DNA from: Maribacter ulvicola
GTDB taxonomy: Bacteria > Bacteroidota > Bacteroidia > Flavobacteriales > Flavobacteriaceae
Direction: 5' to 3'
Assembly: GCF_900155985.1 (NCBI RefSeq)
Contig: NZ_FTMA01000003.1
Span: 248,001 to 312,000, forward strand
DNA length: 64,000 nt
Part shown: positions 1-64,000 of the stretch, one piece after another
Layout: each line of letters starts with the position of its first letter
Numbering within the stretch: the stretch's first letter is position 1
Position numbers and translations under genes: made by a program
The notes under the pieces: generated by a model
Databases searched by the model: none
Seen by the model: the letters and a program-made list of their open reading frames with translations, nothing else
What the model was told of the DNA's origin: nothing

Positions 1-3000
1 CGTTTTCACCTTCGCAACTTATATCATTTGCTCCGGTTGAAATAATCAATGGAGCTGTAGGAACGGTACTAATAATATTCTCTACCAAAAATGGGCAAAA
101 AATAGTACCGTCATTAACCAAATCATCTTCTAATAAAACCTGATAATGGCCAGCTGAAAGTCCGGTAAAAATGCCGGTATCATTGTTAGCTATATAATTA
201 CCACTACTATCCTGAAGTTCAAAATCAAAATTACCACTACCTCCATTTGCTGTTACCGTTATAACCCCATTTGAATCTGTACAATTTGGATCTGTACTAA
301 ATTCACCAGAAGCCGAAAGTACTTGGTAAACTTCTGGATCTGCAAAACCTACACAACCGTTAGCATCCATGACATCTACATGATAGACCCCAACACTACC
401 AACGGTAAAAGTTGTTGTCCATGGATCTGTATCATTTAGCCTTGTACCTATTTGACTAATACCACCTAATGTAAAAGTAGGCGTATTAATAGTTGCAGGC
501 ATAGATAAATCTATAGTAAAGGTTGCTGTAGTCACATCACATTGATTACTAACATCAAAATCTGGTGTTGGCAATGGGGGATCTTCTGTAATTACGGCAG
601 CTGAAATTCTATAAGAACAATTTCGGGCATCTTTGACGTAAATATCATATTCAATTCCTGCGCCGGGTGCACCAGGTAATGTAACCGTTGACGCATCGGT
701 AAAATCATCAGAGCTATCGCCCGGAGTATTGGTTCCATCTTCATCAACTGGTGTTCCAGCAGGAACATATGCATATAAATAAGGACTTCCTGTTACAAAT
801 GGTGTTCCCCCACTACCTCTAACCGTTAATTGGCCATCAGCATTACAATTCGCATTAATGTTTTCAATAACATCAACTCTTGGTGCATTTAATATGGCTT
901 CAACTTGATTTCCATCTGAACACAATGTACCATTATCATAAACAAAAATACTATATGCTCCTTCTGGCACTTGATATGTATAATTAAACTCGGAACGTGT
1001 TTCTGCAATAAATAGATCTCCTGTTTCCGTATTTCTAATTTCTATATCTAATAACCCTGATGCTCCAGTGACATTATATGTTAGTGCTACTAAATTGCCC
1101 GGAATACAAGTGGCATTATCAATCGTTAAACCTACATCAACAGTAGAAAGCCCCTGAGGCACTTCTATTATTTCCTGATAAGTACAACCTGTAGAAGTAT
1201 CCTCGACTTCAACGGTCAGTACCTGCCCTAATTGTATAGCAGGAAAACAATACCTTCTAACTTCACTTGGCGGTATACCCCCTAAAGATATAAACGGAGG
1301 ATTTAAACCATCTAATAAGCGAATATTAAATGGTCCGGTTCCACCAACTATATCTACACAGTAAGTGAATCCACCTGGTGTACACGTAGCAATTACCGTT
1401 AAATTATCTGGAATTATATCTACGGTTGCACTACCTATAGTAACCTCATCAATATCTCTACAACCTCTTGAATCTATAGTGATGAGTTGATAATTGCCAG
1501 GAGTTATTTCATCAGATGTAATCGTTAAAGGATAAATTGTTGCAGGATCAGTTACTACTCTAGTAATCTCATTTCCAAATAAATCTTCAACTATATATGT
1601 AAATTCAGCAACACCGCCACTAATTGACGAAACTTGAATTCCACCAGAAACTACATTACCTGTACAAGTAGCATCTAAAGGTACCACCGTTGCATCTGGA
1701 CTTGCTCTTGTATCAATTAATATATCAACTGAAACTATACCAGGTATAAGGCATCCTCTTGCATCTTTCACTAAATATTCATAAATCCCAACCGGTAAAC
1801 CTGAATAGGTAGTTTGCGAAGAAAATTCATAGATACCATCATCACCTACACTATAACTTAGACTCCCTGTTGGTCCAAATTTTATCTCATAAGGCGGTAT
1901 ACCAATAGTAGGATCCACAATTATATCTATAAAGCCACTATTATCATCGCCACAACTAGGACCTACTGCTTCATGACTGGCAACTATGGTAGAAGGGGCA
2001 TCAAATATTATTGGTTCAGAAACGTCTGTACAACCATTATTATCTACAATTGAAACGGTATAACTACCAGCTTCTAGAGAACCAACATTGTAAACGAATG
2101 TATCTGCAGGCAAGGCAATCCCCGTAGAACCTGCTACCGGATTACCATCTTTAAATATCGTGTATTGCGTATTCGACAAATCAGAAATATCACCATCTGA
2201 AATTGTAATACCCATAGATCCATTACCCGCACAAGGTATTTCATTTATTAATGACAGGCTTACACTAACTTGAGGTGGGATAGTAACAGTTACGGAGTTT
2301 CTACAATGATTGTCATCTTGGACATCTATAGTATAAGTGCCCGGAAAGAGATCGCTAAATGTTGGGTTAGCCGTGAAAGCCCCATTGTTAATACGATACT
2401 CGTGACCTGATCCACCACCAGAACTAGATACTGTTACAGATGGATTACTTGTAGTAGTAAAACAAAGATCAGAACTTTGAATAGAAATACTTGGAGCAAA
2501 TAGCTCTTCTAAATCAAACGTAAAAGTAGTACTACAACCTTCAGAGTCAATTGCGGTCAACGTATAAACATCAGTTGGATCAGACACATCGGTCGCCTCT
2601 GTTAAATTACCAAAAAACCTTCCTGACCGTATACCTGTATTAAATCCAGAAGGGTATAATAATGAATATTTATAGCCTCCCCAACCTCCGGTTACATTGG
2701 CCTCTACCCGTCCAATATTATTATTATCACAACTCATAGGTGTAACAACACTTGCGGACAAATCTAATACCGAAGCTTCATTAATATCAAAAGATGTAGT
2801 ATCCGTACAACCCGTATCAGAATCAGTTACCGTAATGGCATATGTACCCGCACCTGATAATGGCAGCACTACTTCACGATTACTTTGTGGAGCACTAGCC
2901 GTTCCTCCATTAATAGCATAGGTATAATTGTTGGCAAAACCATCTACAATAAAAGTTCCACTACCATCTGTAGCGCCATTACATACCCTAAGGTCTCCAC

Positions 3001-5113
3001 CAGATTTTACCTGTACTCGAATAGAACTTATTTCTACAGGTCTAAAACCTTCGGTATAAGAACATCCATTAACATCTGTAATTTGAAAAATGTATGGCTG
3101 AGAAGTAAGTAAACCGGTAAACGTAGCGTTATTTCCGTTATCAAAATAAGCCGGACTAATAATCTCATATCTATTGATTGTAGCGTTACTGGTAGGTGTT
3201 AATTCCACATCTGTAGTACCTGCAGCACAACTAACATTACTTTGTGCAAAACTTAAGTTTGTTGGCGGATCAACATCTAAAATTTCTATAGCTGTTAATT
3301 CTAAGCGACAACCACCAGCATCGCGAATAATTGGAGTATATATACCTGCAGCTAAATCGGTATAAGAAGTTATTGCAGAGAAATTGACACCGTCAATACT
3401 AAATTCATAGCCACTACCAGATCCACCCGAAAAAGGACCAACAAAATCTATTTGCCCCCCATTGGCACCGGTGCTAGTACAGGTAATATCAAGAACTTTA
3501 TTTGCTGTTCCTATTAGTAGACCAACCGTATCTACAGTTACAGAAGGTAAATCTAATGTACACTCAAATCCGCCTTGTTGGTATCTTACTTCAATATCAT
3601 TGTAAGTACCTGCCGCCACTGAAATTTGCGGAGTACTTACCCAAGGCTGAGAAGCATTTTCTCTATATGATATATTGTAACCCCTACCATTATTAATGGT
3701 AAACTCTAATTTTGCCCCACCGTTACTACAAGTACCATCTATACCAGTAACGGTAATATCTGGTGGTAGTAAACTTTCAACATCAGAAGAAGCGTTTATG
3801 ATACAACCATTACTATCTGTAATAACAAAGTCATAAGTTCCTGCTGAGCCAACCGCATATGTTGTAGTTCCAGCATCTGTAGCCGCATCACCAAATGATG
3901 GTTGCACCGCCCCACCATTAACGGTAAATGTATAAGGTGCAGCCCCGCCAGTTGTATTTAAAATAATATCTACACTAGAAATATCTGAACAACCAAAACT
4001 ACTGTTTACCTCAGTAGAAGCATCTAAAGCTGAAGCCCCGGCACCAATAGTAAAAGGGTTACCACTTGTATCTAAATGTTGTCGTGGAGGGTTAATGCCG
4101 CTTAATAAATCTCCCTTACATTGTTGCGTTTCTACTTGTACTATATACGTACCAAATCCTACTGCTGAAAAAGTATGAGTACTCTCAGTAAGAAAGGCAG
4201 TAAACTCCTGGCGTATACCGCTTGAGTTTAACAAAGTATATTTATATGGACCCGGCACATTAGAGGCCGTAACGGTTATACTACCAGTGTCTCCACTACA
4301 TAGCGCATCTGTAAAAGTAGCAGCTATCTGGATCTCTTTTTCCTCTATTACAATAGGCTCGTACGGGTATTCACAAGTATTTGCCGTGTTTTTTAATCTA
4401 GCTTTAATATGATATGTACCAGCTGCTAGATTAGAAAAAATTGCTCCTTGCCAAGAACTACCCCCATCTATACTAAACTCATATGCACTAGACAAATTGG
4501 TAATCTGGATTCTACCATCTACCCCACAGATATAATCTTGTTTTACATAGGTTTGTGTTATGGTACTTTTCTTTACTTTAAAATAATAGGTCTGTCCGTC
4601 TACAACCACTCTATACTCTGCTCCAGAAGTTGAAGGAACAGAACTTGCATCTAAATTAAAAGTTGAACCTCTTGAAATTTCACTATAGCAAGATGAGGTG
4701 GTACTTGGGCACTCCGTATTTACATTTGGCGTACAAGAACCTCCTAATACTTGCCATGAAGCTGAACTATAAGGTCCTCCGGATAAACTTATAATACGAT
4801 CATCATAATCACCACATAAATTAAAACGTGCAACTGTAAACCCATTATCATTACAGGTTTCTGTATCATCTGCACCAACAATAAGTGTATTGAACATTGC
4901 CGAAGTAGCTAGGTTTGACTTTCGTGCAACGTTGACTTTCTGTTTTAAGGTAGATTGCTTTTGGGTAGAAATCGAAACAACTTTTTCAATTACATTGGCC
5001 ACCTCTTCGTACATAGTACTTACTTTAGAGTTGGCTAGTGCCGTAGTACCAATTACTGAAAGAACGATCAGAATAAGCACATACAGCGTATACCGCTGTT
5101 GTTTTGGGAGCAT
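1..5113 (-). CDS. Giant secreted repeat protein (SprB/PKD-like, probable T9SS substrate), C-terminus outside window
   Basis: I read one uninterrupted reading frame of 1704 codons from the ATG at 5113-5111 to the left edge, so the 3' end is missing. The N-terminus (MLPKQQRYTL, then a hydrophobic run ending near ALA) looks like a signal peptide. After about 180 residues come Ig/PKD-like modules of roughly 90-130 residues, most closing with a D-x-x-G-C motif such as ITDSNGC, IVDNNGC, VKDARGC or VMDANGC; I count about 13. Each module starts near another cysteine and is rich in G, T, S and D. This is the style of SprB-like adhesins and proteins with a gliding-motility-type (type B) T9SS sorting domain, but that domain would lie beyond the edge and is not seen. 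Likely role: cell-surface adhesin or matrix protein. Confidence 0.85.
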   Translation of the reverse strand, partial: MLPKQQRYTLYVLILIVLSVIGTTALANSKVSTMYEEVANVIEKVVSISTQKQSTLKQKVNVARKSNLATSAMFNTLIVGADDTETCNDNGFTVARFNLCGDYDDRIISLSGGPYSSASWQVLGGSCTPNVNTECPSTTSSCYSEISRGSTFNLDASSVPSTSGAEYRVVVDGQTYYFKVKKSTITQTYVKQDYICGVDGRIQITNLSSAYEFSIDGGSSWQGAIFSNLAAGTYHIKARLKNTANTCEYPYEPIVIEEKEIQIAATFTDALCSGDTGSITVTASNVPGPYKYTLLNSSGIRQEFTAFLTESTHTFSAVGFGTYIVQVETQQCKGDLLSGINPPRQHLDTSGNPFTIGAGASALDASTEVNSSFGCSDISSVDIILNTTGGAAPYTFTVNGGAVQPSFGDAATDAGTTTYAVGSAGTYDFVITDSNGCIINASSDVESLLPPDITVTGIDGTCSNGGAKLEFTINNGRGYNISYRENASQPWVSTPQISVAAGTYNDIEVRYQQGGFECTLDLPSVTVDTVGLLIGTANKVLDITCTSTGANGGQIDFVGPFSGGSGSGYEFSIDGVNFSAITSYTDLAAGIYTPIIRDAGGCRLELTAIEILDVDPPTNLSFAQSNVSCAAGTTDVELTPTSNATINRYEIISPAYFDNGNNATFTGLLTSQPYIFQITDVNGCSYTEGFRPVEISSIRVQVKSGGDLRVCNGATDGSGTFIVDGFANNYTYAINGGTASAPQSNREVVLPLSGAGTYAITVTDSDTGCTDTTSFDINEASVLDLSASVVTPMSCDNNNIGRVEANVTGGWGGYKYSLLYPSGFNTGIRSGRFFGNLTEATDVSDPTDVYTLTAIDSEGCSTTFTFDLEELFAPSISIQSSDLCFTTTSNPSVTVSSSGGGSGHEYRINNGAFTANPTFSDLFPGTYTIDVQDDNHCRNSVTVTIPPQVSVSLSLINEIPCAGNGSMGITISDGDISDLSNTQYTIFKDGNPVAGSTGIALPADTFVYNVGSLEAGSYTVSIVDNNGCTDVSEPIIFDAPSTIVASHEAVGPSCGDDNSGFIDIIVDPTIGIPPYEIKFGPTGSLSYSVGDDGIYEFSSQTTYSGLPVGIYEYLVKDARGCLIPGIVSVDILIDTRASPDATVVPLDATCTGNVVSGGIQVSSISGGVAEFTYIVEDLFGNEITRVVTDPATIYPLTITSDEITPGNYQLITIDSRGCRDIDEVTIGSATVDIIPDNLTVIATCTPGGFTYCVDIVGGTGPFNIRLLDGLNPPFISLGGIPPSEVRRYCFPAIQLGQVLTVEVEDTSTGCTYQEIIEVPQGLSTVDVGLTIDNATCIPGNLVALTYNVTGASGLLDIEIRNTETGDLFIAETRSEFNYTYQVPEGAYSIFVYDNGTLCSDGNQVEAILNAPRVDVIENINANCNADGQLTVRGSGGTPFVTGSPYLYAYVPAGTPVDEDGTNTPGDSSDDFTDASTVTLPGAPGAGIEYDIYVKDARNCSYRISAAVITEDPPLPTPDFDVSNQCDVTTATFTIDLSMPATINTPTFTLGGISQIGTRLNDTDPWTTTFTVGSVGVYHVDVMDANGCVGFADPEVYQVLSASGEFSTDPNCTDSNGVITVTANGGSGNFDFELQDSSGNYIANNDTGIFTGLSAGHYQVLLEDDLVNDGTIFCPFLVENIISTVPTAPLIISTGANDISCEGEN

Positions 5114-5240
5114 AGGTTAAGATTCATTTTTTAAGAACAATTTCGATTTGGGATCTTTATCGTTCTTAGGTGTAATTTTTTACTTATATTTTATCTTTTA
5201 AATAATCATGTGTTCTTTAATACATTTCTAACGCCCTAAT

Positions 5241-6362
5241 ATGAAAAATAGTATCATCTTCACGCTTTTATTCGTTGTAATGCTAAATTTTTCTTGCGCA
5301 CAAAACCCTGAAAACAAAACCATTACCCCAAAAGAAGCAGTTTTTACAACTAAGCTGTTCGTCGATCAGCTACAGTCTCCATGGGGCTTTACCTTTCTTC
5401 CGGATAAAAGTATTTTAATCACCGAAAAAGAAGGAGAATTAATACATTTTAGTAATGGAAAAAGATCGATTATCGGTAACATCCCCGAAGTTTATAATAG
5501 AGGCCAAGGAGGTTTGCTCGATATAGCACTCCACCCCAACTATACCGAAAACGAATGGATTTACCTCACTTATGCATCAACGGACGGCCATGAGAAAGGC
5601 GGTCATACCGCAATTATGAGAGCAAAATTGAAGAACAATTCATTGACAGAAACCCAAGTACTTTACAAGGCTACCCCCAACACTACAAAGGGACAACATT
5701 TTGGATCCAGAATTGCATTTGATACTAATGGATATCTGTTTTTCTCTATTGGTGAACGTGGAGATAGAGACATAAACCCACAAAATATTAAAAGAGATGG
5801 CGGTAAAATTTACCGGTTACATGATGATGGGCAAATTCCTAAAGATAATCCGTTTATAAATGAAAAAGGCGCCAAGACTGCAATTTATAGTTATGGGCAT
5901 AGAAACCCGCAAGGTTTGATAAAACATCCTCTTACCGGAGAAATTTGGGACAATGAACACGGACCAAGAGGGGGAGATGAAATTAATATTATAAAGAAAG
6001 GTGCTAACTACGGATGGCCTTTAGTTACCTATGGTATCAATTATGGCGGCACTCCAATTACAGATAAAACCAAAATGCAGGGTATGGAGCAACCTATTCA
6101 TTATTGGGTTCCATCTATTGCACCAAGTGGAATGGAGTTTGTAACTAGCGATAAGTATAAAAATTGGAAAGGCAGCTTATTAGTAGGGTCCTTGGCTTTT
6201 CAATATTTAGAACGATTAGTGATGGATGGAAATAAGGTAGTCACTCGTGAAAAATTAATGGATGGCATGGGTAGAGTACGCGGCGTAAAACAAGGACCTG
6301 ACGGATACATTTATGTAGCCGTTGAAGGTAAAGGCATCTATAAATTGATACCGAAAAAATAA
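5241..6362 (+). CDS. PQQ-dependent sugar dehydrogenase (GSDH family) lipoprotein
   Basis: A 373-residue protein of the soluble aldose sugar dehydrogenase family (YliI/Asd-like six-bladed propeller), which oxidises aldoses with PQQ. Family motifs run in order: SPWGFTFLPD, GQGGLLDIALHP, KGQHFGSRIAFD with the conserved His, FFSIGERGDRD, YSYGHRNPQG, WDNEHGPRGGDEIN, GANYGWP, PSIAPSGMEF and GVKQGPDGYIYV. The N-terminus has a short hydrophobic segment ending in LNFSC, so it is probably a lipoprotein anchored at Cys20. It is a single-gene unit, divergent from the giant adhesin and closed by a hairpin shared with murQ. No PQQ biosynthesis gene is visible, so the cofactor would be scavenged or made elsewhere. 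The sugar substrate cannot be told from sequence. Confidence 0.88.
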   Translation: MKNSIIFTLLFVVMLNFSCAQNPENKTITPKEAVFTTKLFVDQLQSPWGFTFLPDKSILITEKEGELIHFSNGKRSIIGNIPEVYNRGQGGLLDIALHPNYTENEWIYLTYASTDGHEKGGHTAIMRAKLKNNSLTETQVLYKATPNTTKGQHFGSRIAFDTNGYLFFSIGERGDRDINPQNIKRDGGKIYRLHDDGQIPKDNPFINEKGAKTAIYSYGHRNPQGLIKHPLTGEIWDNEHGPRGGDEINIIKKGANYGWPLVTYGINYGGTPITDKTKMQGMEQPIHYWVPSIAPSGMEFVTSDKYKNWKGSLLVGSLAFQYLERLVMDGNKVVTREKLMDGMGRVRGVKQGPDGYIYVAVEGKGIYKLIPKK

Positions 6363-6383
6363 AACTAAGTCAATAGTAACAAA

Positions 6384-6422
6384 AAAAGGTCTTTAACCAA
6401 ATTCTCTGGTTACAGACCTTTT
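6384..6422. terminator. Bidirectional terminator between the sugar dehydrogenase gene and murQ
   Basis: AAAAGGTCT (6384-6392) pairs with AGACCTTTT (6414-6422). After one T/C mismatch the stem continues with TAACC/GGTTA around a 9-nt loop. A/T runs flank both sides, and the genes converge on it. Confidence 0.8.
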
Positions 6423-6452
6423 CTCTTAGTGTCCTATGTTACAAATAGGTAC

Positions 6453-7265
6453 TTATTCCCTACCGGCATCTATAGCCAACTTAACAGAACCATGTTCTTT
6501 CAATAACGTTTCAGCCGCTGCATAATCAATATTTAGCCCTTCCATAATATACCTAGTACCGCGATCAACCAACTTATCGTTGCTCAATTGCATGTTCACC
6601 ATCTTATTACCTTTAACTCTACCTATTTTAATCATTAATGCAGTAGATATCATGTTCAAGACCAATTTTTGAGAAGTACCACTTTTCATTCTTGTACTAC
6701 CGGTTAGAAACTCCGGTCCTACATTTATTTCAATAGGTATATCAGCTATTCTTGCAATGGGTGCACCAGGGTTATTGGTAATTGCTGCTGTTAAAATTCC
6801 GTTCTCCTTGGCATCTTCTAACCCACCAATGACATATGGAGTGCTGCCTGAGGCTGCAATACCCACTACTACATCAGTAGTATTAATATCATGTTTCTTT
6901 AAATCTAACCACGCCTGCTTGGTGGCATCTTCCGCATTTTCAACTGCTTTTCTAATGGCGGTATCTCCACCAGCAATTAAACCAACAACACGTTCATGTG
7001 GCATACCAAATGTTGGCGGAATTTCTGAAGCATCTAAAATTCCTAATCTACCGCTAGTTCCTGCACCAATGTAAAAAAGTCTTCCTCCTTTATTGAACCT
7101 TTCAGTTAAAGCATCTACAAGCTTCGTAACCTGCGGAATGGTCTTCTCTACCGCAGCGGCAACCTTTCTATCCTCTTCGTTTATTTTCTGGAGAATAGTT
7201 TGGGTATCCATCAACTCTAAATTATCATGATGGGACGGTGTCTCTGTAACTCTTTTGTAATCCAT
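6453..7265 (-). CDS. murQ: N-acetylmuramic acid 6-phosphate etherase MurQ
   Basis: A cytoplasmic SIS-domain lyase of 270 residues that cleaves the lactyl ether of MurNAc-6-phosphate to give GlcNAc-6-phosphate and D-lactate. Diagnostic stretches are LFYIGAGTSGRLG, DASEIPPTFG with the catalytic glutamate, IAGGDTAIRKAVENAEDA, and TGSTRMKSGTSQKLVLN. The length is slightly below the E. coli enzyme, which has a longer C-terminus. It lies 4 bp downstream of the DeoR-type regulator on the same strand, so the two are almost surely co-transcribed. With anmK and nagZ nearby it completes the MurNAc branch of peptidoglycan recycling. Confidence 0.97.
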   Translation of the reverse strand: MDYKRVTETPSHHDNLELMDTQTILQKINEEDRKVAAAVEKTIPQVTKLVDALTERFNKGGRLFYIGAGTSGRLGILDASEIPPTFGMPHERVVGLIAGGDTAIRKAVENAEDATKQAWLDLKKHDINTTDVVVGIAASGSTPYVIGGLEDAKENGILTAAITNNPGAPIARIADIPIEINVGPEFLTGSTRMKSGTSQKLVLNMISTALMIKIGRVKGNKMVNMQLSNDKLVDRGTRYIMEGLNIDYAAAETLLKEHGSVKLAIDAGRE

Positions 7266-7269
7266 TTAA

Positions 7270-8019
7270 TTATAAAATTTTTATATCGTGATTTCTAAAA
7301 GCTTTTAATAATAAGTTATCTGGGGTCAACTCGGTAATCATGGTATTTATCGAATTTATATCACAGGTTTTATACCTATGCTGAGAATTCAATTTTTCCG
7401 ATATGGATAAAAGCACTGTTTTCTTCGATGCTTTTATAACTGCTTTCTTTATTTGAACAATATCCCAATCAAACTCTGTTAAACCAAAAGTAGCATCCAC
7501 ATAACCGGTACCAATAAAACTATAATCAAATCGTATCTCAGATATATGATGAATGGCATTTGCACCAATAGCAATCTGTGCTTCCTTAGATATTTGTCCT
7601 CCAATAGAAATTACATTGATGTTTGCTTTATGAGAAAGCTCCATGGCAACCGGTAAACTAATGGTAAAACAAGTAAGATTTAAATTTTCAGGAATAATTC
7701 TTGCCAATTCCATACAGGTTGTTCCTCCATCTAAAAAAATAACGGCACCATCACGTAACATACCTACCGCTTTTGTGGCAATGGCAGCTTTATCATCTAA
7801 CTTATAAATATTTGTATTTCTGGCACTGTTGGTCATATACCCCATAGAGATCGCACCACCATGCACTTTACGCAGTTTATTTTCTGCATCTAATTCTTTT
7901 ACATCTCTTCTAATAGTATCTATAGACACATCTAAAGCCTCAGCTATATCAGTTATAAGAATTCTATTATGCAGATCAACCTCACTTAATATGGTTTGTT
8001 GACGTTCTTCTTTTAGCAT
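7270..8019 (-). CDS. DeoR/GlpR-family transcriptional regulator
   Basis: A 249-residue regulator with an N-terminal DeoR helix-turn-helix at about residues 5-58 (ILITDIAEALDVSIDTIRRD, then LRKVHGGA) and a C-terminal sugar-phosphate sensor domain containing FLDGGTT, typical of DeoR effector pockets. It is first in a two-gene unit with murQ and divergent from nagB. It therefore probably represses both directions and responds to an amino-sugar phosphate such as GlcNAc-6P or GlcN-6P. The effector is inferred from position; the domain assignment is read from sequence. Confidence 0.92.
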   Translation of the reverse strand: MLKEERQQTILSEVDLHNRILITDIAEALDVSIDTIRRDVKELDAENKLRKVHGGAISMGYMTNSARNTNIYKLDDKAAIATKAVGMLRDGAVIFLDGGTTCMELARIIPENLNLTCFTISLPVAMELSHKANINVISIGGQISKEAQIAIGANAIHHISEIRFDYSFIGTGYVDATFGLTEFDWDIVQIKKAVIKASKKTVLLSISEKLNSQHRYKTCDINSINTMITELTPDNLLLKAFRNHDIKIL

Positions 8020-8050
8020 TTAGAAAGCACTTTTTTACTTGTGAATAGGA

Positions 8051-8058
8051 CAAATATA
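8051..8058 (-). promoter_or_regulatory. -7 promoter box for the deoR-murQ unit
   Basis: CAAATATA on the plus strand is TATATTTG on the minus strand, an exact match to the Bacteroidota TAnnTTTG box. It ends 31 nt before the regulator's ATG. Confidence 0.6.
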
Positions 8059-8066
8059 GGGATTTT

Positions 8067-8140
8067 TAACGCATGCTGTTTTATGACGTTAATAGAATGT
8101 AAACAGAATTTAAAGATTAATTAACAGCAAAATACAGCAT
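8067..8140. promoter_or_regulatory. Candidate operator region of the DeoR-type regulator
   Basis: ATGCTGTTTT (8073-8082) and AATACAGCAT (8131-8140) form an inverted repeat matching at 9 of 10 positions across the divergent region. TAACGCAT at 8067-8074 recurs at 8173-8180, where it touches the nagB -7 box. Position and symmetry suggest regulator sites, but binding is an inference. Confidence 0.35.
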
Positions 8141-8179
8141 AATTTATTGCACAAAACTGCAAATAATCAAAATAACGCA

Positions 8180-8187
8180 TATATTTG
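8180..8187 (+). promoter_or_regulatory. -7 promoter box for nagB
   Basis: TATATTTG matches TAnnTTTG exactly. Transcription would begin near 8192, which rules out the TTG at 8147 as a start and makes the ATG at 8190 unlikely. The starts at 8225 and 8252 fit. Confidence 0.6.
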
Positions 8188-8224
8188 CATGATTAAAAAA
8201 AATAAAAAAATCTACCGTTACCAC

Positions 8225-10153
8225 ATGAAAAACACCGTAAAGGATTCCAAAATGGATATTACCCACAAACCAATTGGTCAGTTCGAAGAAACACGTTTCG
8301 AAAAAATACACAACGTAATTTTCGAAGATTCTAACGAAGCTTCTATTCAAGTTGCTCATGAAATTGCAGCTTTAATAAAAAAGAGACAAGGCCAGAAAAG
8401 AAATTGCGTCTTAGGTTTAGCCACTGGTTCTTCACCTATACGCGTTTATGAAGAATTGGTTCGTATGCATAAAGAAGAAGGGTTAAGCTTTAAAAATGTG
8501 ATCACCTTCAACCTAGATGAATATTTGCCAATGGAACCAAATAACATACAGAGTTATTTCTATTTCATGCATGAGCATTTATTTAATCATGTAGATATTC
8601 CTGAAAAGAATATACATATACCTGATGGTACAGTAAGTAATGAGGAAACTACGGCGTATTGTCTAAGTTACGATCGTAAAATAAAAGAAAATGGCGGCTT
8701 AGATTTTCAACTTTTAGGAATAGGAAGAACAGGGCACATTGGATTCAATGAACCTGGCTCACATTTTAACTCTGGCACTAGAGTAATAACCTTGGACCAT
8801 ATTACTCGCGCAGATGCCGCACCTGCCTTTCTAGGAATAGCCAATGTACCCAGAAAAGCAATTACAATGGGTATTTCCACGGTAAGAAAAGCTAAAAGAA
8901 TTGTTTTACTAGGTTGGGGTGAAAATAAGGCAGGAATTATAAAGAAGACTATTGAAGGAGATATTTCATCTCACGTGCCAGCAACCTACTTACAAGAACA
9001 TGATAACTGTACTTTTGTTCTAGATACCGGTGCCGGTAGTGAATTAACAAAAAACAAAACACCATGGTTGGTTGATTCTTGTGAATGGACAGAAGAATTG
9101 AAGGCAAAGGCTATGGTTTGGCTTTGTGAAACTACAGGAAAAACCATATTAAGCTTAACCGATAAGGATTATAATGATAACGGTATGGCAGATCTTTTAG
9201 CTTTAGCTGACTCCTATGATCTGAATATTGAAATGTTCAATAAATTACAACATACCATTACCGGATGGCCAGGTGGTAAACCAGATGCTGACGATACCCA
9301 CAGACCAGAGCGTGCTACACCTGCTAAAAAACGAGTGATCATTTTTAGTCCACACCCAGATGATGATGTAATTTCTATGGGCGGAACTTTTGATAGATTA
9401 GTAGAACAAGGTCATGAAGTTCACATTGTATACCAAACCTCTGGAAACATCGCAGTTTCAGATACCGATGCCCGTAAATATGCAGAAATCGCCATGCATA
9501 TTAATCCATCTGAGGAAGCAGAAAACATCATAAAATCTATTTCTGAAAAGAATGAAACACGTATAGATTCACTTGACGTAAGAAATTTAAAAGGTAAAAT
9601 AAGAAGAGGAGAGTCTTATGCAGCTACACGTTATATGGGACTGCAAGATGAAAACGTCCACTTTTTAGACTTGCCATTTTACGAAACGGGTAAGATTAAA
9701 AAGAAAAACCTATCTGATGAGGATATTGATATAGTAATAGACATTATCAAAGAAATTAAACCCCATCAAATATATGCCGCTGGTGATTTGGCTGATCCAC
9801 ATGGTACACATAAAGTATGCTTAGATGCCGTTTTTGCTGCATGTGAAAAACTGAAATCTGAAGACTTTATGGAAGATTGCTGGGTTTGGCTATATAGAGG
9901 TGCTTGGCACGAGTGGGATATTAACGAAATTGAAATGGCAGTACCTATGAGTCCGGGACAGGTATTGAAGAAACGTTTTGCAATTTTCTGCCACCAATCT
10001 CAAAAAGATGGCGTCATGTTCCAAGGCGATGACTCTAGGGAATTTTGGATGCGCGCAGAAGAAAGAAACCGAGATACCGCTAATAAATACAAAGCAATGG
10101 GCTTATCTTCATACGCAGCCATGGAAGCCTTTGTAAGACATAAATTCAACTAA
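8225..10153 (+). CDS. nagB: Glucosamine-6-phosphate deaminase fused to a LmbE/PIG-L deacetylase-like domain
   Basis: A two-domain cytoplasmic protein of 642 residues from the chosen ATG; an ATG at 8252, behind a weak AAAGGA, is the alternative. Residues 25-290 are a GlcN-6-phosphate deaminase: GLATGSSPIRVYEEL, FNLDEY with the catalytic Asp at about 98, and GHIGFNEPGS with the catalytic His at about 171. The usual catalytic-relay Asp two residues before that His is Thr here (GRTGH). Residues 365-560 are a LmbE/PIG-L domain with both zinc motifs intact: SPHPDDD at about 375-381 and PHGTH at about 525-529. The deaminase half yields fructose-6-phosphate and ammonia. The second domain is unassigned in function and could deacetylate GlcNAc-6-phosphate. 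Its transcript ends in a strong hairpin. Confidence 0.92.
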   Translation: MKNTVKDSKMDITHKPIGQFEETRFEKIHNVIFEDSNEASIQVAHEIAALIKKRQGQKRNCVLGLATGSSPIRVYEELVRMHKEEGLSFKNVITFNLDEYLPMEPNNIQSYFYFMHEHLFNHVDIPEKNIHIPDGTVSNEETTAYCLSYDRKIKENGGLDFQLLGIGRTGHIGFNEPGSHFNSGTRVITLDHITRADAAPAFLGIANVPRKAITMGISTVRKAKRIVLLGWGENKAGIIKKTIEGDISSHVPATYLQEHDNCTFVLDTGAGSELTKNKTPWLVDSCEWTEELKAKAMVWLCETTGKTILSLTDKDYNDNGMADLLALADSYDLNIEMFNKLQHTITGWPGGKPDADDTHRPERATPAKKRVIIFSPHPDDDVISMGGTFDRLVEQGHEVHIVYQTSGNIAVSDTDARKYAEIAMHINPSEEAENIIKSISEKNETRIDSLDVRNLKGKIRRGESYAATRYMGLQDENVHFLDLPFYETGKIKKKNLSDEDIDIVIDIIKEIKPHQIYAAGDLADPHGTHKVCLDAVFAACEKLKSEDFMEDCWVWLYRGAWHEWDINEIEMAVPMSPGQVLKKRFAIFCHQSQKDGVMFQGDDSREFWMRAEERNRDTANKYKAMGLSSYAAMEAFVRHKFN

Positions 10154-10168
10154 TACCTAAATTGAATT

Positions 10169-10203
10169 AAAAGGCCTATTTTTAGTTTTAAAATGGGCCT
10201 TTT
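10169..10203 (+). terminator. Strong hairpin terminator after nagB, close to the next start codon
   Basis: AAAAGGCCTATTTT (10169-10182) pairs with AAAATGGGCCTTTT (10190-10203), 14 bp with one G-T pair and a 7-nt loop, followed by a T-rich run. It ends 7 nt before the next gene's ATG. Confidence 0.85.
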
Positions 10204-10210
10204 TATTTTT

Positions 10211-11728
10211 ATGAATAAACAACTAGCACTCCTCGTATTACTACTACTTCTTAATTCTTGCGGAATTTTCAAATCCTACGAAAAACATCCAAAGAGAGAA
10301 TTTAGAGGAGTTTGGATTGCTACGGTAGTCAATATAGATTGGCCTAAAAATGGTAATGATACAGCAGAGAAACAAAAAGCCGACTACCTTAAAATTTTAG
10401 ATTTTTACGAGAAAGAAAACTACAATGCCGTTATCGTTCAGGTTCGCGCAGCAGGCGATGCTTTTTATGAGTCTGACTATGCGCCTTATTCCAGGTTTCT
10501 AACAGGTGAAGAAGGTACAGCCCCAAAATGGAATACAAATGTTCTTGAGTGGATGATCAACGAAGCTCATATAAGAGGCATGGAATTTCATGCATGGTTA
10601 AATCCGTACAGAGCTACTTTTGATGAGAATTTTGAGGTTCTCGCTGAAACACATGATTACTGTACACATCCAGAATGGGTAGTACATTATGGCAAAAAGA
10701 ACTACTACAACCCGGGATTACCAGAAGTTCGCAACCACTTTTCTAACATTATTGCAGAGCTGGTTTCTAACTATGATATAGATGCCATACATTTTGACGA
10801 TTATTTTTATCCCTACAAAATTACCGGCGAAGTTTTTAATGATTCACTAGCATTTGAAACCTATGCTCAAAAAGACCAATCTATTGATGATTGGCGCCGT
10901 AGTAATATTGATTCGTTGGTAAAGCAATCTCACGAAACTATCAAATCAATTAAACCATGGGTACAGTTTGGTATTAGTCCGTTCGGAGTTTGGAAAAATA
11001 ATAGTACCGACCCTAAAGGTTCAGATACCAAAGCAGGACAAACCACTTATGAAGATCTATATGCAGACCCATTGCTTTGGATGAAAAAAGGTTGGATTGA
11101 TTATTTAGCCCCACAAGTTTATTGGAGCATGGAACTACCGGTAGCATCACACAGAAAAATTGTAGATTGGTGGTCAAAGAACAATTATAATACCAACCTT
11201 TATGTAGGTAACGGACCATATAAGATCAGAAACAACAGCGATAAAGCATGGGATGATATTAAAGAAATACCCAAACAGTTAAAACTAGCCCGTAAAACCT
11301 CTCAAATACAGGGAAACATTATGTTCAGCGCCAAGTCTCTAATGAATAATAATGATGATGTTGTTGATTATATTCACAAGAAATATTACCAGAAACCAGC
11401 ATTGAGTCCTGTTTCTTGGCTATCAAATAATCATACTTCAAGAACCCCTAAATTACTATCAACCTACAAAACAGAATCAGAGCTTGTTCTTAAATTCAAC
11501 GATTTAAAAGAGCTAAGGTTTGCCCTATTCTATGCTTCCGGTATACGCGTAAAAAAATCTTATGATATTAGGAAATTACAAGCCAAAACTTATGTAGACC
11601 ATACCACTAAAACGGTACGTATTCCTCTAAACCAATTGAGAAAAAAATATAATGCCATTAGTTTTATAGACGTCTACGGTAAAGAAACTACGCCAATAAT
11701 TTTTAATCTAAAACAAGTGAATAAATAA
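10211..11728 (+). CDS. GHL10-family (DigH/YngK-like) glycoside hydrolase lipoprotein
   Basis: A lipoprotein of 505 residues: MNKQLALLVLLLLLNSC puts the lipobox Cys at 17. The ATG at 10193 is rejected because it lies inside the terminator arm and would precede the signal peptide. The GHL10 (PF02638, formerly DUF187) catalytic domain starts at REFRGVWIATVVNIDWP and includes QVRAAGDAFYESDYAPYS, FHAWLNPYRA, DAIHFDDYFYPY and GISPFGVWKN. A further C-terminal beta-type region follows residue 400. E. coli DigH, of this family, cleaves peptide-stripped peptidoglycan strands. Its place ahead of ampG, nagZ and anmK suggests it makes muropeptides or trims glycans outside the cytoplasm. Confidence 0.85.
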   Translation: MNKQLALLVLLLLLNSCGIFKSYEKHPKREFRGVWIATVVNIDWPKNGNDTAEKQKADYLKILDFYEKENYNAVIVQVRAAGDAFYESDYAPYSRFLTGEEGTAPKWNTNVLEWMINEAHIRGMEFHAWLNPYRATFDENFEVLAETHDYCTHPEWVVHYGKKNYYNPGLPEVRNHFSNIIAELVSNYDIDAIHFDDYFYPYKITGEVFNDSLAFETYAQKDQSIDDWRRSNIDSLVKQSHETIKSIKPWVQFGISPFGVWKNNSTDPKGSDTKAGQTTYEDLYADPLLWMKKGWIDYLAPQVYWSMELPVASHRKIVDWWSKNNYNTNLYVGNGPYKIRNNSDKAWDDIKEIPKQLKLARKTSQIQGNIMFSAKSLMNNNDDVVDYIHKKYYQKPALSPVSWLSNNHTSRTPKLLSTYKTESELVLKFNDLKELRFALFYASGIRVKKSYDIRKLQAKTYVDHTTKTVRIPLNQLRKKYNAISFIDVYGKETTPIIFNLKQVNK

Positions 11729-11729
11729 T

Positions 11730-13004
11730 ATGGTACAAAAAGACAAAGGAGCTTGGGCATGGGTACCCGTGTTGTATTTCACACAAGGTTTACCCTACGT
11801 ATTGGTAGTTACGGTTTCTGTAATCATGTACAAGCAATTAGGGGTCAGCAATGAAGATATTGGTCTATACACTAGTCTCTTATATCTGCCCTGGGTTTTA
11901 AAACCATTATGGAGTCCCTTCGTAGATTTAAAAAGTACCAAACGTAACTGGTTTTTAAGCATGCAGCTTTTAATTGCCGTTGCCTTATTAGGCGTTGGAC
12001 TTACCCTACCAACCAACATGTTCTTCATTTCCTCCTTAGCCTGTTTTTGGATGGCAGCTTTTGCCTCGGCCACTAACGATATAGCTTCAGATGGGTATTA
12101 TATGTTAGGGTTGACAGAAAAAAAACAATCCTTTTTCGTAGGAATGCGAAGTACCTTTTACCGACTTGCAATGGTAACAGGTGAAGGATTAATAGTTGTT
12201 CTAGCAGGGTTCTTAGAAAACAAATATGGCGACAATACCAAAGCATGGAGCGTTACCATGTCTGCAGCCGCTTTTTTAATGCTGATTATGACCGTTACCA
12301 ACTTTTTCGTAACTCCAAAATATGAAGCCGAAAACACAGAAGACAAAGAAAAACCTGCGGGATTCTTAGAAGTGTTTTCTTCATTCTTTAAAAAACCGGG
12401 TATTGGCATTGCCCTAGCATTTATACTCACCTACCGCTTAGGGGAATCTCAATTGGTAAAAATGGCTTCTCCGTTTTTATTGGACACTCCTGATAAGGGC
12501 GGATTAGGCTACTCCACAGAACAACTAGGAACCATTTTCGGCACTGTAGGAGTTATTTTTCTTTCTGTAGGCGGAATATTGGGAGGAATTTTAATTTCTA
12601 GGGATGGATTAAAAAAATGGATGCTGCCAATGGTGCTCTCCCTAAACCTACCCAACATTTTATATGCTGTATTGGCAATAACGAACACCACGAACATATA
12701 TGCAGTTACCGCCACCGTAATCTTTGAAAAATTTGGATACGGATTCGGTTTTGCAGCCTTTTTAATGTACCTCATATACATTGCCGACGGAAAATCTAAA
12801 ACATCACATTACGCAATTGCCACAGGATTTATGGCATTAGGAATGATGCTACCAGGTATGGTAAGTGGCTATATGCAACAATGGCTAGGCTATGATGGCT
12901 TTTTTGTTTGGGTAGTAATCGCTGCCCTGCCAGCACTATTATTATTAAAATTCATTTCTTACCCCGTAGATTTCGGTAAAAAAACAACAGCTCCCAATGA
13001 ATAA
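11730..13004 (+). CDS. ampG: AmpG-like muropeptide MFS permease
   Basis: A 424-residue polytopic MFS protein of the AmpG/SLC33 type, which imports GlcNAc-anhydroMurNAc (peptides) across the inner membrane. AmpG-like features are the N-terminal FTQGLPYVLVV, SLLYLPWVLKPLWSPFVD after the first helices, and ATNDIASDGYYM in the fourth segment. About 12 membrane segments are visible. Its ATG is 1 nt after the preceding stop, and its 3' end overlaps nagZ by 8 nt, so it is translationally coupled on both sides. The gene neighbourhood supports muropeptide import strongly. Confidence 0.9.
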   Translation: MVQKDKGAWAWVPVLYFTQGLPYVLVVTVSVIMYKQLGVSNEDIGLYTSLLYLPWVLKPLWSPFVDLKSTKRNWFLSMQLLIAVALLGVGLTLPTNMFFISSLACFWMAAFASATNDIASDGYYMLGLTEKKQSFFVGMRSTFYRLAMVTGEGLIVVLAGFLENKYGDNTKAWSVTMSAAAFLMLIMTVTNFFVTPKYEAENTEDKEKPAGFLEVFSSFFKKPGIGIALAFILTYRLGESQLVKMASPFLLDTPDKGGLGYSTEQLGTIFGTVGVIFLSVGGILGGILISRDGLKKWMLPMVLSLNLPNILYAVLAITNTTNIYAVTATVIFEKFGYGFGFAAFLMYLIYIADGKSKTSHYAIATGFMALGMMLPGMVSGYMQQWLGYDGFFVWVVIAALPALLLLKFISYPVDFGKKTTAPNE

Positions 13005-14553
13005 AATAATACCTACAAAAGAAGCATTAGAAAAGCTTTCCTTAACCGAGAAAGTTGGACAATTATTTATGCCCGCAGCGTTTATAAATGATACCGAAGA
13101 AGAAATTCAGCAATTAGAAAAACTGATTTCCGAACACCACGTAGGCGGACTCTGCTTTTTTCATTCCAGAGCAAGTGCTGCTACCAATTTTGAAGGCAAA
13201 AAGAAAATAGTTGTTAATGAGAGTAGTTTTGGCACTTTAAAAAATCTCATCAGCAGATATCAAAAAGCAGCAACCTATCCCCTAATAATTTCTATTGATG
13301 CAGAATGGGGATTAGCTATGCGGATTGAAAACACACCACAATACCCCTATGCAATTACCTTAGGCGCAAATACAGAAAATAAAGATTTAACATTTGAAGT
13401 TGGCAAACAGATTGCAAAAGATTGTAAAGCAGCCGGTGTACATTGGAATCTTTCTCCTGTAGTAGATGTAAACGTTAATCCTAACAACCCGGTGATAGGC
13501 TATCGTTCTTTTGGTGATGACAAGCATAATGTAGTTGCCATGGCAACTGCTTTTGTAAAAGGTACACAAAGTGAAAATGTACTAACGAGCCTAAAACATT
13601 TTCCGGGTCACGGAGATACGGCAACAGATTCGCACTTAGGTTTGCCGGTCATTGATAAATCTAAAAAAGAGCTTCTCGAAAATGAATTATTCCCTTTTCA
13701 AAAATTAATTGACCAAGGTGTAGATTCTGTAATGGTGGGGCATTTATCCGTACCATCATTAACCACAGACCCAAACCTGCCATCAAGCATAAACAAAGAT
13801 ATAATTACCGGAGTGTTACGAAATGAAATGGGCTTTGATGGCGTTGTAATTTCAGATGCTTTAAATATGCACGCCGTATCTAAAAACTACCCTATTAAAG
13901 GAGAGCTTGAATGGCTTGCATTTAATGCTGGTAATGATGTATTATGTTTTGCTGAACATATTGAAGAAGGTATTCAATTTATTTTAAAAAATGCATCAGA
14001 AGCACAAATTGAAAAAAGCATTGAACGTATCTGGAAGTTAAAGGAAAAGGCAATTATTGATAAAGTTTCACTAACAGAATTAACCGATCCAAGTCCTTTA
14101 AACAGAAAAATAGCCGAACAATCACTCACCTTATACCATGGTTCAGATGCTGAAATTGTAAAATTTAAAGAAACAGATTTCTGCACATTGACTATCAAAA
14201 GATTTGGAACAGACCAAACGGAAAAAGATATTTTAGATAACATCGTAGAGATGGAAAAAGAAGTTAAAAACGAAACTGAGATTCTTTTGCTTTTAACGCC
14301 ACCACAAATAAAACCAACAAATAAATTTGGATTCTATGATGAGGAAATTAAATTCATAAATGAGCTGATTGCAACTAAAAATGTGGTGCTATATCACTTT
14401 GGAAACCCGTATGCATTGAAGTTTTTCAGTACTGAAAACACAACCGCAACGGTAATTGCCTATCAGGATTTTAAAGCGTTTCAAGATGTGGCAACAGAAC
14501 ATTATTTAGGCAACCTAGAAGCAAAAGGAAAATTGCCGGTATCACTGAACTAA
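12997..14553 (+). CDS. nagZ: Beta-N-acetylhexosaminidase NagZ-like (GH3)
   Basis: A GH3 enzyme of 518 residues with no signal peptide, so cytoplasmic, releasing GlcNAc from GlcNAc-anhydroMurNAc imported by AmpG. The NagZ signature KHFPGHGDTATDSH lies at residues 200-213 and carries the Asp/His dyad special to NagZ enzymes. The nucleophile is the Asp of VISDALNM at about 287. At 518 residues it exceeds the roughly 340 of proteobacterial NagZ: an extra C-terminal domain of about 170 residues follows the barrel, as in some two-domain Gram-positive and Bacteroidota versions. It overlaps ampG by 8 nt and is followed by anmK after 25 nt. Confidence 0.93.
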   Translation: MNKIIPTKEALEKLSLTEKVGQLFMPAAFINDTEEEIQQLEKLISEHHVGGLCFFHSRASAATNFEGKKKIVVNESSFGTLKNLISRYQKAATYPLIISIDAEWGLAMRIENTPQYPYAITLGANTENKDLTFEVGKQIAKDCKAAGVHWNLSPVVDVNVNPNNPVIGYRSFGDDKHNVVAMATAFVKGTQSENVLTSLKHFPGHGDTATDSHLGLPVIDKSKKELLENELFPFQKLIDQGVDSVMVGHLSVPSLTTDPNLPSSINKDIITGVLRNEMGFDGVVISDALNMHAVSKNYPIKGELEWLAFNAGNDVLCFAEHIEEGIQFILKNASEAQIEKSIERIWKLKEKAIIDKVSLTELTDPSPLNRKIAEQSLTLYHGSDAEIVKFKETDFCTLTIKRFGTDQTEKDILDNIVEMEKEVKNETEILLLLTPPQIKPTNKFGFYDEEIKFINELIATKNVVLYHFGNPYALKFFSTENTTATVIAYQDFKAFQDVATEHYLGNLEAKGKLPVSLN

Positions 14554-14578
14554 TTCACTGTATTCAAAAAACACTCAA

Positions 14579-15655
14579 ATGAAAATATATAAAATTATCG
14601 GTCTTATGTCGGGCACATCATTAGATGGCCTTGATTTAGCTTATTGCCACATTTGGGAGAAAAATGGGGGGTGGCTGTTTGACATTAAAGAAACTAAAAG
14701 TGTTAAGTATGCATCTGAAATGCTGAATACTCTAAAAAATACTATCAGTTTATCCCCAGAAAAACTTATTGAGTTACATAATACTTATGGTACGTGGCTT
14801 GGTGAACAAACTGCTGTATTTATTAACGAACATACATTAGAAGTAGATTATATAGCCAGTCACGGGCACACCACACATCACCGCCCAGAAATGGGACTTA
14901 CTTTTCAAGTGGGGTCTGGGCAACATATAGCAAATGCAACCGGTATTAAAGTCATTGCAGACTTTAGAACAAATGACTTGGCACTTGGCGGACAAGGCGC
15001 CCCACTAGTACCTATAGGTGACAGATTGTTTTTTAGTGAATATGACTTTTGCTTGAATTTAGGCGGCATCAGCAATATCTCCTTTGAGGTTAAGAACAAA
15101 CGGATAGCCTATGACATTGGTTTAGCAAATATGATTTTAAACTATATCACCAGAAAGGTAGATTTAGAATATGATGAAGATGGCAAATTTGCACGTGCCG
15201 GGAGTATTAACACAGCAATGTTTAACCAATTAAACAATCTTGAATATTATACATTACCACATCCAAAATCCGTTGGTTATGAGTGGTTTTTGGCAAAAGT
15301 AGTCCCTATTATTGAAGATACAGATGATAGCATTGAAAATCTATTGCATACCAGTGTTCATCATATTTGTGAAAAAATTACTCAGCAGATTCAGTTGAAT
15401 TTCATAAATAAAAATCAGCAATTATTAATTACGGGTGGTGGTGCATTAAACTCTTTCTTAATAGAAACTTTAGAACAAAAACTGGGTTCTACAACCAAAG
15501 TTGTTGTACCCGCAAAAATAATTATCGAATTTAAAGAAGCTTTAATATTTGCATTAATGGGCGTACTAAGAGTTAAACAATTAACAAATGTACTTTCATC
15601 TGTTACCGGTGCAAAAAAAGACTCCACTAGCGGAGTATTGTTCATACCCAATTAA
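14579..15655 (+). CDS. anmK: Anhydro-N-acetylmuramic acid kinase AnmK
   Basis: A cytoplasmic kinase of 358 residues that opens the 1,6-anhydro ring of anhydroMurNAc and phosphorylates it to MurNAc-6-phosphate, the MurQ substrate. Motifs: IIGLMSGTSLDGLDLA at the N-terminus (phosphate loop), ASHGHTTHHRPE, FRTNDLALGGQGAPLVPIGD, CLNLGGISNIS and LLITGGGALNSFL. Length matches the family. It is last in the run that follows the GHL10 gene. No clear U-tract hairpin follows it; instead two overlapping inverted repeats lie before the acetate operon. Confidence 0.97.
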   Translation: MKIYKIIGLMSGTSLDGLDLAYCHIWEKNGGWLFDIKETKSVKYASEMLNTLKNTISLSPEKLIELHNTYGTWLGEQTAVFINEHTLEVDYIASHGHTTHHRPEMGLTFQVGSGQHIANATGIKVIADFRTNDLALGGQGAPLVPIGDRLFFSEYDFCLNLGGISNISFEVKNKRIAYDIGLANMILNYITRKVDLEYDEDGKFARAGSINTAMFNQLNNLEYYTLPHPKSVGYEWFLAKVVPIIEDTDDSIENLLHTSVHHICEKITQQIQLNFINKNQQLLITGGGALNSFLIETLEQKLGSTTKVVVPAKIIIEFKEALIFALMGVLRVKQLTNVLSSVTGAKKDSTSGVLFIPN

Positions 15656-15673
15656 ACTTTTTTACCTAATTTA

Positions 15674-15710
15674 CTCGATAATCGAGATTTAAGAAGCGGA
15701 GATAAATCTC
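15674..15710. repeat. Two overlapping inverted repeats between anmK and the acetate operon
   Basis: CTCGAT-A-ATCGAG (15674-15686) is a perfect palindrome. GAGATTTA (15684-15691) pairs perfectly with TAAATCTC (15703-15710). The two share the bases GAG at 15684-15686, so only one can form at a time in RNA. As DNA the first looks like an operator. Confidence 0.5.
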
Positions 15711-15787
15711 TGCAGCACACTAATTTTTATTTGTAGTTTCCTTAAACCAACTTTTAGGAGATAGACTAAGATAAAACCGAAATAGAC

Positions 15788-16048
15788 ATGTCAAAAAAAC
15801 AAAAAAAAGCATCGGCTTACTGGAAAGAGAATGTACGGTATTTATTCATTCTATTATTGATATGGTTTGCGGTTTCATTTGGTGCGGGTGTTTTGTTCAA
15901 AGAATCATTAGATGCTATTAAAATCGGTGGTTTCAAGCTAGGTTTTTGGTTTGCCCAACAAGGATCTATATATGTATTCGTTATTTTAATTTTTGTGTAC
16001 GTAAGACTTATGAACAAGTTGGATAAAAAATACGGATACGACGAATAA
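15788..16048 (+). CDS. DUF4212 small subunit of a Na+/solute symporter
   Basis: A small inner-membrane protein of 86 residues with two hydrophobic segments (YLFILLLIWFAVSFGAGVLF and IYVFVILIFVYVRLM) and charged ends. It has the DUF4212 pattern of a conserved YWKENxRY start, a GFxLGFWFAQQGS turn and an LDKKYG tail. These proteins are encoded directly before VC_2705-type sodium:solute symporters and are thought to be an accessory subunit. The symporter follows 33 nt downstream here. Confidence 0.9.
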   Translation: MSKKQKKASAYWKENVRYLFILLLIWFAVSFGAGVLFKESLDAIKIGGFKLGFWFAQQGSIYVFVILIFVYVRLMNKLDKKYGYDE

Positions 16049-16081
16049 CACCACAACCATCAACCACCAAAAAACCACAAT

Positions 16082-17776
16082 ATGAGTGTTCAAACCTGGA
16101 CGTATATTTTAGTAGGGCTCACCTTTGCTCTATATATCGGAATTGCCATCTGGTCTAGAGCCGGATCCACAAAAGACTTTTATGTTGCCGGTGGCGGAGT
16201 TTCTCCACTTGCCAACGGAATGGCAACCGCAGCAGATTGGATGTCTGCCGCATCATTCATATCTATGGCAGGGATAATTTCCTTTGCCGGTTATGACGGC
16301 TCCGTTTATTTAATGGGATGGACAGGCGGTTATGTTTTACTGGCATTACTATTAGCTCCGTACCTAAGAAAATTCGGGAAATTTACCGTACCCGATTTTA
16401 TAGGTGATAGATATTATTCTAAAACAGCACGTATTGTTGCGGTAATTTGTGCTTTGATCGTTTCATTTACCTATGTTGCTGGACAAATGCGAGGGGTTGG
16501 CGTGGTATTCTCAAGATTCCTTCAAGTAGATATTAATACCGGTGTTATCATTGGAATGATCATCGTGCTTTTCTATGCTGTTCTAGGCGGAATGAAAGGC
16601 ATTACCTATACGCAAGTAGCGCAGTATTGTGTGCTCATTTTTGCGTTTATGGTTCCTGCAATTTTCATATCGATACAAATGACCGGAAACCCAATTCCAC
16701 AATTAGGAATGGGATCCACTTTAAACGATGGTTCTGGCACTTATCTGTTAGATAAACTAGACGGACTATCAACAGAACTAGGCTTCAATGAATATACTGA
16801 CGGTTCTAAATCCGTGACCGATATTTTTGCCATCACCTTGGCTTTAATGGTGGGTACTGCAGGGTTACCTCATGTAATCGTTCGGTTTTTTACCGTTAAA
16901 AAAGTAAAGGACGCTCGTAAATCTGCCGGATTGGCATTGTTGCTCATCGCTATTCTGTACACTACGGCACCAGCTGTTTCTGTATTCGCAAAAACCAATC
17001 TTATCCATACAGTTAGTAACGAAGAATATTCAAGTATGCCCGTTTGGTTTAAAAACTGGGAAGAAACCGGATTACTTTTGTTCGATGATAAAAATAATGA
17101 CGGAAAAATACAATACGTAGCAGATACATCAAAAAATGAATTGACCATAGATAACGATATCATGGTACTGGCGAATCCTGAAATTGCCAATTTACCTGCT
17201 TGGGTAATTGCATTGGTTGCAGCTGGCGGATTAGCCGCAGCATTATCTACTGCTGCTGGTTTGCTATTGGTAATTTCCGCATCGGTTTCGCATGATTTGG
17301 TGAAGAAGGTTTTTAAACCCAATATTTCTGACAAAGCAGAGTTATGGGTAGCAAGAGGTGCTGCAACCGTAGCTGTAATTATTGCAGGTTATTTTGGCAT
17401 CAATCCGCCCGGCTTCGTAGCCGCTGTAGTAGCGCTGGCATTTGGCTTGGCCGCGGCCTCTTTCTTCCCTGCAATTGTGCTGGGCATATTTTACAAGAAA
17501 ATGAATAAAGAAGGAGCCATTAGCGGAATGGTAGTCGGTATCGTTCTTATGCTATTCTATATGACTAAATTTAAATTTGGCTGGTTTGGTGGTGGAACTC
17601 CTGCAGATTGGTGGTTTGGCATTTCGCCGGAAGGCTTTGGTAGTATCGCTATGATTGCTAACTTTATTGTTGCAATTGGTGTACTTCAATTCACCTCTGC
17701 ACCACCTAAGGATGTTCAAGAAATTGTAGAAAATATTAGAATACCTAGCAGCGCAGGCGAAGCCACGGGACACTAA
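16082..17776 (+). CDS. Sodium:solute symporter family protein (ActP/VC_2705-like, probable acetate)
   Basis: A 564-residue inner-membrane transporter of the SSS family with about 13 membrane segments. SSS features include FYVAGGGVSPLANGMATAAD near the N-terminus, DWMSAASFISMAG, YVAGQMRGVG and VGTAGLPHVIVRFFTV, and a charged insert at about 320-370 between helices. Its close placement with DUF4212 and acs points to a short-chain carboxylate, most likely acetate, as substrate. That is inference from context, since SSS substrates cannot be read from sequence alone. Confidence 0.88.
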   Translation: MSVQTWTYILVGLTFALYIGIAIWSRAGSTKDFYVAGGGVSPLANGMATAADWMSAASFISMAGIISFAGYDGSVYLMGWTGGYVLLALLLAPYLRKFGKFTVPDFIGDRYYSKTARIVAVICALIVSFTYVAGQMRGVGVVFSRFLQVDINTGVIIGMIIVLFYAVLGGMKGITYTQVAQYCVLIFAFMVPAIFISIQMTGNPIPQLGMGSTLNDGSGTYLLDKLDGLSTELGFNEYTDGSKSVTDIFAITLALMVGTAGLPHVIVRFFTVKKVKDARKSAGLALLLIAILYTTAPAVSVFAKTNLIHTVSNEEYSSMPVWFKNWEETGLLLFDDKNNDGKIQYVADTSKNELTIDNDIMVLANPEIANLPAWVIALVAAGGLAAALSTAAGLLLVISASVSHDLVKKVFKPNISDKAELWVARGAATVAVIIAGYFGINPPGFVAAVVALAFGLAAASFFPAIVLGIFYKKMNKEGAISGMVVGIVLMLFYMTKFKFGWFGGGTPADWWFGISPEGFGSIAMIANFIVAIGVLQFTSAPPKDVQEIVENIRIPSSAGEATGH

Positions 17777-17804
17777 CTGAAAAAAATCAACATTAAACAA
17801 CAAC

Positions 17805-17844
17805 CAAAGGGGCTCAACACCCTTTGCATATTAAATTAACGCAT
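17805..17844 (+). other. Hairpin and TAACGCAT element between the symporter gene and acs
   Basis: CAAAGGG (17805-17811) pairs with CCCTTTG (17820-17826) around an 8-nt loop but has no U-tract, so it looks more like a processing or stability element than a terminator. TAACGCAT at 17837-17844 repeats the 8-mer found twice upstream of nagB. Confidence 0.3.
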
Positions 17845-17846
17845 AC

Positions 17847-19754
17847 ATGAGTAATTACCACATTAAACATCTTGAGGAATATTATCAAGTTTACCGAAAA
17901 TCGGTACGTAATCCAGAAGCGTTCTGGGAAGAAATTGCCGAAGAACATTTTGTTTGGCGTAAGCGCTGGGACAATGTATTAAGTTGGGATTTTAAAAAGC
18001 CCGAGATAAAATGGTTCGAGGGTGCTAAACTCAACATTACAGAAAACTGTTTAGATCGTCATTTACCTACTAGGGGCGATAAAACTGCGATTATTTTTGA
18101 GCCGAACAACCCAGATGAAGAAGCGCAACATATCACCTACAGACAACTACATGAACGAGTTTGTCGCATGGCAAATGTATTATTAGATCATGGTGTAAAA
18201 AAAGGTGATCGTGTTTGTATTTATTTACCGATGATTCCTGAATTGTCAGTAGCTCTTTTAGCGTGTGCTCGTATTGGCGCTATACATTCAGTAGTATTTG
18301 CGGGATTTTCGTCTCATGCACTAGGCACACGGATCAATGATTCTGACTGTAAAGTGGTGTTAACATCAGATGGTTCTTTTCGAGGTAATAAATCTATAGA
18401 CTTAAAAGGCATTGTAGACAAGGCTTTGGAAGGATGCCCCGGAGTAGCAAATGTTTTGGTTGTAAAACGTACCGGATCAGATATTCATATGGAGCCAGTT
18501 AGAGATAAATGGCTACAACCCTTACTAGACGAGGCATATGCTGATTGCGTTGCCGAGGTTATGGATGCTGAAGACCCCTTGTTCATCCTGTACACCTCTG
18601 GATCAACAGGCACACCAAAAGGAATGGTACATACTACCGCAGGGTATATGGTATATACCGCATATACTTTTAAAAATGTTTTTCAATATAAAGAAAATGA
18701 CGTGTATTGGTGTACAGCAGATATAGGCTGGATTACAGGGCACTCATATATTGTTTACGGACCGCTAGCAAATGGGGCTACTACTTTAATGTTTGAAGGT
18801 GTACCCTCATATCCAGATTTTGGTCGTTTTTGGGAGGTAGTACAAAAGCACAAAGTCAATCAGTTCTATACGGCACCTACTGCCATTAGAGCATTGGCTA
18901 AAGAAAATTTAGAATACGTTGAAAAATACGATTTATCTAGTCTTAGGGTTTTAGGCTCTGTGGGCGAACCTATAAATGAAGAAGCATGGCACTGGTATAA
19001 TAACAACGTAGGCAAAAAGAACAGTCCATTAGTGGACACTTGGTGGCAAACCGAAACAGGTGGTATTATGATTGCTCCTATACCGTATGTTACACCTACA
19101 ACACCAACTTATGCTACCCTACCGTTTATTGGTATTCAACCAGCCTTAATGGACGAGAATGCTAAAGAAATAAAAGGTAACCAGGTAGAAGGTAGATTAT
19201 GTATCAAATTTCCATGGCCATCAATTGCACGAACTATTTGGGGAAACCATGATCGTTATAGGGATACCTATTTTTCAGCATATGAAGATATGTACTTTAC
19301 AGGTGATGGCGCATTGAGAGATGCTGTTGGGTATTACAGAATTACAGGTCGTGTAGATGATGTCATCATTGTATCTGGTCATAATTTAGGTACAGCCCCC
19401 ATTGAAGATGCTATTAACGAACACCCTGCAGTTGCAGAATCTGCTATTGTAGGTTTCCCTCATGATGTCAAAGGAAATGCGCTGTACGGATATGTTATTC
19501 TAAAAGAAACAGGAGAAAGCAGAGATCGCGATAACCTAAGAAAGGAAATTAACCAACAGATTACCGAACATGTTGGCCCGATCGCAAAACTAGAAAAAAT
19601 ACAGTTTGTATCTGGACTACCCAAAACACGTAGCGGTAAAATTATGCGTAGAATTTTACGTAAAATTGCTAGCAATGATACCAGTAATTTAGGAGATACA
19701 AGTACCTTACTGAATCCTGAAATTGTTCAAGAAATCATGGATAATTCATTGTAA
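17847..19754 (+). CDS. acs: Acetyl-CoA synthetase (AMP-forming)
   Basis: A cytoplasmic ANL-superfamily ligase of 635 residues that activates acetate to acetyl-CoA through acetyl-AMP. Motifs: the P-loop YTSGSTGTPKGMVHT, WWQTETGG, the C-terminal-domain hinge ITGRVDDVI, SGHNLGTAPIEDAINEHP, and LPKTRSGKIMRRILRK with the acetylatable catalytic lysine. Length fits Acs. It follows the symporter by 70 nt in an uptake-and-activation unit. The adjacency to an amino-sugar catabolic island, which releases acetate on deacetylation, may be functional. Confidence 0.97.
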   Translation: MSNYHIKHLEEYYQVYRKSVRNPEAFWEEIAEEHFVWRKRWDNVLSWDFKKPEIKWFEGAKLNITENCLDRHLPTRGDKTAIIFEPNNPDEEAQHITYRQLHERVCRMANVLLDHGVKKGDRVCIYLPMIPELSVALLACARIGAIHSVVFAGFSSHALGTRINDSDCKVVLTSDGSFRGNKSIDLKGIVDKALEGCPGVANVLVVKRTGSDIHMEPVRDKWLQPLLDEAYADCVAEVMDAEDPLFILYTSGSTGTPKGMVHTTAGYMVYTAYTFKNVFQYKENDVYWCTADIGWITGHSYIVYGPLANGATTLMFEGVPSYPDFGRFWEVVQKHKVNQFYTAPTAIRALAKENLEYVEKYDLSSLRVLGSVGEPINEEAWHWYNNNVGKKNSPLVDTWWQTETGGIMIAPIPYVTPTTPTYATLPFIGIQPALMDENAKEIKGNQVEGRLCIKFPWPSIARTIWGNHDRYRDTYFSAYEDMYFTGDGALRDAVGYYRITGRVDDVIIVSGHNLGTAPIEDAINEHPAVAESAIVGFPHDVKGNALYGYVILKETGESRDRDNLRKEINQQITEHVGPIAKLEKIQFVSGLPKTRSGKIMRRILRKIASNDTSNLGDTSTLLNPEIVQEIMDNSL

Positions 19755-19772
19755 AAGAGAATTTAGTACGTC

Positions 19773-19816
19773 AAAAATCCATCAGGCTCATGTTATTGTG
19801 GGTTTGATGGATTTTT
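19773..19816. terminator. Bidirectional terminator after acs
   Basis: AAAAATCCATCA (19773-19784) pairs perfectly with TGATGGATTTTT (19805-19816), a 12-bp stem with a 20-nt loop. It overlaps the last two bases of the convergent TPR gene. Confidence 0.8.
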
Positions 19817-21533
19817 ATTTTATACGTGAGGTAGTCAATTTTATATCTGCAGTTGCCCAACTTTTTTTTCTTAGCATTTCAACTTCACGCACCTTATTTT
19901 GGTCATTGAGCTTCTCATACGCGAGTTTTAAACCATGTAATGCCCATCCATTTTTGGGTAATTTCACCAAATCTTTTTCATAAGTTTTTATAGCATCATA
20001 ATAAAGTGCTGCCTCAATTTGTATTGCCCCCAGATGATGCCTTACCGAGAAAAACCAATCTGGCGGTTCATTATAATTTAAACTGTCTTCTATTTCAACC
20101 GCTTCTTGCAATAATACTATACTTTCCAAATACTTAGATTCTTTAGCCAAAATTTCGGCTTTTAAAACATTTCTAGCTATCTGAACCAGTACATTGACAG
20201 AATTAATTTCCCAAATAGATATTTCTTTCAAGCTTTCTTCATTTACAAAACCTTCTAACACGTACAATTCTCTTTTTGCATTATCCAACTCATCCAATCC
20301 TAAAAATGCCATACCACGGGCATAGCTTAGAATTGCCGAAGGATATTTTAAAGAAGGAACTTTATTTTCTACCTTCAGTATTTCATCCCATTTTCCAAAT
20401 TTTACCCTCGTATAAAACGGTATGGTATAATAGTGTTGAAGTGTTCCCCAACCGGGTTCTTTCATTAAAATGGTACTTGAATGTTTTGCTACATTATCAG
20501 AAGCCTGTAATGCCAGCTCGCTATTACCTTCCAATGCTGCCGTAGCAGCCATAAAGTGATAATTATGTGGAAAATAAGCAATGGGATAAGCGCCTTGTGC
20601 ATTACATGCAGCCACGTAACTACTGTCAACAGTTACTGCGCGTATATTTGCCAAGGTACCTTTGTGATAATCTCCTGTTCTAATATAAACATGGGAAGAC
20701 ATATGAATAAGATGCCCCGCACCAGGCACTAAGCCCTCATCAAAAATTATGGCACTTTCAAGAGCATCTTCTGGGTGTAAAGACGCTTCAAGCATATGAA
20801 TTTTAAAATGATGCGCCCCAGGATGTCGTGGGTCAATTTCCAAAGCGCTATTAATTACTTGGATAATCTCAGTTGTCCTTTCTTTAGGGTTTCCGTTTTC
20901 ATCCCACAAATCAAAAGGAAACATATCCATTATAGACTCTGCATACATGACCGCTATATTAACGTCATCAGGATACTTCCTATACACCTCACCTAAAGCA
21001 TTTGAATATGCTAAATCTAGACTACCTCTATTCTGTATAGGGAATTGAACATACCTTTCCGATAAGGCATTAATTAAATCTTTTTCTTTTTGCGAAGCGT
21101 GATTTTTAGCTATTATTTTTGCTTTTTGAATAGCATCATACGCCCTTTGATAATTGTTGGGCTCCATGCCCGCATTATAATTTGGACCTAAAACATAAGC
21201 AAAACCCCAATATGCCATTGCACAATCTGGATCTAATTTGGTGGCATAATAAAAAGATCTTGCTGCCTCTGCGTGGTTAAAACCATACGCCAATACCATT
21301 CCTTGATTTACATATTTTTGCGCCAACCTATTAGAAGTCGTTACAGGAAACTCCAATACCTCTAATCCATTGATAAGAGGAGCTACATTATCTGTGGTAT
21401 ACCAAGCTAAATCTGTTGTGATAGGAGCACAAGTTATAAACGGTTTTTTTGAAATATCCTGAACCTTATTTTTGTTCTTACACGCTAATGAAAAAAAAAG
21501 TAAAACAAGTGGTAATACGTAGCGTGTTTCCAT
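19815..21533 (-). CDS. TPR-repeat lipoprotein of unknown function
   Basis: A 572-residue protein with a lipoprotein signal (VLPLVLLFFSLAC, then KNKNK) and tetratricopeptide-like helical repeats throughout. Examples are VLAYGFNHAEAARSFYYATK with DPDCAMAYWGFAYVLGPNYN near residues 80-130, and GWALHGLKLAYEKLNDQNKV at the C-terminus. Similar long TPR proteins with an AYWGxA motif occur widely in Bacteroidota and other bacteria, but I know no assigned role. Its neighbours are convergent acs and, upstream on the same strand, the Bcr-like exporter, so context gives no clear hint. It probably scaffolds a periplasmic or outer-membrane complex. Confidence 0.75.
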   Translation of the reverse strand: METRYVLPLVLLFFSLACKNKNKVQDISKKPFITCAPITTDLAWYTTDNVAPLINGLEVLEFPVTTSNRLAQKYVNQGMVLAYGFNHAEAARSFYYATKLDPDCAMAYWGFAYVLGPNYNAGMEPNNYQRAYDAIQKAKIIAKNHASQKEKDLINALSERYVQFPIQNRGSLDLAYSNALGEVYRKYPDDVNIAVMYAESIMDMFPFDLWDENGNPKERTTEIIQVINSALEIDPRHPGAHHFKIHMLEASLHPEDALESAIIFDEGLVPGAGHLIHMSSHVYIRTGDYHKGTLANIRAVTVDSSYVAACNAQGAYPIAYFPHNYHFMAATAALEGNSELALQASDNVAKHSSTILMKEPGWGTLQHYYTIPFYTRVKFGKWDEILKVENKVPSLKYPSAILSYARGMAFLGLDELDNAKRELYVLEGFVNEESLKEISIWEINSVNVLVQIARNVLKAEILAKESKYLESIVLLQEAVEIEDSLNYNEPPDWFFSVRHHLGAIQIEAALYYDAIKTYEKDLVKLPKNGWALHGLKLAYEKLNDQNKVREVEMLRKKSWATADIKLTTSRIK

Positions 21534-21682
21534 AATTGCAAATTAAAATATGACACCAACAATATAAAGTCATTACACTAACAACCAAAAAGTTAACGTA
21601 TAACCCGCACCAAAACACGTATATATAGCACAAACCTTAAAAACTAATCAGCAACCAAAATTAAACGTTGCAAGTTATGGCG

Positions 21683-22906
21683 TCACTTAGAAAAAGCATG
21701 ATTATTGGCAAACAACGGTCGTGTTTTAAAAGTCATAAATAATAAAACAGAAATAAGTCCGCACACTCCCAAACCAGCAAAAAGTGCCCAAACCGAATCT
21801 TGGATAAAGCTACCCACGAAAATAGAAATTGGAATAGAAAGAATGGTAGAAATGAATCCGGTAATCGCAGCACCAATTCCTGCTATATGCCCAATAGGCT
21901 CCATTGCAATAGACCGCATGTTTCCCCAAATAAAGCCTAAACACAAGAATTGCAGCGAAAGAAATATCAACAAGATGGTAATGCTTGGATCTTTAGATCC
22001 TAAAAAGAGCAAACTATAAAGCAATGCAATAAAAGTGAATGTCACTAAGGCTGCAAAAGACAAGTTCCGCATTCCGAAACGCAAGACCAAAGTACCATTC
22101 ATTAAAGTTGAAAAACCAACAGAAAGTGCCAACCCAGCGAACACATATGGGAAAGTTTCACGTAACCCGTACAACTCTTCAAATACATGTTGGGCAGAAC
22201 TTAAATACACCAAAAAAGAACCCGTTATCAATCCTGATATCATGGTGCACGAAACCGTTTCCTTATATTTAAAAATCTCCTTGGTGCCCCTAATAAAAAC
22301 ATTAAAAGAAAAAGGAACTTTGTATTCAGGTTTTAATGTTTCTTCTTGTCTTTTATAAAACCAAATTCCTACTAATAAAGCAAAAAACAGTTGCATATAA
22401 AATATACCTTGCCAACCTGTAACACCCATAACCGCCTTACCTATAGCTGGTGCAACCACTGGTACCAAAATAAAAAACGCTGTTACAAACGACATAATTT
22501 TAGCCATATAATCTCCACGATACGTATCTCTAATAATAGAAATACTGATGGTTCTAGGTGCAGACAAACCAACTCCCTGAAGTACACGCCCAATAAGCAT
22601 AACCTCAAGATTTGGTGCAAATAGACAAATAATACTCGCAACTAAAAAAACAGCAAACCCAAAGTATACAATTGGTTTTCTACCAAGGCTATCTGACAGC
22701 GGACCAAAAAATAACTGCCCTACCCCCAGACCTAAAAAGATCATAGTTACCAACAACTGATTTTTGGTAGGATCCAAGCTATTTATAGACACTCCAATAT
22801 CCACCATTGCCGGTAAAATTGCATCAATAGTTAACGCAACAATTGACATTAAAGAAGCCATTAGGGCAACAAACTCAAAATTCGGTTTTACCTGTTCATT
22901 CTGCAT
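21683..22906 (-). CDS. Bcr/CflA-family MFS drug efflux transporter
   Basis: A 407-residue protein with 12 membrane segments of the Bcr/CflA drug:H+ antiporter subfamily. Markers are ALTIDAILPAMVDIG in helix 1, the loop 2-3 motif FGPLSDSLGRKP, IGRVLQGVGLSAPRT in helix 4, and the antiporter motif region VPVVAPAIG in helix 5. The start codon is only 4 nt behind an exact promoter box, suggesting a leaderless message. The substrate cannot be predicted. Confidence 0.88.
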   Translation of the reverse strand: MQNEQVKPNFEFVALMASLMSIVALTIDAILPAMVDIGVSINSLDPTKNQLLVTMIFLGLGVGQLFFGPLSDSLGRKPIVYFGFAVFLVASIICLFAPNLEVMLIGRVLQGVGLSAPRTISISIIRDTYRGDYMAKIMSFVTAFFILVPVVAPAIGKAVMGVTGWQGIFYMQLFFALLVGIWFYKRQEETLKPEYKVPFSFNVFIRGTKEIFKYKETVSCTMISGLITGSFLVYLSSAQHVFEELYGLRETFPYVFAGLALSVGFSTLMNGTLVLRFGMRNLSFAALVTFTFIALLYSLLFLGSKDPSITILLIFLSLQFLCLGFIWGNMRSIAMEPIGHIAGIGAAITGFISTILSIPISIFVGSFIQDSVWALFAGLGVCGLISVLLFMTFKTRPLFANNHAFSK

Positions 22907-22910
22907 TCTG

Positions 22911-22918
22911 CAAAAATA
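22911..22918 (-). promoter_or_regulatory. -7 promoter box immediately before the Bcr-like gene
   Basis: CAAAAATA on the plus strand reads TATTTTTG on the minus strand, an exact TAnnTTTG box. Only 4 nt separate it from the ATG, so transcription would start at or beside the A of the start codon. Confidence 0.5.
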
Positions 22919-22989
22919 CGGCTTAACATTTCAAGCTATGTTATTAAAAGTTGAATTTTGAGTTTATGCATTTTTGAAATTCAAATATG

Positions 22990-22997
22990 TACTTTTG
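22990..22997 (+). promoter_or_regulatory. -7 promoter box for udk
   Basis: TACTTTTG is an exact TAnnTTTG match, 16 nt before the udk ATG and divergent from the Bcr-like gene's box. I see no well-spaced -33 TTTG. Confidence 0.55.
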
Positions 22998-23013
22998 CAC
23001 TAAATTATAATGT

Positions 23014-23628
23014 ATGCTAATTTTAGGTATTGCCGGTGGAACAGGTTGTGGAAAAACCACAGTAGTTAATCAAATTATTAACGAGTTACCAAATGAAGAA
23101 GTTGGGGTAATTTCCCAAGATTCCTATTATAACGACCTATCACATTTACCATTAGAAGAAAGACGCAAAACCAATTTTGATCATCCTAGCTCAATAGATT
23201 TTGCGTTATTGGAGCAACATTTAGTGGCACTGAAAAATGGGGAATCGATTGAACAGCCTGTGTATTCATTTTTAGAATGCAACAGAACAGCAAAAACGAT
23301 ACTTACACACCCTACCAAAGTTATTATTGTAGAAGGTATTTTAATAATGACCAATGCTGCAATTCGTAAAATGTTCGATATAAAAATTTTCGTACATGCA
23401 GATACGGACGAAAGACTGATCAGAAGATTAAAGAGAGATGTTAACGAAAGAGGTTGGGATTTGGATGAAACTATAGAAAAATACCAAGCCGTAATTAAAC
23501 CCATGCACGAGCAGTTCATTGAACCTACAAAAGAGTATGCAGATATCATAATTCCGAATAATAAATACAATACGGTTGCCGTTGAAATAGTTAAGAGTAT
23601 TATCAACGAAAAAATTATGCAAGAATAA
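23014..23628 (+). CDS. udk: Uridine kinase
   Basis: A cytoplasmic nucleoside kinase of 204 residues that phosphorylates uridine and cytidine in pyrimidine salvage. The N-terminal P-loop is GIAGGTGCGKTT. It is followed by VISQDSYYNDLSHL, NFDHPSSIDF, the QPVYSF segment, VIIVEGIL and the lid RLIRRLKRDVNERG, all typical of Udk. Its stop overlaps the next gene's ATG by one base (TAATG), so the DivIC-like gene is translationally coupled to it, a pairing common in Flavobacteriia. Confidence 0.96.
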   Translation: MLILGIAGGTGCGKTTVVNQIINELPNEEVGVISQDSYYNDLSHLPLEERRKTNFDHPSSIDFALLEQHLVALKNGESIEQPVYSFLECNRTAKTILTHPTKVIIVEGILIMTNAAIRKMFDIKIFVHADTDERLIRRLKRDVNERGWDLDETIEKYQAVIKPMHEQFIEPTKEYADIIIPNNKYNTVAVEIVKSIINEKIMQE

Positions 23629-23960
23629 TGGCATTCAAAGATTTAAAACAAAGAAAATGGTTTAAGGTTATGACCAATATGTATGTATTGGTACTATCCG
23701 TTTTTGTTGTTTGGATGCTTTTTTTTGACACCAATTCCCTTTTAATTCATTTAGAATTAAGAAAGGAGATAAAAAAATTAGAAAAAACCCAAGATTTTTT
23801 AAGAAACGAAATAGCAAGGGATAAGAAAATTATTGAAAAGCTATCTGACGAAGACGAGCTTGAGCGCTTTGCCAGAGAAGAATACTATTTAAAGAAAAAG
23901 AACGAGGAAATCTATCTTATTGAATATGAGGACAGTTTAAAACTTAAGGATAAAAATTAG
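23628..23960 (+). CDS. DivIC/FtsB-family septum formation initiator
   Basis: A small bitopic protein of 110 residues: cytoplasmic start, one membrane helix (MYVLVLSVFVVWMLFF), then a coiled coil at about 45-80 (RKEIKKLEKTQDFLRNEIAR) and the FtsB/DivIC-type tail LERFAREEYYLKKKNEEIYL. These proteins join the divisome linking FtsL/FtsQ-type partners to septal cell-wall synthesis. Orthology to FtsB or DivIC specifically cannot be settled by sequence. It is followed after 190 nt by the parAB genes. Confidence 0.88.
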   Translation: MAFKDLKQRKWFKVMTNMYVLVLSVFVVWMLFFDTNSLLIHLELRKEIKKLEKTQDFLRNEIARDKKIIEKLSDEDELERFAREEYYLKKKNEEIYLIEYEDSLKLKDKN

Positions 23961-24150
23961 AGATTTGATATCATTTTAATAAGTTTTTAGCTTTCTATAT
24001 ACTAAACAACCAACAAAGCCTTAACCATTTCATAATTAAAAGTTTAACGCTTTATTAAAGAAAAGTAAGTGCTTATTCACCTAGTGTTAACAAAAAGCTT
24101 TCATTAGCCCCATAAATAATTGTATTTTTACCATCTAACTTACTTTGAAC

Positions 24151-24924
24151 ATGGGCAAGATTATTGCTATAGCCAATCAAAAAGGAGGTGTAGGTAAAAC
24201 TACCACCACAGTCAACCTAGCCGCCTCGCTAGGTGTATTAGAAAAAAAGGTTTTATTGATAGACGCCGATCCCCAGGCGAATGCTACTTCTGGGTTAGGT
24301 ATCAATGTCGATGAGGTTGAATTAGGTTCGTACCAACTTATGGAACATACCAAAACTGCCAAGGAAACTATAATCCATACCACATCACCTAACGTAGACC
24401 TTATTCCTGCACATATTGATCTTGTTGCCATAGAAATAGAATTGGTTGACAAGGACCAGCGTGAATATATGATGAAAAAGGCTATTAATGACCTTAAGAA
24501 CGATTACGATTATATCCTAATAGATTGCGCCCCTTCATTAGGGCTATTGACACTGAACGCACTAACAGCCTCAGACTCTGTAATTATACCTATTCAATGT
24601 GAGTATTTTGCGTTGGAAGGTTTAGGTAAATTATTGAACACCATTAAGAGTGTTCAAAAATTACACAATGCAGAATTAGATATAGAAGGTATGTTGTTAA
24701 CGATGTACGATTCTAGGTTGCGTTTATCCAATCAGGTAGTTGATGAAGTAAGAAAGCATTTTGGTGATATGGTTTTTGAAACTGTAATTCAACGCAATGT
24801 AAGATTAAGTGAAGCTCCTAGTTATGGAGAAAGTATAATTAAATATGATGCTGCCAGTAAAGGAGCAACAAACTATTTGAACATGGCTAACGAGATAGTC
24901 AAAAAAAATAAGCAGACGGTTTAA
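24151..24924 (+). CDS. parA: Chromosome partitioning ATPase ParA/Soj
   Basis: A cytoplasmic ParA-type ATPase of 257 residues that drives segregation of ParB-parS complexes. The deviant Walker A motif is IANQKGGVGKTTTTVNLAAS, followed by LLIDADPQANATSGLG and YILIDCAPSLGLLTLNAL. The ATG giving MGKIIAIANQKGG is chosen over an in-frame TTG two codons upstream. The sequence TTACTTTG, one base short of the usual promoter box, sits 3 nt before this ATG. parB follows after 2 nt. Confidence 0.97.
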   Translation: MGKIIAIANQKGGVGKTTTTVNLAASLGVLEKKVLLIDADPQANATSGLGINVDEVELGSYQLMEHTKTAKETIIHTTSPNVDLIPAHIDLVAIEIELVDKDQREYMMKKAINDLKNDYDYILIDCAPSLGLLTLNALTASDSVIIPIQCEYFALEGLGKLLNTIKSVQKLHNAELDIEGMLLTMYDSRLRLSNQVVDEVRKHFGDMVFETVIQRNVRLSEAPSYGESIIKYDAASKGATNYLNMANEIVKKNKQTV

Positions 24925-24926
24925 GT

Positions 24927-25835
24927 ATGGCAAAAGCGACAAAGAAACAAGCTTTAGGTAGAGGGCTTTCGGCTCTTTTAAAAGACCCGGAAAATGATAT
25001 AAACACCGCATCAGATAAGAATGCGGACAAAGTTGTTGGTAATATTATTGAGCTAGATCTAGAACATATTGAAGTAAATCCATTTCAGCCACGTTCTAAT
25101 TTCAATGATGAATCTATTAAAGAATTAGCCACATCAGTTAGAGAACTTGGTGTAATTCAACCTATTACAGTTAGAAAACTAGGCTTTAACGAGTACCAAC
25201 TTGTATCTGGAGAACGAAGATATCGTGCCTCTAAGCTTTTAGGCTTGGACACCATACCTGCTTATATACGTATTGCAAACGATCAAGAGTCTTTAGAGAT
25301 GGCTTTGGTTGAAAATATACAACGTCAAGACTTAGACCCAATAGAAATAGCCTTGTCCTACCAACGTCTTATAGATGAAATTAACCTTACACAAGAAAGA
25401 CTGAGTGAGCGCGTAGGTAAAAAAAGATCTACAATTGCCAATTACTTACGGCTTTTAAAATTAGATCCGATTATACAGACGGGTATGCGCGACGGCTTTT
25501 TAAGTATGGGTCACGGTAGAGCATTGGTCAACATCGACAAGAAGCAAGACCAAATATCCCTTTACGAAAAAATTATATTTGATAACCTTTCTGTTAGAGA
25601 TACCGAGAGTGCCGTAAAAGCGTATCATGCTGACGAGGTACCAACAGACGATATAGTAAAAACAGCAAAGAAAGAAGCTTCTGTTTTTGTTCGTAAGGGT
25701 ATAAAGGAACTTACAGATGCTTTATCGGTAAAGGTAGATATTAAGTCTACTGATAATGCTAGAGGAAAAATAACCATACCATTTAAGTCTCAAGAGGAAT
25801 TTGACCGTATCAAAAAATTGATCACAGGTGCGTAG
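24927..25835 (+). CDS. parB: Chromosome partitioning protein ParB
   Basis: A 302-residue ParB/Spo0J protein, a CTP-dependent clamp that loads at parS. The order is: N-terminal ParA-interacting GRGLSALL, the ParB/sulfiredoxin domain at about 40-135 with NPFQPRSNF, SGERRYRASKLLG and ENIQRQDLDPIE, a central KorB-like HTH (LSERVGKKRSTIANYLRLLK, MGHGRALV) and a C-terminal dimer domain. Part of a run parA-parB-DUF5683-dapB with gaps of 3 nt or less. I noticed no convincing parS palindrome in the window. Confidence 0.96.
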   Translation: MAKATKKQALGRGLSALLKDPENDINTASDKNADKVVGNIIELDLEHIEVNPFQPRSNFNDESIKELATSVRELGVIQPITVRKLGFNEYQLVSGERRYRASKLLGLDTIPAYIRIANDQESLEMALVENIQRQDLDPIEIALSYQRLIDEINLTQERLSERVGKKRSTIANYLRLLKLDPIIQTGMRDGFLSMGHGRALVNIDKKQDQISLYEKIIFDNLSVRDTESAVKAYHADEVPTDDIVKTAKKEASVFVRKGIKELTDALSVKVDIKSTDNARGKITIPFKSQEEFDRIKKLITGA

Positions 25836-26487
25836 CTATCTTTCAGTATTAAGTACTTTATTATTATTTATTAATTTTTCCTTTTCCCAAGAGGAGCAAG
25901 ATTCTATTCCTAAAACGGATATAGATAGTCTACAAGTTGATTTGACCGATAAGGGAGTAGTCATCAAAGATTCTGTTTCATTCAAAAAAACAAAAAAGGA
26001 ATTTAACCCTTTAGCACCAAGTAAAGCCGCTTTTTACTCGGCAGTTTTACCTGGTTTGGGGCAAATTTATAACAAGAGATATTGGAAAGTCCCTATTGTT
26101 TGGGGTGCTATTGGTGGCAGTATCTACATGTATACATGGAACAATAACCAATACCAAAGTTTTAGAACAGCTTTTAAAAGAAGACAAGCGGGTTTCATAG
26201 ATGACGAATATTATGACATAAATGGTGATAACCCTGCCGGTGCAGATCCTGACTTAGATACAGATGATCTTGAGTTCCAACAAGAACGCTTTCAAAATGA
26301 TCGCGACCTATGGTTAGTTGCCACTATTGGGTTATATGCTTTAAATATTGTAGACGCCAATGTTGACGCACATTTAAAACAGTTTAACATAGATGATGAC
26401 CTAAGTATAGACTTTGAACCATACCTTGATTTTAACAAAGTAACGAATAGGCCTAATTACGGAATGGCATTAATTATAAAATTTTAA
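25828..26487 (+). CDS. DUF5683-containing exported protein
   Basis: A 219-residue protein with a GTG start that overlaps parB by 8 nt. The GTG is required because the signal peptide (RSYLSVLSTLLLFINFSFSQ) begins right after it. The DUF5683 core is PLAPSKAAFYSAVLPGLGQI, then YNKRYWKVPIVWGAIGG with a membrane-inserting segment, and a conserved aromatic WNNNQYQSFRTAFKRR. The middle is acidic (NPAGADPDLDTDDLEF). Function is unknown. The family lies after parB in many Flavobacteriia, suggesting an envelope role tied to cell-cycle genes, which is inference only. Confidence 0.85.
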   Translation: MRSYLSVLSTLLLFINFSFSQEEQDSIPKTDIDSLQVDLTDKGVVIKDSVSFKKTKKEFNPLAPSKAAFYSAVLPGLGQIYNKRYWKVPIVWGAIGGSIYMYTWNNNQYQSFRTAFKRRQAGFIDDEYYDINGDNPAGADPDLDTDDLEFQQERFQNDRDLWLVATIGLYALNIVDANVDAHLKQFNIDDDLSIDFEPYLDFNKVTNRPNYGMALIIKF

Positions 26488-26489
26488 CA

Positions 26490-27191
26490 ATGAGAATCGC
26501 ACTTTTCGGATACGGAAAAATGGGGCAGATGATAGCGCAAATTGCAGTAAGTCGTGGTCATGAAATTGTGGCCAAAATAGACGAGAATTCTGAAAATATT
26601 GATTTTAGCACTATGGATGTTGCTATTGATTTCAGTATGCCAGAAGCAGCTTTCGGCAATATTACCAAATGCTTAAACAATAACGTTCCGGTAATATCCG
26701 GTACAACCGGGTGGTTAGACAAATATGAAGATGCCATTTCTTTATGTGAAGAAAAAAAAGGTGCTTTTATATATGCTTCCAATTTTAGTTTAGGAGTAAA
26801 CATTTTTTTTGAGCTAAATAATTACTTGGCAAAAATGATGCAAAACCTCCCTGAATATAAGGTTGAACTAGAAGAAATACACCACACCCAAAAATTAGAT
26901 GCACCAAGTGGTACAGCCATTACTTTGGCAGAAGGTGTTATTGCTAACTCTAATTACGCTCAGTGGAAATTAGATAGCGAATCTCAAGAAACCTTGAAGA
27001 TTACATCTAAACGAATTGGCAAAGTCCCTGGCACCCATACGGTCGCTTATAACAGTATTGTTGATAGCATAGAAATAAAGCATACGGCTCACAATAGAGA
27101 AGGTTTTGCATTAGGAGCGGTTACCGCAGCAGAATGGATTATAGGTAAAACAGGTGTTTTCTCTATGCGAGATGTGTTAAACCTAGGTTAA
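26490..27191 (+). CDS. dapB: 4-hydroxy-tetrahydrodipicolinate reductase
   Basis: A cytoplasmic NAD(P)H-dependent reductase of 233 residues in the lysine/diaminopimelate pathway, which supplies peptidoglycan precursors. It has the N-terminal dinucleotide motif GYGKMGQMI, VISGTTGW, ASNFSLGVNIFFELN, the catalytic EIHHTQKLDAPSGTA and the C-terminal GAVTAAEW. It is compact, 233 against about 270 in E. coli, as in other Bacteroidota. It follows DUF5683 by 2 nt and precedes lepB by 94 nt. Confidence 0.95.
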   Translation: MRIALFGYGKMGQMIAQIAVSRGHEIVAKIDENSENIDFSTMDVAIDFSMPEAAFGNITKCLNNNVPVISGTTGWLDKYEDAISLCEEKKGAFIYASNFSLGVNIFFELNNYLAKMMQNLPEYKVELEEIHHTQKLDAPSGTAITLAEGVIANSNYAQWKLDSESQETLKITSKRIGKVPGTHTVAYNSIVDSIEIKHTAHNREGFALGAVTAAEWIIGKTGVFSMRDVLNLG

Positions 27192-27285
27192 AAATGTAAC
27201 AAACAGCAGTCTTTAAGACTCATGGATTATTAGCTATTAACCAAACATCTAATAATAGATTCTATTTCAATAAAAAACAACGACG

Positions 27286-28986
27286 ATGAACGGCACTCAA
27301 TGGATTATTTTTATTCTCATTGTACAAGTAATACATTTCTTAGGTACTTGGAAATTATATGTTAAAGCAGGAAGAAAAGCTTGGGAAGCAGCAATACCTG
27401 TTTACAACGCCATAGTTCTAATGCAAATTATCAACAGACCAAAATGGTGGGTGATTTTATTATTCATCCCTATAATCAATTTATTGATGTTCCCTGTTAT
27501 ATGGGTAGAAACCATAAGAAGTTTTGGTAGAAATAACAGGCTAGAAACTTGGATAGTTGTACTAACCCTTGGATTGTACATTTACTATGTTAATTATACT
27601 TTAGAGGTCACCTACATTGAAGATAGGTCACTTCAACCAAAAACGGCTACAGGAGAATGGGTGAGTTCCATTCTATTTGCAATAGTTGCGGCAACCCTTG
27701 TACATACTTACTTTATTCAACCTTACGTGATACCCACGGGATCCCTGGAAAGAACATTGCGAGTAGGAGATTTTCTTTTTGTAAGCAAGTTTCATTATGG
27801 AGCCAGAACACCGATGACAACGGTTGCTGCACCAATGGTCCATGATACTTTACCTGTATTGGGAGTTCCTTCTTATTTAAAGAAACCACAACTACCTTAT
27901 TTTAGATTACCAGGGTTCACAAAAGTAGAAAGAAACGATATTGTTGTGTTTAGTTGGCCGGCAGACACCGTTCGTGTTTTCTTTAAAAAAGAGAAGGGTG
28001 TAGATAAACCTATAGATAAAAAATCTAACTATGTAAAACGTTGCGTGGGCGTGCCAGGCGATTCTTTAGAGGTACGTAATGGTTATGTCTTTATAAATGG
28101 AAAGCAATTAGAACTACCAAAAAGTGCCAAACCACAGTTTGATTATGATATCTATAGCGCCAAAGGTGTTTCTACTAAAACACTAAACAGCCTAGGCATT
28201 ACCGATTTTACAAGAAAATACATATCTAGCCCGTTGAACCAAGAGCAAGTAAACGGATTAAGAGCATACATTATGGGTTTCAATCAATCCGAAAATGGAC
28301 AGCTAGAACTTTATACAAAAGCATCTGGCATACCCACCAATGTCATAGCTAAATATAGGTTATCATTAAAAGAAATTACAGATCGCCAACGTACCGTTCC
28401 TTTAACTGCCCATATGGTTGCATCTCTAAGAAGCAATCCTAATATAGATTCTGTTGTACAAAAGGTAGCGGAAAAAGGAAGAAGAGGCATCAACTTATTC
28501 CCCCAAAGTCCTGATTATCCATGGAATTATAGCCAGTTGGGACCTATTTACATTCCTCAAAAAGGCGCAACAGTAGACTTAAATTTAAAAGTACTTCCGT
28601 TATATAAGAAGATTATAAAAGAATACGAAAAGAATGAAATTTCTGTATCTGGCAACCAAATTAGCATCAATGGCACACCAGCAACAAGCTACACCTTTAA
28701 GCAAGATTATTACTGGATGATGGGTGATAATAGAGACCATTCTGAAGATAGTAGAGCCTGGGGTTATGTGCCTGAAAACCATATTGTAGGTACACCTATT
28801 TTCATATGGATGAGTTTTGATAATTTTACCGAAGGTATTAGTAATTGGAGACCAAGATGGGATCGTATTTTCACCACAGTCAATGGTGATGGGGAGCCAC
28901 AATCTTATTTTAAATATTTCTTAATTTTATTAGTAGCTTATTTCGTTGGAAATTGGTTCTGGAAACGTAAAAAGGAAAAAAAGTGA
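27286..28986 (+). CDS. lepB: Signal peptidase I, long Bacteroidota form
   Basis: A 566-residue membrane protease of family S26 that removes signal peptides of exported proteins. Residues 1-105 carry four or so hydrophobic segments of the DUF5684 type preceding the catalytic part. The catalytic serine is S153 in IPTGSLERTL. The general-base lysine is K251 in YVKRCVGVPGD, and box E is MMGDNRDHSEDSRAWG at about 485-500. A long insert of over 200 residues separates the lysine box from box E, much more than in E. coli LepB. The C-terminus ends with another membrane helix. The wbqC-like gene overlaps its stop codon. Confidence 0.94.
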   Translation: MNGTQWIIFILIVQVIHFLGTWKLYVKAGRKAWEAAIPVYNAIVLMQIINRPKWWVILLFIPIINLLMFPVIWVETIRSFGRNNRLETWIVVLTLGLYIYYVNYTLEVTYIEDRSLQPKTATGEWVSSILFAIVAATLVHTYFIQPYVIPTGSLERTLRVGDFLFVSKFHYGARTPMTTVAAPMVHDTLPVLGVPSYLKKPQLPYFRLPGFTKVERNDIVVFSWPADTVRVFFKKEKGVDKPIDKKSNYVKRCVGVPGDSLEVRNGYVFINGKQLELPKSAKPQFDYDIYSAKGVSTKTLNSLGITDFTRKYISSPLNQEQVNGLRAYIMGFNQSENGQLELYTKASGIPTNVIAKYRLSLKEITDRQRTVPLTAHMVASLRSNPNIDSVVQKVAEKGRRGINLFPQSPDYPWNYSQLGPIYIPQKGATVDLNLKVLPLYKKIIKEYEKNEISVSGNQISINGTPATSYTFKQDYYWMMGDNRDHSEDSRAWGYVPENHIVGTPIFIWMSFDNFTEGISNWRPRWDRIFTTVNGDGEPQSYFKYFLILLVAYFVGNWFWKRKKEKK

Positions 28987-29612
28987 AATTAATTCATCCC
29001 TCATATTTCCCTAACATAGTAACGTTTAGCTATATCATGCACCACCCAATTTGTTGGGAGGTAAACGATAATTACCAGAAACAGACTTTTAGAAATAGAA
29101 CCTATATTTCTAATGACCGAGGTAAGCATATATTAAGTATACCTATCATTCATGTAGGCAGATCAAATGGTAGACAAAAATACAAAGATGTTCAAATAGA
29201 CAATTCATACCCATGGCAGAGACAACATTGGCGTACTTTAGAAACAGCCTACAGAACGTCACCCTTCTTTGAGTTTTATGAAGATGATATTAGACCTTTA
29301 TACGATCAACCTTACGAAAGTCTACTTGACTACAATCTAAAGACCATACAGACCATATTTGAATGCCTACAACTAGAAATGCCAACGAATAAAACAAATG
29401 CATTTGAGACCTCACCAGAGGGCAAGGAAGATTTTAGATTTTTAATAAATGCTAAATTTAAACCTCAATTGAACATAGAACCCTATACACAAGTATTTGG
29501 CGACAGACATGGTTTTACTCCTAACCTGAGCATCTTAGACCTTTTATTTAACCTAGGTCCTAATTGCATAACATATCTTAAACACCAGTTTATAACTACG
29601 CTTAATGACTAG
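28983..29612 (+). CDS. WbqC-family protein
   Basis: A 209-residue protein of the WbqC-like family (PF08889). It begins at a GTG overlapping the lepB stop as GTGA, and the family's usual N-terminal IHPSYFPNIVTF follows at once. The first ATG lies 19 residues in and would cut this conserved start. Further family features: CWEVNDNYQKQTFRNRTYIS, LSIPIIHVGRSNGRQ and WQRQHWRTLETAYRTSPFFE. Biochemical function is not established; some members lie in polysaccharide loci. Pairing with lepB is recurrent in Bacteroidota. Confidence 0.85.
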   Translation: MKLIHPSYFPNIVTFSYIMHHPICWEVNDNYQKQTFRNRTYISNDRGKHILSIPIIHVGRSNGRQKYKDVQIDNSYPWQRQHWRTLETAYRTSPFFEFYEDDIRPLYDQPYESLLDYNLKTIQTIFECLQLEMPTNKTNAFETSPEGKEDFRFLINAKFKPQLNIEPYTQVFGDRHGFTPNLSILDLLFNLGPNCITYLKHQFITTLND

Positions 29613-29928
29613 GTTCATAGCTCATTATGGCATTCATTTTATTGTACCTATTGTAATTGCCATATACTTTTATAAAGAGAATAAGTTATGGTCCGCAATT
29701 ATACTATTATCTGCAATTATAATTGATATTGATCATTTTCTGGCCACACCATTGTTTGATCCTTTCCGTTGCAGTATTAATTTTCACCCGTTGCATACCT
29801 ATTGGGCAATAGGCTTTTACACCCTACTGTTTATTTATAAGAAAACAAGAATTTTTGGATTAGCACTACTATTACACATGTTAGCAGATCTAGTAGATTG
29901 TCTATTTATTCACGAGGGATATTTATAG
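29605..29928 (+). CDS. DUF6122 small membrane protein
   Basis: A 107-residue membrane protein with about four hydrophobic segments and conserved histidine/aspartate positions: AHYGIHFIVPIVIAIYF, IIIDIDHFLATPLFDP, HPLHTYWAIGFYTLLFIY and LLHMLADLVDCL. The pattern matches DUF6122, of unknown function. Its ATG overlaps the wbqC-like gene by 8 nt. Its 3' end overlaps the tail of the convergent interrupted nuclease gene by 23 nt. Confidence 0.8.
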   Translation: MTRFIAHYGIHFIVPIVIAIYFYKENKLWSAIILLSAIIIDIDHFLATPLFDPFRCSINFHPLHTYWAIGFYTLLFIYKKTRIFGLALLLHMLADLVDCLFIHEGYL

Positions 29929-30934
29929 TTGCCATTATAGGTTCATGATCAGATAAATTAACTTTGTAGTTATCATGCCGCAGTACTTTAAAATAAGGAT
30001 CTACTAAAATCATATCTATTCTAAATGGAAACTTCCAAAACTTTAAAGTGGTACCAAAACCATGCCCAGCCTCTAAAAAGCTATCTTTTAAATCACCTTT
30101 AATTGTAAAATAAGAATTAGAAAACTACGTATTATTAAAATCGCCACAGACCATATTTCGATAAGGACTATTATTCATGTGCTGCCTAACAATTGCAGCT
30201 TGTTCTTGTTGCTTTCCAAAAGAATATTTTAATCTTGAAAACAACTTGTCTGAACGCTCTCTATTAATATTTTCTGGACGAATTTTTAAAGATTCTAAAT
30301 GAAGGTTATAAATGCGTATGGTATCCTTATTAATCTTTACATCTACAAAAATGGCACTATTTGAAGATTTAGAAAATTCTAATAATCCTTTATCAATAAT
30401 TTTAAACTTAGAGTAAATTGCCTGAATTACCCTACCATTGTCTGGTCCCAGTTCATAATCAATATATTTAAATGGATACTCTTTAAAATAATTAGATCTT
30501 GTTTTCTTTGCGTCAAATTCTTGAAAACAGATAATATCTGGTTGCTCCTTTAACACAAACCTCACAAGGGTATCGCCAGCTGTACTAACCCATTCATCAT
30601 TCTTACCCCTAAAACCTAAACTATTAAAACTCATTATAGAAAAAGTATCTTCATGATCCGTAATTGAAGAGACCGAGTTAAAACTAATAAAGGTACCCAA
30701 GGTATTATAACCATACACCAATACAGTGAGTGATAGCAGCATATAAATCTTTTTTCCTATCAACCAATACAAAAAAAAGAACATATTACATAAAACCAAG
30801 GCAGGCACAGTTAAACTCACAAATGCCAAACTAGCTGAAGATGTGTAAGGAACTATACAAGCGAGCAAAAGTGTAATCGTGAAAATCATATTTAAAAACA
30901 ACATGATTCTTTTGAGAAAAGACACTTTCCTCAT
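29906..30934 (-). pseudogene. Endonuclease/exonuclease/phosphatase-family gene interrupted by an in-frame TAG
   Basis: The first 269 codons encode three membrane helices and an EEP domain with IMSFNSLGFRGKN, the catalytic glutamate in DIICFQEFDAKK, and CGDFNNT near the end. A TAG then occurs at codon 270 (30125-30127). In the same frame, with no indel, the family's C-terminus follows for 72 more codons: FSNSYFTIKGDLKDSF, FPFRIDMILVD and SDHEPIMATI with the catalytic Asp-His, ending at a TAA at 29906-29908. The short product would lack the catalytic histidine and so should be inactive. It is downstream of two rhomboids, a common arrangement in this lineage. A sequencing error is an alternative explanation. 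Confidence 0.85.
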
Positions 30935-30936
30935 CC

Positions 30937-31815
30937 CTAATTGTCTTTTCCTGCTTTAAACAAAAAATCCTTTTCTGCCTTTGAAAGACTTTCATAACCA
31001 GACTTGCTTATTTTATCTAAAATAGCATCTATTTTTTTCTGATGTGTTTTCTTCTCATAATCAGATACCGGTGATGATTTATAAGATGATGTTTTATTTT
31101 TGTACACCGTCTTCAACGGCGTTTTCTTTCCCCCTCCCTTAAAAAGGTTTACAACACTATCCATAAACTTAGAGAATCCAGACCCTATGTCATTTCCTTT
31201 TGTCAATTGACTTGCATATAGGTAACCTAAAAATGCTCCGCCCAAATGCGCTAGATGACCTCCTGAATTACTGATTGGCAATTGAATTAAATCACTTACC
31301 ACCAACACAGCACCAACCATCCAAAGTTTTACATTAAAAAATATTATCCTAACCTCTTGATTAGGCAGATACGTACAAATAAATATTAAAACGGCACTAG
31401 CACCCGCTGAAGCACCAATTAAAGATGCATTGACATCAAAGAATGCAGGAAAAATATTATATCCAAAAATAAAGAAGAGCCCGCCTAAAATAACTCCCAG
31501 TATATAGACGGTCAAGAATCGTTTTGCGTCAAAAAGATTCAAAAAGATGCGACCAACGAAATATATCATCAGCATATTCCAAAACAAATGACCTATACCA
31601 CCATGAAATAAAGAATAGGTAACAATAGACCAAGGTTGAAAAACAATATCCACTATATCATTTGGTAACTCAAACCATTGCCCAATGATATTTTTTTGTA
31701 GACCTAATAGAAATGGCACTAGGGCGTTCACAATAAAAACAACCACATTGACTACAATGAGTTTCTCGGCAATATTTAACCTACTAAATTGATATTTTAA
31801 ATCTGGTTGAGCCAT
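30937..31815 (-). CDS. Rhomboid-family intramembrane serine protease, with C-terminal extension
   Basis: A 292-residue membrane protein with six hydrophobic segments. Rhomboid features are the HGGIGHLFWNML loop, the catalytic serine probably S136 in IGASAGASAV, and the histidine at about 190 in GHLAHLGGAFLG. The family segment LFHGGIGHLFWN is complete. After residue 205 comes a basic hydrophilic cytoplasmic tail of about 85 residues (FKGGGKKTPLKTVYKNK and so on), typical of the second rhomboid of this pair in Flavobacteriia. It lies 3 nt after the other rhomboid. Substrates are unknown. Confidence 0.9.
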   Translation of the reverse strand: MAQPDLKYQFSRLNIAEKLIVVNVVVFIVNALVPFLLGLQKNIIGQWFELPNDIVDIVFQPWSIVTYSLFHGGIGHLFWNMLMIYFVGRIFLNLFDAKRFLTVYILGVILGGLFFIFGYNIFPAFFDVNASLIGASAGASAVLIFICTYLPNQEVRIIFFNVKLWMVGAVLVVSDLIQLPISNSGGHLAHLGGAFLGYLYASQLTKGNDIGSGFSKFMDSVVNLFKGGGKKTPLKTVYKNKTSSYKSSPVSDYEKKTHQKKIDAILDKISKSGYESLSKAEKDFLFKAGKDN

Positions 31816-31818
31816 ATT

Positions 31819-32562
31819 TTAGTTCCACCTATTATTATTAAACTGATTTTTTTTCCAGTACCACATCATTAAGAATCCGAATAGGGCACCGCCAACATGT
31901 GCAAAGTGCGCAATACCTTGACCAAACAAACTATAGCCCGTAACACCTGAAAATAAATCCAATGCAATTAGAACAGGAATAAAATACTTGGCTTTGATAG
32001 GAACAGGAAGAAATATTAAAAACAATTCGCTGTTAGGAAAAGACATTCCAAACGCCACCAATATTCCGTAAATAGCACCAGACGCACCAACTACTGGAGT
32101 ATTAAACGCGCCTAAAAAATTATCTATCGTAGCTCTTCCAGCAATGGAATACCACTCTGTATTGTACTGTCCGTTATTTATAATCTCCAGAATACTACTT
32201 TCAGAAATACCGGCATCCATTAAAGCACTCATACCCGTATTGTAGTAATAATAGTTTACACCAATATGAATTAGAGCAGCCCCTAAACCTGCAGAAATAT
32301 AGAAGAATAGAAATTTATTTCTACCCCACATTTGTTCTAAAGGCGAACCAAAAGCCCACAGAGCATACATATTAAAAAGAATATGCATAAACCCGCCATG
32401 CATAAACATATGGGTAATAATCTGCCAAAGTTCAAAATGCTCATTTTTTGGGAAGTACAATGAAAACCACTCGTACATTTGTTCGCCATACATTTGTGTA
32501 GCAACAAAAAACAGAACATTGATAATCAATAAGTGCTTAATTGTTTCTGTTATCCTTCCCAT
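31819..32562 (-). CDS. Rhomboid-family intramembrane serine protease
   Basis: A 247-residue six-helix rhomboid with the complete catalytic dyad: S161 in VVGASGAIYG and H222 in AHFAHVGGALFG. The conserved loop THMFMHGGFMHILFNMYALW and GSPLEQMWGRNKF are also present. The gene directly abuts mutL with no intervening base, so it is part of the same transcript. Having two rhomboids in tandem suggests either different substrates or a partnership, but nothing in the sequence names them. Confidence 0.92.
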   Translation of the reverse strand: MGRITETIKHLLIINVLFFVATQMYGEQMYEWFSLYFPKNEHFELWQIITHMFMHGGFMHILFNMYALWAFGSPLEQMWGRNKFLFFYISAGLGAALIHIGVNYYYYNTGMSALMDAGISESSILEIINNGQYNTEWYSIAGRATIDNFLGAFNTPVVGASGAIYGILVAFGMSFPNSELFLIFLPVPIKAKYFIPVLIALDLFSGVTGYSLFGQGIAHFAHVGGALFGFLMMWYWKKNQFNNNRWN

Positions 32563-34413
32563 TTATATAAATTTTCGTTCAATATCATTCTCTGTAACCG
32601 TAATGTATACTTTTTTGTTAAACGGACTCAAGGTTGTTTCCTTACATGCAAACAAATCGTTCACCAACTTTACTTGAGAAAACTCATCTAAGGTTTCTCC
32701 AGTTTTTACCGAAAGTGTTTTTGCCAAGGTCTTTGCCAACATATCACTTTGAGAAAAACTATCACCAGGTACTTCTTGTTGAAAATCTGAAATCAACTGT
32801 TCCATGATCATTTGTACTTCACTTTCTACAACCAGTACGGGCACACCAGAAATCTCTACTCCTTCTTCCGTAATGTCTCCGAATACAAACCCAACCGTAC
32901 ATAAATTCTCCTTAATCTCTTTTAGAATATGTATTTCACTTGAAGAAAAAGCAAGGGTCAACGGAAAGAGCAGCTGTTGACTTATAGCCTCTTTAATAGT
33001 GATATTCTTTAAAAAATTCTCGTACAATACGCGCTGGTGCGCTCTACTTTGGTTAATGACCACCATACCAGATTTTATGGTCGTTATAATATATTTTTTA
33101 CGCATTTGAAAAGTGGTCGTAGAATGTTCCACAACCTCTTTTTCATCATCAAAAATGCTACTATTTACAACTTCCGACTCAAATTCTAAATGACTAACAC
33201 CATTATCTACCGTTGTTTCTAGACCTTCATACAAATTCTCCCAACCATCTACTTTAGGCTTTGAATAACTACCACCACCAGAGTTACCTTTAGATGGCTT
33301 AACCGTTTCAAACGGGTTAAAAGATGAATCTACCACAACTTGCGGTACATCTACCTGTTTGTTTTTATAGGAATACGGGGTGTCTAAATTTTGGTCTTGT
33401 TCAAAATCCAATGCAGGCACTACATTAAATTGACCTAAACTATGCTTTACCGTTGATTTAAGCATAGCATACAATGTATGCTCATCATCAAATTTCACTT
33501 CTGTTTTGGTAGGATGTATATTAATATCTATAGTACCTGGATCAACCTCTAGGTTTAAAAAATAACCAGGATGGGTTCCAGGACGAATTAACCCTTCAAA
33601 AGCTCCCAGTATGGCATGGTGTAAATACGGACTCTTAATAAACCTATTATTAGCAAAGAAAAACTGTTCACCTCTGCTCTTTTTAGCAAATTCAGGTTTT
33701 TGAATGTAACCGGATATTTTCACCACCTGAGTTTCTTCCTCTACAGGCACCAGCTTCTCATCTGTCTTTCTTCCAAAAATATGTACAATACGTTTTCTAA
33801 AATCATTGACCGGTAACTGAAAAACATCACTGCCATTATTATAAAAATTAAAAGCTACCTGTGGGTGTGCTAATGAAATTCGATGAAACTCATCAGCAAT
33901 ATGCCGGTACTCTACCTGATCAGATTTTAAAAAGTTACGTCTTGCAGGAATGTTAAAGAAAAGATTTTTGACCAACATTGAAGTTCCCTTTGGGGCAACA
34001 ACAACCTCTTGAGTCACTATTTTACTCCCTTCAATTTTAATTTTTGTACCAATTTCGTCATCTTCGGTCCTGGTTAGCATTTCTACATGTGCAATAGCGG
34101 CAATTGAAGCCAGTGCCTCTCCTCTAAAACCTTTTGTATTTAAATTGAAAAGATCTTCTGCCTTTTGAATTTTAGAAGTAGCATGGCGTTCAAAGCTTAA
34201 ACGCGCATCTGTACCGCTCATGCCCTTGCCATTATCAACCACTTGAATAAGTGTTTTACCACCATCTTTTATAATAAGTTGAATATCTGTAGCACCTGCA
34301 TCAATGGCATTCTCCATTAACTCTTTTACCACTGAAGATGGGCGTTGCACCACTTCACCTGCAGCAATTTGGTTTGCTACATGGTCAGGTAATAATCTAA
34401 TAATATCTGCCAT
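32563..34413 (-). CDS. mutL: DNA mismatch repair protein MutL
   Basis: A GHKL ATPase of 616 residues that couples mismatch recognition by MutS to strand removal. N-terminal motifs: IIRLLPDHVANQIAAGEVVQ, KELMENAIDAGAT (motif I), VVDNGKGM (motif II), TKGFRGEALASIAA (motif III). The region 350-420 is a low-complexity linker, followed by the C-terminal dimerisation domain. I do not see the DQHAAHER-type motif with an endonuclease DQHA(X)2E(X)4E site; the matching segment reads NQSRAHQRVLYE, so nuclease activity is doubtful. It overlaps the preceding small gene by one base (TAATG). Confidence 0.95.
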   Translation of the reverse strand: MADIIRLLPDHVANQIAAGEVVQRPSSVVKELMENAIDAGATDIQLIIKDGGKTLIQVVDNGKGMSGTDARLSFERHATSKIQKAEDLFNLNTKGFRGEALASIAAIAHVEMLTRTEDDEIGTKIKIEGSKIVTQEVVVAPKGTSMLVKNLFFNIPARRNFLKSDQVEYRHIADEFHRISLAHPQVAFNFYNNGSDVFQLPVNDFRKRIVHIFGRKTDEKLVPVEEETQVVKISGYIQKPEFAKKSRGEQFFFANNRFIKSPYLHHAILGAFEGLIRPGTHPGYFLNLEVDPGTIDINIHPTKTEVKFDDEHTLYAMLKSTVKHSLGQFNVVPALDFEQDQNLDTPYSYKNKQVDVPQVVVDSSFNPFETVKPSKGNSGGGSYSKPKVDGWENLYEGLETTVDNGVSHLEFESEVVNSSIFDDEKEVVEHSTTTFQMRKKYIITTIKSGMVVINQSRAHQRVLYENFLKNITIKEAISQQLLFPLTLAFSSSEIHILKEIKENLCTVGFVFGDITEEGVEISGVPVLVVESEVQMIMEQLISDFQQEVPGDSFSQSDMLAKTLAKTLSVKTGETLDEFSQVKLVNDLFACKETTLSPFNKKVYITVTENDIERKFI

Positions 34414-34712
34414 TATGAAGTAAAGAAAATTGTGAGGTCAAAATCAATAATATAAAGAAAAATAAAAACCAGTACCGCAATTATAACCGCCATTCTAATC
34501 TTTAAATTGCGGTCTCCCTTTCTTTTAGAATCTTCAATTGCACTATTAATCTTTCTCTTTAATCCACGAGATGTATTTAATGTGCTACGAAACTGATCAA
34601 ATTTAGGTTCCATTTTAAATGGGTTTCCTTTCCCCTTGCCATCATAATACCTAGGATTGTATTCAAATGACCTATTTTTTCGTAACCGCGTTATTTTACT
34701 TAACATCCCCAT
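34413..34712 (-). CDS. Small conserved protein with a C-terminal membrane helix (between ribH and mutL)
   Basis: A 99-residue protein: a basic N-terminus (MGMLSKITRLRKNRSFEYNP), a YYDGKGKGNPFKMEPKFD segment, then one membrane helix near the C-terminus (MAVIIAVLVFIFLYIIDF). I choose the ATG at 34712 over a possible start at 34775 because the basic LSKITRLRKN start is family-typical and the extension contains a promoter box. Similar proteins in Flavobacteriia have been labelled riboflavin synthase subunit beta, probably from adjacency to ribH, and this sequence shows no lumazine-synthase feature. Its function is unknown. Confidence 0.8.
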   Translation of the reverse strand: MGMLSKITRLRKNRSFEYNPRYYDGKGKGNPFKMEPKFDQFRSTLNTSRGLKRKINSAIEDSKRKGDRNLKIRMAVIIAVLVFIFLYIIDFDLTIFFTS

Positions 34713-34717
34713 AACCT

Positions 34718-34725
34718 CAAAGTTA
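34718..34725 (-). promoter_or_regulatory. -7 promoter box just before the small gene upstream of mutL
   Basis: CAAAGTTA on the plus strand reads TAACTTTG on the minus strand, an exact TAnnTTTG box. It lies 5 nt before the ATG at 34712, so the transcript for this gene, mutL and the rhomboids may be leaderless. Confidence 0.5.
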
Positions 34726-34837
34726 CTTAAAATAGAAAAATAGGGCATGTTAGCAATGCCAAAATTTGTTAACATCTTACGACACTAACCTATTACCCTT
34801 AAACTTATATAGAAATTGAAGCCCTAATTAAAGGTCA

Positions 34838-35320
34838 TTAGCTGCCTAAAACCGCCATTTTAATGGCTGCAATAGCCGCTTCTGTACCTTTATTACCATG
34901 TTTACCACCACTACGATCTATGGCTTGTTGCATGTTATTATCAGTAAGAACACAAAATATAACAGGTACGTTGGTTGTCACATTCAAATCTTTTATTCCT
35001 TGAGCCGTAGCGTCACATACAAAATCGAAATGCTTGGTTTCCCCTTGTATTACACTTCCAATAGCAATAACAGCATCGACCTTTAGACTCTTGATCATTT
35101 TCTTAGCTCCAAAAGTTAGCTCAAAACTACCAGGCACATCCCAACGGATGATATCAGATTCTTGAGCACCACAATCTAATAAAGCTTCAATTGCGCCAGA
35201 ATACAACCCCTCTGTTATTTCTGAATTCCATTCTGAAACAACAATCCCAAACCGAAGTCCGTTCGCGTTTGGGATTGTTGCCTTATCGTAAACTGATAAA
35301 TTTTTATTTACTGTCGCCAT
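34838..35320 (-). CDS. ribH: 6,7-dimethyl-8-ribityllumazine synthase
   Basis: A 160-residue subunit of the icosahedral or pentameric lumazine synthase, which joins the butanone phosphate and the ribitylaminopyrimidine in riboflavin synthesis. Markers are RFGIVVSEWNSEIT (substrate-binding Trp), VPGSFELTFGAKKM, AIGSVIQGETKHFDFVCDA with the catalytic His, and PVIFCVLTDNNMQQAIDRSG. It overlaps the upstream TPR gene's stop by one base. No other rib gene lies nearby. Confidence 0.96.
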   Translation of the reverse strand: MATVNKNLSVYDKATIPNANGLRFGIVVSEWNSEITEGLYSGAIEALLDCGAQESDIIRWDVPGSFELTFGAKKMIKSLKVDAVIAIGSVIQGETKHFDFVCDATAQGIKDLNVTTNVPVIFCVLTDNNMQQAIDRSGGKHGNKGTEAAIAAIKMAVLGS

Positions 35321-36087
35321 TATTCGCCACTTTTAGCCATACCTATAAACGCATCTATAGACCTGGCATTTTCTGATTTTGGAAACTCGTCTTTAATTCT
35401 TTGGAAAAAATCTAAAGCCTTATCCTTATCTCCCATTTCCAAGGCAGTAATCCCTGCCTTATATAAAAATTTAGGAGCCGTATACGTATTACTACTATGC
35501 TTTACAGCCGCCTCATAATACCCTAAAGCATCAGAAGCTTGGTCTAATTGCATAAAAGCATCACCCAAACCACCTTTTGCCAAAGCACCCAAAACAGCAT
35601 CTTCAGAGCTAAAATCCTCTAAATACGTAATAGCTTCTTGATACTTGTTCATATTCAGGTAAGACATACCTGCACCGTAGTTGGCAAGGTTAGCCGCTTT
35701 AGTACCACTATATTCTTCAATGATATCCAAAAAACCATACTTACCCTCAGCACCTTCAATTGCCAAAGTAAACAATGAATCTTTTGCAGTTGTTGCAACC
35801 AATGCTTGGTCAAAATATTGTTGCGGGTAGTACATCTCATTTGCTGCACTAGCCTCTTTTGGTTTCTCTACAAATTGGTCGTAAGCCAAATAGCCTAAAA
35901 CACTGATAGCAATAACACCAATAACGCCCAAAATGATATTCTGATTCTTAGAAACCCACTCTTCCGATCTAGAAGCGCCTTCATCTAATGAACTAAAAAC
36001 CTCAGCTGTTGTGCTTTCCTGTTCGTCAAATTCTTGCTGTTCAGCCTTTGTTTCAGGTTTATATCCTCTTTTCTTGTATGTTGCCAT
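35320..36087 (-). CDS. TPR protein with an N-terminal membrane anchor (YfgM/BamD-like in style)
   Basis: A 255-residue protein with a charged cytoplasmic N-terminus (MATYKKRGYKPETKAEQQEF), one membrane helix at about 52-70 (NIILGVIGVIAISVLGYLAY), then tetratricopeptide-type repeats through to the C-terminus, such as AANLANYGAGMSYLNMNKYQ and GLGDAFMQLDQASDALGYYE. The architecture resembles YfgM, the SecYEG-associated chaperone-like protein, but orthology is only suggested. It is divergent from recF, with a promoter box on each side. Confidence 0.82.
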   Translation of the reverse strand: MATYKKRGYKPETKAEQQEFDEQESTTAEVFSSLDEGASRSEEWVSKNQNIILGVIGVIAISVLGYLAYDQFVEKPKEASAANEMYYPQQYFDQALVATTAKDSLFTLAIEGAEGKYGFLDIIEEYSGTKAANLANYGAGMSYLNMNKYQEAITYLEDFSSEDAVLGALAKGGLGDAFMQLDQASDALGYYEAAVKHSSNTYTAPKFLYKAGITALEMGDKDKALDFFQRIKDEFPKSENARSIDAFIGMAKSGE

Positions 36088-36107
36088 CTGTAAATTTATT
36101 GGTCGCG

Positions 36108-36115
36108 CAAAAATA
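36108..36115 (-). promoter_or_regulatory. -7 promoter box for the TPR-ribH transcript
   Basis: CAAAAATA on the plus strand reads TATTTTTG on the minus strand, an exact TAnnTTTG box, 20 nt before the ATG. Confidence 0.55.
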
Positions 36116-36151
36116 ATGGTTTTATTGAAATCCCAAAGTGTATTTATTCGT

Positions 36152-36159
36152 TATTTTTG
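36152..36159 (+). promoter_or_regulatory. -7 promoter box for recF
   Basis: TATTTTTG is an exact TAnnTTTG box, 51 nt before the recF ATG and back to back with the box of the divergent TPR gene. Confidence 0.5.
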
Positions 36160-36210
36160 GATATTTTAAGCTAGTTTACATTCTTCCAAATCTAAAACCC
36201 GATTTTATTA

Positions 36211-37290
36211 ATGCTGCTGAGACAATTATCATTGATCAATTACAAAAATTTTGAGTCCAAAGAGCTAGTGTTCGACGCTAAAATAAATTGTTTTGTTGGT
36301 GATAACGGAATAGGGAAAACAAACATTCTTGACTCCATCTACCATTTATCGTTCGGTAAAAGTTATTTCAACCCTGTTTCTTCTCAAAACATTCGTCATG
36401 GATCAGATTTTTTCGTGATCGATGGTACTTTTGAAAAAGAAGGTAGAGAAGAGAAAATTGTTTGCAGCTTAAAGAAAAACAATAAGAAAATCATTAAAAG
36501 AAATGGTAAAGCCTATGACCGGTTTGCCGACCACATTGGTCTTTTGCCTTTGGTCATTATTTCTCCGGCAGATAGAGACCTCATTATAGAAGGGAGTGAT
36601 ACACGTAGAAAATTTATTGATGGTGTTATCTCTCAATCAGACAAAAGCTATTTACAAAACCTTATGAATTACAATAAGGTGGTTTCACAAAGAAATGCCT
36701 TACTGAAATATTTTGCAGCCAATAGAACGTTCAATACAGATACTTTGGCGGTGTATAATGAGCAGATGGAAACGTATGGTACTGAAATCTTTAATAAAAG
36801 AACCTCTTTCTTAGAAGCGTTTATTCCTATTTTTCAAGAACAGTACAAATCTATCACCGGCAATACGGAAGACGTATCCCTTTCTTACAATAGTAAATTG
36901 AAAGATTACGATCTGCTCACCCTTTTAAACAAAAACCTAGATAAGGATAGAGCGTTGCAGTATACCAGCGTAGGTGTTCATAAAGACGACCTCAATTTTG
37001 AAATCAGCAATTATCCTATTAAAAAATTTGGTAGCCAAGGTCAACAGAAGTCTTTTTTAATCGCTTTAAAATTTGCTCAGTTTCATTTTATGAAATCGCA
37101 AAGCGGCACTACCCCAATATTAATTTTAGATGATATTTTTGATAAGTTGGATGAGCATAGGGTTTCTCATATCATCACATTAGTGAATGATGAAAATTTC
37201 GGACAAATATTCATTAGCGACACCCATGCCGATCGCACCGAAAGTGTTGTTAAAAAAATTCATCAATCGTATAAAATATTTAAATTGTAA
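36211..37290 (+). CDS. recF: DNA replication and repair protein RecF
   Basis: A 359-residue SMC-like ATPase that helps RecOR load RecA at gaps. The Walker A is [20 protein letters not shown], with SGxxR-type residues around [20 protein letters not shown], the signature [20 protein letters not shown], and Walker [16 protein letters not shown]. The length is right for RecF. It leads a three-gene unit with a lipoprotein and a DUF721/DciA-like protein, spaced by 2 nt and by a one-base overlap. Confidence 0.96.
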
Positions 37291-37292
37291 TA

Positions 37293-37709
37293 ATGAAAAA
37301 ATTACTTATTATTTGCTCTTTAGTTCTTATTTCTTGCAACTCTAAAATAGATAAGAATCAATTACACCTTTTAAACGGTTATTGGGAAATTAAGGAAGTA
37401 ACCTTTAAGGATGGAGCTAAAAAAGAGTACTCAATTAACAGTACTATTGACTATATACAATTAGATTCGTTAAAAGGTTTCAGAAAAAAAGTAGATCCTA
37501 AATTTAATGGTACTTTTGAAACCTCTAATGATGCAGAACCTTTCGTAATCAGAATCTCCAACGACTCTGTTTATATGAGTTACAGCAATAACGCTAACAT
37601 CTGGGAAGAAGTATTAACACAACTATCTAAAGAGAGTTTCTCGGTAAAGAACAACCAAGGTACGACTTATCACTACAACAAATTTGAACCTATAAACATA
37701 ACCCCATAA
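37293..37709 (+). CDS. Small lipocalin-like lipoprotein
   Basis: A 138-residue lipoprotein: KKLLIICSLVLISC gives the lipobox, with Cys at 15. The mature part begins with the LLNGYWEIKEVTF segment seen in lipocalin-like small proteins and looks all-beta. No catalytic motif is seen. It lies between recF and the DUF721 gene, and the next ATG overlaps its stop (TAATG). The function is unknown; the same order recF/lipoprotein/DUF721 is common in Flavobacteriaceae. Confidence 0.75.
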   Translation: MKKLLIICSLVLISCNSKIDKNQLHLLNGYWEIKEVTFKDGAKKEYSINSTIDYIQLDSLKGFRKKVDPKFNGTFETSNDAEPFVIRISNDSVYMSYSNNANIWEEVLTQLSKESFSVKNNQGTTYHYNKFEPINITP

Positions 37710-38005
37710 TGGCAAGTAGAGGCAACGATAATACTTCAATGAAAGATGCACTTTCTGCATTTATACAAAAGAATAAACTAGAAAAAGGAATAGATAAGGT
37801 TGATGCCAGAGAGGCATGGGCCAAACTTATGGGCAACGGGGTAAATAATTATACTACAGAGATTGAATTAAAGTTTGGCACCCTTTACGTTGCTTTAAGT
37901 TCCTCTGTTTTACGAGAAGAATTAAGCTTGGGGAAATCTAAAATTATACGCATGCTCAATGAAGAAATAGGAAAAGAGGTCGTAAAAAAATTAGTACTGA
38001 GATAG
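37709..38005 (+). CDS. DUF721/DciA-like protein
   Basis: A 98-residue protein with the DUF721 pattern: MKDALSAFIQKNKLEKGIDK, then VDAREAWAKLMGNGVNNYTT and LYVALSSSVLREELSLGKSK, ending IGKEVVKKLVLR. In bacteria without DnaC or DnaI, DUF721 proteins of the DciA group help load the replicative helicase. The adjacency to recF is consistent with a DNA replication role. Terminated by a very strong hairpin. Confidence 0.85.
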   Translation: MASRGNDNTSMKDALSAFIQKNKLEKGIDKVDAREAWAKLMGNGVNNYTTEIELKFGTLYVALSSSVLREELSLGKSKIIRMLNEEIGKEVVKKLVLR

Positions 38006-38028
38006 TTGTTGGCTGTTGGAAAATACTA

Positions 38029-38072
38029 GATATAAAAAATGCCAGCTCTTTCAAGCTGGCATTTTTTATATC
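38029..38072. terminator. Strong bidirectional terminator between the DUF721 gene and ndk
   Basis: A perfect 19-bp stem: 38029-38047 pairs with 38054-38072 around the loop CTTTCA. The GC-rich centre TGCCAGCT/AGCTGGCA is flanked by A and T runs on both sides. Confidence 0.92.
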
Positions 38073-38084
38073 TTATAATTGGTC

Positions 38085-38504
38085 TTAGTAAATTTCTCTA
38101 CCTGAAAAATGGAATGAGCCTTCAATAGCTGCATTCTCATCACTATCAGAACCATGTACTGCATTTTCACCAATACTAGTAGCAAACATTTTACGAATAG
38201 TACCTTCAGCTGCATCTGCAGGGTTAGTAGCACCGATCAACGCTCTAAAATCCTCAACTGCATTTTCTTTTTCTAAGATAGCCGCTACAATTGTACCGCT
38301 TGTCATGAATTCAACTAATTCTCCAAAGAAAGGACGCTCTCTATGTACACCATAAAATTCTTGCGCATCTCTTAAGCTCAATTGTGTATATTTCATTGCT
38401 ACGATTTTGAAACCAGCAGCGGTAATTTTTTCTAATATAGCCCCAATATGACCGTTTTTAACGGCATCTGGTTTGATCATTGTAAACGTTCTATTCGTAC
38501 TCAT
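38085..38504 (-). CDS. ndk: Nucleoside-diphosphate kinase
   Basis: A 139-residue cytoplasmic kinase that balances NTP and dNTP pools. Motifs: [18 protein letters not shown] at the N-terminus, [11 protein letters not shown], and the active-site [12 protein letters not shown] with the phospho-accepting histidine. The length is standard. It has its own promoter box and convergent terminator and is probably a single-gene transcript. Confidence 0.98.
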
Positions 38505-38519
38505 ATCTTAATTTTTGCG

Positions 38520-38527
38520 CAAAAATA
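38520..38527 (-). promoter_or_regulatory. -7 promoter box for ndk
   Basis: CAAAAATA on the plus strand reads TATTTTTG on the minus strand, an exact TAnnTTTG box, 15 nt before the ndk ATG. Confidence 0.55.
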
Positions 38528-38549
38528 CGTTTTTCCACATATCTCACAA

Positions 38550-39578
38550 CTATTCGTAGACTTGTTCTAATTTCCCCAACACTATTCCGTTACCCCCAAC
38601 TATCTTAAAATCAACCTTTTTAGCTTCAAAATTAAACTCTAAAATTCCAAAACTTTCGGTAAATACCACCTCGCCTACCCTATATTTATTAGGCTCTCCA
38701 GCAAAACCCTTATAGGCATGCGTAAGACCGCTACTGGTAAAATCTATTACCGGATAACCCATACCGTCTATTTTGGTTTTTGAAAATTCAGAAATATGTC
38801 TGTCCCCAGATAAAACAATAACACCCGCTGCTTTTGAATCTGAAATAACGCTTGCTAGTTTATCTACTTCATGAGGAAAATTACCCCAAGCCTCAAAACC
38901 GTGTTCATGAGACAAATACTGTACACTGCTTACAATAATATTAAAATCAGATTTAGATGAATTCAGTTCTTTTTTCAACCAGTTCCATTGTACTTCCCCC
39001 AACATGGTTCCTTCTCCATATTCATTTGGTTTCAACCTTTTTTTGGTTTCTGTATCTGGAGTCAATTTTGTTCTAAAATACCGAGTATCAAGTATAATAA
39101 TATTAATAGAGTGACCATCTACATCATATTTCCTTGAATTATAAACCCCTTGTTGCTTTCGTAGCGGGCTTTCATCTGGCACATTCATGAAATTCAAAAA
39201 CTCTTGCTGACTGGCATCTTTAGCTTCAAATTCTACTCCGCCGTCATTTAGACCATAGTCATGATCATCCCAAGTACCTAGAATATCTGTAGTTGCCGTT
39301 AGCTTTTTATATTCAGGTTGCTCTTTTTGCACATTATACATTGACCTCAAAGCCACCATATCATCCGTATCTGCATAAATATTATCACCGCCCCACACCC
39401 AAACATCTGGCTTGGCATTTAAAACATCATCCCATAAGAGATTAGGTAAATCAACTCTATTGCAAGAACCAAAAGCCAATACAAAATTGACATTTGTTGT
39501 TTTATCTCCTATTAGTTTCTTATTTAATGAACAACCCATTAGGAAAAGTGCGCAAACAATAAAATATATAATTTTCAT
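38550..39578 (-). CDS. PhoD-like alkaline phosphatase family lipoprotein
   Basis: A 342-residue lipoprotein (ALFLMGC lipobox) with a PhoD-like metallophosphatase domain. Metal-binding motifs in order: FGSCNRVDLPNLLW, WVWGGDNIYADTDD, GTWDDHDYGLNDGG, IIILDTRYFRTKLT, VQYLSHEHGFEAWGNFPHE and VIVLSGDRHISEFS. Family members are Ca/Fe phosphodiesterases/phosphomonoesterases acting outside the cytoplasm in phosphate scavenging or nucleic acid and lipid turnover. The substrate is not inferable. It is divergent from the nrnA-like gene. Confidence 0.9.
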   Translation of the reverse strand: MKIIYFIVCALFLMGCSLNKKLIGDKTTNVNFVLAFGSCNRVDLPNLLWDDVLNAKPDVWVWGGDNIYADTDDMVALRSMYNVQKEQPEYKKLTATTDILGTWDDHDYGLNDGGVEFEAKDASQQEFLNFMNVPDESPLRKQQGVYNSRKYDVDGHSINIIILDTRYFRTKLTPDTETKKRLKPNEYGEGTMLGEVQWNWLKKELNSSKSDFNIIVSSVQYLSHEHGFEAWGNFPHEVDKLASVISDSKAAGVIVLSGDRHISEFSKTKIDGMGYPVIDFTSSGLTHAYKGFAGEPNKYRVGEVVFTESFGILEFNFEAKKVDFKIVGGNGIVLGKLEQVYE

Positions 39579-39640
39579 TTCAGATCATTAAGTCTGGGTA
39601 AAATTAAGGTATTCGGTTTAACCCCTATATTATTAAATTG

Positions 39641-39648
39641 TATCTTTG
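39641..39648 (+). promoter_or_regulatory. -7 promoter box immediately before the nrnA-like gene
   Basis: TATCTTTG is an exact TAnnTTTG box, and only GCCGCC-like spacing (5 nt) separates it from the ATG. Transcription would start about at the start codon. Confidence 0.55.
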
Positions 39649-39653
39649 CCGCC

Positions 39654-40670
39654 ATGAATTTAGAGCACCTGAATAAGCTAAAAAAATTACTTTCTTCGCC
39701 AAAGAAAATAGCAATTATACCACATAAAAATCCAGATGGGGACGCCATTGGATCCACCTTGGCTCTGTGGCATTACCTGGTCAATACCGGTCATACGGCA
39801 AGCATTGTTGCCCCCAATGATTATCCCAAATTTTTAAAATGGATGCCAGGCTCAGATAAGATTTTGAATTTTGAAAAAGAAAATTCACAATCTAAAGCTT
39901 GCATCAACAATGCTGACATTATATTTACCTTAGACTTCAACCATCTAGGTCGCGTTGGTCAAATGAGTGCTGTTTTAGAATCTGCAACCGCTACTTTTGT
40001 AATGGTAGACCACCACCAAGAGCCATCAGATTATGCTAAAATCATGTACTCAGATGTAAAAATGAGCTCTACTTGTGAAATGGTTTACGTACTTATTAAT
40101 CAATTAGGTGACGAGAATAGCATAACTCCTGAAATAGCAAACTGCATTTACACAGGTATTATGACAGATACCGGTTCATTTAAATTTGCAGCTACGACTA
40201 GCAATACGCATAGGGTAATTGCAGATCTCATGGATAAAGGTGCAGAAGGCACAGAAATACATCATCGCATTTATGACACCAATTCTCCAAGCCGTCTACA
40301 CTTGTTAGGCTGCGCACTAAAGAATATGGTAATTCTTGAAGAATATTCAACAGCTTACATTACCTTAAGTCAAGACGAATTAGACGCTTATAACTACCAG
40401 AAAGGAGATACTGAAGGCTTTGTAAATTACGGTTTAACTTTAGATGGCATTAAGTTCGCAGTCATATTTATAGAAAACAGGGAAGAAGGCATTTACAAAA
40501 TCTCATTTAGATCCGTAGGTGAGTTTTCTGTAAATGATTTTGCAAGAAAACACTTTAGCGGTGGTGGACATACAAATGCGGCAGGCGGTAAAAGTGATGA
40601 CAATATCGAAGATACCATAACTAAATTTATTTCGTTACTACCTTTGTATAAGAATCAATTACAACCATGA
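39654..40670 (+). CDS. DHH-family phosphoesterase, NrnA-like oligoribonuclease/pAp phosphatase
   Basis: A 338-residue cytoplasmic DHH/DHHA1 phosphoesterase. Motifs: IPHKNPDGDAIGSTLALWHY (motif I), FTLDFNHLGRVG (II), VDHHQEP (III, the DHH), TGIMTDTGSFKFAAT (IV), and the C-terminal DHHA1 substrate-binding GGGHTNAAGG. Bacillus NrnA degrades short RNA oligomers and dephosphorylates pAp, and the layout here fits that subgroup. Its stop overlaps gldI by 4 nt. Either name (NrnA or simply DHH phosphoesterase) is defensible. Confidence 0.9.
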   Translation: MNLEHLNKLKKLLSSPKKIAIIPHKNPDGDAIGSTLALWHYLVNTGHTASIVAPNDYPKFLKWMPGSDKILNFEKENSQSKACINNADIIFTLDFNHLGRVGQMSAVLESATATFVMVDHHQEPSDYAKIMYSDVKMSSTCEMVYVLINQLGDENSITPEIANCIYTGIMTDTGSFKFAATTSNTHRVIADLMDKGAEGTEIHHRIYDTNSPSRLHLLGCALKNMVILEEYSTAYITLSQDELDAYNYQKGDTEGFVNYGLTLDGIKFAVIFIENREEGIYKISFRSVGEFSVNDFARKHFSGGGHTNAAGGKSDDNIEDTITKFISLLPLYKNQLQP

Positions 40671-41218
40671 GATTAGTTTCATTTTTATTTTTATACCTAT
40701 TGATAGTAGGTTGTGACGGACCTGAACCAAGAAAACCAATTCAGACAAAAAGTGGAAGTTTCTTTAAAGCGTCTATTGAAAGAAGCAAGAAACTATTGGA
40801 AGCAGAAGAAAGCAAGATTAAAGATATTATAGAACTTGATTCTTTAAAACATTATTCTCACAGCAATTCTGGATCATGGTATCATTATTTAACCGTTAAC
40901 GAAGAAAGTGATTACACCCCCAAAACAGATGACTTAATAGCATTTACCTATGACCTATTAACTTTAGACAACGACACTATTTATTCTCAAGATGAAATTG
41001 GCATTGTTACTTATAAGGTTGACAAACAAGAATTGTTCTTAGGACTTAGGGATGCCGTTAAAATGCTAAAAGAAAATGAGCGAGCTACATTTCTTTTCCC
41101 ATCTTCTATAGCATTTGGCTACCATGGCGACGAAAACAAAATAGGCAGCAATGTTCCCCTTAAATCTACAATTACCATATTAAAGATAGAAAAACAACAA
41201 GACAACACAGTAAATTAA
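40667..41218 (+). CDS. gldI: Gliding motility-associated FKBP-type lipoprotein GldI
   Basis: A 183-residue lipoprotein (LLIVGC lipobox) with a C-terminal FKBP-type peptidyl-prolyl isomerase fold: DDLIAFTYDLLTLDNDTIYS, LGLRDAVKMLKENERATFLF, PSSIAFGYHGDENKIGSNVP and LKSTITILKIEK. In Flavobacterium johnsoniae GldI is needed for gliding and is thought to fold periplasmic components of the gliding/T9SS machinery. It overlaps the nrnA-like gene by 4 nt and precedes another immunophilin by 1 nt. The window also holds a candidate T9SS client at its left end. Confidence 0.9.
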   Translation: MRLVSFLFLYLLIVGCDGPEPRKPIQTKSGSFFKASIERSKKLLEAEESKIKDIIELDSLKHYSHSNSGSWYHYLTVNEESDYTPKTDDLIAFTYDLLTLDNDTIYSQDEIGIVTYKVDKQELFLGLRDAVKMLKENERATFLFPSSIAFGYHGDENKIGSNVPLKSTITILKIEKQQDNTVN

Positions 41219-41219
41219 A

Positions 41220-42368
41220 ATGACCATTATGATTAAAAAAATGTACCTGATTGCAATTGTAAGCTTAGTCTTAGCTAGCTGTAAAACCAGTAAAAGAGCT
41301 GATTTAGGAGACGGTTTATTTGCGGATATAAAAACTTCTAAAGGCGATATTATTGTTCGTTTAGAGCAAGATAAGACCCCCGTTACGGTTGCAAACTTTA
41401 TCTCTTTGGCAGAAGGAACAAATACTTTTGTAAGTGAAGAATACAAAGGTAAAAAATACTATGACGGCTTAACTTTTCATAGAATTATGAAAGACTTCAT
41501 GATTCAAGGTGGAGATCCTTTAGGGCAAGGAACCGGAAACCCAGGTTATAAATTTATGGATGAATTCAATGATTCTTTGGTGCATGACAAAAAAGGTATC
41601 CTTTCAATGGCCAACTCAGGACCAACAACTAATGGTAGTCAGTTTTTCATTACACATAAAGAAACACCTTGGCTAGATAACAAACATACTGTTTTTGGTG
41701 AAGTAGTAGAAGGGATGAGTGTTGTTGATTCTATTGCAAATGTTGCTGTAGGCGCAGGTAACAAACCTGTAGAACCAGTAATTATGAATACCGTTGAAAT
41801 TATTAGAAACGGTAAAGAGGCACGTAAATTTGACGCTGTTCAAATCATGACAGATTATTTTGATGGTGAAGAAGAAAGACTTGCGGCCATTGAAAAAGAG
41901 AAAGCTGAAAAATTAGCTAAAGTTCAAAAAATAAAGGCAGAATTTGCTTCTTCTGTTGAAGCTCAAAAAGCAAATGCAAAAACATTGGCTTCCGGTCTTA
42001 AAGTAGTAACCTTAGAAAGTGGTTCTGGAGAAAAACCAAAAGTAGGTCAGAAAGTTAATGTAATGTACGCCGGTTATTTAATGGACGGTACATTATTTGA
42101 TAGCAACTATGAAGAGATTGCTCAAAAATACGGTATGTTCGATATTAAAAGACAACAAGGTGGTGGCTATATGCCGGTTCCAATGGATTATTCTCCGGAA
42201 TCTCGCTTAATTGCAGGATTCAGAGAAGGACTTTTAACCATGAAAGTTGGTGATAAAGTTCGTTTGTTCATTCCGTCTCATTTAGGTTATGGAGCACAAG
42301 GTGGCGGTCCAATTCCACCAGATGCAGATTTAATATTTGATTTAGAAATTACGGGTCTAACCCAATAA
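41220..42368 (+). CDS. Cyclophilin-FKBP fusion peptidyl-prolyl isomerase lipoprotein
   Basis: A 382-residue lipoprotein (SLVLASC lipobox; starts at 41229 or 41241 are also possible) with two prolyl isomerase domains. The first, about 30-205, is a cyclophilin: TVANFISLAEGTN, GLTFHRIMKDFMIQGGDP, GILSMANSGPTTNGSQFFIT and WLDNKHTVFGEV. A charged alpha-helical linker spans about 205-260. The second, about 265-380, is an FKBP: KVGQKVNVMYAGYLMDGTLF, IAGFREGLLTMKVGDKVRLF and GAQGGGPIPPDADLIFDLEI. Such dual immunophilins are known in Flavobacterium. It directly follows gldI, so both may help outer-envelope proteins fold. Confidence 0.92.
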   Translation: MTIMIKKMYLIAIVSLVLASCKTSKRADLGDGLFADIKTSKGDIIVRLEQDKTPVTVANFISLAEGTNTFVSEEYKGKKYYDGLTFHRIMKDFMIQGGDPLGQGTGNPGYKFMDEFNDSLVHDKKGILSMANSGPTTNGSQFFITHKETPWLDNKHTVFGEVVEGMSVVDSIANVAVGAGNKPVEPVIMNTVEIIRNGKEARKFDAVQIMTDYFDGEEERLAAIEKEKAEKLAKVQKIKAEFASSVEAQKANAKTLASGLKVVTLESGSGEKPKVGQKVNVMYAGYLMDGTLFDSNYEEIAQKYGMFDIKRQQGGGYMPVPMDYSPESRLIAGFREGLLTMKVGDKVRLFIPSHLGYGAQGGGPIPPDADLIFDLEITGLTQ

Positions 42369-42380
42369 TTATAAGAAATA

Positions 42381-42416
42381 AAAAAAGCCCTTTAGTGAAA
42401 ACTAAAGGGCTTTTTT
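42381..42416. terminator. Bidirectional terminator between the immunophilin gene and pepD
   Basis: A perfect 16-bp stem, AAAAAAGCCCTTTAGT (42381-42396) with its complement at 42401-42416, around a GAAA tetraloop. The left A-run and right T-run serve both converging genes. Confidence 0.92.
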
Positions 42417-42428
42417 ATACCTAAAATT

Positions 42429-43874
42429 CTAATTTGTATGCTTTAAAATCTCTAAGAGTAAACTCCAAAATTTCTGCACAGATGAAATACTTACACGCTC
42501 GTCTGGCGAGTGGGCTCCAAGAATGGTGGGTCCAAAACTCACCATATCCACCTCAGGGTAGTTCTGGCCCAGAATACCACACTCTAAACCTGCATGACAA
42601 GCAACAACCCTAGGCTCTTCTTTGAACAAATTAAGATATGTGTTTTTAGCCACAGTCAATATTTCAGAATGCGGATTAGGGTTCCAGCCTGGGTAAGCAC
42701 CACTAAATTCAACTTTAAAACCACTAATCTCAAAAGCGGAGCGCAGAGAGTTGGCCAAATCTAACTTAGCGGTATCAACCGATGAGCGCGTTAAACACCC
42801 AATAGATATTTCTCCTTTTCCAACCTTTACAATTGCAATATTATTAGAAGTCTCCACCAATCCATCAATTGCACTACTCATGGCATACACGCCATTATGT
42901 GCAGCATATACTGCTTTAACCAGTTTTTCTTGAGCACCAAGACCCATTACCTTTTTCGCAGGCTTCATAACTTTTAACGCTACCTGCAAATCTGGTTCTT
43001 GAACGCGTAATTCTGTCTTTATTGCTTCAGAAAGTTCCTGAATCTTTTTAAGGAATTTATCGGTATGCTTTCTACCTATATTTAATTTACAAACACTTTC
43101 TCTAGGTATTGCATTTCTAAGACTACCGCCGTTCAATGAGCTGATACGAACATTATACTCCAGACCTAGAAAAAGTAATCTGTTCATAATTTTATTGGCA
43201 TTGCCCAAACCTTTATGAATATCCATACCGCTATGACCGCCTTTTAGACCTTTAACCGTAATCTCTAAACCGGCATCACCGTGTGCACCTTCTTTTTCAT
43301 TGTAGGTTCTAGTTGCCGTAACATCTATACCACCTGCACAACCAATATCAATTTCGTCATCTTCCTCCGTATCTAGATTTAGAAGAATTTCGCCTTTCAA
43401 TACACCCGCTTTCAATTCAAAAGCACCAGTCATACCAGTTTCTTCATCAATAGTAAACAAAGCTTCAAGAGCAGGATGCTGTATATCGTCACTTTCTAAA
43501 AGCGCCATAATTGCAGCAACTCCCATACCATTATCAGCCCCTAATGTGGTTCCGTTCGCTTTTACCCAATCACCATCAACATACATTTCTATACCTTGAG
43601 TTTCAAAATCAAAAACGGTATCTGCATTTTTTTGATGTACCATATCTAAATGACTTTGCAGCGTAATCATTTTCTTATCTTCCATGCCTTTGGTGGCAGG
43701 TTTTCTAATGATAACATTCCCTATTTCATCAGAGAAGGTTTCTAAACCAAGACCATTACCAAACTCCAACATAAAACTGATTACCCTTTCCTCCTTTTTA
43801 GAGGGTCTAGGTACCGCATTTAATCTAGAAAAATTCTTCCAAACGGAAGTAGGTTTTAATTTCTTAATATCCAT
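42429..43874 (-). CDS. pepD: Aminoacyl-histidine dipeptidase PepD (M20)
   Basis: A cytoplasmic zinc dipeptidase of 481 residues from the M20C group, cleaving Xaa-His and related dipeptides. Metal and catalytic motifs: LQSHLDMVHQKN (first His and Asp), GTTLGADNGMGVAA (bridging Asp), FTIDEETGMTGA (catalytic Glu pair), then the lid domain beginning near GHSGMDIHKGLGNA and the final ACHAGLECGIL with the C-terminal ligands in FGPTILGAHSPDER. Length matches E. coli PepD. It has its own promoter box 26 nt before the ATG. Confidence 0.95.
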   Translation of the reverse strand: MDIKKLKPTSVWKNFSRLNAVPRPSKKEERVISFMLEFGNGLGLETFSDEIGNVIIRKPATKGMEDKKMITLQSHLDMVHQKNADTVFDFETQGIEMYVDGDWVKANGTTLGADNGMGVAAIMALLESDDIQHPALEALFTIDEETGMTGAFELKAGVLKGEILLNLDTEEDDEIDIGCAGGIDVTATRTYNEKEGAHGDAGLEITVKGLKGGHSGMDIHKGLGNANKIMNRLLFLGLEYNVRISSLNGGSLRNAIPRESVCKLNIGRKHTDKFLKKIQELSEAIKTELRVQEPDLQVALKVMKPAKKVMGLGAQEKLVKAVYAAHNGVYAMSSAIDGLVETSNNIAIVKVGKGEISIGCLTRSSVDTAKLDLANSLRSAFEISGFKVEFSGAYPGWNPNPHSEILTVAKNTYLNLFKEEPRVVACHAGLECGILGQNYPEVDMVSFGPTILGAHSPDERVSISSVQKFWSLLLEILKHTN

Positions 43875-43900
43875 ACATTTTTTTTCGTGGTTAGCGCCTA

Positions 43901-43908
43901 CAAAAATA
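43901..43908 (-). promoter_or_regulatory. -7 promoter box for pepD
   Basis: CAAAAATA on the plus strand reads TATTTTTG on the minus strand, an exact TAnnTTTG box, 26 nt before the pepD ATG. Confidence 0.55.
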
Positions 43909-43929
43909 CTGATAGAAAAAGGATTTCGC

Positions 43930-43937
43930 TATTTTTG
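43930..43937 (+). promoter_or_regulatory. -7 promoter box immediately before the DUF3810 gene
   Basis: TATTTTTG is an exact TAnnTTTG box, 5 nt before the ATG, with the divergent pepD box 21 nt away. The start codon would fall on the predicted transcription start. Confidence 0.55.
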
Positions 43938-43942
43938 AGATA

Positions 43943-45010
43943 ATGAAGATATCTTTTAAAAATGCCATTGTTATTTCTTTGATCCCTCAGGTCATTATTG
44001 TAAAATGGCTGGCTACCCGTAGCTATTTAGTGGAACAGTACTACAGTAATGGTATATACCCTGTAATTTCAAAATTCTTTAGGCTTCTTTTTGGTTGGGT
44101 TCCATTTTCCGTGGGCGATATTATTTATTTCGTTTTAATACTACTTACCCTGCTCTATCTCATTAAAAATAGAACTTATATATGGCAACATAAACTTCTG
44201 TTCTTACAAAATGTAGCCGTGGTACTCTCTGTCGCTTATTTCACATTCCATGTCATGTGGGGTATGAATTATTATAGAGAACCTTTAGCTAAAAAGTTAG
44301 AGTTGGTTCCTAATAAAGATTATCAAGATTTACTGGATTTCACAGAACGCTTAATTCAGAAAACGAACGAAAGCCAAGTAACGATAACAAATGACTCAAG
44401 TTTAGCAGTCAAAATTCCGTATTCCCAAAAGGAGATTTTCAAAAAAACAATTCAAGGTTACGACCATTTAAAAACAATACATCCTTTTTTAGCTTACGAT
44501 AGACCAAGCATTAAAAAATCATTATTCAGTACAGGCCTAACATATATGGGTTACGCCGGATATTTAAATCCATTTACGAACGAGGCACAGGTAAACGGTC
44601 TACTCCCCAACTTTAGATTTCCTTTTGTTGCCGGTCATGAAGTAGGACATCAGATTGGCTACTCTGCAGAAAACGAAACAAATTTTATAGGTTATCTAGT
44701 TACCTCTAACAATAAGGACCTCTATTTTAAATATGCAGCATATGCTTACGGCCTAGGCTATTGTTTAAATGACATAAGAAGAACCAATACCGAAGATTTT
44801 GATAAGTTAATGTTGCAATTGAATTCTGGTGTAAAAAGCAACTTTCAAGAAATGGCTATTTTTTGGAATTCTTACGAGAACCCTATGGAACCTGTATTCA
44901 AATCAATATTCGATACATTTTTAAAGGCCAACAACCAAAAAGAAGGTATTAGAAGTTATAGTGCCGTAGTACTGTTCTTAGTTGCCTACCATAAAGACCA
45001 TCCTCTTTAA
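43943..45010 (+). CDS. DUF3810 membrane metallopeptidase-like protein
   Basis: A 355-residue protein with three hydrophobic segments in the first 110 residues (FRLLFGWVPFSVGDIIYFVL is one), then a soluble domain with a zinc-peptidase signature HEVGH in FPFVAGHEVGHQIGYSAENE at about 230-250, followed by a downstream E. This fits DUF3810, a family known from sequence only. The likely role is an inner-membrane metalloprotease with an external catalytic domain. The substrate is unknown. It is a single-gene unit facing away from pepD. Confidence 0.82.
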   Translation: MKISFKNAIVISLIPQVIIVKWLATRSYLVEQYYSNGIYPVISKFFRLLFGWVPFSVGDIIYFVLILLTLLYLIKNRTYIWQHKLLFLQNVAVVLSVAYFTFHVMWGMNYYREPLAKKLELVPNKDYQDLLDFTERLIQKTNESQVTITNDSSLAVKIPYSQKEIFKKTIQGYDHLKTIHPFLAYDRPSIKKSLFSTGLTYMGYAGYLNPFTNEAQVNGLLPNFRFPFVAGHEVGHQIGYSAENETNFIGYLVTSNNKDLYFKYAAYAYGLGYCLNDIRRTNTEDFDKLMLQLNSGVKSNFQEMAIFWNSYENPMEPVFKSIFDTFLKANNQKEGIRSYSAVVLFLVAYHKDHPL

Positions 45011-45149
45011 AACAGGTTAGGATTTCACAATCATTCATTAAAATAATCGCCCTTTTTATAAAATTTTAAGAAAATAATAGCTTTTCTCAATTACCACTTA
45101 CCCAAGTGTTAAACAAAAGTGAAATAGACCGTGTTTACTGTGTAATCCC

Positions 45150-45166
45150 AGTATTTTTAAAATACT
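45150..45166. repeat. Perfect palindrome upstream of the amidohydrolase pair
   Basis: AGTATTTT-T-AAAATACT, 8 bp arms around one base, ends 17 nt before the ATG. It could be an operator or a leader hairpin. A 173-nt intergenic region precedes the gene. Confidence 0.4.
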
Positions 45167-45183
45167 AATTCAAACCTAACGTA

Positions 45184-48138
45184 ATGAGAAAACTATTTTT
45201 TGTACTATGCCTACTTGGGTATGGTTCACTTTTAACTGCACAAGATTATTTTCCCGAAAATGCAGGGGTAAAAGTCAATAACAATAACTACACGGCTTTT
45301 ACAAATGCAAAAATCTTCATCACTCCAACTGAAGTCATCAAAAAAGGAACGTTATTAATCCAGCACGGCAAAGTTGTCAGCGCTTCTAGCACTGTTAGCA
45401 TTCCAAAAAATGCCGTTGTTATCGATTTAGAAGGAAAATCTATTTATCCATCCTTTATTGACATATACTCCAAATTTGGTGTAGAACAAGCAAAAAAGAA
45501 GCCCAGTGGCGGACGTTCTGCTCAATATGAACCTTCTAGGGAAGGCTATTATTGGAACGACCATATTATGCCAGAAAACAAGGCAATTGAAAAATTTAAT
45601 TATGATGATAAAGAAGCAAAAGTGTTGCGCGAAGCTGGTTTTGGTGTCGTAAATTCTCATATACATGACGGTATCGCCAGAGGCACCGGTGTTCTTATTG
45701 CCTTAAATGGTAGTGGCACCAATGCAAATAGGATTTTAGACGACCGCTCTGCTCAATATTTTTCTTTAACTAAAAGTATTGAAAAAAGTCAGTCCTATCC
45801 AGGATCATTAATGGGAGCGTTAGCCTTATTAAGACAAATGTATAGTGATGCAGATTGGTATGCCAAAGGCAATGCAACCACAACCGATCTATCTTTACAG
45901 GCATTGAATGAAAATAAGAACTTAGTTCAAATTTTTGAAGCCAAAGATAAATCCCATGATTTACGAGCCGATAAGATAGGAGATGCCAACGGCATACAAT
46001 ACACTATTTTAGGTGGAGGTAATGAATTTGAACGTATAGAGGAAATTAAAGAAACCAATGCCAAGTTCATAGTACCTCTTAATTTCCCAGATGCGTATGA
46101 TGTTTCTAATCCGTATGCTGTGGGGTACGTTTCTTTACAAGATATGCGATATTGGAACCAGGCTCCTTCTAACCCAAAGGTATTGGCAGACAACGGAATT
46201 CAGTTCTCCCTAACTACCCATGACCTAAAATCTCCTGCAAAGTTCAAGGAGAAGTTGATGAAAGCCATTGAATACGGACTTTCCACTACCAAAGCGCTAG
46301 AAGCTTTGACTACGGTACCTGCGCAAATACTAGGTAAATCAAATGAAATAGGTTCTTTAAAAACTGGTGCTCTAGCCAACTTCTTGATCACCTCTGGCGA
46401 TGTCTTTGATAAATCTATTACGCTTTACGAAAACTGGGTTCAAGGCACAAAAAGTGTTGTTAATGCAATGGATATAAAAGACATTCGTGGGGATTACAAC
46501 TTAACCGTGCAAGGAAAATCGTATGCTTTTTCTATAACCGGAGAAATTTCAAAACCTAAGATTGAGGTAAAACAGGACACTACCAAATTAAACTCAAAGA
46601 TTGCTTACAATGACAATTGGGTAACGTTATCATTTGCTACCGATAAAGGCAAAAAAACATATAGAATGATTGGTGCAGTTACTAAAGCATCAGATAACCT
46701 CACCGGTCGTTTGGTTTTACCAGACGGTACAGAATCACAATTTACAGCTACTAAATCTAAATCTTTCACCAAAAAAGAAGCTGAGAAAAAGAAAAAAGAA
46801 GATGTTATAAAAGTCATGCCGGTAACCTTCCCAAATGTAGGATACGGATTTGCATCTAAACCAAAAGCACAAAATACCTTATTTAAAAATGCAACGGTTT
46901 GGACCAGTGAAGATGCCGGAATTTTGGAAAATACGGATGTATTGGTTAAAAACGGAAAAATCGTTAAAATAGGAAAAGACCTCAGTGCTGGCGGCGCAAC
47001 CGTTATTGATGCAACGGGGAAACACTTAACTGCAGGTATTATTGACGAGCACAGTCATATTGCCGCTTTAGCCGTAAACGAAGCAGGTCAGAACAGTTCT
47101 GCAGAGGTAAAAATGGAAGATGTAGTGGATCCAGAACATATGGGTATTTATCATTCTCTTGCAGGTGGTGTTACATCACTTCAATTACTGCATGGTTCTG
47201 CAAACCCAATTGGGGGTAGATCGGCAATTTTAAAATTAAAATGGGGTGAAGAAGCAGACGGATTAATTTACGACAACTCTCCCAAGTTCATCAAATTCGC
47301 CCTTGGCGAAAATGTAAAGCAAAGTAACTGGGGCAGTTTTTCTCGTTTTCCACAAACACGTATGGGTGTAGAACAATTGTACATGAACTACTTTCAAAGA
47401 GCTAAGGAATATGATACCAAAAAGAAAAACGGGGAACCTTATCGTTATGATGAGGAAATGGAAGTACTGGCCGAGATAATTAACGGAGAACGTTTTATCT
47501 CCTGTCACTCCTATGTACAGAGTGAAATTAACATGATGATGAAGGTTGCTGAACATTTTGGTTTCAGAATAAACACATTTACCCATATATTAGAAGGATA
47601 TAAAGTAGCCGATAAAATGGCTGAACACGGCGTTGGTGCCGGTACCTTTAGCGACTGGTGGGCGTATAAATTTGAAGTAAACGACGCTATACCTTACAAT
47701 GCCGCAATAATGCAAAAGCAAGGTGTTGTTACCGCTATTAATAGTGATGACCGTGAAATGATCAGAAGATTAAATCAAGAAGCTGCAAAAACAATTAAAT
47801 ATGGTGGTATGACCGAATTAGAAGCTTGGAAAATGGTAACCATAAATCCTGCCAAACTTTTACATTTAGATGACCGTGTAGGTAGTATAAAAGAAGGTAA
47901 AGATGCTGATCTTGTTTTATGGTCCGGTAGCCCGCTATCTGTATATACCAAAGCAGAAAAAACGATGATCGAAGGTGTTACTTATTTTGATTTAGAAACG
48001 GATAAGAAAAACCGTGAGAAAATTAAAAAAGAAAGAAATGAATTGGTAACCATGATGCTTGATGAAAAAAGTAGTGGTAAAAAAACACAAGGTCCAAAGC
48101 AAAGTGTAAAAAGAGATTTTACTTGCGAAAGCCTTTAA
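45184..48138 (+). CDS. Exported double-module amidohydrolase-family protein
   Basis: A 984-residue protein with a signal peptide (KLFFVLCLLGYGSLLTAQ). It holds two amidohydrolase modules. In the N-terminal one (about 30-430) the metal-binding HxH is lost: after the barrel strand it reads YPSFIDIYSKFG. A beta-rich linker and a lysine-rich stretch (KKEAEKKKKEDV) follow at about 430-560. The C-terminal module (about 565-960) is intact: GIIDEHSHIAAL, then ISCHSYVQSE, FTHILEGYK and the catalytic Asp in TAINSDDREM, ending GSIKEGKDADLVLWSGSPLS. The fold is imidazolonepropionase-like. A hydrolase of cyclic amides or dipeptides outside the cytoplasm is plausible, but the substrate is unknown. Confidence 0.88.
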   Translation: MRKLFFVLCLLGYGSLLTAQDYFPENAGVKVNNNNYTAFTNAKIFITPTEVIKKGTLLIQHGKVVSASSTVSIPKNAVVIDLEGKSIYPSFIDIYSKFGVEQAKKKPSGGRSAQYEPSREGYYWNDHIMPENKAIEKFNYDDKEAKVLREAGFGVVNSHIHDGIARGTGVLIALNGSGTNANRILDDRSAQYFSLTKSIEKSQSYPGSLMGALALLRQMYSDADWYAKGNATTTDLSLQALNENKNLVQIFEAKDKSHDLRADKIGDANGIQYTILGGGNEFERIEEIKETNAKFIVPLNFPDAYDVSNPYAVGYVSLQDMRYWNQAPSNPKVLADNGIQFSLTTHDLKSPAKFKEKLMKAIEYGLSTTKALEALTTVPAQILGKSNEIGSLKTGALANFLITSGDVFDKSITLYENWVQGTKSVVNAMDIKDIRGDYNLTVQGKSYAFSITGEISKPKIEVKQDTTKLNSKIAYNDNWVTLSFATDKGKKTYRMIGAVTKASDNLTGRLVLPDGTESQFTATKSKSFTKKEAEKKKKEDVIKVMPVTFPNVGYGFASKPKAQNTLFKNATVWTSEDAGILENTDVLVKNGKIVKIGKDLSAGGATVIDATGKHLTAGIIDEHSHIAALAVNEAGQNSSAEVKMEDVVDPEHMGIYHSLAGGVTSLQLLHGSANPIGGRSAILKLKWGEEADGLIYDNSPKFIKFALGENVKQSNWGSFSRFPQTRMGVEQLYMNYFQRAKEYDTKKKNGEPYRYDEEMEVLAEIINGERFISCHSYVQSEINMMMKVAEHFGFRINTFTHILEGYKVADKMAEHGVGAGTFSDWWAYKFEVNDAIPYNAAIMQKQGVVTAINSDDREMIRRLNQEAAKTIKYGGMTELEAWKMVTINPAKLLHLDDRVGSIKEGKDADLVLWSGSPLSVYTKAEKTMIEGVTYFDLETDKKNREKIKKERNELVTMMLDEKSSGKKTQGPKQSVKRDFTCESL

Positions 48139-48177
48139 ATCAACACGCTACATTTCAAAAAACATAAAACAATACAA

Positions 48178-49470
48178 ATGAAAAAAGTTATAACTATAAT
48201 CATAGCCTTAGGTCTGGTCATACCAGCGATGGCACAACAAACGCCCGGTTCTAAACAAACAGAAGCTATAACCATAGAAGGCGCCACGGCACATTTGGGT
48301 AACGGAGAAGTTATTGAAAGTTCACTGATCATGTTTGAAGATGGGAAGATTACTTTTGTAGGGGATTCTAAAATGAAAATTGCACGAAAGGGCAAAGTAA
48401 TCAATGCTACCGGAAAACACGTGTACCCAGGTTTCATTGCACCTTCCAAAACACTAGGTTTAGTAGAAATCGATGCCGTGAGAGCATCAAAAGATGATGA
48501 CGAAATAGGCGATTTTATTCCTCATGTTAGAAGTTTAATCGCATACAACTCTGAATCCAAAGTTGTAGAAAGCATGCGCCCTAACGGAGTACTTATTGGA
48601 CAGATAGCACCTTCAGGAGGTAGAATTTCAGGTACGTCAAGCATTGTACAATTTGATGCCTGGAACTGGGAAGATGCTGCCATAAAAGTAGATGATGGTG
48701 TTCACTTAAACTGGCCTGCTACTTTTAAGCAAGGTCGTTGGTGGGCCGGTGAAGATCCAGGATACCAGCCAAACAAAGATTATGCTGAACAAATAGATGC
48801 AGTTACCAACTTCTTCAAAAATGCCGCTGCTTACGGTAAATCTACTACAAAAGAAGTAAACCCAGCCTATGCGGCAATGCAAGGGGTTTTTGATGGCAGT
48901 CAAAAATTATATGTGCATGCTAATGATGAAAAACAGATTATTGATGCTATCAATACTTTAAAATCTAACGGCGCTAAAGAAGTTGTTTTAATTGGCGGTT
49001 ATCATGCCTACAAAATTCCTGATTTTTTAAAGCGCAACAATATTCCTGTTTTAGTACAATACACTCATAACCTTCCGGTATTTGATGACGATGATTATGA
49101 CTTACCTTACAAACTACCTAAGTTGTTAGTAGATGCAGGTTTATTAGTGGGAATTCAAAACTCGAATGCAGCAAATTTTCAAACTAGAAATTTACCTTTC
49201 TATGCAGGACAAGCCGCACAACAAGGCTTAGATAAAGAAGTAGCCGTTCAATTATTAACAGGTAATACCGCTACAATTTTAGGCATAGACGACCTTTACG
49301 GAACTTTAGAAAATGGAAAGAGTGCTACACTTTTTATATCTGAAGGTGATGCTTTAGAAATGGCGGGCAATCAATTAACACATGTTTTCATTGATGGTAG
49401 AACTGTTTCTTTAGAAACACACCAAACTGAACTTTGGAAACGCTATATGGGCAAATACGAAGGAAAATAA
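48178..49470 (+). CDS. Exported amidohydrolase-like protein lacking the HxH metal site
   Basis: A 430-residue protein with a signal peptide (VITIIIALGLVIPAMAQ) and the amidohydrolase outline. The composite beta domain reads ESSLIMFEDGKITFVGD, the barrel begins GKHVYPGFIAPSKTLGL where active members have HxH, and the C-terminal part is GTLENGKSATLFISEGD. Because the ligands are missing, it is probably not catalytic by itself and resembles the degenerate half of the larger upstream gene. It starts 39 nt after that gene and the pair is likely co-expressed, perhaps as a complex. Ends in a strong hairpin. Confidence 0.87.
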   Translation: MKKVITIIIALGLVIPAMAQQTPGSKQTEAITIEGATAHLGNGEVIESSLIMFEDGKITFVGDSKMKIARKGKVINATGKHVYPGFIAPSKTLGLVEIDAVRASKDDDEIGDFIPHVRSLIAYNSESKVVESMRPNGVLIGQIAPSGGRISGTSSIVQFDAWNWEDAAIKVDDGVHLNWPATFKQGRWWAGEDPGYQPNKDYAEQIDAVTNFFKNAAAYGKSTTKEVNPAYAAMQGVFDGSQKLYVHANDEKQIIDAINTLKSNGAKEVVLIGGYHAYKIPDFLKRNNIPVLVQYTHNLPVFDDDDYDLPYKLPKLLVDAGLLVGIQNSNAANFQTRNLPFYAGQAAQQGLDKEVAVQLLTGNTATILGIDDLYGTLENGKSATLFISEGDALEMAGNQLTHVFIDGRTVSLETHQTELWKRYMGKYEGK

Positions 49471-49491
49471 TACATTTAAATTATTCATAAA

Positions 49492-49525
49492 AAAGAGGCT
49501 GTCTAGAATTTTAGACAGCCTCTTT
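49492..49525. terminator. Terminator after the amidohydrolase pair
   Basis: AAAGAGGCTGTCTA (49492-49505) pairs perfectly with TAGACAGCCTCTTT (49512-49525), 14 bp with a 6-nt loop, serving both convergent units. Confidence 0.9.
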
Positions 49526-49546
49526 CTTGTTACAAATAAGGTATAA

Positions 49547-49954
49547 CTATTTTTTACCAAGTAAATAGCCCACAAATGCCATTGGCATATAAGCTACTAA
49601 AATATCCAAAACGGTAAACCACATAGGACCTCCAAGCATAGCAATATTTACGGTACCGCCAATTAGGAAAAACAAGCCAACGATCAAAGCCATTAACATT
49701 TTTCTTGTTGCCGCTATTTTTGTTGCTACAAAAGCACCTACCAAAGTTCCCAATGCATGGGCTAGAAAAGGAAAAATAAAATTTTTAGGCTCAAATAAAT
49801 GCATAGTTGCTTTTAACCCTTCCATTGTCGTAATATCTCCACCTTCCGGTGGCGGAATTATGGAGCCACTAATCATAATAATTCCCATATTTACAATACT
49901 ACCAACTACTATTCCGGCTACGACACCCAAAATATTCTTTACTACAGAATTCAT
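49547..49954 (-). CDS. Small four-helix membrane protein of unknown function
   Basis: A 135-residue hydrophobic protein: NILGVVAGIVVGSIVNMGII, AHALGTLVGAFVATKIA, LMALIVGLFFLIGGTVNIAM and a C-terminal helix VLDILVAYMPMAFVGYLLG. A soluble loop of about 35 residues (PPPEGGDITTMEGLKATMH) follows the first helix. I do not recognise a named family with confidence. It is the last gene leftward of the molybdopterin cluster, 21 nt after moeA, but nothing shows a functional link. Confidence 0.75.
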   Translation of the reverse strand: MNSVVKNILGVVAGIVVGSIVNMGIIMISGSIIPPPEGGDITTMEGLKATMHLFEPKNFIFPFLAHALGTLVGAFVATKIAATRKMLMALIVGLFFLIGGTVNIAMLGGPMWFTVLDILVAYMPMAFVGYLLGKK

Positions 49955-49975
49955 ACAGAAACGTTTAATTAATTA

Positions 49976-51166
49976 CTACCTAGTCTTAACAAAGGATACA
50001 ACCTCCCCAACCTCATACTCCTTATTTCTTGGTTCTAGACAGATAAATCCGTCTGACTTTGCCAGACTGGTTAAATCTCCAGAACCATTTTCCATGACAG
50101 GAGTTGCCCATAACACCCCTTCTTTTTCTTCCGTATTCACCTGTATAAACCTGGTTAACGGTAATGATATGGTAATAGCCGTGCTCAGCTTAATATACAA
50201 TTTATCTATTGAAATACCCCATGAGGTTTGCAACCAAGGTAAAAAATAGAGATGATAATTAGCAAATGTAGACACCGGATTTCCTGGAAAAGAAAAAATT
50301 ACCGTCTTCAGCTTAGGGTGAATTCCAAACCAAAATGGCTTACCAGGTCTTTGTAGTACTCTATGAAAAACTTTCTTTACACCCAATGACTCCATTACTT
50401 CCGGGATAAAATCGAACTTTCCTTTAGATACTCCTCCACTCAATAGAAGCACATCATTATCTTGTAGAGCTTTTTCTAGTTCTCGCTCAATTTCCTTTTT
50501 ATCATCCAACAAATGAAGTGAACCGGCTTCAATTTTAGAATTCAATAATGCCGACTCAATCGTAAGCATGTTAGATTTCCGTATTTGATGTGGTTTAGGT
50601 ATCTCATCAACCTCAACCAGTTCATTTCCTGTTGCAACTGTGCAAATCTTAGGGTTTCCCTTAACCATTACCATTGCTTTCCCTACAGTAGCCATTACAC
50701 CTATTTCTGCGGGACTGATTTTTTTTCTTTTGGATAATAAAAGTGTTCCTTTTTTTTCATCGCTGCCCTGATAATGTATATTCTGACCCTTGGTTACATT
50801 CTTAGTGATGGTCACCGCACCATCTTCAATAGTAAGATGTTCATACATAACTACGGTATCGCAATGATTTGGCACTACAGCACCTGTCATCACTTCCAAA
50901 CAATTGCTTTTATCTTTTAAAACTTGCTGAACTACACCAGCGGCAGCAACTCCTTCTATTTTAAAAGCGTGTCTATTATTTGCTAAATCAGAGAACTGAA
51001 TGGCAATCCCGTCTTTGGTAGCGCGATCAAAGGGAGGAAAATCTCTATCGGCATAGATGTCCTCTGCCAATATTCTATTCAAACTATTTAAAAGTGGCAC
51101 ATTCTCTATTCCTAGATCTAGAGGATGGTCTAACACTTTTTGGTACGCTTCTTTAAATGTAATCAT
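49976..51166 (-). CDS. moeA: Molybdopterin molybdotransferase MoeA
   Basis: A cytoplasmic enzyme of about 396 residues that inserts molybdate into adenylylated molybdopterin. Typical features are FKEAYQKVLDHP at the N-terminus, EDIYADRDFPPFDRATKDGI, the VMTGAVVPNHCDTVVMYE segment, TVATGNELVEVDE and the loop LLSGGVSKGKFDF, then FSFPGNPVST. I choose the second ATG (MITFKEA), which matches the family's N-terminus, over MFNS at 51178. It is the last Moco gene in the run, 52 nt after the TauE-like gene. No separate mogA/moaB adenylyltransferase is visible. Confidence 0.95.
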   Translation of the reverse strand: MITFKEAYQKVLDHPLDLGIENVPLLNSLNRILAEDIYADRDFPPFDRATKDGIAIQFSDLANNRHAFKIEGVAAAGVVQQVLKDKSNCLEVMTGAVVPNHCDTVVMYEHLTIEDGAVTITKNVTKGQNIHYQGSDEKKGTLLLSKRKKISPAEIGVMATVGKAMVMVKGNPKICTVATGNELVEVDEIPKPHQIRKSNMLTIESALLNSKIEAGSLHLLDDKKEIERELEKALQDNDVLLLSGGVSKGKFDFIPEVMESLGVKKVFHRVLQRPGKPFWFGIHPKLKTVIFSFPGNPVSTFANYHLYFLPWLQTSWGISIDKLYIKLSTAITISLPLTRFIQVNTEEKEGVLWATPVMENGSGDLTSLAKSDGFICLEPRNKEYEVGEVVSFVKTR

Positions 51167-51230
51167 GGAATTAAACATAAAATATTAAAAACAGCACTCT
51201 TGAAGATTTGAAACTCATTATTTTGACTTT

Positions 51231-52007
51231 CTAAAATAATCCTAGTCCATTTACCAACAAGACCCGTATACCCACTACAAATACCAATAAGGCGGTAATC
51301 CTTTTTATGCCATTTGGCGATAGTTTTTTAAGGCTAATGCGAATACCTAATTGTCCGCCAAGAAGCACTGCTATGACCAAGCAAATTGTTTCTCGCCATG
51401 GTAATGACAACGATTGGCTAGTTATTAATCCGAATAAACCGGAAACCGAATTTACCAAAATAAAAAAACTTGCCAGAGCAGCTATTTTTATGGCTTTATT
51501 CCACCGTAGGTGATTTAGAACCGGAGCTAAAAAAATACCTCCACCAATACCTACTAATCCAGATAGGAAACCTATACCAGCGCCAAGAACATAACTCAAA
51601 TAATTCGGATACGCTGCAACCTCTTTTTTCGATTTATTGATTTCAAAGGTTTGAACAGCCAAAAACAATGCCGATAGAATTAGAGAACATCCCAAAATCA
51701 TAAAAAACACATTCTCTTTTAAACGATATGTAGCTCCTAGATACGCTAACGGAATACTTGCCAAAACAAAGGGTAGAAAATCTTTCAATTTTGCATGACC
51801 ATTTTTAAAATACAGATACGTACTACCTGAAACTACCACCAAATTACAAACCAACGCAATTGACCTTATGGCAAAAAAGCTTGTTAAAAATAGCGTCAAC
51901 AAAGCTAAATAGCTAGATCCACCACCAAAACCTACAGAAGAATATAATGTAGCTATGATAAAAAAACCAACGGATAAAAGTAGTAGTTGCTCAATAGGTA
52001 TCAACAT
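51231..52007 (-). CDS. TauE/SafE-family membrane exporter
   Basis: A 258-residue membrane protein with about eight hydrophobic segments and the two TauE/SafE repeat motifs: LYSSVGFGGGSSYLALLTLF near the N-terminus and LSGLVGIGGGIFLAPVLNHL in the second half. The family exports sulfite or other small sulfur-containing anions. It overlaps moeB by 17 nt inside the Moco gene run, so it may move sulfite or another sulfur product, or even an oxyanion for cofactor synthesis. That link is inference. Confidence 0.88.
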   Translation of the reverse strand: MLIPIEQLLLLSVGFFIIATLYSSVGFGGGSSYLALLTLFLTSFFAIRSIALVCNLVVVSGSTYLYFKNGHAKLKDFLPFVLASIPLAYLGATYRLKENVFFMILGCSLILSALFLAVQTFEINKSKKEVAAYPNYLSYVLGAGIGFLSGLVGIGGGIFLAPVLNHLRWNKAIKIAALASFFILVNSVSGLFGLITSQSLSLPWRETICLVIAVLLGGQLGIRISLKKLSPNGIKRITALLVFVVGIRVLLVNGLGLF

Positions 52008-53064
52008 AATCCTTCATATTATTCATTCCTCCCATTACATTAACAAAATCTTTCCCCGGAAATAATCCTTGCAAAATGCCTATTGCTTTTTTACTGCGTA
52101 CGCCAGATTGGCATATGACATAAACGGTAGCCTCCAAATTAAGCTCAGCTACTCTATCTGTTAATTCACCTAAAGGAATATGTTTGGCTTCTTTTAAATG
52201 TTGCCTTTGAAATTCTTTATCGGTTCGCACATCTATCAACTCAACAGGTTTAGCTGAAAGCAATTGCTGAAGCTCAACAGCATCTACAGATTTCAATGGA
52301 AGTTCACAGTCAAACTCATAACTAGTAGCCAGCGTTTTTATCTCGTTGTTACCCGGTTGCAGTTGAAATTTCATTCGTTGCATACGCTGACTGAGAGTAT
52401 CAAAAAGCAATAAAACACCTGATACCACTTCTCCTATTCCTGCAATAACCTTTACCACTTCTAAAGCTTGCAGGTTACCAATGATACCAGGCAAAATACC
52501 CAGCACGCCATTCTCATTACAGTTAGGAACAGCATCAGCCGCCGGCATTGTGGGGAACAAACAACGATATGTTGGTCCGCCTTTATAATTAAACACACTT
52601 ACTTGCCCCTCAAAAGCGTGTAATGCACCATAAACAAAAGGCTTATTTGCAATTACACAGGCATCATTAATTAAATATCTAGTGGGAAAGTTATCCGTAG
52701 CATCTACAACGATATCATAGTTTTTAATAATATCAAGGGCATTTGCTACCGTTAAATAAGTTTGGTAAATCTGGATAGTAGTAGTAGAATTTTGAGCTGA
52801 TAATTGACTTTTTATTGCCTCTACCTTGGGGATACCTACCATAGCTTCGGTAAATAAAACCTGACGATGAAGGTTTGATAATGAAACAACATCAGCATCA
52901 ACAACACCCAAAGTACCAACACCCATAGCGTTTAAATAAGTCAGCACAGGAATTCCTAGTCCGCCAGCCCCAACCACTAATACCTTGGCTTCATTTAGCT
53001 TTTGCTGACCTTCATTTCCAAATCTGTCTAAGGTGATTTGTCTTAGGTAACGTTCCTCGTTCAT
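51991..53064 (-). CDS. moeB: MoeB-like adenylyltransferase with a C-terminal rhodanese domain
   Basis: A 357-residue fusion. Residues 1-245 are the E1-like ThiF/MoeB domain: RYLRQITLDRFG, the nucleotide loop VLVVGAGGLGIPVLTYLNAM, LSNLHRQVLF, and DATDNFPTRYLINDAC. Residues 255-355 are a rhodanese domain with the active-site loop ICQSGVRS and VNVMGGM. The enzyme activates the C-terminal glycine of MoaD for thiocarboxylation, and the rhodanese may supply the sulfur. It overlaps mobA by 4 nt. Confidence 0.95.
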   Translation of the reverse strand: MNEERYLRQITLDRFGNEGQQKLNEAKVLVVGAGGLGIPVLTYLNAMGVGTLGVVDADVVSLSNLHRQVLFTEAMVGIPKVEAIKSQLSAQNSTTTIQIYQTYLTVANALDIIKNYDIVVDATDNFPTRYLINDACVIANKPFVYGALHAFEGQVSVFNYKGGPTYRCLFPTMPAADAVPNCNENGVLGILPGIIGNLQALEVVKVIAGIGEVVSGVLLLFDTLSQRMQRMKFQLQPGNNEIKTLATSYEFDCELPLKSVDAVELQQLLSAKPVELIDVRTDKEFQRQHLKEAKHIPLGELTDRVAELNLEATVYVICQSGVRSKKAIGILQGLFPGKDFVNVMGGMNNMKDYVDTY

Positions 53065-53654
53065 TGGGCTATTTTTAGTAGCGCTTCTTCATATTCTGCT
53101 CTAGAATTTGCATTGAGCAATACCTCTTTATGTTTTGGAAACACCAAGTTCACATCTGAGTTTATAAGGAATTTTCTTGGACAAGAACCATTACCAGCTT
53201 CTAAATATGTTACAGACTTTTGTAAAGCTTCAGGTTCCCAAATAGCACAAAGTGGCTCTGGTAACGGGTTATCTGCATCTGCAAAAGCACTAGCAATTTT
53301 GTTTGCATTTCTCGCCGCAACCAACTCCTGTAAAGCCTTTTTATCCATTAACGGTAAATCGCACGCCAATACCAACCAAGCAGCTTCAGGATAAGTTTTA
53401 TGAGCAGATAATAATCCGTTATAAGGACCACGAAATTCATCATTATCCACTATAGTTTCAAAATCGTTTGAAATATCTTTCTCTTGATCTTTACGGATAC
53501 TCAAAAACGTTTGATCACAAACCTCGTTCAACAAATGGTATAAATACTCTCGTTGTGGTAGGTTGTGGTAAGCAATTAAACCCTTGTCTTCTCCCATTCT
53601 TGTGCTTTTACCTCCGGAAAGCACCAAGCCGTATAACTTATCTTTGGAAATCAT
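53061..53654 (-). CDS. mobA: Molybdenum cofactor guanylyltransferase MobA-like
   Basis: A cytoplasmic nucleotidyltransferase of 197 residues with the MobA signature LVLSGGKSTRMGEDKGLIAY at the N-terminus, LVLACDLPLMDKKALQEL around the metal-binding Asp, and PEPLCAIWEP. It converts Moco to the guanine dinucleotide form (MGD). This predicts at least one DMSO-reductase-family or similar molybdoenzyme elsewhere in the genome. It overlaps moaC by 17 nt. Confidence 0.9.
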   Translation of the reverse strand: MISKDKLYGLVLSGGKSTRMGEDKGLIAYHNLPQREYLYHLLNEVCDQTFLSIRKDQEKDISNDFETIVDNDEFRGPYNGLLSAHKTYPEAAWLVLACDLPLMDKKALQELVAARNANKIASAFADADNPLPEPLCAIWEPEALQKSVTYLEAGNGSCPRKFLINSDVNLVFPKHKEVLLNANSRAEYEEALLKIAQ

Positions 53655-54111
53655 TCTTCCCTCCTGTTTTTTGTTCTAATTGAATTGCCCCTATAACGAT
53701 ATCTTGTGAAAGGGCCTTGCACATATCATAAATAGTCAACGCGGCAATAGAAACTCCTGTTAAAGCTTCCATTTCCACACCTGTTTTTTCATTGCATTTT
53801 ACCGTACAAGTAATCTGAAATGCATCAAATTCCGGTTCAATTTCAATATTGATTTTTGATAGGTTTATTTGATGGCATAAGGGTATTAATTCTGATGTTT
53901 TCTTTACCCCCTGTATACCTGCAATTACAGCTGTTTGTACAATACTTCCTTTTTTACCCACAAAATCTTGATCAGACAAAGATTTGAACACCTCTGACGG
54001 AAACTTAATAGTTCCACTTGCAATTGCGGTACGTACCGAAACTTTTTTTTGAGAAACGTCTACCATGGTAGCGTTCCCAGATTCATCTATATGTGATAAT
54101 TTCTTCTGCAT
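53638..54111 (-). CDS. moaC: Cyclic pyranopterin monophosphate synthase MoaC
   Basis: A 157-residue cytoplasmic enzyme working with MoaA in the first step of Moco synthesis. The family motifs are HIDESGNATMVDVSQKKVSV, TAVIAGIQGVKKTSELIPLC, HQINLSKINIEIE, and GVEMEALTGVSIAALTIYDM with CKAL and the lysine/histidine active-site residues. Its stop-to-start neighbour moaA abuts (one-base overlap). The C-terminal GGKNDFQR overlaps mobA. Confidence 0.97.
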   Translation of the reverse strand: MQKKLSHIDESGNATMVDVSQKKVSVRTAIASGTIKFPSEVFKSLSDQDFVGKKGSIVQTAVIAGIQGVKKTSELIPLCHQINLSKINIEIEPEFDAFQITCTVKCNEKTGVEMEALTGVSIAALTIYDMCKALSQDIVIGAIQLEQKTGGKNDFQR

Positions 54112-55094
54112 TATCCTCCTATTGAAGTCATTGAATTACTAAATACGTCTTTATATTTTTCTTGTGCTTCAAAACCTGTTTTAGCACGACTGCCTACAGC
54201 CTTTAAAATTTCCTTTTTAATATTCTCCTCCATATCATCAGCTCTCATAATTTCTCTAAGATTGGCACTTGCCTTGGCATATAAACAGGTGATAACATCA
54301 CCTGTAGCCGATATTCTTAAACGATTACAACTACCACAAAATGTTCTACTAAAAGAAGGAATTACACCAAAAGTTCCTTTAAAACCGGGAATCTTGTAAT
54401 TAATGGATGTTGATGTTTTTGGGGATTCTAATTTATAATAATCTGGATGCTCATTTCTTATATGTTCAAGTATGGTCTTAAAATCCCACTTGATAGTCTG
54501 AAATTCTTTAGATCCGCCATTAAAAGGCATTTCTTCCAAATAACGGACAGATACATTGTAATGTTTTGTTAACTCTAGCATAGGTAGAATATCATCTGTA
54601 TTCTGACCGTCTAAAGCAATAAAATTAACACGAACATTAAATCCTTCAGTAATTAACCGAATCATGTTGTTATACACCACATCATAGTGATTACGGCGCG
54701 TAATACGTTCAAAAGTCTCACGATTAATAGCATCCATACTCACATTAATATTTTTAATGCCTAGTTCTTTCAGCTCATCTATAAACGGACCAATTAAAGT
54801 TGCATTCGTAGTAACAGAAATATCATTAAGTCCATCTAACTTTGACAAACTACGTAGCAACACCATTAAATCTTTACGAACAAATGGTTCACCACCTGTA
54901 ATTCGTATTTTATCTATGCCTTGTGAAACTACAATCTTGCTTAATTTCACCAACTCATCTATGGTAAACAACTTATCATTTTTGGCAAAGTTAATTCCCT
55001 CTTCCGGCATGCAATAATTACAACGAAGATTGCAACGGTCCGTCACCGCCAATCTCAAGTAATTTATTGCTCTATTATGGTTGTCTATTAACAT
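54111..55094 (-). CDS. moaA: GTP 3',8-cyclase MoaA
   Basis: A radical-SAM enzyme of 327 residues. The N-terminal cluster motif is VTDRCNLRCNYCMPEEG, the second cluster motif is FCGSCNRLRISATGDVITC, and the C-terminal tail ends in the conserved GG (TSIGG) needed for radical transfer. I start at the ATG at 55094 (MLIDNHNRAINYLRLAVTD), the usual family start, not at 55115. A 119-nt leader with direct repeats and a purine-rich run separates it from moaE. Confidence 0.97.
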   Translation of the reverse strand: MLIDNHNRAINYLRLAVTDRCNLRCNYCMPEEGINFAKNDKLFTIDELVKLSKIVVSQGIDKIRITGGEPFVRKDLMVLLRSLSKLDGLNDISVTTNATLIGPFIDELKELGIKNINVSMDAINRETFERITRRNHYDVVYNNMIRLITEGFNVRVNFIALDGQNTDDILPMLELTKHYNVSVRYLEEMPFNGGSKEFQTIKWDFKTILEHIRNEHPDYYKLESPKTSTSINYKIPGFKGTFGVIPSFSRTFCGSCNRLRISATGDVITCLYAKASANLREIMRADDMEENIKKEILKAVGSRAKTGFEAQEKYKDVFSNSMTSIGG

Positions 55095-55213
55095 ATTTTT
55101 TAAAAACAAGTTCAAGAGTCAAGTTCAAAAACAAAATCAAATTCAAAAACAAGTTCTTATTCTCTCTTCTCTACACTCTATTTTCTTTACTCTTTTATCT
55201 CTTTTCTAATTTC
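55095..55213 (-). repeat. Repetitive leader between moaE and moaA
   Basis: On the minus strand a long purine-rich stretch (about 55152-55212, GAAA/AGAG type) is followed by imperfect direct repeats built on TTGTTTTTGAA and ACTTG, seen on the plus strand as CAAGTTCAA and TTCAAAAACAA at 55106-55155. Composition is unlike the flanking genes. I see no classical Moco riboswitch helices, and its function is not established. Confidence 0.55.
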
Positions 55214-55630
55214 TCACGGATGTGCGGATACCCACACCGTTTTATTTTTAAATTTCTCTTTTTTCCATATAGGAACAGTCTCTTTTAAAGTATCGATAAG
55301 AAATCTACAGGCTTCAAAACACGCATCTCTATGCGCAGAAGATGCACCTACCACCACCACTGGTTCTTCAACTCCTTTTTCACCTACGGCATGTCTCATG
55401 ACCACCTTGTTCAATGACCATTTTTCTAAAGCTGCATCTGCAATTTTCTCCATTTCTTTTAATGCCATTGACTTATAGGTTTCAAACTCTAAAGCAATTA
55501 CTTCTTCATGGTTTGTAAACTCACGTACAGCGCCTACAAAAACACATATTCCTCCACTTTTGGCATCACTTAATTCAGTATACACCCTAGCGGTATCTAT
55601 TACATCAACTATTTCAATTATTTTCTTCAT
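55214..55630 (-). CDS. moaE: Molybdopterin synthase catalytic subunit MoaE
   Basis: A 138-residue subunit that, with thiocarboxylated MoaD, adds the dithiolene sulfurs to cyclic pyranopterin. Motifs: GGICVFVGAVREFTNHEE, LEFETYKSMALKEMEKIADA, VVMRHAVGEKGVEEPVVVVG, SAHRDACFEACRFLIDTLKE and the C-terminal VPIWKKEKFKNKTVWV with the catalytic lysine. It overlaps moaD by one base. Confidence 0.96.
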   Translation of the reverse strand: MKKIIEIVDVIDTARVYTELSDAKSGGICVFVGAVREFTNHEEVIALEFETYKSMALKEMEKIADAALEKWSLNKVVMRHAVGEKGVEEPVVVVGASSAHRDACFEACRFLIDTLKETVPIWKKEKFKNKTVWVSAHP

Positions 55631-55869
55631 TAGCCTCCGCTTACCGGTGGTATTATAGCAATTTCATCATTGCCGTTCAAAGGTACACTATCATCGGCAT
55701 ACTCACTATTTACAGCGACCGCCAATGAGTTTAATTTCAAAAATTCAGGATAAGAACTTATAAGTTGTTTTTTTAGTTCGGCAACATTTATAGGCTTAAA
55801 ATCATCAGAAAAACTGATTTCAGAACTTCCTACGATATCCTTTGTAATGCCAAAAAAAAGTACATTCAT
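55630..55869 (-). CDS. moaD: Molybdopterin synthase sulfur carrier subunit MoaD
   Basis: A 79-residue ubiquitin-fold sulfur carrier, MNVLFFGITKDIVGSSEISF at the N-terminus, VAVNSEYADDS in the core and the essential C-terminal diglycine in AIIPPVSGG. MoeB adenylylates this terminus. First gene of the leftward cofactor cluster. Confidence 0.94.
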   Translation of the reverse strand: MNVLFFGITKDIVGSSEISFSDDFKPINVAELKKQLISSYPEFLKLNSLAVAVNSEYADDSVPLNGNDEIAIIPPVSGG

Positions 55870-55906
55870 ATTCCTTTAAAATTAGATAAATTCCAAGTTA
55901 GGTATA

Positions 55907-55940
55907 AAAAATAAGGTGCCATAAAAATGGCACCTATTTT
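55907..55940 (-). terminator. Terminator after the DUF6503 gene
   Basis: GGTGCCAT (55915-55922) pairs with ATGGCACC (55927-55934) around AAAA; A/T arms extend it with one bulged base. On the minus strand it ends in a T-rich run, which suits the DUF6503 transcript and insulates the Moco genes. Confidence 0.75.
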
Positions 55941-55967
55941 AAAAGAATTATATGATTTTAAGAAAAC

Positions 55968-56762
55968 TTATTCCACAATTACCGCTTCTGTAGGTTTAGC
56001 ATAAAAGTCCGTTGATTTAGCTTCAACACTTAAACTTGCATTTTCAAAGTTAACGGTATTTGCAGGCGCTGTAATTTCCCCTTTTTCTACTTTATACCAT
56101 GTAATTACTTTTGGCAACAAAATTTTATCAACTTCAACCCACTCCGCATAATTGATCCAATTAATTTTTTCTGAAGGTTCACCACTAAAATAAGTCATAG
56201 TATAGCCCAACCATTTCATTTCATATGTTTTTGCATCATAATGAATATAGTACTCGTCTGTAGATGAAGCACCTACTCCGCTATTATAAGAAATTTTATA
56301 CCCTGGGTATGCAACTCCGTCATGAATCAAAGCATCAACTTCTTCGTACTTTATTCCTTCATCAGATAACACAAACGGCATTGAATAGAAATAAAACATT
56401 AAGTTATGATAGAACTTAGGTTTTCCTTCATAATTACCCGTATGATCTGAAAGCCAAACATCAGAACCATCATAACCAAGCGTATAGGCGTCTGTAGAAA
56501 TTTTGTCCAATCTTTTCTGAAGATCGATAGTTTGTATTTCATTAAACTCTTTATTTGGCATCTCAAACTTCAACGTTTTGTAGCTTTTCCAAGCTTTTAT
56601 CCCGCCATGAGCCTCAAACACCTTGTTTAATTCTGTTGGGTACTTACTTAAATCCAGCTCTTTCTCCACTTTCTCAACAGAGTCGGCAATCGCTTCTTTT
56701 TTTGGAGCTTCTTTACATGAAAACAATGCCAGAGAGAATACTAATAGGTAGAATTTATTCAT
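55968..56762 (-). CDS. DUF6503 lipoprotein
   Basis: A 264-residue lipoprotein (LVFSLALFSC lipobox) with a charged spacer (KEAPKKEAIADSVEKVEKEL) and then a beta-rich domain. The family features are EAHGGIKAWKSYKTLKFE, GYDGSDVWLSDHTG and the MFYFYSMPFVLSDEGIKYE segment, matching DUF6503. It resembles the LolA/LppX-like fold in style, but that is weak. Substrate unknown. It is an isolated gene between the Moco cluster and the rRNA/tRNA methyltransferase. Confidence 0.82.
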   Translation of the reverse strand: MNKFYLLVFSLALFSCKEAPKKEAIADSVEKVEKELDLSKYPTELNKVFEAHGGIKAWKSYKTLKFEMPNKEFNEIQTIDLQKRLDKISTDAYTLGYDGSDVWLSDHTGNYEGKPKFYHNLMFYFYSMPFVLSDEGIKYEEVDALIHDGVAYPGYKISYNSGVGASSTDEYYIHYDAKTYEMKWLGYTMTYFSGEPSEKINWINYAEWVEVDKILLPKVITWYKVEKGEITAPANTVNFENASLSVEAKSTDFYAKPTEAVIVE

Positions 56763-56832
56763 TTTTTATATGATTTTTATGGTTTTAAAGACCTGTTAGT
56801 CGAGAAACTATAAGAGACTTACTAAATTGACC

Positions 56833-56840
56833 TATTTTTG
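56833..56840 (+). promoter_or_regulatory. -7 promoter box immediately before the TrmH-like gene
   Basis: TATTTTTG is an exact TAnnTTTG box, 6 nt before the ATG at 56847. An in-frame TTG at 56838 lies inside the box and is rejected as the start. Confidence 0.55.
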
Positions 56841-56846
56841 CATTTC

Positions 56847-57650
56847 ATGCAAGCAACAAAATACATTAGCAGCACGCAAAACTCCCTAGTAAAAAAGGTA
56901 CTACTTTTAAGGGAAAAATCAAGGGAGCGTAAAAAAACAGGCCTTTTTGTGTTAGAAGGGCTACGCGAGATAGAAATTGCGAACAATGCAAACTATCATA
57001 TTGATACGATATTATACTGCCAAGAAATTCTAGAAAATAGTGACATACTTCAGTCTTTCAATGCAAATCAGTTAATTTCCGTAAGTGGGGAGGTCTATAA
57101 AAAAATGGCTTACAGAGATAGCACTGAAGGTATTATAGCTATAGCAAAGGCTAAGGATCACGAGCTTTCTTCTTTAGCATTTGAAACTAAAAATCCATTA
57201 ATACTAATTGCAGAAGCTCCCGAAAAACCTGGTAATATTGGCGCATTATTACGTACGGCAGATGCTGCAAATTTAGATGCGGTTTTAATAGCAAACCCTA
57301 AAACAGACCTATACAACCCAAATATTATTAGATCAAGTGTAGGATGTGTTTTTTCCAGGGAGGTAAAAATGGGTAGCACAACAGAGATTATATCCTACCT
57401 TAAAAGAGAAGGGTTTCAGATTTTCTGTGCTGCACTGTCAGCATCTAAAGATTATACAACGGTTGACTTCAAAGAACCTACAGCTATAGTAGTAGGTACG
57501 GAGCACTCCGGTCTTAGTACTGAGTGGCTTAACAATGCCTCTCAAAATATTATTATACCCATGGAAGGCGCGATAGATTCTATGAACGTTTCGGTCTCTG
57601 CCGCAATACTTATCTTTGAAGCCAAACGTCAGCGAAAAATAAATAAGTAA
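56847..57650 (+). CDS. TrmH/SpoU-family RNA 2'-O-methyltransferase
   Basis: A 267-residue SPOUT methyltransferase. The N-terminal substrate-binding domain starts YISSTQNSLVKKVLLLREKS, and the knotted SAM domain contains EAPEKPGNIGALLRTADAAN (motif 1), AIVVGTEHSGLSTEW (motif 2), and IPMEGAIDSMNVSVSAAILI (motif 3). This is the RNA ribose methyltransferase layout, with rRNA or tRNA as likely substrate; which position is unclear. The ATG at 56847 (MQATKY) is the start. Confidence 0.92.
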   Translation: MQATKYISSTQNSLVKKVLLLREKSRERKKTGLFVLEGLREIEIANNANYHIDTILYCQEILENSDILQSFNANQLISVSGEVYKKMAYRDSTEGIIAIAKAKDHELSSLAFETKNPLILIAEAPEKPGNIGALLRTADAANLDAVLIANPKTDLYNPNIIRSSVGCVFSREVKMGSTTEIISYLKREGFQIFCAALSASKDYTTVDFKEPTAIVVGTEHSGLSTEWLNNASQNIIIPMEGAIDSMNVSVSAAILIFEAKRQRKINK

Positions 57651-57696
57651 AACTTTTACTTTTTCTATCAAATTTATCGTTTACAATTACATTATT

Positions 57697-58929
57697 ATGA
57701 ATAATACATTCGTCTTTTACTGCATTCTTTTCATACTAATTGCAGAATTTATATTTGCTACGACAATGAATTATTTGAACGCACAGCAATTTAAAAACCC
57801 CATACCAGAAGATCTAAATGACGTTTATAACACTGAAGAATATGAAAAATCCCAAGCATACAAACTAACGAACTACAAATACAACCTTTTTACATCGGTT
57901 TTTTCACTATTATTGATTTTAGCGTTTCTGCTATTTGGCGGATTTGCTTGGGTAGATAGCATTGCTCAGAATCAAAGTGATAATACCATTGTACAGGCTT
58001 TGGTATTCTTTGGGATAATTATGATCGGAAGCGATATGATCAATATTCCATTTTCTTACTACCAAACTTTTGTAATCGAAGAAAGCTTCGGCTTCAACAA
58101 AACCACAAAAGCAACCTTTTTTATTGATAAGCTCAAGCAATGGTTAATGACCGTTATTGTTGGTGGCACAATGCTATCGCTTATCATTTGGTTTTTTCAA
58201 TGGGCAGGTACAGCCTTTTGGTTATATACTTGGGCACTGATTGCAATTTTCACCTTGTTCATAAATGTTTTTTACAGCAGGTTAATTGTACCCTTGTTCA
58301 ATAAGCAAGAACCCCTAGAAGAGGGCACCTTAAAAGAAAAGATCAAAAACTACGCAGCACAAGTAGGTTTTGACCTGCAACAGATATTTGTCATCAATGG
58401 ATCTAAACGCTCTACAAAAGCAAACGCCTACTTTTCTGGGTTTGGAAAAGAAAAGCGAGTAACTTTATATGACACCTTAATAGATGACTTGGAAGAAGAA
58501 GAAATTCTTGCCGTATTGGCACATGAAATAGGTCATTACAAGAAAAAACATATCGTATACAATCTGGTCACATCTATTCTTCTTACCGGCTTCATGCTCT
58601 TGATACTTTCATTTTTCATCAACAACCCAGAAGTTTCATTGGCAATTGGGGTAGACAGCCCAAGTTTTCATGCTTCACTAATTGGTTTTGGAATCTTATA
58701 CAGCCCCATTTCTGAAATTACGGGCTTATTAATGAATTATTTTTCAAGAAAATTTGAATACCAGGCAGATGACTATGCAAAAAAAACTTATGCAGCTATA
58801 CCATTAGTAACAGCTTTGAAAAAGCTATCAAAAAACAGTCTTAGCAACTTAACTCCACATCCAGCATACGTATTCATGCACTATTCACATCCACCACTAA
58901 TAGATCGCATACGTAATTTAAAGGCATAA
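57697..58929 (+). CDS. M48-family CAAX-protease-like metallopeptidase (Ste24 type)
   Basis: A 410-residue integral membrane zinc protease with several helices and the zinc motif HEIGHYKKKH at about 275-285 preceded by LAVLAH. A later E in the NYFSRKFEYQADDYA segment is the third ligand. The N-terminal region (PEDLNDVYNTEEYEKSQAYK and PFSYYQTFVIEESFGFN) matches the Ste24/CAAX prenyl protease 1 subgroup. Bacterial members probably do quality control on membrane or lipoprotein substrates. It sits 46 nt after the methyltransferase gene and 44 nt before relA/spoT. Confidence 0.92.
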   Translation: MNNTFVFYCILFILIAEFIFATTMNYLNAQQFKNPIPEDLNDVYNTEEYEKSQAYKLTNYKYNLFTSVFSLLLILAFLLFGGFAWVDSIAQNQSDNTIVQALVFFGIIMIGSDMINIPFSYYQTFVIEESFGFNKTTKATFFIDKLKQWLMTVIVGGTMLSLIIWFFQWAGTAFWLYTWALIAIFTLFINVFYSRLIVPLFNKQEPLEEGTLKEKIKNYAAQVGFDLQQIFVINGSKRSTKANAYFSGFGKEKRVTLYDTLIDDLEEEEILAVLAHEIGHYKKKHIVYNLVTSILLTGFMLLILSFFINNPEVSLAIGVDSPSFHASLIGFGILYSPISEITGLLMNYFSRKFEYQADDYAKKTYAAIPLVTALKKLSKNSLSNLTPHPAYVFMHYSHPPLIDRIRNLKA

Positions 58930-58973
58930 TTTTTGTTGTGCATCATATAAGATTATCTTATTTTTAATCTAGT

Positions 58974-61178
58974 ATGACACAGGCAGCGATAGAAGAAGAA
59001 AATAAACTTATAGCTCAAGAGTACAAAGAGCTACTTCGAATTAGTTATCAAACATTGACAGATGAGGATAAAAAACTAATACGGAGTGCTTTTGAGATAG
59101 CTGTTGATGCGCATAAAAATCAGCGAAGAAAATCTGGCGAAGCTTACATTTTTCATCCCATAGCGGTAGCTAAAATTGTTGCTTCTGAAATAGGACTGGA
59201 TGCGGTATCTATAGCCTCTGCCCTATTGCATGATGTGGTCGAAGATACTGAATACACTTTAGATGACATAGATCGTATGTTCGGTGAAACGGTAGCTCGC
59301 ATTGTAGACGGACTTACTAAAATATCTCATTTAAAAAAAGACATGAACATTTCTCAACAAGCAGAGAATTTCAGAAAAATGCTTTTGACCTTAAATGATG
59401 ATGTACGTGTAATTATCATAAAGATTGCCGATCGCTTTCATAACATGCTCACCATGGATTCCATGCCAGAGCACAAGCAAGTAAAGATTGCATCCGAAAC
59501 CCTATACATCTATGCTCCATTAGCCCATAGAATTGGACTTTACAACATTAAAACAGAGCTAGAAGATTTAAGCTTAAAATATACAGAACCAGAAGTTTAC
59601 AACTCTATTAAAGATAAAATAGAGGACAGCAAAGAAGATCAACAAGCTTATATTGATGCATTTTCAGGCATTATTGACAATTCTCTCAAAAAAGAAGGAC
59701 TCAATTATATTATAAAAGGTAGAATGAAATCTATCTTTTCTATGCGTAAAAAGATGATTGCCCAGAATGTCACTTTTGATGAGATCTATGACAAGTTTGC
59801 CATTAGAATTATTTATAAATCCGATATACAGAACGAGAAATTTCTTGCCTGGAAAATATATTCAATAGTCACCGATCACTTTACCCCTAACCCAGTTAGA
59901 TTACGAGATTGGATATCCTCTCCTAAATCTACCGGTTATGAAGCTTTGCATATTACCGTAATGGGCCCAAAAGGCAAATGGGTAGAAGTACAGATCAGAA
60001 GTGAGCGCATGCATGAAATAGCAGAAAAAGGATATGCCGCACACTTCAAATACAAACATGGAGACCAAAAAGAACAAGGTATAGAAGTCTGGTTGAACAA
60101 ACTACAAGAAGCCCTTGAAAATGCTAACACCAACGCTGTAGATTTTGTAGAGGAGTTTAAACTTAACCTATACTCAAAAGAGATATTTGTTTTTACCCCA
60201 AAAGGAGAATTAAGATCTTTACCAAAAGGAGCTACACCATTAGATTTTTCTTTCAACATACATACCGAAGTAGGTATGCGCACCAGAGGAGCAAAAGTCA
60301 ATGGCAAATTAGTTCCTTTGAACACCACTCTTTCTAGTGGAGACCAGGTGGAAATTATCACTTCCGATCAAGCAAAACCAAATCAGAACTGGTTAGATTA
60401 CGCTACCACGGCAAGAGCACGCGCAAAAATTAAATCTGTTTTAAGGGAAGAGAAAAAATCTGTAGCAGAAGATGGCAAGGAAATTTTACGCCGTAAGCTG
60501 AAATCACAAAAGATTTCGCTTAATGAAGATTCTATTAATAAAATGGTTTCCTTCTTTAAACTAAAAACTAGTTTAGACTTATTTTATCGCGTAGGTATTG
60601 GCTCTATAGACAATACAATGATAAAAGATTTTGCCTCTTCATATAGTAACGCGTTCATAAGCTTCTTTAAGAACAGAATGCGCAAATCGCCTGCCCAAGA
60701 AGATATCAATAAAGATGAGATTACCTCTAAATATGATATGCTTGTCTTTGGCAAAGAGGAAGAAAAGCTAGAGTACAAACTATCACAATGCTGCAACCCT
60801 ATTCCTGGTGATGAGGTATTTGGTTTTGTAAGTGTATCTGAAGGAATTAAAGTCCATAAAAAGAATTGCCCTAATGCCATCTCTTTGCAGTCTAATTACG
60901 CTTATCGCATTATTAGTGCCAAATGGATAGATTCATCTCAACAAGAATACCAAGCTGACATAGTCATGACAGGTATTGACAACTTAGGCTTGGTAAGCGA
61001 TATTACAGAAGTTATCTCTGATATTATGCACGTAAATATGCGTAATTTAAATTTCAGTACCGATGGCGGAACGTTTAAAGGCAAGATTACCGTGGTGGTT
61101 AAAAACAAGGCGGTATTGAAAAAACTGACCGATAATCTTATGAACATCAACGGTATTGATAAAGTTACTCGTATTTAG
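58974..61178 (+). CDS. Bifunctional (p)ppGpp synthetase/hydrolase RelA/SpoT
   Basis: A 734-residue Rel-type stringent response enzyme. Domain order: HD hydrolase at about 45-195 (FHPIAVAKIVASEIGLDAVS, ALLHDVVEDT, intact metal motif), synthetase at about 240-350 (FDEIYDKFAIRIIY, RDWISSPKSTGYEALHITVM, VEVQIRSERMHEIAEKGYAA), TGS at about 395-460 (EIFVFTPKGELRSLPKGATP), a helical/zinc-finger-like region with YKLSQCCNPIPGDEVFGFVS, and a C-terminal ACT (ADIVMTGIDNLGLVSDITEV). Both activities appear intact. It is probably the main alarmone enzyme of the cell. Confidence 0.96.
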   Translation: MTQAAIEEENKLIAQEYKELLRISYQTLTDEDKKLIRSAFEIAVDAHKNQRRKSGEAYIFHPIAVAKIVASEIGLDAVSIASALLHDVVEDTEYTLDDIDRMFGETVARIVDGLTKISHLKKDMNISQQAENFRKMLLTLNDDVRVIIIKIADRFHNMLTMDSMPEHKQVKIASETLYIYAPLAHRIGLYNIKTELEDLSLKYTEPEVYNSIKDKIEDSKEDQQAYIDAFSGIIDNSLKKEGLNYIIKGRMKSIFSMRKKMIAQNVTFDEIYDKFAIRIIYKSDIQNEKFLAWKIYSIVTDHFTPNPVRLRDWISSPKSTGYEALHITVMGPKGKWVEVQIRSERMHEIAEKGYAAHFKYKHGDQKEQGIEVWLNKLQEALENANTNAVDFVEEFKLNLYSKEIFVFTPKGELRSLPKGATPLDFSFNIHTEVGMRTRGAKVNGKLVPLNTTLSSGDQVEIITSDQAKPNQNWLDYATTARARAKIKSVLREEKKSVAEDGKEILRRKLKSQKISLNEDSINKMVSFFKLKTSLDLFYRVGIGSIDNTMIKDFASSYSNAFISFFKNRMRKSPAQEDINKDEITSKYDMLVFGKEEEKLEYKLSQCCNPIPGDEVFGFVSVSEGIKVHKKNCPNAISLQSNYAYRIISAKWIDSSQQEYQADIVMTGIDNLGLVSDITEVISDIMHVNMRNLNFSTDGGTFKGKITVVVKNKAVLKKLTDNLMNINGIDKVTRI

Positions 61179-61202
61179 AAAAAGTAAATTAAAATTTAGC
61201 TG

Positions 61203-61210
61203 TACCTTTG
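61203..61210 (+). promoter_or_regulatory. -7 promoter box for the Fur-family gene
   Basis: TACCTTTG is an exact TAnnTTTG box, 18 nt before the ATG at 61229; it rules out an in-frame TTG at 61208. Confidence 0.5.
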
Positions 61211-61228
61211 TATATTAATGCCGTAAAT

Positions 61229-61699
61229 ATGTCTTCTGATAAAAATCAAGAAATTGTAAAAAACGTCTTCACAACCTTTTTAGAGGACAAAGGACATAGA
61301 AAAACACCCGAACGTTACGCTATTCTTCAAGAAATTTATGAAAGCGATGAACATTTTGATATAGAATCGCTCTATATTAAAATGAAAAATAAAAACTATC
61401 GCGTAAGTAGGGCTACACTCTATAATACCATTGAACTACTTTTAGATTGCAAATTGGTACGTAAACATCAATTTGGCAAAAACCAGGCACAATACGAGAA
61501 ATCATACTTTGACCGTCAGCATGATCATGTTATTTTAACTGACACAGGAGAGGTAATGGAGTTTTGTGACCCAAGAATTCAATCTATAAAAAAAACCATT
61601 GAAGAAGTTTTTGATATTAAAATAAATACACATTCCCTTTATTTTTATGGGACGAAAAATACTCCTGCAAAAGATGCGGACAAAAAAGAAGTAAAATAA
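61229..61699 (+). CDS. Fur-family transcriptional regulator
   Basis: A 156-residue metal-sensing repressor. The winged helix is [20 protein letters not shown], then [20 protein letters not shown] and [20 protein letters not shown]. The dimer/metal domain has [20 protein letters not shown]. Only two cysteines occur, neither as CxxC, so the structural zinc site of classical Fur/PerR is absent. The HDH-type sensor residues remain. Its 25-nt gap to purA suggests a shared transcript. The sensed metal cannot be told. Confidence 0.92.
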
Positions 61700-61724
61700 A
61701 ACTAACCAAGTATATAATATTTAG

Positions 61725-62996
61725 ATGGCAGTAGATTTATTGTTAGGCCTACAATGGGGTGACGAAGGAAAAGGAAAAATTGTTGATGTATTAACTCAAG
61801 ATTACGACATTATTGCACGTTTTCAAGGTGGACCAAATGCCGGTCACACTTTAGAATTTGATGGAATAAAGCATGTACTGCATACTATTCCTTCCGGAAT
61901 ATTTCATAAAAATGCAGTGAACGTAGTTGGTAACGGTGTTGTAATAGACCCTGTTATTTTTAAAAAAGAATTAGATGCATTGAAAAAATTCAATTTAGAT
62001 ATAAACTCTAAGTTATTCATTTCAAGAAAAGCGCACTTAATTTTACCCACCCACCGTTTACTTGATGCCGCTTCTGAAGCATCTAAAGGAAAAGCCAAAA
62101 TTGGTTCTACCTTAAAAGGAATTGGCCCTACTTATATGGACAAAACCGGCAGAAACGGTATGCGTATCGGTGACCTTGAATTAAGTGACTGGAAAGAAAA
62201 ATACCGTAGCCTTGCGAACAAACACGAAGCTATGATCAATTTCTATGATGTTGACATCCAATACGATCTTGCTGAATTAGAAGCTGATTTCTTTAAAGCG
62301 GTAGAAGAGCTAAAATTATTGACCTTCATTGATAGCGAAGAATATTTGTACCAAGCTCAGAAAGCAGGTAAAAAAATATTAGCTGAAGGCGCCCAAGGAT
62401 CATTATTAGATATCGATTTTGGAACATACCCATTTGTAACCTCATCAAATACCACTGCAGCAGGCGCATGTACTGGTCTTGGAGTTGCCCCAAACCAAAT
62501 TGGAGCAGTAAAAGGTATCTTTAAAGCATATACAACAAGAGTAGGTAGCGGACCTTTTCCTACAGAATTATTTGACGAAGATGGCGAAACCATGGCTCGC
62601 GTAGGAAACGAATTTGGCGCTACTACTGGTAGACCAAGACGTTGTGGTTGGTTAGATTTAGTAGCATTAAAATATGCGGTGCGTGTAAATGGAGTTACTG
62701 AACTAATGATGATGAAAGGTGATGTACTGAGTGGTTTTAATAAACTTAAAATCTGTACAGCATACCATTACAAAGGAGAGCAAATTGAGCACTTCCCTTA
62801 CAATATTGAAGCAGAAAATGTTACGCCTGTTTATTCAGAAATGGACGGGTGGAAAGAAGATCTAACAAATATGACATCTGCAGACCAATTACCAAAAGCA
62901 CTTAATGAGTATATAGCATTTCTTGAAAAAGAATTAGAAGTGCCAATTAAGATTGTTTCAGTAGGTCCAGATAGAACTCAAACAATTCTAAAATAG
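61725..62996 (+). CDS. purA: Adenylosuccinate synthase
   Basis: A 423-residue cytoplasmic enzyme forming adenylosuccinate from IMP, aspartate and GTP. Signatures: LLGLQWGDEGKGKIVDVLTQ with the catalytic Asp, FQGGPNAGHT with the catalytic His, GTLKGIGPTYMDK-like GSTLKGIGPTYMDKTGRNGM, EGAQGSLLDIDFGTYPFVTS and TGRPRRCGWLDL. Length is standard. It ends in a cluster of hairpins. Confidence 0.98.
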   Translation: MAVDLLLGLQWGDEGKGKIVDVLTQDYDIIARFQGGPNAGHTLEFDGIKHVLHTIPSGIFHKNAVNVVGNGVVIDPVIFKKELDALKKFNLDINSKLFISRKAHLILPTHRLLDAASEASKGKAKIGSTLKGIGPTYMDKTGRNGMRIGDLELSDWKEKYRSLANKHEAMINFYDVDIQYDLAELEADFFKAVEELKLLTFIDSEEYLYQAQKAGKKILAEGAQGSLLDIDFGTYPFVTSSNTTAAGACTGLGVAPNQIGAVKGIFKAYTTRVGSGPFPTELFDEDGETMARVGNEFGATTGRPRRCGWLDLVALKYAVRVNGVTELMMMKGDVLSGFNKLKICTAYHYKGEQIEHFPYNIEAENVTPVYSEMDGWKEDLTNMTSADQLPKALNEYIAFLEKELEVPIKIVSVGPDRTQTILK

Positions 62997-63071
62997 TCGT
63001 ACAACGACTCACACAGGTTGTTCAACCTCAAAGAATGGCGATTTAGGGAAATACCTTTATCGCCATTCTTT
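62996..63071 (+). terminator. Hairpin cluster and terminator after purA
   Basis: GTCGT-ACA-ACGAC (62996-63008) and AGGTTG-TT-CAACCT (63015-63028) are two short hairpins. A 13-bp stem then pairs AAAGAATGGCGAT (63030-63042) with ATCGCCATTCTTT (63059-63071), followed by a run of T residues. Confidence 0.85.
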
Positions 63072-63132
63072 TTTTTTGTAATTTCAAGCTTGTGTAAAAT
63101 ATACATTTTACCACTTAACCACAAACCAACAA

Positions 63133-63930
63133 ATGACAAGAACGACCTACTCAACTCTTCTTTTCTTTCTCATTCTTACAACCGCTTGTAAAACAGAAAA
63201 AAAAGAAAAAGTAGAAGAACGGACACCTACCCAACAAAAAACCGATAATGAATGGATAACCCTTTTTGACGGTACAACTACCAAAGGTTGGCGCGCTTAC
63301 AACGGAAAAGAACTACCACCAGGTTGGATCGCTAGAGATGGTGAATTACAATTTGATACCGAACTAGGTATGGAACAAGATTATACCGGTGGCACAGACA
63401 TTATTTATGGTGCCGAAGAATTCGATAATTTTGAGCTCTACGTAGAATGGAAGTTACCAAAAGGAGGAAATAGCGGTATTTTCTACCATTTAAAAGAAAG
63501 TTATGATAGTCCACCGGAAGTTTCTCCAGAGTATCAATTGATCGATGATGAAAACTACGCCAGTATTCACGACTTAACAGACTATAACTTAAGTTTAGGC
63601 TATACGGACAAACCCGAAGAGTTAAAACCATTACAACAGACTGCTTCTGATTATGCAATGCATGCCGCTAATCCTGAGGGAAAAATATTGAACCCTGTTG
63701 GAGAATGGAACACTACAAGAATCATATTCACACCTGAGCAAGTAGAACACTGGCTAAATGGCAAAAAAGTAGTGTCATTTGTACCATGGGATGAAGCTTG
63801 GTACGAGAAAAAAAATTCAGATAAATGGAAGAACAGCAAAGACTACGGCAAGTTCAAAACTGGCTATATTGGCTTTCAAGATCACTCTAGCCCTATCTGG
63901 TTCAGAAACATAAAAATCAAAAAACTTTAA
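63133..63930 (+). CDS. DUF1080 (3-keto-disaccharide hydrolase-like) lipoprotein
   Basis: A 265-residue lipoprotein (LFFLILTTAC lipobox) carrying one DUF1080 domain: EWITLFDGTTTKGWRAYNGK, GGTDIIYGAEEFDNFELYVE, WKLPKGGNSGIFYHL, SPEYQLIDDENYASIHDLTD, GEWNTTRIIFTPEQVEHWLN and GYIGFQDHSSPIWFRNIKIK. The beta-sandwich family acts on sugars, with 3-keto-glycosides shown for some members. It precedes an exported oxidoreductase-like start, a pairing often seen in 3-keto-sugar catabolism, but the second gene is only begun here. Confidence 0.92.
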   Translation: MTRTTYSTLLFFLILTTACKTEKKEKVEERTPTQQKTDNEWITLFDGTTTKGWRAYNGKELPPGWIARDGELQFDTELGMEQDYTGGTDIIYGAEEFDNFELYVEWKLPKGGNSGIFYHLKESYDSPPEVSPEYQLIDDENYASIHDLTDYNLSLGYTDKPEELKPLQQTASDYAMHAANPEGKILNPVGEWNTTRIIFTPEQVEHWLNGKKVVSFVPWDEAWYEKKNSDKWKNSKDYGKFKTGYIGFQDHSSPIWFRNIKIKKL

Positions 63931-63940
63931 CCAACAATCA

Positions 63941-64000
63941 ATGAATAAAAGAGACTTTTTAAAAAATGCTGCGGCGTTGTCTACCTTTGTACTATTACCA
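63941..64000 (+). CDS. N-terminus of an exported protein, probably a Gfo/Idh/MocA oxidoreductase (truncated by window edge)
   Basis: Twenty codons are visible: MNKRDFLKNAAALSTFVLLP. The KRDFLK start plus a hydrophobic stretch is Tat-signal-like with KR in place of RR, a style common for secreted Gfo/Idh/MocA oxidoreductases in Bacteroidota. Its place 10 nt after the DUF1080 gene supports that guess. The catalytic part lies outside the window. Confidence 0.5.
   Translation, partial: MNKRDFLKNAAALSTFVLLP

Follow-up and report, generated by a model that had tools for sequence, protein, structure and literature searches.

A NagB-LmbE fusion protein of Maribacter ulvicola as a probable two-step amino-sugar-phosphate enzyme

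The results of our analysis of the window, a stretch of 64,000 nucleotides of Maribacter ulvicola DNA, point to the NagB-LmbE fusion protein encoded there as a two-step amino-sugar-phosphate enzyme, in which an LmbE-type deacetylase would feed the NagB deaminase, most probably by acting on GlcNAc-6-P. We put the probability of this reading, which is drawn from sequence comparison, at about two in three. The LmbE half itself is very likely to be a catalytically active deacetylase that is under separate selection and works with NagB, and co-occurrence and decay patterns suggest GlcNAc-6-P as the best single guess for its main substrate, the chief rival being another N-acetylamino-sugar phosphate.

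Both GlcNAc use and the recycling of amino sugars from the cell wall have the deacetylation of GlcNAc-6-P as their committed step, which is generally assigned to NagA, a member of the amidohydrolase superfamily. In a broader reading, whose chances we regard as even, an additional GlcNAc-6-P deacetylase with no kinship to NagA would occur across much of Bacteroidota and replace NagA in many genomes, and in one order the fused NagB would be a pseudoenzyme that still bears the active deacetylase, with a working NagB encoded separately. If this is true, an LmbE enzyme fills the gap in the 75 of 178 murQ-positive genomes that have the fusion and no NagA, an annotation that names half of the protein is completed, and a two-domain enzyme with one or the other half switched off by evolution becomes a guide to residues worth testing.

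The NagB plus LmbE architecture is itself already known as NF002557/PRK02122, a "glucosamine-6-phosphate deaminase-like protein" family with the same end-to-end architecture and a model name that is silent on the LmbE half; what is new here is the evidence on this second half. Our search, which covered mostly open-access literature, returned no paper that deals with what the fused LmbE half does.

The fusion gene, its halves and its neighbours

The initial annotation had described a NagB-LmbE fusion; translation, Pfam and NCBIfam bore this out and placed it beside murQ (Table 1). The reading frame contains zero internal stops, and its protein matched NF002557 over residues 5-641 with a score of 1059.5 bits (cut-off 384), which excludes a chance match. 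An earlier in-frame TTG lies at 8147, upstream of the ATG at 8225, which is favoured as the start because the NF002557 alignment begins with residue 5 at model position 6. The NagB half passed TIGR00502 (251.6 bits, cut-off 236.9) and the LmbE half passed PF02585 (73.3 bits, cut-off 28.2), while the linker between them had a mean pairwise identity of 0.49 over 70 sequences, compared with 0.59 for the NagB half and 0.58 for the LmbE half.

Table 1. Positions in the window of the fusion gene, its parts and the surrounding genes.
Feature	Position	Strand	Basis or remark
MurQ, MurNAc-6-phosphate etherase	6453..7265	-	TIGR00274, 311 bits (cut-off 302)
DeoR-type regulator, divergent from the fusion	7270..8019	-	profile matches
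NagB-LmbE fusion CDS, 642 aa, NF002557 subfamily	8225..10153	+	ORF and profile matches
NagB half, glucosamine-6-phosphate deaminase, PF01182 (residues 35-261)	8327..9007	+	Pfam, 4e-22
NLDEY with catalytic Asp98	8510..8524	+	D in 125/130 copies
GRTGH (167-171), with presumed relay position Thr169 and presumed active His171	8723..8737	+	H171 in 128/130 copies
Inter-domain linker (residues 277-368)	9053..9328	+	lower identity than both halves
LmbE/PIG-L deacetylase half, PF02585 (residues 373-539)	9341..9841	+	Pfam, 3.3e-20; fold matches
SPHPDDD: metal ligands His377 and Asp380, general base Asp379 (HXDD)	9347..9367	+	conservation; roles by analogy
DPHGTH: metal ligand His529; His526 equivalent to BshB His110 / MshB His144	9794..9811	+	alignment to 2ixd
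Region C-terminal to the Pfam domain, with well-conserved stretches	9842..10150	+	W555-E563, H590-D595, R605-R610 (approximate)
GHL10 glycoside-hydrolase-like protein	10193..11728	+	Pfam
AmpG-like muropeptide permease	11730..13004	+	203 bits, under NCBIfam cut-off of 350
GH3, NagZ-like	12997..14553	+	150 bits, under NCBIfam cut-off of 207
AnmK, anhydro-MurNAc kinase	14579..15655	+	NF007144, 499.6 bits (cut-off 436)
VC_2705-family sodium/solute symporter	16082..17776	+	NCBIfam
AcsA, acetate-CoA ligase	17847..19754	+	NCBIfam

An AlphaFold2 model of the fusion, made with a 59-row family alignment, had a pLDDT of 90.4 and a pTM of 0.84. Foldseek comparison of this predicted model matched the NagB half to 2bkv, the NagB of B. 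subtilis (TMt 0.97), which was also its best solved relative by sequence (4.5e-55). For the LmbE half, the closest solved structures were BC1534/BshB (2ixd) and the diacetylchitobiose deacetylases. The region C-terminal to the Pfam domain is a candidate for the part that recognizes the substrate.

The gene context is that of muropeptide recycling genes, with MurQ, whose product is GlcNAc-6-P, on one side of the fusion and its divergent regulator. A comparison of 121 stretches, the window among them, showed that MurQ and DeoR adjoin the fusion in four relatives from the same family (L059, L085, L112 and L146) and that other relatives have AnmK or AmpG nearby; GH3 was also found near the fusion in relatives, along with MurQ, DeoR, AmpG and AnmK. 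The families most common among co-directional neighbours (91 of 158 neighbours) were GH20 (6) and MFS (5), followed by PIG-L, HGSNAT, APH and short-chain dehydrogenases with three each and by AnmK and ROK with two each; the HGSNAT neighbours we take to be NagX-like. An AcsA homologue is located immediately 3' of the fusion in L084, and AcsA could reclaim released acetate. A NagA homologue is present inside the stretch around the fusion in L096 and L100.

In the mechanism that we propose, the LmbE half would deacetylate an N-acetylamino-sugar phosphate, most probably GlcNAc-6-P supplied by MurQ and by a GlcNAc kinase. By analogy with known LmbE enzymes, His377, Asp380 and His529 would hold the metal, Asp379 would act as the base, and His526 and Arg460 would bind the substrate. 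The NagB half would then convert GlcN-6-P to fructose-6-P and ammonia; the channelling suggested in the initial annotation would be a conjectural addition to this scheme. In M. ulvicola, whose genome has no nagA over the cut-off, peptidoglycan amino-sugar recycling would rely on the fusion for both of these steps, and the divergent DeoR-type regulator may control it.

The absence of nagA from the recycling genes held for the scanned genes of the cluster, and a search of the whole genome (completeness 99.96%) found nothing over the TIGR00221 cut-off, the best match having 28.2 bits against 225.65. The same genome gave eight Amidohydro_1 matches at E <= 1e-10 and three PIG-L proteins, namely the fusion, a 239-aa frame and an 851-aa frame; the Amidohydro_1 matches and the extra PIG-L proteins count against the proposed reading. 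So do the additional weak matches to NF002557 and to TIGR00502, one for each model, and the genome may hold a second, lower-scoring NagB.

Residue conservation in the two halves

We compared 130 distinct copies of the fusion, all of more than 550 aa, which came from 99 of the 247 genomes of a phylum sample; copy G119:C86, two contig-end pieces of G246 and cut copies of G099 stood outside this set. Apparent fusions without an LmbE half in G099, with matches on C6 and C35, were set aside; the match on C6 ends at the contig end.

The NagB catalytic residues D98, H171 and E176 are all present in the window protein, and on sequence grounds the NagB half is predicted to be a GlcN-6-P deaminase. Asp98 corresponds to the catalytic Asp72 of E. 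coli NagB. The E. coli-type relay Asp is absent, and the initial annotation had taken the Thr of GRTGH, in place of the usual Asp, as a possible sign of tuned chemistry. The usual Asp was found in the aligned NagB proteins of Vibrio, Borrelia and Pasteurella, but the position is occupied by Asn in B. subtilis NagB (2bkv), a protein without an LmbE half, so that the relay Asp is no general requirement of NagB. Among the fusions, the relay position held Thr in 78 copies, Asn in 25, Ser in 25 and Val in two; nearly all of them thus have Thr, Asn or Ser where 2bkv has Asn. We rejected a special tuning by Thr169, since these three residues are the family norm.

The zinc motifs of the LmbE half, reported as intact, are both present in the window protein (SPHPDDD at 375-381 and DPHGTH at 524-529). 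In the 130 copies, H377, D380 and D381 were found in 130, D379 in 127, H529 in 129 and H526 in 128, and the metal and base residues were intact in 127. In a second set of 81 sequences, 80 from named loci plus the window, H377, D380 and H529 were present in 81/81, D379 in 80 and H526 in 79, the exceptions being L192 (D379G) and L234 and L235 (H526N). R460, which aligns with the Arg53 region of BshB, was conserved in no less than 98% of 70 sequences and was invariant in a set of 59 sequences. Positions conserved at 98% or more in the 70 sequences numbered 69 in the LmbE half vs 46 in the NagB half. This gap was seen despite the near-equal mean pairwise identity of the halves (0.58 for LmbE, 0.59 for NagB).

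The HXDD and His motif, with its metal and base roles, and a variety of substrates are described for LmbE enzymes in parts of PMC4101496. Assignment of the second half to the LmbE/PIG-L class rests on a PF02585 match over the cut-off, on H377-D379-D380 with H529 and on the fold match to 2ixd. The diacetylchitobiose deacetylases (8bgn and 3wl4, and 3we7 by similarity) and BshB/BC1534 share this fold and an HPDD- or HADD-type metal motif, and they act on GlcNAc compounds according to structure titles and to the portions of PMC4101496 consulted. However, they are free-standing, the second motif of 2ixd is HPDH as opposed to HGTH in the fusion, and sequence matches of the LmbE half to the solved deacetylases fall mostly in its first 50 positions. 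The fusion did not reach the equivalog cut-offs of BshB1 (37.2 vs 182.5 bits), BshB2 (26.1 vs 195.25 bits) or MshB (19.4 vs 224.35 bits). NagA (TIGR00221) catalyzes the reaction that we propose for the LmbE half, but TIGR00221 was absent from the 11 NCBIfam families that the fusion matched at E <= 0.001.

Separate decay of the halves

The two halves of the fusion decay separately; the LmbE half is under a constraint of its own and, in genomes with a separate NagB, persists after the deaminase half has decayed. In the phylum sample, D98 and/or H171 were lost in five of the 130 copies (G230, G238, G167, G215 and G207). The LmbE residues were intact in all five, every one of these genomes had a stand-alone NagB over the cut-off, and nagA over the cut-off was found in none.

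As a test of this decay pattern we searched the order of G230, which shared substitutions suggest is Bacteroidales. Of its 149 genomes, 36 had the fusion over the cut-off and all 36 were read; a stand-alone NagB was defined there by at least 214 bits to NF002557 and a length of about 240-320 aa, and G417 (147 bits, residues intact) was counted as having none. The NagB half was dead in 20/36 fusions, while the LmbE half was intact in 35/36, including all 20. The proportion of NagB-dead fusions was 19/22 in genomes with a stand-alone NagB and 1/14 in those without (G389, a 1.2-Mb genome), a difference with a raw Fisher p of 3e-6 when kinship is ignored. The three fusions that kept an intact NagB half beside a stand-alone NagB were those of G426 and G309, which belong to one family, and that of G306, in which the LmbE half was dead instead (H377R, D379A, H529R).

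Taken together, the two samples gave 23 distinct NagB-dead genomes, G230 and G238 being in both, and the LmbE half was intact in 23/23. A stand-alone NagB was present in 22/23, and those that were read have D, E, H and E intact. The converse, loss of LmbE residues, was seen in four copies (three with D379A, and G306), and both halves were dead in none. When the copies were ranked by the divergence of the NagB half relative to the LmbE half, the five NagB-dead copies came 1, 2, 5, 9 and 21 of 130, and the three D379A copies were at the opposite end (123-125 of 130).

The raw table of NagB death gave a p of 5e-15, or 1e-14 after correction of the list, with kinship ignored. On a tree of the linker and LmbE half of 132 genomes (LG+G4, one copy per genome, with the list of stand-alone NagB as it was before G065 and G219 were added), NagB death needs four changes. 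The informative independent pairs numbered 1-4, all in the expected direction and none contrary; with so few events and pairs, the phylogenetic test did not reach significance (sign test, median p 0.25).

These patterns bear on whether the LmbE half is catalytic at all. As a non-catalytic partner it would have a structural or a metal- or ligand-sensing regulatory role towards the deaminase, and copies that have lost residues do persist (three D379A, one H377R/D379A/H529R and one D379G, in L192). We hold this to be very improbable, as the metal ligands and the base are nearly invariant over the fusion family and as the LmbE half is kept where the deaminase half is dead, which would be unexpected of a mere regulator. 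An active LmbE deacetylase would fit a course followed in several lineages, in which deamination passed to a separate NagB, the NagB half of the fusion decayed, and an LmbE deacetylase with a dead NagB partner was left.

Some substitutions were harder to class. The H526N substitution was rejected as a clear dead state and left doubtful, its copies in G146 and G214 showing no asymmetric divergence (ranks 68 and 78 of 130); G146 has no nagA over the cut-off. G108, also without nagA over the cut-off, has an intact second copy alongside its D379A copy. Both genomes count against the proposed reading. The stand-alone PIG-L genes beside the D379A copies of L160 and L161 were discarded as replacements, since their leaders, judged by eye, resemble signal peptides and since the same type of gene lies beside the intact copy of L152.

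Stand-alone NagB, nagA and named relatives

A stand-alone NagB was located 11-499 bp from the fusion in 9/22 genomes of the order of G230 that have both, and it adjoins the fusion in records of Phocaeicola massiliensis and Prevotella sp. oral taxon 299, in both of which the fusion is NagB-dead. In this order, nagA status is known for G230 and G238. Each has one PIG-L protein, the NagB-dead fusion, with two and one Amidohydro_1 matches, respectively, at E <= 1e-10. The fused LmbE half is the only evident deacetylase candidate in these two genomes, provided that GlcNAc-6-P is what supplies their NagB.

In the phylum sample, with nagA and murQ counted at E < 1e-40, the fusion was found in 100/247 genomes, nagA in 42 (34 over the cut-off and eight below it) and both in 24. 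Among genomes with a stand-alone NagB, a lower bound taken from matches listed down to about 252 bits, nagA was present in 0/17 with the fusion vs 14/22 without it (p 2.5e-5, kinship ignored); 17 had the fusion, 14 had nagA, eight had neither, and the fusion and nagA never occurred together. Addition of G065 and G219 changed these values to 0/18 and 14/23, respectively (p 2.9e-5). In the named set, for which 34 of 80 loci were picked by hand and which is therefore no random sample, 25/34 fusion genomes had a nagA-like gene (23 over the cut-off). The LmbE core was intact in 36/38 copies from nagA-positive genomes vs 91/92 copies from nagA-negative genomes, so LmbE retention is independent of the presence of nagA.

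Replacement of nagA by the fusion thus suits many genomes and fails in many others: it agrees with the M. ulvicola genome and with the 0/17 vs 14/22 comparison, but not with the coexistence of both in 24/100 and 25/34 fusion genomes. As the LmbE half is equally intact in nagA-positive genomes and the two genes coexist, the fusion is no simple stand-in for a missing nagA.

We also weighed an alternative in which the LmbE half would be active but would deacetylate some other N-acetylamino sugar compound, such as MurNAc-6-P, GalNAc-6-P, GlcNAc-1-P or a glycan fragment, with GlcNAc-6-P left to NagA or to other routes. Retention independent of nagA, coexistence with nagA in many genomes and in the Bacteroides finegoldii records, and the varied substrates of LmbE enzymes in the part of PMC4101496 cited above all speak for it. 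We nevertheless judge it unlikely: the LmbE half is fused and gene-linked to NagB, whose substrate is GlcN-6-P, the fusion and nagA were never together in the phylum-sample genomes with a listed stand-alone NagB (17, 14 and eight with neither), and G230 and G238 have no other candidate deacetylase.

The presence of MurQ had been taken to imply a need for a deacetylase. MurQ does lie beside the fusion, but comparison of the 178 genomes with murQ showed that 99 had the fusion (75 of them without nagA), 18 had nagA without the fusion and 61 had neither enzyme, so that other fates of GlcNAc-6-P must exist and MurQ was rejected as proof of the need. The same 61/178 favour a reading in which the deaminase half alone matters in M. 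ulvicola, GlcNAc-6-P passing through GlcNAc-1-P to UDP-GlcNAc without deacetylation and the LmbE half being accessory; the strong constraint on the LmbE half across the fusion family makes this improbable. Deacetylation of GlcNAc-6-P by the LmbE half remains the reading that we prefer.

The records of Bacteroides finegoldii, which from their consecutive accessions are probably one assembly, have an annotated nagA and a fusion that is NagB-dead and LmbE-intact; in that species the LmbE half may have a different substrate. F. johnsoniae CI04 has fusions of the NF002557 family (L181 and L200) as well as nagA. The F. johnsoniae chitin locus, ChiUL, includes a gene named nagB whose expression failed, and a separate NagA is predicted to be Fjoh_3974, according to sections of PMC5127042. 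NagA and NagB are reported together in a portion of PMC4324048, and the passages considered from PMC5583593 (12 of 17 places) mention no LmbE enzyme that takes over from NagA.

Genomes of the genus to which Capnocytophaga catalasegens (G267) belongs are in line with the proposed reading: the fusion was present in 16/20, with both halves intact in 16/16, and nagA over the cut-off was found in 0/20. Growth of a C. canimorsus sialidase mutant on macrophages was restored by GlcNAc or GalNAc and not by glucose, as given in part of PMC2533406; these data touch our survey at the level of the genus, the named genome being that of C. catalasegens.

Genes adjoining the fusion

The D379A substitution, which removes the putative general base of the LmbE half, was found in the fusion paralogues of two loci of relatives (L160 and L161), each beside a PIG-L-type gene. 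The PIG-L-type protein of a third locus (L152) resembles these two by its first residues, and the fusion copy beside its gene is intact. A CN_hydrolase gene preceded three fusions whose deaminase half lacks catalytic D98 and/or H171.

Genes at loci with the fusion
Gene product	Locus: position	Relation to fusion	Remark
PIG-L-type protein	L160:6087-6977	adjoins paralogue	signal-peptide-like start
PIG-L-type protein	L161:5960-6853	adjoins paralogue	signal-peptide-like start
PIG-L-type protein	L152:2993-3826	adjoins copy	signal-peptide-like start
CN_hydrolase	L054:8774-9685	directly upstream	Pfam
CN_hydrolase	L110:3045-3851	directly upstream	Pfam
CN_hydrolase	L281:2022-2801	directly upstream	Bacteroides finegoldii; annotated amidohydrolase
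AcsA homologue (acetate-CoA ligase)	L084:6955-8862	immediately downstream	relative
GHL10 protein	window: 10193-11728		recycling cluster

In the window, AcsA is encoded about 8 kb downstream of the fusion. This position and that in L084 are compatible with re-use of any acetate set free. The GHL10 protein had no NCBIfam match at E <= 0.001.

Occurrence among genomes and plasmid records

Both the fusion and nagA were absent from 61 of the 178 murQ-positive genomes of the Bacteroidota sample. In the plasmid collection, nagA, nagB or fusion genes were seen on OY726012, NZ_OY725913, NZ_OY725914 and NC_022111, records that may be pieces of chromosomes despite their plasmid label.
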